Origin: a virus
Reading direction: 5' to 3' (one strand)
Virus record (IMG/VR): IMGVR_UViG_3300043468_000282
Location: 1 to 25,785 of that record
Length of the DNA: 25,785 nucleotides
Under the pieces are notes generated by a model. That model ran no database searches. It had not been told where the DNA came from and saw only the letters and a list, made by a program, of their open reading frames with translations. Of the stretch, positions 1 through 25,785 are shown in pieces (within the stretch, counting starts at the first letter, position 1; every line of letters starts with the position of its first letter). Made by a program: the position numbers and the translations under genes.

Positions 1-20
1 CCTAAACGAAAGGAAACAAA

Positions 21-170
21 ATGGCAACACTAGAAATCGGACAAACGATTACAACTGCTAAGTCAGGCGTAGTCGGAGTTATCAAGGCAGTAGATAACCA
101 CCCTAGCGGAGTGGCGAGAGTGCTACTTGATGTAAATGGCTCAGAGCGTTGGACTTCAGTAGAAGTCTAA
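21..170 (+). CDS. Small hypothetical protein, paralogue of the gene at 791
   Basis: A 49-residue protein starts at ATG 21 behind a GAAAGGAAA ribosome site, the same leader sequence that precedes many genes of this arm. It has no Cys, no membrane segment and no motif I recognise. Its residues 8-48 align with the 60-residue product at 791-973: both carry TT.KSG near the N-terminus, a G.I pair a few residues later, and a (E/L)RW..V(E/K)(V/I) ending. They are probably duplicated copies of one small beta-rich fold. Function is unknown. The promoter lies outside the window. Confidence 0.75.
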   Translation: MATLEIGQTITTAKSGVVGVIKAVDNHPSGVARVLLDVNGSERWTSVEV

Positions 171-301
171 CAAACTAAACGAAACAGGGACAGTTTAGAG
201 AGTGTTCTAGTCCAATGTCGTAAGTAAGAACTCTCCACCTTCGGGTGAAATGTCAGACCCCTATGTTATACTAAACAACCAACCAAACGAAAGGAAATCA
301 A
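171..301 (+). other. Intergenic hairpins upstream of a promoter
   Basis: This gap carries two inverted repeats. An outer stem pairs 198-208 with 227-235 (GAGAGTGTTCT with AGAACTCTC, one bulged G). A second stem pairs CACC (236-239) with GGTG (244-247) around a TTCG loop, the very stable C(UUCG)G tetraloop. There is no long T-run, so termination is possible but not proven. The promoter at 250-272 follows directly, so the hairpins may insulate it from upstream transcription. Confidence 0.5.
250..272 (+). promoter_or_regulatory. RecA-NDp/PafBC-like promoter
   Basis: ATGTCAGAC (250-258), 8 bases, then TATACT (267-272). The spacing equals that of the mycobacterial DNA-damage promoter consensus TTGTCRGTG-N8-TANNNT. 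It sits upstream of the gene at 302. Confidence 0.6.
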
Positions 302-724
302 ATGGCTAGAGGAAAAGCAATAAATGTAAAAATCGCAACAGCGAAGGTAATCAAGGCTTTGGAAGCAAAGTTAGCAACACTAGAAAAAGACTATGCTACA
401 CAAACCGAAAAGGAAGCAAAGTTCGGCAAGAAGCAAGAGGCTTGGAAAAAGGAAATTGCTAAGTGGGCTATTGAGAACTTCTCAAAAGCAGAAAACCTAC
501 GCACAAACTATCGTCAATGGAACAACACTCTCAATGTTGATTTTGACATCATCACAAAGGAAGGCAACTTTCCTGCTGAACCTGAAAAGGACTTTGAGGT
601 AATTCACACTCACCAGTATCGTGAGATGAAAGAGGAAATGGAAAACGCAATCCGTATTCTCAAAATGACAGATGAGGAAGTAGTAAATACTTCCACATAC
701 AACGCTATTGCTCGTTATCTATAA
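302..724 (+). CDS. Hypothetical coiled-coil protein
   Basis: A 140-residue protein starting at ATG 302 behind CGAAAGGAAAT. The first 60 residues are rich in Lys, Glu and Ala with heptad-like spacing, which suggests a coiled coil. The C-terminal half (about 95-140) is also mostly helical and acidic. No Cys, signal peptide or membrane segment is visible. It is a soluble, likely oligomeric phage protein of unknown function, placed alone behind its own promoter. Confidence 0.85.
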   Translation: MARGKAINVKIATAKVIKALEAKLATLEKDYATQTEKEAKFGKKQEAWKKEIAKWAIENFSKAENLRTNYRQWNNTLNVDFDIITKEGNFPAEPEKDFEVIHTHQYREMKEEMENAIRILKMTDEEVVNTSTYNAIARYL

Positions 725-790
725 ATAACAAGCAAAGTCCTGAGTATGACTATAAACTACTCAACCCACCTACTAACGAAAGGAAATAAA

Positions 791-973
791 ATGTCACCAA
801 TACTAGATACTGCTAAGGGTCGCTTCTACCGCAAGGGAGATGTATTTACCACAGGCAAGTCAGGTATCACAGGCACAATTAGCGAAATCGTTTCTATTCG
901 TCCTAATCTAACTAAACTAGGATTGAATACTGAAAATGGTTTGCGTTGGGCTATGGTAAAAATCGGCGCATAA
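791..973 (+). CDS. Small hypothetical protein, paralogue of the gene at 21
   Basis: A 60-residue protein. The open frame extends upstream to 746, but ATG 791 is chosen because the standard leader AACGAAAGGAAATAAA precedes it exactly and nothing like it precedes 746. The sequence shares TT.KSG and the RW..V ending with the 49-residue product at 21-170, with extra residues at the start and in the middle. It is slightly basic and has no Cys. Function is unknown. Confidence 0.75.
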   Translation: MSPILDTAKGRFYRKGDVFTTGKSGITGTISEIVSIRPNLTKLGLNTENGLRWAMVKIGA

Positions 974-979
974 TCTTAT

Positions 980-1015
980 GGGGGCTAGACAAAATCTAGC
1001 CCCCAATGTTATAAT
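980..1015 (+). promoter_or_regulatory. Hairpin overlapping a promoter
   Basis: A perfect 10-bp stem (980-989 with 995-1004, loop CAAAA) is followed after five bases by TATAAT (1010-1015). The right arm of the stem occupies the place of the TGTCAG element of other promoters here, and the bases AG.CCCC.ATGT are shared with the promoter at 250-272. No T-run follows the stem, so it is not a classical terminator. It may be a terminator/promoter hybrid in front of the gene at 1043. Confidence 0.45.
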
Positions 1016-1042
1016 TATTATCCCTACTAACAAAGGAACAAA

Positions 1043-1285
1043 ATGAAAAATCGTTATCGTGTAGAAATCTATGACGAAAACAAAGCAAATGATTTGACTA
1101 TCTATTCTGAGCAAGGTGTAGATAAAGAGTATCTAACTGAATTAGTATTTTCTAATTTGCGTAAGTTTGACGGAACTATTCGTGCTTATGTTTATGATAA
1201 TCTAAAAAAGAAAAAGACAACTGCTCTACTTCTAAATCGTGAATCTCTTCCACCAAAAACTGAACTAACTAAATTGCTTGGATAA
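1043..1285 (+). CDS. Hypothetical protein
   Basis: An 80-residue protein starting at ATG 1043 behind AACAAAGGAACAAA. The N-terminal half alternates charged and hydrophobic residues (RYRVEIYDE), suggesting a small alpha/beta fold. A KKKK run lies near residue 57. There is no Cys or membrane segment. I do not recognise it. It is transcribed alone and is followed by the GC-rich hairpin island. Confidence 0.8.
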   Translation: MKNRYRVEIYDENKANDLTIYSEQGVDKEYLTELVFSNLRKFDGTIRAYVYDNLKKKKTTALLLNRESLPPKTELTKLLG

Positions 1286-1290
1286 TAATC

Positions 1291-1356
1291 TTGGGGCGGT
1301 TGCACACCAGGGATCCCGCCGCCCCAACTTCCCAAGCTGGCCCGCACACCTGCGGG
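1291..1356 (+). other. GC-rich hairpin island
   Basis: This stretch is far richer in G and C than the surrounding DNA. It forms two strong stems: TTGGGGCGG (1291-1299) with CCGCCCCAA (1319-1327), and CCCGCA (1341-1346) with TGCGGG (1351-1356) around CACC. It may terminate the gene at 1043, though no T-run follows, or belong to an origin or imported module with the DnaA-box-like sequences next to it. Confidence 0.55.
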
Positions 1357-1357
1357 G

Positions 1358-1387
1358 TTATCCACAGCCTTACGACAGTTATCCACA
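1358..1387 (+). other. Two DnaA-box-like sequences
   Basis: Two perfect TTATCCACA nonamers lie at 1358-1366 and 1379-1387, in the same orientation and 21 bp apart, about two helical turns. Both match the DnaA-box consensus TTWTNCACA. Together with the flanking hairpins and a nearby AT stretch they suggest an origin or DnaA-controlled region. A chance pair is possible but unlikely. Confidence 0.5.
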
Positions 1388-1400
1388 ATCCCCCAAAATT

Positions 1401-1416
1401 TGTGAGAATGATCACA
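1401..1416. promoter_or_regulatory. CRP/GlxR-type operator candidate
   Basis: The 16-mer fits TGTGA-N6-TCACA exactly, the consensus for CRP-family regulators including actinobacterial GlxR and Crp. It lies about 55 bp upstream of the -10 of the DUF932 promoter, a position that would suit an activator. A single site in one window could be chance. Confidence 0.4.
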
Positions 1417-1453
1417 CTGGACAATTCGGACAAATGACTAACTAATCTAGACA

Positions 1454-1476
1454 ATGTCAGACCCCCCTGCTATAAT
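1454..1476 (+). promoter_or_regulatory. RecA-NDp/PafBC-like promoter of the DUF932 gene
   Basis: ATGTCAGAC (1454-1462), 8 bases rich in C, then TATAAT (1471-1476). The start codon follows at 1507 after CGAAAGGACAA. Confidence 0.65.
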
Positions 1477-1506
1477 CAGAACTCAACTAATCGAAAGGAC
1501 AAATCT

Positions 1507-2511
1507 ATGGCTCATAACCTAGAAACAAACGGCAACGATGTTGCCTTTGCTTTGCGTGGAAAACCCGCTTGGCACAATCTCGCAAACCGAATCTTCAATC
1601 AAGATGAAGATGTAACTACACAAACAATGCTTGAAGAAGCAAAGTTGGCGAACTGGAATGTTCGTTTATCTCCGCTGACTGACCACATTTCAGAATCTTG
1701 GAATGATGTTTCAGACGCTCATCTTGTGTTACGCACAAATCCATTCAATCAGGAAACTGATGTTCTCGCAACTGTAGGCAAGCGTTACAAGCCTGTTCAG
1801 AATGAAGAACTATTCGCTTTCGCTGACGCTATTCACGACGCAAATGCTGACTGTCGCTGGGAATCTGCTGGCTCTTTGAAAAAGGGTAAAGTGGTTTTCG
1901 GAACTGTAGACATTCCACGCACAATGGTTATTGACCCACAAGGTGCTAATGATGAGACAAAACTTTATCTCATTGTCTGGACTTCACACGACGGCTCTGT
2001 TGCTGTTCAGGCTGCCGTTACTCCTGTTCGTGTTGTATGTCAAAACACTTTGAATCTTGCTATGCGTAACGCTAAGCAATCATTCAAGATTCGTCATACA
2101 CAATCTGTCGAAGGTCGAATTCAAGTTGCTCGTGAGACTCTTGGACTTGCTCTTGGATACTTTGATGAATTCGAGAAAGAAGCACAAGCGCTTTATTCTC
2201 AATCCATTACTGACGCAGAGTTTTCTAAACTCATCACAACACTTTATCCAAAGCCTGAAAAAGATTCTAAGGGTGCGCTAAAGAAGTGGGAAAATAAGGT
2301 TGTTCTACTTGATGACCTTTATCATAACTCACCAACTAACGCTACAATCAAGGGAACTAAATGGGGCGCTTTCAATGCGATTACCGAACGCCTTGATTAC
2401 TATCGTTCAGGTCGTGGCAATTCTGAATCACTTATGGCAGGTGCGTCAGGCTTTGACCCAATTCTTACCGCCGAGAAAAATAAAATTCTCAAGTTGGTAA
2501 AATCATTCTAA
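1507..2511 (+). CDS. DUF932 / TIGR03299-like phage protein
   Basis: A 334-residue soluble protein starting at ATG 1507 behind CGAAAGGAC. The N-terminus (AHNLE, then GKPAWHNL near residue 18), a KRY.PVQNEE segment near residue 100 and a VVCQNTL segment near residue 180 are typical of the DUF932 family, often annotated as phage/plasmid-like protein TIGR03299. The length fits the family. Members are common on phages and plasmids, but I know of no established biochemical role. It is the largest gene of this arm, is transcribed alone, and ends at a strong terminator. Confidence 0.85.
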   Translation: MAHNLETNGNDVAFALRGKPAWHNLANRIFNQDEDVTTQTMLEEAKLANWNVRLSPLTDHISESWNDVSDAHLVLRTNPFNQETDVLATVGKRYKPVQNEELFAFADAIHDANADCRWESAGSLKKGKVVFGTVDIPRTMVIDPQGANDETKLYLIVWTSHDGSVAVQAAVTPVRVVCQNTLNLAMRNAKQSFKIRHTQSVEGRIQVARETLGLALGYFDEFEKEAQALYSQSITDAEFSKLITTLYPKPEKDSKGALKKWENKVVLLDDLYHNSPTNATIKGTKWGAFNAITERLDYYRSGRGNSESLMAGASGFDPILTAEKNKILKLVKSF

Positions 2512-2524
2512 CAAAATGATTTGC

Positions 2525-2553
2525 AACGGGGGAGAGAAATCTCCCCCGTTTTC
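2525..2553 (+). terminator. Rho-independent terminator after DUF932
   Basis: A long perfect stem, AACGGGGGAGA (2525-2535) with TCTCCCCCGTT (2540-2550) around GAAA, runs into a T stretch (2549-2553). It closes the DUF932 transcript just before the tRNA gene. Confidence 0.9.
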
Positions 2554-2557
2554 ATTT

Positions 2558-2631
2558 GGTCCGTTAGCTCAGTTGGTTAGAGCGCTACCCTGTCACGGTA
2601 GAGGTCGTGGGTTCAAGTCCCATACGGATCG
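2558..2631 (+). tRNA. tRNA-Asp (GTC)
   Basis: The cloverleaf is complete. The acceptor stem is GGTCCGT with ACGGATC (one G-T pair) and discriminator G. The D arm is GCTCAGTTGGTTAGAGC. The anticodon stem CTACC/GGTAG encloses loop CTGTCAC with anticodon GTC at 2592-2594, and the T arm is GTGGG-TTCAAGT-CCCAT. CCA is not encoded, so the host must add it. No obvious own promoter is seen. Confidence 0.95.
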
Positions 2632-2680
2632 CTAAGAATGAGATTTGCGTTTCATATAATGAGACGCCCGCAACATTGAA

Positions 2681-2725
2681 GGCAGGATTTCTGTGTTACG
2701 GATCACATAAAAAATCCCCTGAAAT
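2681..2725 (+). repeat. Phage repeat, copy A
   Basis: Copy of a 45-50 bp imperfect repeat with core GTTACGGAT, a short variable gap, then AAAAAATCCCCTGAAAT. It ends 10 bp before the promoter at 2736. An additional GCCCGCAA further left is shared with copy B. Confidence 0.65.
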
Positions 2726-2735
2726 CTATTGCTAT

Positions 2736-2758
2736 TTGTCAGTGGCACCCGCTATAAT
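2736..2758 (+). promoter_or_regulatory. RecA-NDp/PafBC-like promoter, leaderless
   Basis: TTGTCAGTG (2736-2744), exactly 8 bases, then TATAAT (2753-2758): a perfect match to TTGTCRGTG-N8-TANNNT. The start codon ATG 2765 follows after only 6 bases, so the mRNA should start at or next to the AUG. Confidence 0.8.
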
Positions 2759-2764
2759 ACTCGC

Positions 2765-3427
2765 ATGACCAATGAACTAGTATCAAGTAAGTACACATTT
2801 GCCTGCGACCCAGATGAATGTGATTGTCTAATTGAACTAACATCATCAGACGGATTTGGATTCCCGTCTGGGGTGATGGAAATCACATGTCCATGTGGCC
2901 GTAAGCCAACATTATTGTCAGTGGAGCATGCTACAATTCAACCAACAGAAACGGAAGGAAATAAAATGGAAGAATCAACAGTAACAATTTCACCAATCCC
3001 TGATACATATAATCCTAATCTATTGGTAACCTATAAAGTTATCCGTGGATATTCAGATGCAGAATATGCAACTGATAAGGTTACATCAATTGAATGGGAC
3101 CTACACAATGCACGTCAGGCACAGAAGACTAATGGAGTTCTTCAAGGTAAGATTGATGCGGTCAAGGAAATTATCTGCGAGGCATATGCAGACTCACAAG
3201 ACCAAGACACTCTACGTGATATTGCTGAAGCGCTTGGCATTGAACTTATTAAGGAAGTTCAGTTCACTGCATCTGTAGAAGTAAGCGGAACATATTCATA
3301 TGATATTCTTTCTGATTACTCTGACTACGACCTTGATTCAGTAATTACAGATGCTCTATTTGCAGATTCAAATGACGGTAACGTTCAAGTTGACGACACC
3401 GAAGTTTGCAATGTGAGGGAAGCATAA
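2765..3427 (+). CDS. Hypothetical protein with N-terminal Cys cluster (long form)
   Basis: A 220-residue protein. A TTG at 2729 is rejected because it lies upstream of the -10. ATG 2765 sits 6 bases behind that -10, giving leaderless translation. Residues 1-60 hold CDPDECDC and CPCGR, a likely zinc-binding unit. Residues 68 onward are acidic and mostly helical or beta, ending in a strongly acidic, Tyr/Asp-rich stretch. The frame contains a second promoter (2915-2937), ribosome site and ATG at 2966. Two proteins are therefore likely: a short Cys-rich protein joined to the downstream one, and the downstream one alone. I do not know its function. Confidence 0.75.
   Translation: MTNELVSSKYTFACDPDECDCLIELTSSDGFGFPSGVMEITCPCGRKPTLLSVEHATIQPTETEGNKMEESTVTISPIPDTYNPNLLVTYKVIRGYSDAEYATDKVTSIEWDLHNARQAQKTNGVLQGKIDAVKEIICEAYADSQDQDTLRDIAEALGIELIKEVQFTASVEVSGTYSYDILSDYSDYDLDSVITDALFADSNDGNVQVDDTEVCNVREA
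2915..2937 (+). promoter_or_regulatory. RecA-NDp/PafBC-like promoter inside a coding frame
   Basis: TTGTCAGTG (2915-2923), 8 bases, then TACAAT (2932-2937). It lies inside the frame that starts at 2765, where it encodes LLSVEHATI. A full ribosome site (ACGGAAGGAAATAAA) and ATG 2966 follow. Confidence 0.7.
2966..3427 (+). CDS. Internal in-frame gene (short form)
   Basis: A 153-residue protein in the same frame as the 220-residue protein, starting at ATG 2966 directly behind the arm's standard leader (GGAAGGAAATAAA) and an internal promoter. It has no Cys until the last residues. The central part (about 30-95) looks helical; the C-terminal part alternates Ser, Tyr, Asp and Val. It is more likely to be the main product than the readthrough form, since it has both promoter and ribosome site. 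Its stop overlaps the next start (TAATG). Function is unknown. Confidence 0.7.
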   Translation: MEESTVTISPIPDTYNPNLLVTYKVIRGYSDAEYATDKVTSIEWDLHNARQAQKTNGVLQGKIDAVKEIICEAYADSQDQDTLRDIAEALGIELIKEVQFTASVEVSGTYSYDILSDYSDYDLDSVITDALFADSNDGNVQVDDTEVCNVREA

Positions 3428-3639
3428 TGTATTTTGAGTTGACTGCTCCTGATAGGCTCTCTATGGAGAGGGCTTATTGGGATGCTCAGATAATGGGACT
3501 GGACCCTCAAGCATTAACACCATTGACATTCAACATTGGAACTGGTAGCATTGAGAAAGTAAGTCGCATTCGAGATAAGTATAATCTAACAGAGAGTTAT
3601 ACATCAGACTACGAACCGACAGGATATACAGGGAGATAA
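3427..3639 (+). CDS. Hypothetical protein
   Basis: A 70-residue protein beginning at ATG 3427, which shares one base with the stop of the upstream gene, behind GTGAGGGAAGC. Translation is probably coupled. It has an amphipathic helix near residues 10-25 (MERAYWDAQIMG), a Thr/Gly stretch, and a polar Tyr/Ser C-terminus. No Cys or membrane segment. I do not recognise it. Confidence 0.75.
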   Translation: MYFELTAPDRLSMERAYWDAQIMGLDPQALTPLTFNIGTGSIEKVSRIRDKYNLTESYTSDYEPTGYTGR

Positions 3640-3640
3640 A

Positions 3641-3796
3641 ATGGATTACCAAGATGGTTTTGAAGACGGAGTTAAATTTGCACGAGAGGTTATTGTAACT
3701 AATATCCGACTGTGGGCAGAAACATCTGAGGACGGTGCAGCATATGATGACATTGCTGACCGCCTAGAATTTGGAACCGTTGACTATGACCTCTGA
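3641..3796 (+). CDS. Small acidic hypothetical protein
   Basis: A 51-residue acidic protein beginning DYQDGFEDG after the Met. ATG 3641 follows AGGGAGATAAA, a good ribosome site, one base after the preceding stop. The pattern 'YQDGFEDGVKFAREVI' suggests a single helix often seen in phage microproteins. It ends within the start of the zinc protein at 3786 (11-bp overlap), so the genes are translationally linked. Function is unknown. Confidence 0.7.
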   Translation: MDYQDGFEDGVKFAREVIVTNIRLWAETSEDGAAYDDIADRLEFGTVDYDL

Positions 3797-3995
3797 GGAT
3801 CTAACTCGCTGGATCGGCTGTGATCAATGCGGTACAGCTCAGGCTATGTATCTAATTAAACTAGTAGATGGTGAGCTATTCTTTTGTGGCCACCACTACA
3901 ATAAAAACAAGGATGCCCTTGACAAAGTCTCATTCGAGATGATAGAATTAAACAAAAAAGAAGAATCACCACAACTAACAGAAATGGCGGAATAA
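3786..3995 (+). CDS. DUF7455-like zinc-binding protein
   Basis: A 69-residue protein. ATG 3786 is preferred to the TTG at 3771. The early CDQC pair (residues 12-15) plus FCGHHYNK near residue 40 give a CxxC...CGHH pattern like the DUF7455 family of small actinobacterial proteins. That similarity is by pattern only. The last 25 residues are charged and probably disordered. It could be a transcription or host-interaction factor, but no function is established. It lies in an overlapping group with its neighbours. Confidence 0.65.
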   Translation: MTSEDLTRWIGCDQCGTAQAMYLIKLVDGELFFCGHHYNKNKDALDKVSFEMIELNKKEESPQLTEMAE

Positions 3996-3996
3996 A

Positions 3997-4401
3997 ATGG
4001 GAGACAGAGCAAACTTCGGATTTGTACAACCGAATGGAAACACAATTGTGCTGTACGGGCACTGGGCTGGCAATCAAATGCTTGCTCGATTAGCAGAGGC
4101 AGTGTTTAAAGCACGTCCACGTTGGAATGACCCTTCATATGCAACACGTATCACTATTAGCCAAATGGTTGCAGATGATTGGAATTCAGAAACAGGCTGG
4201 GGCCTGCATGTAAATGAGATTGGCGATAACGAGCACAAGATTGCTATTGTCGATTTCTCGCAACAGACATTCAGTCTTCATGAAGAGGCACCACGTAATG
4301 ATTTAGATAATAAGGTAAATGGGATGAGCAATGAAGCATTGTTTACCATGGACCTGTCTAATTTCGTAGAAAAGTATGCAGACGTAACTATCTCGGTTTA
4401 G
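3997..4401 (+). CDS. Conserved actinophage-type hypothetical protein
   Basis: A 134-residue soluble protein, ATG 3997, one base after the previous stop. The N-terminus (GDRANFGFVQPNGNTIVLY) and the following LYGHWAG are of a type I associate with actinobacteriophage hypothetical proteins. The rest looks like a small alpha/beta fold with several Trp residues, and the C-terminus holds two short helices. No catalytic motif stands out. It is the last gene of the group that begins at 2765. Confidence 0.75.
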   Translation: MGDRANFGFVQPNGNTIVLYGHWAGNQMLARLAEAVFKARPRWNDPSYATRITISQMVADDWNSETGWGLHVNEIGDNEHKIAIVDFSQQTFSLHEEAPRNDLDNKVNGMSNEALFTMDLSNFVEKYADVTISV

Positions 4402-4428
4402 TTAACTGCAATATGATATAATAGTAAT

Positions 4429-4578
4429 TAGGTCCTAGCGGACCTTTTTACTAAAGTAAGGTGCGGCTACCAGGGACATCCCAAGTCGCTAAGTAAAGCA
4501 GCGTTTACTAAATTCCTTTCGTTCTGCTAGCAGCCTTGCTTATCTTAAGATCCTTCAGCTTAGCTGAGGGATTTTTTG
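4429..4578 (+). ncRNA. Candidate structured small RNA
   Basis: A TATAAT at 4417-4422 would start a transcript near 4429, and a strong terminator ends it: ATCCTTCAGC (4550-4559) with GCTGAGGGAT (4563-4572), then six T. Between them lie several stems: GCGGCT with AGTCGC enclosing GGGA/TCCC (4463-4490), AGTAAA with TTTACT (4493-4510), and the palindrome GCTGCTAGCAGC near 4524. No open frame of useful length is present. It matches no RNA family that I know. The -35 region is weak, so the start is uncertain. Confidence 0.5.
4430..4449 (+). terminator. Terminator-like hairpin
   Basis: AGGTCC (4430-4435) pairs with GGACCT (4440-4445) around TAGC and runs into five T. It could end the operon of 2765-4401. 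A TATAAT lies at 4417-4422, so it could instead be the 5' hairpin of the RNA described next. Confidence 0.6.
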
Positions 4579-4599
4579 TTTGGCCCGCAAAAGACGTGA

Positions 4600-4648
4600 G
4601 GGTATCATATGCTATTTACGGATGTCAATATAAATCCCTGGAAATTTC
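4600..4648 (+). repeat. Phage repeat, copy B
   Basis: Same repeat family as copy A, with core ATTTACGGAT, a gap, then ATAAATCCCTGGAAAT. It sits 50 bp upstream of the promoter at 4698. GCCCGCAA about 20 bp further left is shared with copy A. Confidence 0.65.
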
Positions 4649-4697
4649 ACATATTGAGATCAATGTGGTGTAGAACACACCCATATAGCATAGACAA

Positions 4698-4720
4698 ATG
4701 TCAGTGGTCCATTATATAAT
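4698..4720 (+). promoter_or_regulatory. RecA-NDp/PafBC-like promoter
   Basis: ATGTCAGTG (4698-4706), 8 bases, TATAAT (4715-4720). The gene starts at 4746 after GCGAAAGGAAATAAA. An ATG inside this element (4698) is in frame but lies upstream of the transcript start. Confidence 0.75.
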
Positions 4721-4745
4721 TGGGGTATTAGCGAAAGGAAATAAA

Positions 4746-5519
4746 ATGCCAAATTGGTGTTATAACACGTTAACTATTCAAGGACCTAAGTCTGAGGTAG
4801 ATATGATTAAAGATAGATTGAATAAGCCTTTTACATTAGCACAAGAGACATATGGTATGGGTGATATTAATGCTCATGGGTTCCCCACCAAAATTAAAGA
4901 GGTTACTTATAGTAATCCTGTTTTTGCATTCTTTAATATTCACTCATATAAGGATGAGGGTATTACTGATGAGGAATATGCCTGCCAGCCTGACCGTAGC
5001 AACTTAGATATGAATGACCCTGATTGGTTCCGCAAGTCTGTTGAGTTTGCTAAAACTCAGAAAGATTGGTATTCATGGAATAACTCTAACTGGGGAACTA
5101 AATGGGATGTTGCTGTATCAGATGATGAGAAGTATCCTGAGACAGAACTAATTGAATATAAATCAGAGGGTGATGACAACTGGCTTGTATATAAATATGA
5201 GACTGCATGGTCACCTGCTGTAACTATCTTAACTAAACTAAGTAATCTTGTTCCTAACTGCCTGCTCACATTAGAGTTTGAGGAAGAAACAGGTTGGGGT
5301 GGGGAATATGAGATTGTTCGTGGTGAAGTTAAAGAAATTCTAGATTATGAGACACGTTGCTATGCTTGCCAATCTTATGATTGTGTTGAGTATTGCGATA
5401 ATGATTGTGGTCAATTCTGCTCTGAATGCAATGAGGGCTCATGGCGTGATGAAGAGGCTATGAAAGAATGTCAGACCCACATGGTATTATTGGATACTAC
5501 AGAAAAGGCGGAGGTATAA
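4746..5519 (+). CDS. YubB/Api92-like ferredoxin-fold protein with C-terminal Cys cluster
   Basis: A 257-residue protein starting at ATG 4746. The N-terminus PNWCYNTLTIQG is the signature of the YubB/Api92 ferredoxin-like fold found on phages and plasmids, and WGTKWDV near residue 120 and WSPAVTI near 160 also fit that family. About residues 205-240 hold eight Cys in close pairs (CYAC, CVEYC, CGQFCSEC), an addition that looks like a two-site zinc module. Function of the family is unproven. The last 50 bp contain the promoter for the next gene, whose start overlaps the stop by one base. Confidence 0.75.
   Translation: MPNWCYNTLTIQGPKSEVDMIKDRLNKPFTLAQETYGMGDINAHGFPTKIKEVTYSNPVFAFFNIHSYKDEGITDEEYACQPDRSNLDMNDPDWFRKSVEFAKTQKDWYSWNNSNWGTKWDVAVSDDEKYPETELIEYKSEGDDNWLVYKYETAWSPAVTILTKLSNLVPNCLLTLEFEEETGWGGEYEIVRGEVKEILDYETRCYACQSYDCVEYCDNDCGQFCSECNEGSWRDEEAMKECQTHMVLLDTTEKAEV
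5468..5490 (+). promoter_or_regulatory. RecA-NDp/PafBC-like promoter inside a coding end
   Basis: ATGTCAGAC (5468-5476), 8 bases, TATTAT (5485-5490), inside the 3' end of the upstream gene. It would drive the group starting at 5519. Confidence 0.5.
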
Positions 5520-5737
5520 TGGCTAGTTTCCTAGAAGATGTAAATCAAATGGTAATTGACGCTGTATATCAAGATATAGCAGAACAATTACTTGAAGACT
5601 GGATTAATTCTAATTTAGATGAAGGCCAGTATTATGCAGATAAGCAATTTGCTGAAATGTCAGGAGATGAGTTTATCTATGATGAATTTAATAAATTCTA
5701 TAATCTTAAAGAAGGAGATGAGGATTACTTATGTTAG
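5519..5737 (+). CDS. Acidic helical hypothetical protein
   Basis: A 72-residue strongly acidic protein. ATG 5519 overlaps the preceding stop (TAATG) and follows GGCGGAGGTATA, an excellent ribosome site. It is mostly helical with several Tyr and Asp/Glu residues, so it could be a DNA-mimic-like or partner-binding protein, but nothing proves that. Its stop overlaps the next gene by 7 bases. Confidence 0.75.
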   Translation: MASFLEDVNQMVIDAVYQDIAEQLLEDWINSNLDEGQYYADKQFAEMSGDEFIYDEFNKFYNLKEGDEDYLC

Positions 5738-5913
5738 GTTATACAGAATCCGATCTAAACAGGATGATTAATGCTGTACATGACGCAAAGCTTTTTTATC
5801 TTAGGTACCCGTCCGATTTAATGGATAAGACAGAACTAAGGAATGATTTAGAAATGGCTGTTAGTTTTATGCAAGGCCTATGGGCGGAGGGTTACTTTGA
5901 CCACACAAACTAA
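5731..5913 (+). CDS. Small helical hypothetical protein
   Basis: A 60-residue protein, ATG 5731 behind AAGGAGATGAGG, overlapping the previous stop. The pattern suggests two amphipathic helices (about 5-25 and 32-52). No Cys or membrane segment. I do not recognise it. Its stop overlaps the next start. Confidence 0.75.
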   Translation: MLGYTESDLNRMINAVHDAKLFYLRYPSDLMDKTELRNDLEMAVSFMQGLWAEGYFDHTN

Positions 5914-6100
5914 ATCTAGTAAATTCATAGAGTATATGAAGATACATCTAATTAGTCTTAACCAGGACTTAGAGGGTGATTACAATGTTCAATCTAAGAT
6001 TAATATCCAGGGACAAATTATGGCAACCGAGCATTTATTGTCAGTGGCGACTGATATAATGAACAACTCTAACGAAAGGTATAACAATGACAATATCTGA
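5897..6100 (+). CDS. Small hypothetical protein with promoter in its 3' end
   Basis: A 67-residue protein. TTG 5897 is chosen because GCGGAGGG lies at correct spacing, while the ATG at 5936 has no good site. It is helical and mildly basic. Codons about 47-56 (LLSVATDIMN) are also the promoter at 6038-6060, the same arrangement as in the gene at 2765. The last 14 bases overlap the next gene. Function is unknown. Confidence 0.65.
   Translation: MTTQTKSSKFIEYMKIHLISLNQDLEGDYNVQSKINIQGQIMATEHLLSVATDIMNNSNERYNNDNI
6038..6060 (+). promoter_or_regulatory. RecA-NDp/PafBC-like promoter inside a coding frame
   Basis: TTGTCAGTG (6038-6046), 8 bases, TATAAT (6055-6060): a perfect match. ATG 6087 follows after AACGAAAGG. 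Confidence 0.75.
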
Positions 6101-6383
6101 TGATATGTTTACTGATAAGGAATCTCTTGTACTCCCGCCCCACCTTCAACGTATGGTGGACGCAGGGGTAACGGGACTAGACATCATGCACGGGGAACTA
6201 AAAAACCTAATGCTAATTGCAGAGCAGGAACTTGCTGACGCAATTGCACGGGAGGAAGAAACCGAAGAAGCAATGGATTCTATGGACCGCACAAATGCGG
6301 AGGGGCGACTAGATATGTTGGTCGAACTCTATCAACTGACTTACCAACTATCATTTGCGATTGGAGCACGTAATGAAGCCTGA
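6087..6383 (+). CDS. Acidic helical hypothetical protein
   Basis: A 98-residue acidic protein starting at ATG 6087 behind CGAAAGGTATAAC. Residues 35-65 are rich in Glu and Ala and look like a long helix or coiled coil. No Cys, signal or membrane segment. It is first in a run of overlapping genes (6087-7242), each starting inside or next to the end of the previous one. Function is unknown. Confidence 0.8.
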   Translation: MTISDDMFTDKESLVLPPHLQRMVDAGVTGLDIMHGELKNLMLIAEQELADAIAREEETEEAMDSMDRTNAEGRLDMLVELYQLTYQLSFAIGARNEA

Positions 6384-6690
6384 AGACAAAGATAAACTAA
6401 ACGAATGTTTAAAAATTCTTGATACCACCGACCTAGGGTTATCTTTAGTTTGGTTGTGGACTTGGTCTACCATTAACAACATATTTGAGGATGAGACGTA
6501 CAAGCAGAACTGCACCATAGATGAAATGTGGGACCACCTCTGTGAGGCTGTGGAGGCTGGCCACGGGTTCTCCCTGGAGTACGGGGCGGAACAGCACAAT
6601 GATGACGTTCTTGAATGGATGTTAAATCGTGAATACATTGTAGACTCAATGTTTGAAGAAGAAGAGGAGGACGAAGATGCAACAGACTGA
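6373..6690 (+). CDS. Hypothetical protein with acidic tail
   Basis: A 105-residue protein. ATG 6373 (preceded by GGAGCACGTA) is preferred to the TTG at 6355. The centre has Trp-rich helices (LVWLWTW) that could pack in a small helical domain rather than cross a membrane. The C-terminus is an acidic run of Glu and Asp. The first 11 bases overlap the upstream gene. Function is unknown. Confidence 0.75.
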   Translation: MKPEDKDKLNECLKILDTTDLGLSLVWLWTWSTINNIFEDETYKQNCTIDEMWDHLCEAVEAGHGFSLEYGAEQHNDDVLEWMLNREYIVDSMFEEEEEDEDATD

Positions 6691-6829
6691 TAAGTACATC
6701 AATGAACAATTAAGTAAGGCTCAGGCCTTGCTATGGTCTGGATCCCTACATGAACAGGATGAAGCACATAACATCATTGCTAAATTAATCAATGATCGTA
6801 TGGGGAAGACTGAGGGGCAAAATGACTAA
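6677..6829 (+). CDS. Small helical hypothetical protein
   Basis: A 50-residue protein starting at ATG 6677 behind AGGAGGACGA, a near-perfect ribosome site inside the previous gene's acidic tail (14-bp overlap). It appears to be two short helices. It shares 8 bases with the next gene. No known family. Confidence 0.7.
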   Translation: MQQTDKYINEQLSKAQALLWSGSLHEQDEAHNIIAKLINDRMGKTEGQND

Positions 6830-7055
6830 TTATGAGCCAAGCTTAGAAATCCTGGAAGTTAATTACTCATGTTCTCCTGGAGGAGTAGATACATTTGAGG
6901 TATATGACAAAGGGGACAATGCAGGCATAATGGACATTCCAATATATGAGACAGAGTCCTTGACAGAAGCAGTCCAATATTGTTATAATCTAGGTAAGGA
7001 CTTTATTGTCAGAACATATGCGGAATGGGAGATGAGAGAGCTTGCCAGTCTATAG
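6822..7055 (+). CDS. Hypothetical protein
   Basis: A 77-residue protein. ATG 6822 behind GAGGGGCAAA is preferred to the upstream start at 6792. It alternates beta-like and helical stretches and has two Cys that do not form a CxxC motif. The AVQYCYNLGKDFIVRTYAEWE segment near the C-terminus looks like a helix followed by a strand. Its stop overlaps the next gene. Function is unknown. Confidence 0.75.
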   Translation: MTNYEPSLEILEVNYSCSPGGVDTFEVYDKGDNAGIMDIPIYETESLTEAVQYCYNLGKDFIVRTYAEWEMRELASL

Positions 7056-7242
7056 AGTATTTGGAACTAAGTATCATAACTATTACACCATTATTGAGGC
7101 TGCCGACCAATTTGAAGCAGTCGATCTTGCAAATGCATTACCTGAAACAGAATGGAACTCTATTCTAACAGATGATGTAATTGAAGCTACAGATGTATAT
7201 CTAAATGAAGATACATCAAATGAACTACAACTAAATATATAA
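7042..7242 (+). CDS. Small alpha/beta hypothetical protein
   Basis: A 66-residue protein using TTG 7042 behind GGGAGATGAGAGAG, 14 bp inside the previous gene. The layout (VYRVFGTKYHNYYTIIEA, then an amphipathic helix, then strand and acidic tail) resembles phage microproteins with a beta-strand, helix, beta-strand fold. A hairpin follows the stop. Function is unknown. Confidence 0.65.
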   Translation: MPVYRVFGTKYHNYYTIIEAADQFEAVDLANALPETEWNSILTDDVIEATDVYLNEDTSNELQLNI

Positions 7243-7249
7243 GGCGGAA

Positions 7250-7275
7250 CGTAAGGGCTGATCTTAGCTCTTACG
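7250..7275 (+). terminator. Hairpin after the 6087-7242 group
   Basis: CGTAAGGGCT (7250-7259) pairs with AGCTCTTACG (7266-7275), one G-T pair, six-base loop. No T-run follows, so it may terminate weakly or protect the mRNA end. Confidence 0.55.
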
Positions 7276-7281
7276 GGGGTA

Positions 7282-7310
7282 TTTACAAATTCGTGGGTAT
7301 CCGATATAAT
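7282..7310 (+). promoter_or_regulatory. Sigma70-type promoter
   Basis: TTTACA (7282-7287), 17 bases, TATAAT (7305-7310). It drives the mini gene at 7344. Unlike its neighbours it lacks a clear TGTCAG element. Confidence 0.7.
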
Positions 7311-7343
7311 GAATATAAACGATCACTGAAAGGATCTATTACT

Positions 7344-7490
7344 ATGACAACAAAGCGTGAATATCTAGCAAGCAAGGGCATTACTGTTGGCCGCCGTGGC
7401 CGCTTCTCATCTGCAGCCAATAAGGCTCTGCAGGATGCTGCAGCACAGGGCGTAGTCTTCCAGGCGGAAAAGCCACAGCCTAAGAAGTAA
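7344..7490 (+). CDS. Lsr2-C-terminus-like mini protein
   Basis: A 48-residue very basic protein. ATG 7344 behind GAAAGGATC is chosen over the GTG at 7293, which lies upstream of the -10. The layout REYLASKG.TV..RGRFS..A..A matches the DNA-binding end of Lsr2, where REWA...G..V..RGRIP....A occurs and the RGR enters the DNA minor groove. The N-terminal Lsr2 oligomerisation domain is missing. It may be a minimal DNA-binding protein or an antagonist that competes with host Lsr2. The similarity is by eye. It has its own sigma70-type promoter. Confidence 0.55.
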   Translation: MTTKREYLASKGITVGRRGRFSSAANKALQDAAAQGVVFQAEKPQPKK

Positions 7491-7492
7491 GC

Positions 7493-7549
7493 TGTCCAGT
7501 AGGTGGACAAATAGGGGGCTGGCCAAGTGTCAGCCCCTTATGATATAAT
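7493..7549 (+). promoter_or_regulatory. Two hairpins leading into a RecA-NDp/PafBC-like promoter
   Basis: TGTCCA (7493-7498) pairs with TGGACA (7504-7509). GGGGCTG (7515-7521) pairs with CAGCCCC (7531-7537). The second stem includes the TGTCAGCC element (7528-7535) of a promoter whose -10 TATAAT is at 7544-7549 after 8 bases. The gene at 7568 follows. Confidence 0.6.
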
Positions 7550-7567
7550 CGAGTAGAAAGGCGGACT

Positions 7568-7981
7568 ATGAAAACCAAAGAACAGCAAGTAGCAGAACTT
7601 CTCTGTAATTATTCAGAGGACCATTTCTTCAATCCTGCCTCCCTAGGAGGCTTCCTAGCAGACCAGCCTACCTATACCCTAGACCGCATTATGGAGGTCG
7701 TAACGTGGGTTATAGAGAAGCAAGCAAGACGGTATGAGCGGGAAGTCGAGAACGGCGGTATGGTATCAGAAGGTCTTGCCCTAGCATATAAGTTAGACCA
7801 AGTTGTAGATAAGATTAAAGAGAAGAACACATTTAACAATCTTAAACTACCTATAACTAACCAGGAGCGGAAAGCAATTATAGACCGTATGCCCAAAGAA
7901 AAAACGGGGGACTATAAATACTCTTGGCTCCATGAAACCAATAACACCAATAAGCAATACATAGACCAATCATACATGTAG
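7568..7981 (+). CDS. Hypothetical helical protein
   Basis: A 137-residue soluble protein starting at ATG 7568 behind GAAAGGCGG. The N-terminal part (QQVAELLCNY) reads as helices with one Cys; the middle contains a long helix of about residues 38-80; the C-terminal 40 residues are polar and probably flexible. It is the last gene of the right-pointing arm and is followed by the long intergenic region. I do not recognise it. Confidence 0.8.
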   Translation: MKTKEQQVAELLCNYSEDHFFNPASLGGFLADQPTYTLDRIMEVVTWVIEKQARRYEREVENGGMVSEGLALAYKLDQVVDKIKEKNTFNNLKLPITNQERKAIIDRMPKEKTGDYKYSWLHETNNTNKQYIDQSYM

Positions 7982-8007
7982 ATCTAATCTAATATATCTA
8001 GCCCAAA

Positions 8008-8051
8008 TTATCCACAGTCTTATCCACAGGCTGTGGATTTTTTGTGGAAAA
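8008..8051. other. DnaA-box-like cluster
   Basis: TTATCCACA occurs at 8008-8016 and 8020-8028, 12 bp apart. On the other strand TTTTCCACA (8043-8051) also fits TTWTNCACA, and AAATCCACA (8032-8040) is a near match. Four sites in 44 bp is unusual, but two of them form the terminator stem described next. Confidence 0.5.
8022..8043 (+). terminator. Rho-independent terminator of the right-pointing arm
   Basis: ATCCACAG (8022-8029) pairs with CTGTGGAT (8031-8038), one base or a small loop between, followed by six T (8038-8043). It would end transcription from the gene at 7568. Confidence 0.7.
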
Positions 8052-8056
8052 AATGA

Positions 8057-8105
8057 GGGCCAATATCTCGCTTTACGACCATGTATAAAAAATCCCTGAA
8101 ATTTT
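8057..8105 (+). repeat. Phage repeat, copy C
   Basis: GGGCCAATAT, then CTTTACGACC, a short gap, and AAAAAATCCCTGAAAT. First of three copies in the convergence region. Confidence 0.7.
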
Positions 8106-8188
8106 AGAAGAATCTAATATAAATGTATATTAATCTAAAGAAACATATATAGAATATAACAGAATGTGATCATAATCTGGGGAAATAT

Positions 8189-8237
8189 GGGCCAAATTTT
8201 CCGTTTACGGAGCATGCCCAAATGCCCCTGAAGCCTT
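8189..8237 (+). repeat. Phage repeat, copy D
   Basis: GGGCCAAATT, then GTTTACGGAG, a gap, then AAATGCCCCTGAAG. Same orientation as the other copies. Confidence 0.65.
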
Positions 8238-8245
8238 GACAATGT

Positions 8246-8294
8246 GGGCAAAATATGCCATTTACGAGGGTATTGACAAAATCCCTCAAATATA
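8246..8294 (+). repeat. Phage repeat, copy E
   Basis: GGGCAAAATAT, then ATTTACGAGG, a gap, then AAAATCCCTCAAAT. It begins 57 bp after the start of copy D. Confidence 0.65.
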
Positions 8295-8444
8295 GTAGAA
8301 CATGGGCTCCAATATGGAGCAAAGTGGATTACGGTGGAGTAAAATGGAGTGTCCCATTACATGTATATCTATCTACATATACATAAGTAGTAATTCGTTC
8401 ACAATTAGTAGTATATTTTATCTAAGATATGCTCTAGAATATGC

Positions 8445-8468
8445 CAAAATAAGCCCTAGGAGGCTATT
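8445..8468 (-). terminator. Weak terminator candidate of the leftward arm
   Basis: On the minus strand AATAGCC pairs with GGCTTATT (one bulge), followed by TTT. It lies 38 bp past the last leftward gene. Confidence 0.35.
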
Positions 8469-8505
8469 AGAGCCATGTTAAATGGCGGGGGGATATAGGA
8501 GTTAG

Positions 8506-8664
8506 CTACCTATTTGGTCCAAATACAGGAGTTATCACAGGATGTGAATCATCCTCATCTGACCATTTGCCTGTAGAGTATCCTGAGATAGGATCCATAT
8601 CTGGGTCTTTATCTATATCTTCGGTAAAGTCTATATATGCTTCTAGGTTATCTAGGAATCCCAT
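8506..8664 (-). CDS. Small acidic hypothetical protein
   Basis: A 52-residue acidic protein (DNLEAYIDFTEDIDKDPDM) starting at ATG 8664 behind AAAGGAGGGG, a strong ribosome site. The start overlaps the stop of the upstream membrane protein by one base, so the pair is co-translated. It has one short helix, then a Ser/Asp/Pro-rich tail. It is the last gene of the leftward arm. Function is unknown. Confidence 0.75.
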   Translation of the reverse strand: MGFLDNLEAYIDFTEDIDKDPDMDPISGYSTGKWSDEDDSHPVITPVFGPNR

Positions 8665-8828
8665 TATTGGTCCCCTCCTTTATTTCGTATTCTTTTGGCT
8701 ATCTTGTATATTACTACTATCCCTATAATGATTGATAGGATAAGGATAGATCTAGTTGAATGATCATAATCCCAACAGTCTCCTCCTGTATAACAGTTAT
8801 TAGTTCTACCTAGTATATCGGCTATCAA
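8664..8828 (-). CDS. Small single-span membrane protein
   Basis: A 54-residue protein using TTG 8828 behind AAGGCGGGA. Residues 11-25 hold two Cys and several acidic residues (CYTGGDCWDYDH), then a hydrophobic span of about residues 28-42 (ILILSIIIGIVVIY) and a basic C-terminus (KIAKRIRNK). The charge pattern predicts an outside N-terminus and cytoplasmic tail. No known family. It may affect the host membrane. Confidence 0.7.
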   Translation of the reverse strand: MIADILGRTNNCYTGGDCWDYDHSTRSILILSIIIGIVVIYKIAKRIRNKGGDQ

Positions 8829-8844
8829 CTATTGGTTCCCGCCT

Positions 8845-9030
8845 TTAATCTCTGAGTATTTCATCATTCATCCATAGATCTCCTAGGATGATACTATATC
8901 TTAATTGTAGTCGACTAGAATTACATTTCAAACATTTAGGATTGTAATGTATCTCCTTGGACAATTCTAGATTTAATATAGCTCCACAGTTGCATATGAA
9001 GCTATATGTATAATCTCCAGTATTACTCAA
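8845..9030 (-). CDS. Zinc-ribbon microprotein
   Basis: A 61-residue protein with CNC (residues 13-15) and CLKC (33-36), a four-Cys zinc ribbon. The only start in frame is TTG 9030, which overlaps the preceding stop by 8 bases, so translation is likely coupled, but no strong ribosome site is visible. Beta strands and a Tyr/Ile-rich C-terminus flank the Cys. Role is unknown. Confidence 0.6.
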   Translation of the reverse strand: MSNTGDYTYSFICNCGAILNLELSKEIHYNPKCLKCNSSRLQLRYSIILGDLWMNDEILRD

Positions 9031-9454
9031 AGTCTACTTGAGATTCAAATAGGGTATCAATTTGTCCATTGTACCCGCCTCGATTTCTCTCTAAAATATT
9101 AAATCCAGTCTCTCTTTCAAGCACTATATAATGGTAGTCAAATAGACCTAACTCATCTTCTAGCTTCTTTAAAATCTTATCAATTGGGAGTTCTCCACAG
9201 GTATAGAGATCAAATTGAATCTCTCCTGGAGTAGGCTCATCCCAGATATGTAGGGCTATATGTGAGGTCTCTATCATAACTACACAGGTTAGACCTCGAT
9301 TGCCCTCCTTAGTCACATATGATGCATATGGACCCTGTATTGTCTTCATGTCGATGGAATCGACTAATGACTGCATCCACTCTACCGCCGACGTTTCACT
9401 TTTTAGGGCGCTGTTAGTGTATCCATTTACGAGTAATTGATTATGTAATGGCAT
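9023..9454 (-). CDS. speH: AdoMet decarboxylase-like pyruvoyl enzyme
   Basis: A 143-residue protein of bacterial SpeH/SpeD class 1B size, which normally decarboxylates S-adenosylmethionine for spermidine synthesis after self-cleavage makes a pyruvoyl group. Residues 62-69 (ETSHIALH) match the family's cleavage motif, placing Ser64 as the pyruvoyl precursor, His69 and Cys86 (YTCGE) as the other active-site residues. These correspond to Ser63, His68 and Cys83 of the Thermotoga enzyme. The residue before Ser is Thr rather than the common Glu. Homologues in this family have changed to decarboxylate ornithine or arginine, so the substrate is open. Start ATG 9454 follows AAAGGATAAT. Confidence 0.75.
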   Translation of the reverse strand: MPLHNQLLVNGYTNSALKSETSAVEWMQSLVDSIDMKTIQGPYASYVTKEGNRGLTCVVMIETSHIALHIWDEPTPGEIQFDLYTCGELPIDKILKKLEDELGLFDYHYIVLERETGFNILERNRGGYNGQIDTLFESQVDFE

Positions 9455-9457
9455 ATA

Positions 9458-9724
9458 TTATCCTTTCTTCTTAGGCTTAGGTTTTCTATCTTCGATTAAT
9501 TTGACTACATAATCTAGTCCCTCAGAATAAGCTAAAGCATCGTCTTTAGCCCACATTAGGTTGCCCTCTGCGTCAAAAGATGAGCCCCTATAAATAAGAT
9601 ATTCAGCTTTATGTAGTAGTATCAATTCTACCAAATTATCTCTCTCAAAGGCCACAGCCTTGGAGCATCCAGAGCATGGGCATACCCAATTGCCTCTGGC
9701 TGGTGTTTGGTTAGGATCTGCCAT
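9458..9724 (-). CDS. Cys-rich hypothetical protein
   Basis: An 88-residue protein with VCPCSGC at residues 14-20, a compact metal-binding Cys cluster, then a helical body (about 30-75) and a very basic tail (KPKPKKKG). ATG 9724 directly follows the upstream stop (9725). It sits directly upstream of the decarboxylase gene in the same transcript. Function is unknown. Confidence 0.75.
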   Translation of the reverse strand: MADPNQTPARGNWVCPCSGCSKAVAFERDNLVELILLHKAEYLIYRGSSFDAEGNLMWAKDDALAYSEGLDYVVKLIEDRKPKPKKKG

Positions 9725-9982
9725 TTATCTATTAGTCATTTCTTCAAGGGATTCCATTACGCCCATGAGATCGTGCTCTGGTATATCATTAAAGTAGTAT
9801 TTGTTTTCTTCGACTGTCCAGCCTTTCCAACCATCTGACTCTTCCCAAAATGCTGATGCGATTTCCATAGATTTAGGATCCTTCATAATTCTAGTTAATG
9901 AGTTGTACATATTCACCTCTGCAAATAGGGCCTCTCTAAACCCAGTCCATTTAAACAATATATTAATAAGTTTATCAATCAT
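9725..9982 (-). CDS. Hypothetical protein
   Basis: An 85-residue protein. ATG 9982 is chosen over the upstream ATG at 10033, because it falls at the end of the overlapping 49-residue gene and the reading frame of that gene fills the longer extension. The N-terminus is a hydrophobic amphipathic helix (IDKLINILFKW), the rest is acidic. It has several Trp (WKGWTVEE). No recognised family. Confidence 0.65.
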   Translation of the reverse strand: MIDKLINILFKWTGFREALFAEVNMYNSLTRIMKDPKSMEIASAFWEESDGWKGWTVEENKYYFNDIPEHDLMGVMESLEEMTNR

Positions 9983-10124
9983 CTGCTTTATGCCATTTCT
10001 CCCAATATGGTATGCCGTCCTTATCACGGTCATTCCACTCTTCCCCGCTCATATCAATATCCTTTAGCATCTCTTCTATAACTAATTTAAGACGCATTGA
10101 TCGATTTCGATCAGGATTAGTCAT
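9975..10124 (-). CDS. Small hypothetical protein
   Basis: A 49-residue protein starting at ATG 10124. Residues 1-20 are basic, and 25-49 contain a Trp-rich segment (SGEEWNDRDKDGIPYWEKW) in which D.D.DG resembles a calcium-binding loop of the EF-hand or dockerin type. It overlaps the next gene by 8 bases. The ribosome site (GAGAAGAGAAACCCC) is moderate. Function is unknown. Confidence 0.6.
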   Translation of the reverse strand: MTNPDRNRSMRLKLVIEEMLKDIDMSGEEWNDRDKDGIPYWEKWHKADD

Positions 10125-10157
10125 GGGGTTTCTCTTCTCGCCGCACTTTTCGCTTCA

Positions 10158-10463
10158 CTAATTGCGAGCTAATTTAGCCATAACATGTTTATGGTTAATT
10201 AGAATATACTTATTTGAGTTCTCGTCTTCGATCTCTGTGCCTGTATGGTCTGGGAAGTATATTTCATCTCCAATATCAAGCTCGGAGATAGGGATCAAGT
10301 CGCCTTTGTAGTTAACCTCTCCTGCACCCATATCTACGATAGTTCCTATCTTTGGACCAGAGTCGTTGAATACTGCAGAGATAACAAGGCCAGACTTAGT
10401 AGTCTTGTCTTCTTCCTGCTTTTTTGTAACAAGTAACATTCCGCCAATTGGTTTAATCATCAT
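10158..10463 (-). CDS. groES: GroES-like co-chaperonin
   Basis: A 101-residue protein matching bacterial GroES in length and order of parts: a start MIKPIGGMLLV, the mobile loop with KTTKSGLVI (residues 30-40), G.I.DMGAG, the GD.I.F segment and the closing strand YILINHKHVMA. GroES caps the GroEL barrel during protein folding. T4 gp31 shows that a phage co-chaperonin can replace the host one to fold capsid protein. The true start could be ATG 10463 or 10460. The upstream stop lies inside the start region. No GroEL is present in this window. Confidence 0.85.
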   Translation of the reverse strand: MMIKPIGGMLLVTKKQEEDKTTKSGLVISAVFNDSGPKIGTIVDMGAGEVNYKGDLIPISELDIGDEIYFPDHTGTEIEDENSNKYILINHKHVMAKLARN

Positions 10464-10593
10464 CTTCTTCGTCGTCCGTTTCAAATAGGTCATAATCAAT
10501 ATCTTTTAATTGACTAAAGCTGTTGTATGTTGCAAAGGCAATAGCAGCCAAGGCTAGGACTAATGATAGTAATCCGATATTCTTTTTGTTCAT
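10453..10593 (-). CDS. Small membrane-anchored acidic protein
   Basis: A 46-residue protein starting at ATG 10593 behind AAGGAG. Residues 5-25 form one hydrophobic span, followed by an acidic tail (ETDDEEDDD). Its stop overlaps the groES start, and its start overlaps the upstream stop (TAATG). It could be a membrane-bound regulator. Unknown family. Confidence 0.65.
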   Translation of the reverse strand: MNKKNIGLLSLVLALAAIAFATYNSFSQLKDIDYDLFETDDEEDDD

Positions 10594-10823
10594 TACTGCT
10601 CCTTGGATGTTTGTGTATTTAGAAGTAGATTGTCGTATCTACGCTTCCAGGTTTCCGCCCTGTTTTCTGCATCTAACCATTTAGCATGGAATAAATGTTC
10701 TGCATCTTGAGATTCGTTTAGTTTATTGTACATATCAGAAATCTTATTTTCTGATTCTGGAGATCTTTTCCCTATAGAAAATCCAACTAAAAAGTAAGCT
10801 AAGTACAACAGTATATCCCACAT
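10593..10823 (-). CDS. Membrane-anchored coiled-coil protein
   Basis: A 76-residue protein starting at ATG 10823 behind AAAGAGGAGTA. Residues 3-18 form a hydrophobic segment, followed by a charged helical stretch (ENKISDMYNKLNESQDAEH...). It is downstream of a strong sigma70 promoter (10848-10877). The layout could suit a spanin or scaffold, but neither is supported. Function is unknown. Confidence 0.7.
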   Translation of the reverse strand: MWDILLYLAYFLVGFSIGKRSPESENKISDMYNKLNESQDAEHLFHAKWLDAENRAETWKRRYDNLLLNTQTSKEQ

Positions 10824-10847
10824 ATACTCCTCTTTCTCTAGTCTCTA

Positions 10848-10877
10848 ATTATATAGGAGAGTCTAAGGTTTTGTCAA
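10848..10877 (-). promoter_or_regulatory. Sigma70-type promoter
   Basis: TTGACA (10872-10877), 18 bases, TATAAT (10848-10853), a full consensus match in both boxes. It lies in the coding end of the tiny gene at 10849-10935 and drives 10823. Confidence 0.8.
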
Positions 10878-10935
10878 TAGCATCATCTATTGTGGTGCTA
10901 TGTTCTTTATCACATGAGCCACATTCTTTACACAT
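10849..10935 (-). CDS. Tiny Cys-rich protein
   Basis: A 28-residue protein whose first eight residues (CKECGSC after the Met) form a CxxCxxC cluster, followed by an acidic helix. ATG 10935 follows TTGGAGAAAT. The final codons overlap the promoter of the next gene. Short size makes this a modest call; the similar N-terminus CVECGC in the gene at 11203 supports it. Confidence 0.5.
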   Translation of the reverse strand: MCKECGSCDKEHSTTIDDAIDKTLDSPI

Positions 10936-10952
10936 ATTTCTCCAATAAGTAT

Positions 10953-10985
10953 CCCCGCCAGCCCTAAGAGTAGGGCTTAGCGGGG
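10953..10985 (-). terminator. Strong hairpin between genes
   Basis: CCCCGC (10953-10958) pairs with GCGGGG (10980-10985), and AGCCCTA with TAGGGCT inside. It follows the stop of the gene at 10995. There is no clear T-run, so it may slow or partly end transcription. Confidence 0.5.
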
Positions 10986-10994
10986 AATATTTAA

Positions 10995-11210
10995 TTAAAC
11001 TTTCTTCGGTTTGGTTTTCTTTTGTCCAAGTATAGTTTCTCTACGAATACCATGCTTGTTTGTGTCGATCTTAGTTGCTGGTCTTGGACCAGAAAAACCA
11101 GATCTAAACTTACCTTGCGAAGGATTTTTTCTTGCTGCCTCTTGTGATGTTACTGCGCCAGATGGTTGACTATTTGGCGGAGTATCCATTCCAGTGCCGT
11201 TGTCACTCAT
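10995..11210 (-). CDS. Basic disordered hypothetical protein
   Basis: A 71-residue protein. The first 25 residues are Ser/Gly/Pro-rich, and the remainder is very basic (ARKNPSQGKFRSGF, KKTKPKKV), so it is likely disordered and nucleic-acid binding. ATG 11210 overlaps the preceding stop (ATGAGTGA). No recognised family. Confidence 0.7.
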   Translation of the reverse strand: MSDNGTGMDTPPNSQPSGAVTSQEAARKNPSQGKFRSGFSGPRPATKIDTNKHGIRRETILGQKKTKPKKV

Positions 11211-11358
11211 TAATAAAGTTTTCTCTTTGTTCTGGAGTTGCAGTCATGTTTAGTGTTAGACCTGCTTCTCCATCCCTGGAAACATCTAATATGCCTCCTG
11301 GGATATTTGCAATACCAGTTTCGCTTCCTAAAGCTTCACATCCGCATTCTACGCACAT
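11203..11358 (-). CDS. Small Cys-rich phage protein
   Basis: A 51-residue protein. ATG 11358 is preferred to the ATG at 11406, because the upstream gene ends at 11360 and its frame fills the longer version. It begins CVECGCEALG after the Met, then a Gly-rich loop (ANIPGGILDVSRDGEAG) and a polar end. The CxxCxC start is likely a metal site. The start of the next gene overlaps its stop. Function is unknown. Confidence 0.65.
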   Translation of the reverse strand: MCVECGCEALGSETGIANIPGGILDVSRDGEAGLTLNMTATPEQRENFINE

Positions 11359-11359
11359 G

Positions 11360-11518
11360 TTACTTACCGTTGTTACCGAGTCCTGCACCATCTTGAGATG
11401 ATACATCCTTGGCTGGGAATGCTGCTGCTGGCTCTGTACCAGTTGGGTTTAGATTAAGGTTGTTTGAGCCTGAATCTTTTACTTCGTTGAATCCTGTTAA
11501 ATTTAATCCGTCTGACAT
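11360..11518 (-). CDS. Small Asn/Gly-rich hypothetical protein
   Basis: A 52-residue protein, ATG 11518 behind AGGAGAATAAAA, a good ribosome site. It is rich in Asn, Gly, Ser and Pro, has no Cys and looks disordered. It is the first gene behind a -10 at 11575-11580. The gene at 11358 starts two bases past its stop. Unknown family. Confidence 0.65.
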   Translation of the reverse strand: MSDGLNLTGFNEVKDSGSNNLNLNPTGTEPAAAFPAKDVSSQDGAGLGNNGK

Positions 11519-11574
11519 TTTTATTCTCCTATAGGTTTGTATTTAGATGGGTCTAGAAGTCCATCTATAGATCT

Positions 11575-11580
11575 ATTATA
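11575..11580 (-). promoter_or_regulatory. -10 element, TGCTATAAT
   Basis: TATAAT at 11575-11580 with TGC in front (extended -10). No clear -35 is seen. It would drive the genes from 11518 leftward. Confidence 0.45.
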
Positions 11581-11587
11581 GCATTTA

Positions 11588-11710
11588 TTATTTTCTATAT
11601 TTGTCGTGCCAGCATTCCTCGCAAATGACTATATACTTGCTTTCTGTGCTGGTTATGCGGGTAGCAGTTTTGCCACAACCCGCCATTTCACATTTTTCTT
11701 CTAGGGGCAT
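11588..11710 (-). CDS. Zinc-finger microprotein
   Basis: A 40-residue protein with Cys at residues 7 and 12 (CEMAGC) and CEEC near residue 31, a C-x4-C...C-x2-C zinc pattern. ATG 11710 overlaps the stop of the upstream basic-tail gene (TAATG). A Thr/Ser/Ile-rich middle connects the Cys pairs. Function is unknown. Confidence 0.65.
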   Translation of the reverse strand: MPLEEKCEMAGCGKTATRITSTESKYIVICEECWHDKYRK

Positions 11711-11895
11711 TACTTCTTTTTTGTAGTCTTTTTAGGAGCAGTCTTCTTTGCAGGAGCTGTCTTCTTAGCTGGAGCCTTCTTCTTAGGCGCTGTCTTCTTG
11801 GCTGTTGCCATTCCAGTTTCCTTCTTCCCTGAATTCTCTGCAACAATGGCCTTTACCTGTTGCTCAAGCATCCATAATCTAATCTTTTTAAACAT
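11710..11895 (-). CDS. Histone H1-like basic-tail protein
   Basis: A 61-residue protein. Residues 1-22 look like an amphipathic helix. From residue 29 it is almost only Lys, Ala, Pro and Thr (KKTAPKKKAPAKKTAP), a pattern of histone H1 and bacterial Hc1-type tails that bind DNA. ATG 11895 follows GAAAGGCAGTAA. An internal ATG at residue 29 could make the tail alone. It may condense DNA or join a larger DNA-binding complex. Similar low-complexity tails can also occur on unrelated proteins. Confidence 0.65.
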   Translation of the reverse strand: MFKKIRLWMLEQQVKAIVAENSGKKETGMATAKKTAPKKKAPAKKTAPAKKTAPKKTTKKK

Positions 11896-12021
11896 TTACT
11901 GCCTTTCAATCTTTCTAACAATGTATGATATTACGTCGCTAGGTTTCCACTCTGGTGGTAATTCTAAATATTTAATTTCGGCTGCTATCTTTTCTCTGAT
12001 TGCGTCCTCAATATATTCCAT
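11896..12021 (-). CDS. Small helical hypothetical protein
   Basis: A 41-residue protein, ATG 12021, which lies 6 bases behind a TAGAAT -10 and so is likely leaderless. It has acidic and Ile-rich helices (EYIEDAIREKIAAEIKYLEL) and a Pro-Trp turn. Its stop is immediately followed by the basic-tail gene. Function is unknown. Confidence 0.6.
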   Translation of the reverse strand: MEYIEDAIREKIAAEIKYLELPPEWKPSDVISYIVRKIERQ

Positions 12022-12027
12022 ATGTAT

Positions 12028-12056
12028 ATTCTATCATTTATATGTCAATGGGGCAA
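12028..12056 (-). promoter_or_regulatory. Leaderless sigma70-type promoter candidate
   Basis: TAGAAT (12028-12033) with a weak TTGCCC (12051-12056) 17 bases away; ATG 12021 follows the -10 after 6 bases. The -35 is a partial match. Confidence 0.4.
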
Positions 12057-12072
12057 GGTTTCCCCTGCCCCA
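12049..12072 (-). terminator. Hairpin after the S-layer-like gene
   Basis: TGGGGCA (12049-12055) pairs with TGCCCCA (12066-12072), with a GG/CC inner part. It follows the stop at 12089. No T-run, so termination may be partial. Confidence 0.55.
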
Positions 12073-12088
12073 CGAACAATATAAAGGA

Positions 12089-13111
12089 CTACTTCTTAAG
12101 TGTTACCTTAAGCTTTGGGAACTTCTTGTTCCACTTTGTAGCAAGGGCATTGTATTCCTTGACATAGGTAGCCTTAGCAAGATCTGCTGCAGCCTTTGCT
12201 GTTACTGCTGCTGCTGTTGCAGTTGCAGAATCTGATGCACGTCCAGCCTTTTCTGCTGCTAGAGCATCTTGTGCTGCTTTAAGTGCTGCATTAGCTGTTG
12301 CTAATTCTGCATTCTTTGCTGCTAGTTCTGCTGCAATATCACGGACTACAATTGTAGCGCTTACAGAACCAATTGGCGCTGATAGGCCTGTTACGGCTGT
12401 TGCTACTGTTGCATATGCAACTACTGTGATTGAACCAGTTGCAGGAACTGTTACTGTCTGCTCTTTTGTTCCAAGTGTTGCTGTTGCTGTGTCAGTTGTT
12501 AGCGCTGTTGCTAGTGCTGCTCCAGAGCTTGAAACCAAAGTATTAATTGTGGCTCCACCCTTTAGATTACCAAACACATCGTATCCTGATACCTTAAGTA
12601 CCTGTGATGTACCTGCTGCTGCTGATGCAGGAGCGGTTAGTGTAATTGAGTTCAAAGCACCTGCGGTACCTTGTACGTAGTAAACTGTTGTAGTTCCAGC
12701 ACGAGTAATCGATACTGATCCTACTGCTGTACTTTTAGTATATACATAAAAGTCTGCTGATGTTCCAGTTCCTGTTGCAATTGATAGCGTTGATGTTCCA
12801 GATGATGCTGTTACTGCTGAACCAGTTGCTGCAAGAGCAGGTACAAGGGTTGCATTTACTGCAACTGCTGTTACTACTGTTCCTGTGTCTACTGATGTTA
12901 CAGCAATTTTCAATGCATCTGCTGCATCAATACTGTTATCTGCTGGCACTGGTAGTGATACAGGAGTTGTTACTACTGTTCCACCTGTTGCTGCAGTTCC
13001 CGCCACCGTTAGGGTGACAGTTCCAGCATTAGCCTGAGCTGCTGGCGATACAAGCATTGTGCTAGTCAGGGCTGCAGCGATGATTAGCGATACTTTCTTA
13101 AATGAGTTCAT
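12089..13111 (-). CDS. Secreted S-layer-like protein
   Basis: A 340-residue protein. Residues 1-28 form a signal peptide (FKKVSLIIAAALTSTMLVSP, then an AQA cleavage site). Residues 30-255 are Thr/Val/Ala-rich beta-type repeats with a YDVFGN segment typical of bacterial surface beta-sandwich domains. Residues 257-315 form a coiled coil (AELAAKNAELATANAALKAA). The end is NALATKWNKKFPKLKVTLKK. That domain order and the KWNKK.PK.KVTLKK ending resemble surface proteins of low-GC freshwater actinobacteria, by recall, not by search. It could be a host-derived surface protein or a secreted phage structural protein. ATG 13111 has AAGGAGAATAA. Confidence 0.65.
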   Translation of the reverse strand: MNSFKKVSLIIAAALTSTMLVSPAAQANAGTVTLTVAGTAATGGTVVTTPVSLPVPADNSIDAADALKIAVTSVDTGTVVTAVAVNATLVPALAATGSAVTASSGTSTLSIATGTGTSADFYVYTKSTAVGSVSITRAGTTTVYYVQGTAGALNSITLTAPASAAAGTSQVLKVSGYDVFGNLKGGATINTLVSSSGAALATALTTDTATATLGTKEQTVTVPATGSITVVAYATVATAVTGLSAPIGSVSATIVVRDIAAELAAKNAELATANAALKAAQDALAAEKAGRASDSATATAAAVTAKAAADLAKATYVKEYNALATKWNKKFPKLKVTLKK

Positions 13112-13158
13112 TTAATTTATTCTCCTTAATTTATCCACCTCTAGATGAGCGTGGAATT

Positions 13159-13392
13159 CTAGTTTATGTATGAGTTCCGCCATTGGGTCGGTGAGTGATT
13201 AGACTCAATTTCTTTCTTCGTATCAATGTCTTCATACATTCGAACAATATGAATGCAGGGATCTTGACCTTCGTCAAATTCTACATCTTCTTGCTCAGAC
13301 ATTGGTAGTCCGTCATGTGTATAACATACAGGTGGTCCGCACCAACCTTTTTTAATTCCGTATGTCATCCATTCGTCGTAATCTAGAGCCAT
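13159..13392 (-). CDS. Conserved actinophage-type hypothetical protein
   Basis: A 77-residue acidic protein (ALDYDEWMTYGIKKGWCGP after the Met; VCYTHDGLPMSEQE; CIHIVRMYED; SPTQWR) resembling a small family common in actinobacteriophages. Three Cys and two His (C18, C23, H25 and later CIHI) could bind a metal. ATG 13392 overlaps the thioredoxin stop by 10 bases, so the two are co-translated. Role is unknown. Confidence 0.7.
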   Translation of the reverse strand: MALDYDEWMTYGIKKGWCGPPVCYTHDGLPMSEQEDVEFDEGQDPCIHIVRMYEDIDTKKEIESNHSPTQWRNSYIN

Positions 13393-13685
13393 TCCGCTAA
13401 CTCCTTTAGGAGCATGTGCTTGGGCTTTGCGCCAACCACGGTATGGACTGGATTTCCATCTACAAATAATACCATAGTTGGTATTGATTGTACAGAGTAT
13501 TCTCTAGGTTTTTCTGGATTCTCATCAATATTTAACTTACCGACAGGTAGGTTGTTCTCAGATGATATCTCTTCTAGTATTGGAGCAACCTTTCTGCAAG
13601 GACCGCACCATTCAGCCCAGAAATCTATTAATATCATTTTATTTTCTTTTATTGCCTGATCAAAGCTTTCGTCAGTAACTATCAT
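13383..13685 (-). CDS. trxA: Thioredoxin
   Basis: A 100-residue thioredoxin of normal length. The active site WCGPC is at residues 26-30, with cis-Pro69 in SIPT, and the usual IDFWAEWCGPC strand and LFVDGNP region. It would reduce disulfides in the cytoplasm. Phage thioredoxins also act as DNA-polymerase processivity partners (T7 uses the host one) or reductants for ribonucleotide reductase. Neither partner is in this window. ATG 13685 follows GTGGAGTCTAA, and overlaps the preceding gene's stop. Confidence 0.9.
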   Translation of the reverse strand: MIVTDESFDQAIKENKMILIDFWAEWCGPCRKVAPILEEISSENNLPVGKLNIDENPEKPREYSVQSIPTMVLFVDGNPVHTVVGAKPKHMLLKELAEWL

Positions 13686-14152
13686 TTAGACTCCACATGA
13701 GTTGGCCAATAGTAGCTGCATGCTTCGCAGCAGGTATATCCTAGTTCTCTAAAATCAGAAAACTCTGAATAGAAGTAATACTTTTCAGGATCTTTCTCAT
13801 GAAGCCTACCTTTGTGTGAATAATGAAGTTTGTCTTCTCCTAGCCACCAAGGTTTTTCTGATTCAAGCATCATAAAATGATCCTGATAGATCTTATCAAA
13901 TGTTTCATGAGTTGTGTTCTTGTATCCACGAAGGATGATTTCTTTAATAATAGATTCATTATAAAGAAATAGCCAGTCTTCGTGCCCGTTCCACATTTTT
14001 ACTGCTGGGTGATTTTTCCATGCACCTGAACTATATAGTCCAGCCAAAGATTTGAGAACTTGAAGGTTCTCTACACTTTGTTTAATTAAACGTTTGCGAT
14101 CTAAATGCTTTGCCGTTTGGTCAAAGTCCGCCTCTGGTAAGAATGTTTGCAT
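13682..14152 (-). CDS. Pyrimidine-dimer DNA glycosylase-like protein (MSMEG_6728 family)
   Basis: A 156-residue protein. The N-terminus QTFLPEADFDQTAKHLDRKR followed by LIKQSVENLQVLK and NHPAVKMWNGHEDWL matches the family of MSMEG_6728-like proteins, which is grouped with pyrimidine dimer DNA glycosylase/endonuclease V (Pyr_excise). If active it would repair UV lesions in the phage genome. Two Cys pairs near residue 140 add a possible zinc site. ATG 14152 lies 7 bases behind a sigma70-type -10, giving a leaderless mRNA. The family assignment is from memory of motifs. Confidence 0.65.
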   Translation of the reverse strand: MQTFLPEADFDQTAKHLDRKRLIKQSVENLQVLKSLAGLYSSGAWKNHPAVKMWNGHEDWLFLYNESIIKEIILRGYKNTTHETFDKIYQDHFMMLESEKPWWLGEDKLHYSHKGRLHEKDPEKYYFYSEFSDFRELGYTCCEACSYYWPTHVESK

Positions 14153-14159
14153 AGTATCT

Positions 14160-14188
14160 ATTCTACTAAATTAATAAGAATGAGTCAA
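14160..14188 (-). promoter_or_regulatory. Leaderless sigma70-type promoter
   Basis: TTGACT (14183-14188), 17 bases, TAGAAT (14160-14165), then ATG 14152 after 7 bases. Confidence 0.75.
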
Positions 14189-14193
14189 TAGAG

Positions 14194-14415
14194 TTATTGC
14201 TCATCAGGTTGAGATTTTAATTGTTCTGCTGCCTCATTAAATCTATCCATAAACATTTTAACTACAAAATATGTAGACTCTGTGGCATTTTTATTTAAAC
14301 TAGAAATTGTTTCTTCTGAGCGTTGATCTTCAGGAAGAGCATTAGCCCACTTTTGAAAGAGGGCCTTTGCTACATCTTGAATGATTGATTCTAATACAGT
14401 CATTCTATCTGACAT
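14194..14415 (-). CDS. Hypothetical helical protein
   Basis: A 73-residue soluble protein starting at ATG 14415, four bases after the upstream subtilase stop. ATG 14403 is a possible alternative. It is mostly helical (VLESIIQDVAKALFQKWANAL) with a charged, Gln-rich end. No Cys. Not recognised. Confidence 0.65.
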   Translation of the reverse strand: MSDRMTVLESIIQDVAKALFQKWANALPEDQRSEETISSLNKNATESTYFVVKMFMDRFNEAAEQLKSQPDEQ

Positions 14416-14419
14416 ATTA

Positions 14420-15349
14420 TTAGCTCAACGCAGTCTTTAGTTCAAACAACTTTCCAATTTGTGGAAATCTTTTGCCCATTTTAATTGTCTGAGACTTGGT
14501 AGAAATCAAATCATTTAACTGATTAATATTAAGCTCAGGTTTAAATTGTTTAAGGGCAATCCAATTAGCAGCAGCGGTTTGAGCAGCAATAGATGAACCT
14601 GATGCAAACCCTAGGTTGTTTCCTGGAGAGTACACTTTTAATTGACCTATTGAATACATGTCTAGCAGAGCAGGGTCATAATTGTTATAAGTCTCTATTC
14701 CATTTTTAGATCCAGCACCGACTGCAACTGCTTGCGGGATACATGAAGGCCAATCAATTCTCTTATAGTCACTTCTATTTCCTACCGCTGTAAATGTAGG
14801 AATTCCTGCAGACAATAAGTCAGTAATTGATTTTTGTGTTGTCGGGGTAGAAGGACAGTAACTTGCAGAATCTAATAGGCCACGGCTTCCTTGAGAAAGA
14901 GAAACTGCTTGAATATTAAATCTATCCTTGTTAGCATAAACCCAATTTAAGGCATTGTAAATAGTTTGTTCATTTGTTATTTGTCTATCACCATTAATAT
15001 TTTGTCCAATAATTCTAACAAATACAATATTCATATTTGGATTTGTAGATACTGCAGCAGAAGCCATTTGTGTCCCATGACCAAACCCGTTCTTTGTAAT
15101 AGACTGCGATGGTATATTTGCTGCTCCTGGCCCTTCCATAAATGATTGACCATTTGGACAGGTTGTCCATTCTAAAATACAGACTTCATAAACTAACTTA
15201 TCTTTGATAGAAGGAACTGATGTGTCTAATCCTGTATCAAGAATTGCAAGGGTCGGAACCGATACAGTTCCGTTCTTTACGTTTGCATGCGATGTTGATG
15301 GTATTACTAGCGTAAGGGCAACTAGGCCCAGTAGTATTTTTTTATTCAT
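14420..15349 (-). CDS. Exported subtilisin-like serine protease (S8)
   Basis: A 309-residue protein with a signal peptide (residues 1-22, KKILLGLVALTLVIPSTSHA). The S8 catalytic residues are all present: Asp38 in LAILDTG, His91 in GFGHGTQMASA, Asn191 (oxyanion) in TAVGN, Ser253 in FASGSSIAAQ. The usual Pro after the Ser motif is replaced by Gln. No propeptide is obvious, so it may be shorter than typical pro-subtilases. It would act outside the cell or on virions. Starts at ATG 15349, 6 bases past a TATTAT -10. Confidence 0.85.
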   Translation of the reverse strand: MNKKILLGLVALTLVIPSTSHANVKNGTVSVPTLAILDTGLDTSVPSIKDKLVYEVCILEWTTCPNGQSFMEGPGAANIPSQSITKNGFGHGTQMASAAVSTNPNMNIVFVRIIGQNINGDRQITNEQTIYNALNWVYANKDRFNIQAVSLSQGSRGLLDSASYCPSTPTTQKSITDLLSAGIPTFTAVGNRSDYKRIDWPSCIPQAVAVGAGSKNGIETYNNYDPALLDMYSIGQLKVYSPGNNLGFASGSSIAAQTAAANWIALKQFKPELNINQLNDLISTKSQTIKMGKRFPQIGKLFELKTALS

Positions 15350-15355
15350 AGACTA

Positions 15356-15384
15356 ATAATACTAAATAGCCCCAATACTGTCAA
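15356..15384 (-). promoter_or_regulatory. Leaderless sigma70-type promoter
   Basis: TTGACA (15379-15384), 17 bases, TATTAT (15356-15361), ATG after 6 bases. Perfect -35 and good -10. Confidence 0.8.
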
Positions 15385-15390
15385 TAGGGT

Positions 15391-15561
15391 CTAGTTATCT
15401 TTATCTAGTTTAGTCTTGTACCATTTTCCAGCATCCATTTCAGGACCCTTGATTTTGCTTTCTCCTAAAAGGATATCTACAGCCCTGCTTACATATTCAA
15501 TTTGAAACTGCATTCTAAGCATTTCCATTTCAAGCAGTCTGATTCTTTCTGATTTTCTCAC
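15391..15561 (-). CDS. Small coiled-coil protein
   Basis: A 56-residue protein. GTG 15561 overlaps the upstream stop (GTGA) and is preferred to the GTG at 15612, which lies 55 bp inside the upstream gene. It is basic and helical (RKSERIRLLEMEMLRMQFQI), with a polar C-terminus. Unknown family, co-transcribed with the zinc-ribbon protein upstream. Confidence 0.6.
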   Translation of the reverse strand: MRKSERIRLLEMEMLRMQFQIEYVSRAVDILLGESKIKGPEMDAGKWYKTKLDKDN

Positions 15562-15884
15562 TCTGTTATCTCTCTGTCTAAGGGAGTAGGGGCTGTTAGC
15601 AAAGCTCCACACTCAGTACATTCCATATCCAAGAAGTATGTTGCTATTTCATAATTATCAAACATAGCTCTTATATAAAAATGTTGTGATCCGCATACGC
15701 AAGCATGGGTAGGGGTTCCACGCAAGTCTATGGGGTTAAACATTGGGTCGTCCATCTCTTGTCTAGCTTCTTCAACATCATTTTTGTCAAATACAAGCAC
15801 ATCGTATCTGCTAAAGAACTCTCTGATAACCCCAACGCCGATCAATCCAACTAGGGTTGCTGCTAAACGATTAACCCATTTCAT
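15558..15884 (-). CDS. Membrane-anchored zinc-ribbon protein
   Basis: A 108-residue protein. Residues 7-21 are hydrophobic (LAATLVGLIGVGVI), giving one membrane span or anchor. C-terminal Cys pairs CVC (about residue 62) and CTEC (about 89) form a zinc ribbon on the other end. ATG 15884 follows a TATAAT -10 by 6 bases, so it is likely leaderless. Function is unknown. Confidence 0.7.
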   Translation of the reverse strand: MKWVNRLAATLVGLIGVGVIREFFSRYDVLVFDKNDVEEARQEMDDPMFNPIDLRGTPTHACVCGSQHFYIRAMFDNYEIATYFLDMECTECGALLTAPTPLDREITE

Positions 15885-15890
15885 AAATCT

Positions 15891-15919
15891 ATTATACTCT
15901 AGACTTCTATAATTGTAAA
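15891..15919 (-). promoter_or_regulatory. Leaderless sigma70-type promoter
   Basis: TTTACA (15914-15919), 17 bases, TATAAT (15891-15896), then ATG after 6 bases. It lies across the stop codon of the upstream gene (15899). Confidence 0.8.
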
Positions 15920-16465
15920 GGGAGGTCTTACTGACATATTAAACTTAGCAGCCGCCTCTAATGCCATTCTTACACGCTTACGAGGAGTCTTAATAAGCCC
16001 AGTAGAAAACAATGATCCAAGCGCAAGCTCTTGTCCTGCACCCTCAGCCATGTATTGAACATCTGCTTCGCCTATATGATAGTCAGAGTCCATTGTAAAT
16101 ATTCTTCCAGCACCCTGTACTGCTATTATAAAAATTCCGCCTTCATCGCCATCTTCTGTTCCAGAACTAAAATTTCCGTAGCCTTGCTCTTTAAATGCTT
16201 CTTTAATAGACTCAACAAACTTTGTTCTAATAAACTTATCTAAGTTCCTGTATCCAGTAGTTGGAGTATACTTAGGTGGCGTCCAGGAATACTGCAATAT
16301 TTGTCCCATTCTAAAACTGTCTACGAACGCTATGCCAAATTGTCCTACTTTAAAAACTTTAGGATCTATTCTTTGAAAAATTAAACCAGATTTATCATCG
16401 GATGCAGCAGCGTCTCCACCAAGGAGGACTTTGTTCTCGTGAATTAGGGCTACTATACAGGTCAT
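15899..16465 (-). CDS. Proteasome beta-like Ntn hydrolase
   Basis: A 188-residue protein. The start MTCIVALIHENKVLLGGD, then DPKVFKVG and an SFRMGQ region, follow the proteasome beta / HslV fold. After Met removal, Thr1 would be the N-terminal nucleophile, Asp17 and Lys35 match the usual Asp17 and Lys33 positions, and GGIFI with AEGAGQELALGS fit the later part of the fold. No proteasome alpha subunit or ATPase is seen here. It may be a free peptidase or an enzyme with a different substrate. Actinobacteria carry real proteasomes, so crosstalk is conceivable. Leaderless start 7 bases past TATACT. Confidence 0.7.
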   Translation of the reverse strand: MTCIVALIHENKVLLGGDAAASDDKSGLIFQRIDPKVFKVGQFGIAFVDSFRMGQILQYSWTPPKYTPTTGYRNLDKFIRTKFVESIKEAFKEQGYGNFSSGTEDGDEGGIFIIAVQGAGRIFTMDSDYHIGEADVQYMAEGAGQELALGSLFSTGLIKTPRKRVRMALEAAAKFNMSVRPPFTIIEV

Positions 16466-16472
16466 ATCCCTT

Positions 16473-16501
16473 AGTATACTATTTTTAAAATTCTCTGTCC
16501 A
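16473..16501 (-). promoter_or_regulatory. Leaderless sigma70-type promoter
   Basis: TGGACA (16496-16501), 17 bases, TATACT (16473-16478), then ATG 16465 after 7 bases. AAGGG in the gap could also act as a weak ribosome site. Confidence 0.65.
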
Positions 16502-16814
16502 GCGCCTCTAAATTTTCTATATGATGGTCTATATATGAGAGCTTAAGCATAGTTTCTTCAAGCTCAGCCTTGACCCCTATTAACTCCTGAATGGTATTGT
16601 AATACTTATCCTTCCACTCAGTCAATTCCCGCTCAATTTTGTATAACTCTATTTTTAAATCTTTAACTTCTAATTTGAGATGGTCCTGATCACGCTCAGC
16701 CCTGCGTATTTTTTCTTTTCTGTTGTCTCTAAGCCCAGCAATTACTGCTGTTCCCATACCAGATAAAATGGCGGCAAAAACAGCAATAACGACGGCGGTG
16801 TAATCTAGATTCAT
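16485..16814 (-). CDS. Membrane-anchored coiled-coil protein
   Basis: A 109-residue protein. Residues 5-28 form one membrane span (YTAVVIAVFAAILSGMG...), followed by a long charged coiled coil (residues 30-100: RKEKIRRAERDQDHLKLEV and onward). The layout is similar to inner-membrane spanin or phage coiled-coil tail proteins, but no such assignment is secure. No Cys. It lies right upstream of the Ntn hydrolase gene. Confidence 0.7.
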   Translation of the reverse strand: MNLDYTAVVIAVFAAILSGMGTAVIAGLRDNRKEKIRRAERDQDHLKLEVKDLKIELYKIERELTEWKDKYYNTIQELIGVKAELEETMLKLSYIDHHIENLEALDREF

Positions 16815-16853
16815 TATAAGTTAATTATACCTTAAAATGAATGATAAACCTAT

Positions 16854-17090
16854 TTAAACTAACAATTCCGATGCTGAAATTTCATTGCCAACATACCGTC
16901 TTTTCACAATGAATTCTTTGACATGCTCTGGGCCTTGAGATCTACCAGCCAAAATAATTACCCAGCGTGGCTCAAATTTTGAAGATGAGCAGGTCTCACA
17001 AATAAATAAATTGATAGGAAGAAGAGAAGACTTCTTAACATCTAATTTATTCTTAGACTTATTACAACTGTAGCATAATATTTTTTCCAT
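16854..17090 (-). CDS. Four-Cys zinc-ribbon phage protein
   Basis: A 78-residue protein with CYSC (residues 6-9) and CETC (31-34), then a conserved-looking stretch WVIILAGRSQGPEHVKEFIV and RRYVGNEI. The pattern is familiar from many actinobacteriophages. The zinc ribbon may bind nucleic acid or a protein partner. Its ATG overlaps the upstream stop. Function is unknown. Confidence 0.75.
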   Translation of the reverse strand: MEKILCYSCNKSKNKLDVKKSSLLPINLFICETCSSSKFEPRWVIILAGRSQGPEHVKEFIVKRRYVGNEISASELLV

Positions 17091-17287
17091 TATTCTGATT
17101 CCTCAATATGTTTAAAAACTATTTCATCTATGATGCTGAAATCTTCATTTTCCATTAGTTCGGTGTACTCCATGCCATCCTTATTATATTTAACAACTGA
17201 TGCCCATGCACCAAGTTTTTCAACCGTTCCGTGACATTCCTCTGAATGAATGTATACAACATGAATAACGTCATAGTATTCTTTCAC
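17090..17287 (-). CDS. Small hypothetical protein
   Basis: A 65-residue protein starting at GTG 17287 behind GGAGGGTAAGCCTA. Several His and one Cys (VVYIHSEECHGTV) could bind a metal. Acidic helical tail. Its stop overlaps the next gene (TAATG) and its start overlaps the end of the previous one. Confidence 0.65.
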   Translation of the reverse strand: MKEYYDVIHVVYIHSEECHGTVEKLGAWASVVKYNKDGMEYTELMENEDFSIIDEIVFKHIEESE

Positions 17288-17591
17288 TAGGCTTACCCTC
17301 CAGCTCGCATCTTACTCCGTATGACTCAAGCAGGCGCTTGATCTTTCCTACATAATCAATAACCATTTCTTTTTTGGTTCCTTCAAATTGTAAAAAATTG
17401 TCTTCATACAGTCTTAACGCTAAAAACTCTGGGTACATTACTATGTCCATAAGAAGCATTGGTGGCTTCTTTACTTGATGAACTGCTTTTCTCATCTCTT
17501 CAGTATAGAAAACGGGCTTGTTTGGCTCGCCAGTCCATTCATTTATTCCATACTTAAAATGCTCGTTAATATCTTTTTTATTAATAAACAT
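17271..17591 (-). CDS. Hypothetical protein
   Basis: A 106-residue soluble protein. ATG 17591 overlaps the WhiB stop by 11 bases. It is mixed alpha/beta (NKPVFYTEEMRKAVHQV, MLLMDIVMYPEFLALRLYED) with a basic C-terminus (KIKRLLESYGVRCELEGK). No recognised motif. It is translationally linked with WhiB. Confidence 0.65.
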   Translation of the reverse strand: MFINKKDINEHFKYGINEWTGEPNKPVFYTEEMRKAVHQVKKPPMLLMDIVMYPEFLALRLYEDNFLQFEGTKKEMVIDYVGKIKRLLESYGVRCELEGKPSERIL

Positions 17592-17892
17592 TTTTTTTCT
17601 TTAACCTCTTCCAGTCTTCTGGTGTTTTATGCAAATTTTTTGACTTATCTATTGAACCTGAGCTTAAATATACTCCGCCCCATACTCCATATTCATTATT
17701 ATCTACTCCAGATTCATAACACATTTTCATTACTGGACAACTGAAACACATCTCGTCTATATTTCTTGCTACATTAGCATCAGACTCATATTTTTCATAA
17801 AATAGATTTGTATCCATTCCTCTGCATATTGCAAGGTGGAACCAATCTAAATCGTCTTCATCTATGCCTAAATCATTTAAAATGTTTGACAT
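17581..17892 (-). CDS. whiB: WhiB-family iron-sulfur regulator
   Basis: A 103-residue protein with Cys23, Cys49, Cys52 and Cys58, the C-x25-C-x2-C-x5-C iron-sulfur ligand set of the WhiB family, and GVWGG at residues 69-73. A basic C-terminus (KRLKKKNVY) would contact DNA. WhiB proteins bind the principal sigma factor region 4 and modulate transcription in actinobacteria; phage TM4 WhiB interferes with host septation and blocks superinfection. ATG 17892 is preferred to the TTG at 17928, which overlaps the upstream gene by 56 bp. It overlaps that gene by 20 bp. Confidence 0.85.
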   Translation of the reverse strand: MSNILNDLGIDEDDLDWFHLAICRGMDTNLFYEKYESDANVARNIDEMCFSCPVMKMCYESGVDNNEYGVWGGVYLSSGSIDKSKNLHKTPEDWKRLKKKNVY

Positions 17893-18100
17893 GCTTTGTG
17901 GGCAACTTCCATATTCCGTCACTGTCAACAGAAATTCTTTCTGCTGTCCCCCATGTGTTCTCTTTGAACATGCCCTTTACATTTGTAAATCCATTAATAT
18001 CTTTTTTCCAAATTACTAGATCGTAATTGTCCCAAAATGGAGTGATACTCTTAGCCTTTTTAATAAAGACTTCTACACCCAGTTCTGTTAGATTTAACAT
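17873..18100 (-). CDS. Hypothetical protein
   Basis: A 75-residue protein starting at ATG 18100 behind TTTAGGAAATA. It has a Trp-rich, mixed charge composition (FWDNYDLVIWKKDING) and a small beta-type pattern, ending in a basic tail (KHVKHFK). It lies upstream of WhiB in the same transcript and may be co-regulated. Function is unknown. Confidence 0.65.
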   Translation of the reverse strand: MLNLTELGVEVFIKKAKSITPFWDNYDLVIWKKDINGFTNVKGMFKENTWGTAERISVDSDGIWKLPTKHVKHFK

Positions 18101-18117
18101 TATTTCCTAAACATAAA

Positions 18118-18168
18118 CCGTAGCACCCACTGATATATATTATACAGCAAACGCTACGGCTATGTCAA
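18118..18168 (-). promoter_or_regulatory. Sigma70-type promoter flanked by an inverted repeat
   Basis: TTGACA (18163-18168), 18 bases, TATAAT (18139-18144). The 7-bp arms CCGTAGC (18118-18124) and GCTACGG (18153-18159) lie on both sides of the -10. The arms may be an operator or form an RNA stem. Drives 18100 and probably WhiB. Confidence 0.65.
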
Positions 18169-18171
18169 TGA

Positions 18172-18858
18172 CTATTTAAGAAAAGCACCATCCCATATGG
18201 ACTTTTTCATTTCTTTCTTTGGCTTCTCATCTTCATTATATGACTTTTCGACTGGAACACAATTAGGAACCATTCGGCCATTTTTTTCTTTCATGCCTTC
18301 TTGCTTATATCCTGACCAGCAAGCCTTTTCCATATTGTCCCATTTGTCTTCGTCTTCATTATCAGACTCATAGTTTTTGCTTATTTCTTCATCTGTTTCT
18401 TCCTCTAGTTTAGGATCCACTGATTTTGACAAAGTGTCTTCTGGAATTTCAATGACTGTGTCTACTGGATTAACTGCATCCTCAAGCATGTCTTTAATTT
18501 CCTCTATTACTTCTTGTACCTCTAATGATTTCTTCATATTTTTCTCCCTGTTTACTATTTTACGGGACCAAGAGAAGCCTGCGTCTCCACCCCATGCTAA
18601 CCACATAATCTTACCATTAGATGGGTTTTCTGCATTATCCCAATCTTTACCCTTTTTATCTACCTCATGACGAGAAAAATAAGAATACATACGCTTAACT
18701 GTAGAAAGACTTAATGTTTCTCCACGAGCCAATTGTCCTGCACGAGTCCAGCCTACCGCTGTTCCAGCTCCTTTAGCCTTACCCTGCTCTTTTAATTTAA
18801 TAGCACGACGTGCTGCTGACTGCATACCAGAAGTTGGTTTGTATCCTTCTTTTGCCAT
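18172..18858 (-). CDS. Phage structural-type protein with RHEVD domain
   Basis: A 228-residue protein. Residues 7-105 hold a phage domain that I recall from capsid or prohead-associated proteins (PTSGM..AARRAIKLKEQGK, AGTAVGWTRA, YSYFSRHEVD, PSNGKIMWLAWGGDAGFSWS). Residues 105-185 are acidic and flexible. Residues 186-210 carry a second common phage unit (CWSGYKQEGMKEKNGRMVPNC). It is probably a virion or head-assembly protein. The exact role is unknown. ATG 18858 overlaps the previous stop (TAATG). Confidence 0.6.
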   Translation of the reverse strand: MAKEGYKPTSGMQSAARRAIKLKEQGKAKGAGTAVGWTRAGQLARGETLSLSTVKRMYSYFSRHEVDKKGKDWDNAENPSNGKIMWLAWGGDAGFSWSRKIVNREKNMKKSLEVQEVIEEIKDMLEDAVNPVDTVIEIPEDTLSKSVDPKLEEETDEEISKNYESDNEDEDKWDNMEKACWSGYKQEGMKEKNGRMVPNCVPVEKSYNEDEKPKKEMKKSIWDGAFLK

Positions 18859-19001
18859 TATTTCTCCTTAACACTAACTACTTTAACGTTTTTGATTTCG
18901 TCATCTACGCCAAAAATATCATTTGCATAATCTAGAGCGTCATCTTGATCAAAGGCTTCTACTTCTGCCTCTACTTCTAACTTAACTCTATAAATATTCA
19001 T
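18858..19001 (-). CDS. Small hypothetical protein
   Basis: A 47-residue acidic protein with alternating hydrophobic and charged residues (NIYRVKLEVEAEVEAFDQDD), suggesting strand-helix-strand. ATG 19001 overlaps the lysin stop (TAATG), and its stop overlaps the next gene, so it is translated as part of the lysin transcript. Function is unknown. Confidence 0.7.
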   Translation of the reverse strand: MNIYRVKLEVEAEVEAFDQDDALDYANDIFGVDDEIKNVKVVSVKEK

Positions 19002-19576
19002 TACTTACCGCAGGTTGGGCAAACTTTTGATTCAGCCTTGACAGTCTTTTTTGCTGCAGCAGGAGCAGTACCCGCACCCTTAAACTTAGGACGGCCAAAG
19101 CCAACAATAGAAATCATTACTCCAGCCTTGTTTTTCTTATAGGCACGAAGTTGTTTGCAAACTTCTCCGCCATTTCTTTGGCTTCCAGATTTCTTAGAAG
19201 ATGTGTTTCCTTCTATGCACCAAACAGTTCCGTCTTCGTTGTCTTTTACAACAATTCCAACGTGAGAAATTCTATCGACGCCATCTGAGGGGAAATCAAA
19301 ATAGGCTATATCTCCTGGTTCTGGGTCTGCAACATCTCCATCAATCCATGCACCAGCTTTTTTGAAAGCCTGTGCACCACCTGGAGTGTAAACAGTATTA
19401 GGAATTTTTACGGACGCTTCGTTTCCGCACCAATTTACGAAACTTCCGCACCATGGTTGGAAATTAGCTTTTGTGTAAGCGCCGTACTTAGTTTCGTTAT
19501 CCTTTGGGCCTTCGATAGTCCCAATCTCTGCTGTAGCAACTTCAATTAAACGTGCTGCTGTACCTTGCTCTGACAT
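19001..19576 (-). CDS. CHAP-domain endolysin
   Basis: A 191-residue protein with the CHAP amidase/endopeptidase fold: Cys43 in QPWCGSFVNWC, His105 in RISHVGIVV and Glu122/Asn124 in CIEGNT. It would cut the peptidoglycan cross-link or stem peptide. A C-terminal Ala/Lys linker ends in CPTCGK, possibly a metal site. It has no signal peptide, so it would need the holin-like protein directly upstream (19576-19986). ATG 19576 overlaps the holin stop. Confidence 0.85.
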   Translation of the reverse strand: MSEQGTAARLIEVATAEIGTIEGPKDNETKYGAYTKANFQPWCGSFVNWCGNEASVKIPNTVYTPGGAQAFKKAGAWIDGDVADPEPGDIAYFDFPSDGVDRISHVGIVVKDNEDGTVWCIEGNTSSKKSGSQRNGGEVCKQLRAYKKNKAGVMISIVGFGRPKFKGAGTAPAAAKKTVKAESKVCPTCGK

Positions 19577-19986
19577 TAGTCTTTATCCCAATCTGTATCA
19601 ACTGGCTGTTCTGCTGGCATTGCTCCATCTGGCTTTGCTGCTAAACGTGCTGCAGTTGCATCAATTTCTGCTTCAAGCTTCTTATCCGCCTGAGTGTTCT
19701 TTGCATCCATTTCCTTGTTAGCCAACTGTGCTGACATGATATCCTTAGCACCAGATTGACCAATCAATAGGCCTGCAAGTGTTCCTGTAATAAATGTTGC
19801 AACAGAACCAAGCACATTAAAGAACATCTTATCGTTCTCTGACTGTCCGCCAATTGGTTGTGTTACAAAAATTAAAGCATACAAAATGCCCAATGATGTG
19901 CACAAAAGAATTGTGCCTAATGTAATTCCTAAAATAAATTTTAATCTAGCATCTAGATCCTGTGGACTTAGTCTTTCTTTAGCCAT
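19576..19986 (-). CDS. Holin-like membrane protein
   Basis: A 136-residue protein. ATG 19986 is preferred to the TTG at 20028, which lies inside the lipoprotein gene. Two membrane spans lie at about residues 17-40 (FILGITLGTILLCTSL) and 55-77 (VLGSVATFITGTLAGLLIG), followed by a charged helical tail. Size, topology and position just upstream of the lysin suit a holin. A strict family match is not seen. Confidence 0.7.
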   Translation of the reverse strand: MAKERLSPQDLDARLKFILGITLGTILLCTSLGILYALIFVTQPIGGQSENDKMFFNVLGSVATFITGTLAGLLIGQSGAKDIMSAQLANKEMDAKNTQADKKLEAEIDATAARLAAKPDGAMPAEQPVDTDWDKD

Positions 19987-20197
19987 TTGGGGTACCTGTC
20001 TTGTCTTCTGCAATTGGATCTTTACCAATTACATCTTTAGTGCATGTGCCTGTCGCTTCACAAATTGGAGGATTGCATTCAGCTTTCTCCCAATTAGCAG
20101 GGTCTTGGCATGGGTATCTGTAAAAACCTTGATAGCCGCAACCAGTCAATGATAGCATCAATAGACCTGACAAAGCAATAGCAGTTATTCTTTTCAT
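19979..20197 (-). CDS. Cys-rich lipoprotein
   Basis: A 72-residue protein with a lipobox LTGC at residues 17-20. The mature part has several Cys and Pro (YPCQDPANWEKAEC, PPICEATGTC). The pattern is one I associate with small phage lipoproteins next to lysis genes. It may act as a spanin-like, envelope or superinfection protein. ATG 20197 lies 6 bases past a TATAAT -10. Its stop overlaps the holin start. Confidence 0.75.
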   Translation of the reverse strand: MKRITAIALSGLLMLSLTGCGYQGFYRYPCQDPANWEKAECNPPICEATGTCTKDVIGKDPIAEDKTGTPNG

Positions 20198-20203
20198 ACC
20201 CCT

Positions 20204-20209
20204 ATTATA
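20204..20209 (-). promoter_or_regulatory. Leaderless -10 of the lysis cluster
   Basis: TATAAT (20204-20209), then AGGGGT and ATG 20197. No good -35 seen. It would drive the lipoprotein, holin and lysin genes. Confidence 0.55.
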
Positions 20210-20211
20210 CC

Positions 20212-20394
20212 TTATTCTGAGTCTCTATTTCTAATAGGGCTAGTGACTACCCATAAAGCAGTTGTAGCTACTATTCCATAGCCTACTACTGTTTTGGCAC
20301 TTCCGTCAAGGACTACCCATGCTATAAACATGCCAAGAAGGGTCCATGCCTGATCTATCATGTCTTTAATGATATTCTTTATTACTCTTACCAT
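20212..20394 (-). CDS. Small membrane protein next to the lysis genes
   Basis: A 60-residue protein with two hydrophobic stretches (residues 17-30, WTLLGMFIAWVVL, and 36-52, VVGYGIVATTALWVV). ATG 20394 overlaps the upstream stop by 7 bases. It may be a second holin, an antiholin or a membrane partner of the large exported protein. Charged ends support a hairpin topology. Confidence 0.7.
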   Translation of the reverse strand: MVRVIKNIIKDMIDQAWTLLGMFIAWVVLDGSAKTVVGYGIVATTALWVVTSPIRNRDSE

Positions 20395-22907
20395 TTTCTA
20401 CCTCCCCTTGAACCTGGTGAATTAGCCCCTGATGAGCTTCCCCCAGAACTTCCTCCTCCGCCAGTACCCCCACCAGTTGCACCTCCAGCAGCAACTGCTG
20501 CTGCATTAATTGCTGCTCCTGCTGCCACTACGGTTGCTACAACCATTTCGGTAGCCTCTTCTCTTTCTTCTGCTGACATATCTGCACCTATATTACCTAA
20601 AGCCTCTAATGCTGCCCCTGGATCAGATAAAGCTGTTGATAATAGCTCTGAAGGATTTTCAAGCAATACTAAGGATGCGGCTACCTCTGCAGTTATAACA
20701 ACTTCATTTCCGTTCTCATCTTGACGAACTTCAACAGGTGTGTCTGCAGGTAAATCTTTATATTCAATTCCAGCTTCTTGTATTTGCTCTTTAGTTAAAG
20801 ATTCTCCAGGAGCAATAGATTCGACAAGTGCATCTGCTATTAATTCTTTTTCTGAATCAGTTAATTTTCCATCCTCAGATAAAGTTTCTGCAAGATCTTG
20901 AACTTCTTCTGCAGTTACTTCACCGTCACTTGCAAGTTCATTTAAAATGTCTTCTGCTTCTGATTCATCTATTTTACCATCAGACAATGCTTCGTCAACA
21001 GATTCTTCTACTGCTTCTTCTGATCCCGCTTCTGGCTCTTCCACAACTTCTTCTTCTGTGATTGGCTCTTCTGCAGGTGGTTCTTCTGCAGGTGGTTCTT
21101 CTGCAGGTGGCTCTTCTGCAGGTGGCTCTTCTGCAGGTGGTTCTTCTGCAGGTGGCTCTTCTGCAGGTGGCTCTTCTGCAGGTGGCTCTTCTGCAGGTGG
21201 TTCTTCTGCAGGTGGTTCAACAACTGGTGGCTCAACAACTGGTGGCTCAACAACTGGTGGCTCAACAACTGGTGGCTCAACAACTGGTGGCTCAACAACT
21301 GGTGGCTCAGGCGCTGGTGCAGGCGCTGGTGCAGGAACTGCATCAATTACTGTTTGTGCTGCTGCTACTATTGTAGGTGCGGTAGTTACTTTTTCTACGG
21401 CTGTAGAAACAATTGCAAGGTCTGCTACTTTTTCAGTTAATGTTGTGCTTGCTGATTCTAATGCAGTTACAGTATTTTGTGAAACAGTTGCAATAGGTGC
21501 AATAACTGTATTTATGTTTGCTGTATTTGTTGCAACAACTGTTGTAATTGCTGAGTTTAATGTAGCAATTTGTGCGTTTGCTGTATTAATTGCTGCCAAT
21601 ACTGTTGCATTATCTGGATCAGGTGTAGGAGTAAAGGCTGGTCCTTGACTTATTGTCCCATTAAATCCAGGACCTGAATTAGTATCAATAATAGGTGTTA
21701 TTGCTCCGCCTGCTGTTTCTCTTATATTAAATCTAGCACCGTTTGGTATTGGTCCAGTAACATTAACATCTGCCTGCCATGCTCCGTTAGATGGATTAAC
21801 GTCTGCGTTAAATCTAACTTGAGTCATTTGTGTCTCGGCGGTAGTTAAAGGATAAACTCTAAGATCCCAAGCAACACTCAGTGTATTAGTAGTTGTTGAG
21901 TATGTGATTCCAGACCCATTACTCCATGTAGTCCAGTCCCAGCCTGCTATAGATATAGAAGGAGCATTAGGTGTAGTGTGATATGTTCCACCTTCATTTA
22001 CCCCAAAAGTAATTGTTGCATTAGAGCCTACAAAAACATTGTTATATGTTACTCCACCCATCTGTAAATTAAAGGGAAGGTTCATTCGAACGCCAGCGTC
22101 ATCGACATTAGATAAAACATTTGTAGTTGTGCCGATAGTTGCTGCAAGGGCGTTGACTGCGTCTTGAGCGTTATTAATTGCTACGTTTGCTTGAGTTAAT
22201 TGTGTTTGAGCCTCTGTCCGTGCAGGAGCTACCGCCGCTACTGCCGTGGTTGCTGCCGCTATTGCAGTGTTTGCCTCTTGTACTTGAGTATTTGCATTTT
22301 GTATAGCGGTAGATGCTGTTTGTGCTTGTGCCGCCTCTGTCGCAACTGCTGTTGCTACCTCTGCAACTGTAGTAAGAGGTGTTGTTGACAAAGTGTTGGA
22401 TGCTGATAAAACTGTTTCTGTTGCGGCTGTTACTACTGTAGTTGCTGATTCAACTGCTGTTTGAGCAGCTGCTACCTCTGTATTTGATGTTGTTGCATTT
22501 ACAGGAATTGCCTCAACTGCTGTTGTTACTGCCGTTACCGCCGATGTTACATTGCTAACCACTGTTGTTGCTTCTGACACAACCGTCGATGTATTTGCAA
22601 CTTCTGCAACTGCTGCTACGGCTGCAGCTACCGCTGTGTTTGCTTGAGCAACTTCTGTATTAGATGTTGTCACTGCCTGTACCGCTGTTGCTGTTGTAGA
22701 AGTGGCTGTCTCTGATGCTGCCACTGCTTGTGCTACTTCTGTAGTTGCGGTAGCAAGAGCTGTGTTAACTGCTTGTTGTGCGGGGCTTACTACAACCTGC
22801 TCTGAAGGCGCTGGAGGCTCATTAGCATTGGCAAAATTAGGACTAAAAAGGAAAAGCCAGCCAATTACAAAAAGGCTGGTTAAAAAGTACTTTAACTTTC
22901 TAGTCAA
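20388..22907 (-). CDS. Large exported repeat protein
   Basis: An 839-residue protein using TTG 22907 behind TTAGGAGATACCTAG. Residues 1-28 form a signal peptide (ending FANA). Residues 30-280 are an Ala/Val/Thr coiled-coil-like region. About 290-430 is a beta-sandwich-type domain with NGAR and PFNLQ segments. Residues 535-614 are 16 five-residue repeats (six PPVVE, ten PPAEE). After that comes an acidic helical stretch with repeating DGK/DGE loops (about 640-720), then a domain around VRQDENGNEVVITAEVAAS, and a Gly/Ser tail. It may be a surface or virion-exposed stalk. I recall similar C-terminal domains in phages of low-GC aquatic actinobacteria. Confidence 0.75.
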   Translation of the reverse strand: MTRKLKYFLTSLFVIGWLFLFSPNFANANEPPAPSEQVVVSPAQQAVNTALATATTEVAQAVAASETATSTTATAVQAVTTSNTEVAQANTAVAAAVAAVAEVANTSTVVSEATTVVSNVTSAVTAVTTAVEAIPVNATTSNTEVAAAQTAVESATTVVTAATETVLSASNTLSTTPLTTVAEVATAVATEAAQAQTASTAIQNANTQVQEANTAIAAATTAVAAVAPARTEAQTQLTQANVAINNAQDAVNALAATIGTTTNVLSNVDDAGVRMNLPFNLQMGGVTYNNVFVGSNATITFGVNEGGTYHTTPNAPSISIAGWDWTTWSNGSGITYSTTTNTLSVAWDLRVYPLTTAETQMTQVRFNADVNPSNGAWQADVNVTGPIPNGARFNIRETAGGAITPIIDTNSGPGFNGTISQGPAFTPTPDPDNATVLAAINTANAQIATLNSAITTVVATNTANINTVIAPIATVSQNTVTALESASTTLTEKVADLAIVSTAVEKVTTAPTIVAAAQTVIDAVPAPAPAPAPEPPVVEPPVVEPPVVEPPVVEPPVVEPPVVEPPAEEPPAEEPPAEEPPAEEPPAEEPPAEEPPAEEPPAEEPPAEEPPAEEPITEEEVVEEPEAGSEEAVEESVDEALSDGKIDESEAEDILNELASDGEVTAEEVQDLAETLSEDGKLTDSEKELIADALVESIAPGESLTKEQIQEAGIEYKDLPADTPVEVRQDENGNEVVITAEVAASLVLLENPSELLSTALSDPGAALEALGNIGADMSAEEREEATEMVVATVVAAGAAINAAAVAAGGATGGGTGGGGSSGGSSSGANSPGSRGGRKW
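21066..21215 (-). repeat. 15-bp tandem repeat, 10 units (PPAEE)
   Basis: Ten consecutive 15-bp units encode PPAEE on the minus strand. Units differ mainly at one third-codon base. The near-identity suggests recent expansion. Confidence 0.9.
21216..21305 (-). repeat. 15-bp tandem repeat, 6 units (PPVVE)
   Basis: Six 15-bp units encode PPVVE. The first two residues are conserved with the PPAEE block, so both probably derive from one ancestor by duplication and local homogenisation. Confidence 0.9.
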
Positions 22908-22915
22908 CTAGGTAT

Positions 22916-22956
22916 CTCCTAAGTAATGCAATATCTTTGCTTACTTAGCAATTATA
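22916..22956 (-). promoter_or_regulatory. -10 element and 5' hairpin of the exported protein gene
   Basis: A TATAAT (22951-22956) stands in front of a strong stem, TAAGTAAGCAA with TTGC-TTACTTA (22918-22945), which leads directly into the ribosome site AGGAGAT. The hairpin sits at the very start of the presumed transcript. A -35 is not clear. Confidence 0.5.
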
Positions 22957-22974
22957 GCAGAATGTTAATTTAAA

Positions 22975-23160
22975 TTACTTAACATTATCTGTTTTGTAAA
23001 ATCCATTACCTTTAAACTGTATTCCAAAAGGTGTGAAATGTCTTTGTAATCTTTTACCACAACTTACACATAGATAGTTAGGTTCAACTGATGTTATAGA
23101 TCTTTCTTTAGAAACTATATTGTCTGGAGAACACTCACACTTATATTCGTAAATAGGCAT
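22975..23160 (-). CDS. FmdB-like zinc-ribbon protein
   Basis: A 61-residue protein beginning PIYEYKCEC, then CVSC at residues 31-34, the four-Cys pattern of the FmdB family (often called a regulatory zinc ribbon). The role of the family is unclear. ATG 23160 overlaps the preceding nuclease stop. Confidence 0.8.
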   Translation of the reverse strand: MPIYEYKCECSPDNIVSKERSITSVEPNYLCVSCGKRLQRHFTPFGIQFKGNGFYKTDNVK

Positions 23161-23567
23161 TACTTACCGCTCTTTTTTCTCTTTTCTGCTAAGGCTGCAA
23201 AGTCTTTGACCTTAGTTTCTCCCATGTATCCCCACGCATAACCGTCTTCAATCATCTGTTCATTAACTGATTTTGTGTTTCCATCTAAATAGACCCATCC
23301 AAGAATTCTCCCATACTTTTCTGAACTATCTGGCTTTTCTGTTTTTACAACTATATCTTTTGCGTCTTTAAGCTTAGACTTAAGATATTCTTTTGACTCT
23401 AACCCAAGACTTTTTTCAAATTTATCTGTTGTTCTAGACTCTGGCGTATCTATACCTGCTAACCTAAGTCTTTGAGAATATGAAATGCTGAATCCAAGAT
23501 CAATGTCAACATCAATAGTATCCCCGTCCACTATTTTTGTTACTTGTTTAACTCTGTATTCAAACAT
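23160..23567 (-). CDS. Staphylococcal-type nuclease
   Basis: A 135-residue protein of the SNase fold. The active-site set fits: Asp16 in VDGDTIDV, Arg35, Asp40, Thr41 and Glu43 in RLAGIDTPE, and Arg87 in EKYGRILGW. It would cut DNA or RNA with calcium. No signal peptide is seen, so it acts inside the cell, perhaps breaking down host nucleic acid. ATG 23567 is preferred to 23570 since the ribosome site AAGGAGA gives better spacing. Confidence 0.9.
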   Translation of the reverse strand: MFEYRVKQVTKIVDGDTIDVDIDLGFSISYSQRLRLAGIDTPESRTTDKFEKSLGLESKEYLKSKLKDAKDIVVKTEKPDSSEKYGRILGWVYLDGNTKSVNEQMIEDGYAWGYMGETKVKDFAALAEKRKKSGK

Positions 23568-23579
23568 CATTCTCCTTAA

Positions 23580-23667
23580 ATTATAAAGAGCAGTTTGAGG
23601 ACATACTCAGGTCCATCCTTCGGGTAGCGACCCGAATAGCCTGCGACTCCCCAGTGACGGGGTGCAG
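23580..23667 (-). ncRNA. Structured leader or small RNA before the nuclease gene
   Basis: A TATAAT (23674-23679) would start a transcript near 23667. The next 90 nt fold into several stems: CCCC/GGGG (23649-23662), a perfect 7-bp TTCGGGT/ACCCGAA stem (23619-23636), and GGAC/GTCC (23599-23614). The sequence is GC-richer than its surroundings and has no open frame. It lies between Hsp20 and the nuclease gene and reaches to within 10 bases of the nuclease ribosome site. It may be a regulatory leader, an attenuator or a separate RNA. Confidence 0.5.
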
Positions 23668-23683
23668 ACTTATATTATACTAT

Positions 23684-24103
23684 TTATTTGATTTTGATGG
23701 TCTTTGGCTTTTTATCTTCTGGGACTAATCGGCTAATGTTGATATTAAGCATGCCGTCCTTTAACGATGCGCCAGACACTTCCATGTATTCTCCAAGGGC
23801 AAAAGATCTTGTAAATTTACGAGCAGCGATTCCTTTGTGCAAAACCTCTGCGTCTGTAACCTCAACAATTTCTCCAGATACTACAAGGGTGCCGTTGTCT
23901 ACGGATACGGTAATATTGTCCTTTGTGAATCCTGCCACTGCAAGAGATACGAGATATGTGTCATCATCTAGCTTTAATACATCATACGGTGGATATGATT
24001 GGCGTGATGCAGCATTGTGCACATTAGCCATTCTTTCAATCTCACGATTAAAGCCAATAAAAAATGGATCCCTAAAAAGATCCATAGCGAATTGTGTTAC
24101 CAT
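23684..24103 (-). CDS. Hsp20/IbpA-type small heat-shock protein
   Basis: A 139-residue chaperone of the alpha-crystallin family, IbpA branch: YPPYDVLKLDDDTYLVSLAVAGF begins the domain, GIAARKFTRSFALGEYMEV and ASLKDGMLNI(N)I with RLVPEDKKPKTIKIK close it. It holds unfolded proteins in an ATP-independent way. Related Hsp20 proteins occur in cyanophages and T4-like phages. ATG 24103 has a near-perfect AAGGAGGAATAAA. Its own promoter and a leader hairpin lie upstream. Confidence 0.9.
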   Translation of the reverse strand: MVTQFAMDLFRDPFFIGFNREIERMANVHNAASRQSYPPYDVLKLDDDTYLVSLAVAGFTKDNITVSVDNGTLVVSGEIVEVTDAEVLHKGIAARKFTRSFALGEYMEVSGASLKDGMLNINISRLVPEDKKPKTIKIK

Positions 24104-24136
24104 TTTATTCCTCCTTCAAGCGAATAAGTTAATTTG

Positions 24137-24193
24137 TTTAGGCCCCTTATGGCGACCTAAATATATTATATCAAAAAATTAATTACCCTGCAA
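24137..24193 (-). promoter_or_regulatory. Hsp20 promoter and leader hairpin
   Basis: TTGCAG (24188-24193), 17 bases, TATAAT (24165-24170). In the leader TTTAGGTC pairs with GGCCTAAA (24137-24161) around a purine-rich loop. The Shine-Dalgarno lies 20 bases further downstream and is not clearly in the stem, so a thermometer role is only a guess. Confidence 0.6.
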
Positions 24194-24511
24194 TTAGTCG
24201 TTTGGAATATCCTTAAAGTCCATTTCTACAAGGCCCCTGAGCTTTGCTATTTTCTTACCCTCTTCAGTAAGGTGAAGCGTAGCCTCTAAGTTTTCATCAT
24301 ATTCTACTTCAACTAAACCCTGTTCATATAATTCCATAAGAGATTTATCTACGTATTCTATATGAGATTGCCATAATTCTGGAGCAATGTCTTTTGCAAG
24401 CTCGGTTATGCTATATATCATTTCTCCGTTTTCGTCCATACCTTCAAGACTGACTGCACCAATCTCTAGATAATAGGATAACCTTTCATCGCTTTCATCT
24501 GGCTCTTTCAT
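24194..24511 (-). CDS. Winged-helix-like protein
   Basis: A 105-residue acidic protein. The pattern MIYSITELAKDIAPELW, HIEYVDKSLMELYEQGLVEVEYDENLEATLHLTEEGKKIAK has the helix, helix, beta-wing order and final LTEEGKK of winged-helix regulators (MarR/PadR-like ends). DNA binding is plausible, but the protein is acidic and could bind a partner protein instead. ATG 24511 has AAAGGAGAAAA. The Hsp20 promoter overlaps its end. Confidence 0.6.
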   Translation of the reverse strand: MKEPDESDERLSYYLEIGAVSLEGMDENGEMIYSITELAKDIAPELWQSHIEYVDKSLMELYEQGLVEVEYDENLEATLHLTEEGKKIAKLRGLVEMDFKDIPND

Positions 24512-24523
24512 TTTTCTCCTTTG

Positions 24524-24597
24524 TGCAACAGGTAGGACTTGAACCTACGATAGCCGAATTATGAGTTCGGGGCCTTAACCAACTTGGCTACTGTTGC
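24524..24597 (-). tRNA. tRNA with anticodon CAT (Met or Ile2)
   Basis: Complete cloverleaf: acceptor GCAACAG/CTGTTGC with discriminator A, D arm GCCAAGTTGGTTAAGGC, anticodon stem CCGAA/TTCGG with loop CTCATAA (CAT at 24561-24563), T arm GTAGG/CCTAC with TTCAAGT. CAT decodes Met, or Ile AUA if the C is modified by TilS. It is not an initiator form: the acceptor starts with a paired G-C. CCA is not encoded. Confidence 0.9.
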
Positions 24598-24604
24598 CAA
24601 GTGT

Positions 24605-24856
24605 CTATTGTAACGTGCCGTCTTCATTTTTGTCAATGGTTGTTTCCACTATTTGCTGCACATATTCAGAAAAATGTTTTCTAATATTTCCAGCTGGCCT
24701 GGACCCTAAAGACTTCCATAATCTTTTATACTCTATTACATTTGCAAAGCTTGTAGGACATAGCATTACGCCACCATATTCCTTAAGTGTTGTTGGAAGC
24801 GGGACATGCTTTCCACAGCATTTACATTCTTTGGCTTTTTCCTGATATATACTCAT
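24605..24856 (-). CDS. Cys-rich phage protein next to terminase
   Basis: An 83-residue protein with CKCC at residues 11-14 and a Cys near residue 33 (LCPTSFANV), probably a metal site. Its sequence (GKHVPLPTTLKEYGGVMLCP, then LWKSLGSRPAGNIRKHFSEYVQ) is like proteins found next to terminase in actinophages. It overlaps the terminase stop by 4 bases (ATGA). It lacks the His residues of an HNH nuclease. Function is unknown. Confidence 0.7.
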   Translation of the reverse strand: MSIYQEKAKECKCCGKHVPLPTTLKEYGGVMLCPTSFANVIEYKRLWKSLGSRPAGNIRKHFSEYVQQIVETTIDKNEDGTLQ

Positions 24857-25785
24857 ACTATTTCCATTCCGTCTAGTACATCTGATAAGTTTTGTGGCAT
24901 CCTTGGAGGCCTTATCATGTTTGTAGATATTGTATCTTCTTCTTCTCTATCCCACTTTAAAGAATCATAAGTGTGTATATCTATTGTTTCGTTATTTTGA
25001 GGTCTACTTCTGCTTATAGCATTATAAACAGAACCGCAAACTGCATCCGCCAAGTCCTTCGATCCTTTTCGTGGGTGATCAACTCTATCTCGCATAATTT
25101 TTAATTGAAGCAGTTCGTCTACCAGAAGTTTAATTGCTGGTCCACTAAGTCTATCTTCTGCTACTACCATAGCCATATCGTCATAATGTTTTTTGGCTAC
25201 AGATAAAGTTTCTGTGTTAATTCCGTATTGTTTTAATTGTTGCATCATATCATGAGAGTTCCATCTATCAAAAGTACAAACTCTTATTTTAAATCCTTTA
25301 GTCCTAAGAGACAAAATATAATCTTTAACTTCAGTAAAATCTACAGACTTGTCTGGCGTAGGCGTCCAGTATCTTACCGCATCTATCTCTACAATTGGTG
25401 CTGGCTGAGAGTATGTATCAGTTACCTTTACGTTAACCCACTTTTGAACATGTGCCATAGCAACTGCACAATGGTCATGTTTTTGTGCAAGGTCTACGTG
25501 AAGGAAGTATTCTTTATCTGGATCTGGTGCAAACCACTCTTCAAATCTTCCAAAATTATCTACGGCTAAAGCCATATTGCTAAAAGCTTTTTCAATCTTC
25601 TCCCTTGATTTAAAAAAGGCATCAATTGCTTCAGAAGGCATACATGCAAATCTCCCTAAAGCATCTGGAGCATTTTTATAAAATGCTACTTTAAAATCAT
25701 CTATACTTCTTGTTGGATTTATTTCCCATGTAGGCCTTCTTAGTGCGTACATTCTTGGATACTTGTATGAAAGTATATGATCTTC
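24853..25785 (-). CDS. terL: Terminase large subunit, C-terminal part (cut by window edge)
   Basis: 310 codons are visible; the frame stays open to the window edge, so the start and ATPase motifs are outside. The nuclease domain is present: FLHVDLAQKHDH (first Asp, Asp87 counting from Met 25752), CTFDRWNSHDMM (second Asp region), and KGSKDLADAVCGSVYNA (third Asp pair). It cuts concatemeric DNA and, with the missing N-terminal motor, packages it into the prohead. The order of acidic motifs fits the RNase-H-like nuclease of TerL. Confidence 0.85.
   Translation of the reverse strand, partial: EDHILSYKYPRMYALRRPTWEINPTRSIDDFKVAFYKNAPDALGRFACMPSEAIDAFFKSREKIEKAFSNMALAVDNFGRFEEWFAPDPDKEYFLHVDLAQKHDHCAVAMAHVQKWVNVKVTDTYSQPAPIVEIDAVRYWTPTPDKSVDFTEVKDYILSLRTKGFKIRVCTFDRWNSHDMMQQLKQYGINTETLSVAKKHYDDMAMVVAEDRLSGPAIKLLVDELLQLKIMRDRVDHPRKGSKDLADAVCGSVYNAISRSRPQNNETIDIHTYDSLKWDREEEDTISTNMIRPPRMPQNLSDVLDGMEIV

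Follow-up and report, generated by a model that had tools for sequence, protein, structure and literature searches.

The 25,785-nucleotide stretch of viral DNA analysed here (the window; positions 1 to 25,785 of IMG/VR record IMGVR_UViG_3300043468_000282) contains an open reading frame into which a second promoter, a ribosome-binding site and a second start codon are written without interrupting it. Does such a frame encode one protein or two, and what would switch it on? We favour, with a probability of about two in three, a two-product gene yielding a Cys-rich fusion protein and a shorter form, and belonging to an early cluster placed on host promoters of the PafBC type that respond to single-stranded DNA and DNA damage.

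Organization of the long frame

From ATG 2765 to the stop at 3427 the frame is open over 220 codons, and ATG 2966 is in phase with ATG 2765, with no stop between them (Table 1). The full sequence of the outer promoter P1 (2736-2758) is TTGTCAGTGGCACCCGCTATAAT and that of the inner promoter P2 (2915-2937) is TTGTCAGTGGAGCATGCTACAAT, which reads L-S-V-E-H-A-T-I in frame; a leader of 28 nt carrying the GGAAGGA sequence separates the second -10 box (2932-2937) from ATG 2966. The pattern TGTCAGTG-N8-TANAAT has four matches in the window (at 2737, 2916, 4699 and 6039, all on the + strand) against 0 expected from dinucleotide shuffles of the window, which rules out a chance origin of the motif. With a slightly looser pattern, eight related contigs of 109-117 kb contain 6-8 copies each, on one strand and within ~10 kb.

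Table 1. Coordinates of the long frame, its parts and the promoters of the same class in the window
Feature	Position	Strand	Remarks
Outer promoter P1, TTGTCAGTG-N8-TATAAT	2736..2758	+	exact motif; -10 box 2753-2758, 6 nt to ATG 2765
Fusion (long) frame, 220 aa	2765..3427	+	start predicted leaderless; full-length relatives, 83/83 fused
Cys-rich N part	2765..2914	+	alignment A1; dN/dS ~0.07
Inner promoter P2, TTGTCAGTG-N8-TACAAT	2915..2937	+	exact motif; codons 51-57 nearly without synonymous change
Putative short-form leader, also coding for the interdomain linker	2938..2965	+	SD GGAAGGA 2953-2959; 67/67 junctions with SD
C part / putative short form, 153 aa, inner ATG	2966..3427	+	Met invariant in A1
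Third promoter of the same class	4698..4720	+	first base differs; before gene starting 4746 (MPNW...); served as control
Fourth promoter of the same class	6038..6060	+	in 3' end of ORF 5897-6100 (..LLSVATDIM..); control

The N part has four Cys residues (14, 19, 42 and 44) that are invariant in alignment A1, which suggests that it is a candidate Zn-binding module. The 220-aa protein had no match in a Pfam search, and the C part gave only a weak match against PHROGs (PHROG 37219, of unknown function, E 3e-4). In a predicted structure that is weak overall (pTM 0.31) the C part shows a long helix and the linker residues 58-75 have a pLDDT < 50, so that the linker of the long form is predicted to be disordered; a fold search with this weak model gave no match.

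Conservation of the fusion in related phages

Many relatives were collected from IMG/VR with four queries, namely the complete frame, its N and C parts and an N part of a second type; a search of annotated phage records for relatives returned none. The relatives with the fused frame are uncultured freshwater phages of about 110-117 kb. In all of their 83 distinct complete frames the N part runs into the C part without a stop, which bears out the claim of the preliminary description that promoter, leader and ATG 2966 all lie within an uninterrupted frame of 220 residues. That description had also entertained a recent frameshift or stop loss, in which case homologues would have a stop between the two parts; this explanation is ruled out, as none of the 83 has one. 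Its proposal of a leaderless upstream start behind a promoter of the same class is compatible with these data: the motif is exact in the window, and in every one of 67 distinct upstream regions of the relatives 6 or 7 nt separate the outer promoter from the ATG, the spacing that a leaderless P1 message would have.

The SD sequence and the ATG are present in 67/67 distinct junctions. Among the 61 having the inner promoter, the distance between its -10 box and the ATG is 25, 28, 31, 34, 37, 40 or 43 nt and remains in phase (1 mod 3) in every one of them. The other two frames at the junction hold stops in 19/67 and 13/67 cases. According to a quick tree, the length of the junction has changed at least 30 times and the type of the N part 16 times, although both counts are inflated by tree error and recombination. 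There are at least four types of upstream part (YTFxCDP.., YTWVCTGDCDALIEY.., YWYVCTSCDASIEI.. and YTHVCHTCD..) and at least three of downstream part (..LVTYK.., DNHYxTREFLES.. and TPQVMTLDW..; the C1 and C2 parts align weakly over 30 columns, with a probability of 34%), and every combination is in frame. The residue preceding the inner Met varies (K, Q, P, T, E or N). One N-part type (L162, L173 and L212) lacks P2 and retains both the start signal and the frame.

The C part occurs by itself in a single remote clade (L226-L229, ~37% identity), where another gene precedes it and a stop is present; in its member L226 the only start is the equivalent of ATG 2966, which supports the latter as a real start. 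Conversely, no stand-alone N part was found among the relatives, so that the suggestion that the first part might act as a separate regulatory peptide is not supported. The MPNW gene of L226 has a similar promoter (2191-2212), the first bases of which supply an in-frame ATG (MSVDSATI..); just before position 2998 of the same record, a TGTCAGACCC-type promoter lies inside the MPNW gene and is followed by the C part.

The two other exact or near-exact promoters of the window served as controls. In relatives of the gene at 4746, the -10 box is 27 nt from the ATG in 24 cases, 28 in three and 25 in one, and in-frame stops are common between promoter and ATG. Promoter 6038 lies, as P2 does, within a conserved gene (..SVATDIM..), but in all 50 relatives this gene terminates near or just past the ATG that follows, and the downstream gene (6087) uses a different frame. 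Neither promoter is accompanied by a forced in-phase open frame, which makes this property specific to the 2765-3427 gene and rules out that every promoter-SD-ATG cassette in these phages is in frame.

Selection on two codes

Synonymous diversity, calculated from 59 distinct N parts and relative to the expectation from codon usage, falls to 5% in the promoter codons 51-57, compared with 61% in codons 8-50. No other window of seven codons has so low a value, nor did any of 100,000 randomly drawn sets of seven codons reach it. The N part also has a dN/dS of ~0.07 and, judging from these sequences, is evolving under selection as a protein. Evidence of selection on both codes, together with the identity of the promoter class, is what the present analysis adds to the preliminary description. 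Synonymous diversity is also low in codons 1-7 (2765-2785, in the window and homologues; ratio ~0.2), perhaps reflecting a constraint on leaderless translation starts.

Promoter class and probable host

DNA-damage promoters dependent on RecA-NDp/PafBC occur in mycobacteria and other actinobacteria (Gamulin 2004; PMC5656591, PMC6789036, PMC11804915). They are LexA-independent, with the consensus tTGTCRgtg - 8 nt - TAnnnT (PMC5656591); PafBC works via the RecA-NDp motif (PMC6789036), through sigma adaptation at a -26 motif, and its activator is single-stranded DNA (PMC11804915). This consensus is matched exactly at 2736, 2915 and 6038, whereas at 4698 the first base differs, so that the phage promoters match the RecA-NDp/PafBC class in sequence and spacing. 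Ten phage records encode neither a WYL protein nor a sigma70 region 2; in these records a phage-encoded WYL regulator or sigma factor is thus discarded as the reader of the promoters, which makes the host system the likelier one.

That host is probably an actinobacterium of the small-genome kind, given a WhiB-like transcription factor gene in the window (17581-17928, - strand, PF02467) and a tRNA-Asp that is closest to those of small actinobacterial genomes, at only 84%; no exact tRNA match to a host genome was found. The window also encodes a long protein with tandem PPVVE/PPAEE repeats (20388-22907, - strand). A motif search of 34 small actinobacterial genomes gave 37 matches, compared with 9 for a reversed control, and the motif is repeatedly present upstream of recA in several genomes of 1.3-1.6 Mb, from actinobacteria that carry PafC (L250, L258, L260-L262, L265, L266 and L269, the recA of L269 being identified by Pfam PF00154); from their size and G+C content we infer that the small genomes with the motif belong to Nanopelagicales. 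It is also found before a radA-like gene (L246), DUF3263 genes (L248 and L249) and cytosine methylases (L264 and L273), often at 6-8 nt from the start, and many of the genes with the motif are apparently leaderless. A genome scan with an 18-base form of the motif gave four scattered matches, about the chance level, one of them actinobacterial. PF19187 (HTH_PafC) is above the cut-off in 383 of 395 genomes of the actinobacterial class, a figure that describes the class and not the phage's own host. The -10 boxes of the phage copies (TATAAT/TACAAT) are stronger than those of most host-type copies, so it is possible that the phage promoters are partly independent of PafBC.

Two probable products from one frame

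The fusion form and shorter form envisaged in the preliminary description remain the best reading, because the two starts and the two promoters are all conserved and the frame has stayed fused through many in-phase changes of length. Transcription from P1 would yield an mRNA without a leader, on which translation begins at the very first base and gives the 220-aa protein made of the Cys-rich domain, a flexible linker and the C domain. P2 is embedded where the last residues of the Cys-rich domain are encoded; its mRNA would be shorter, would have a leader and an SD sequence and would give the C domain of 153 aa, the leader of the short form doubling as the linker of the long one. Ribosomes starting at 2765 would have to read through the C part, so that the N part could only be made as a fusion. 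Activated PafBC of the host, in the presence of single-stranded DNA, would turn on both forms along with the other 4-6 promoters of the early cluster; that both are made, and that PafBC drives both, we infer from the sequences. The long and short forms could then work together, for instance in mixed oligomers with the Cys-rich domain on some subunits only, comparable to those of T7 gp4A/4B or endolysin CTP1L (PMC4777826), which is the likeliest mechanism that we can offer and nonetheless a doubtful one. With a probability that is likewise short of even odds, a damage signal raised by phage replication and acting via the PafBC promoter in the coding frame might set the ratio of Cys-rich fusion to short form. 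In some lineages P2 has been lost and the gene persists; there the short form may need no promoter of its own, or it may not be essential.

If P2 and the inner start served the downstream operon only, the fused long product would be a tolerated by-product devoid of function. The existence of the C part alone in the remote clade L226-L229, the status of SD and ATG as the best-conserved piece of the junction and the occurrence of other promoters in the tails of upstream genes in these phages all agree with this idea. It is, however, improbable: the N part has for itself a conserved promoter predicted to give a leaderless message (67/67) and a low dN/dS, and phase has survived 30 or more changes of length, all 83 frames being free of stops, whereas at comparable junctions the upstream frame is terminated in 50/50 cases. 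The opposite simplification, with the long fusion as the sole product and the inner motif and ATG as remnants of a gene fusion, could account for the lineages that lack P2 and keep the frame (L162, L173 and L212). We consider it very improbable, since a remnant would decay and the motif shows hardly any change at its synonymous sites; besides, SD and ATG persist in 67/67 junctions despite the variable residue before the Met.

A further alternative concerns the regulator only and is compatible with two products: the motif might have nothing to do with PafBC or DNA damage and be a plain sigma-A early promoter that carries an upstream element. In the phage copies the -10 boxes are indeed near-perfect and most host copies are weaker, but the fit to the RecA-NDp consensus is exact in both sequence and spacing, P2 lacks a canonical -35 at the expected spacing in the window, and host-type actinobacteria have the motif repeatedly in front of recA and in one case in front of a radA-like gene, all of which makes this alternative rather unlikely.

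Comparison with known systems

Phage genes with two products from a single frame and PafBC promoters in actinobacteria were both known already. The T7 gene for gp4A/4B gives two products from one frame, the short form being devoid of the Zn-binding domain. In T7, as in the endolysins CTP1L and LysIME-EF1 and in gp1/gp11 of filamentous phages, the secondary in-frame start is, as far as is known, an internal translation start on one mRNA, whereas the frame of our phage also encodes a second promoter. Like the phage gene, the endolysins (CTP1L, PMC4777826; LysIME-EF1, PMC7098653) and gp1/gp11 (PMC5408679) combine a full-length and an N-terminally truncated product in one frame; no link of the phage protein to the CTP1L, LysIME-EF1, gp1/gp11 or T7 gp4A/4B families was found. 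A report on plasmid pIGRK describes two in-frame Rep proteins from one gene and also mentions an internal promoter (PMC6854812), although these are plasmid replication proteins.

Rv1955 of M. tuberculosis likewise has a RecA-NDp motif inside the annotated frame and its true start downstream (PMC2897130), but there the upstream part is an annotation error, whereas that of the phage is conserved at the protein level and preceded by a promoter of its own. With cellular RecA-NDp/PafBC promoters in general, the phage shares the arrangement tTGTCRgtg-8 nt-TAnnnT, a motif that precedes recA in host-type genomes; it differs from them in carrying 6-8 copies, one of them inside a coding frame, and in having a stronger -10 box. 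A literature search found no report of phage use of RecA-NDp/PafBC promoters, and copies of a host DNA-damage promoter in a phage early region, with one inside a conserved protein and both codes under selection, appear to be undescribed. If true, early expression in phages of very common freshwater bacteria would be tied to the single-stranded-DNA sensor of the host, and this gene would offer a clean test case at two levels, protein and promoter.
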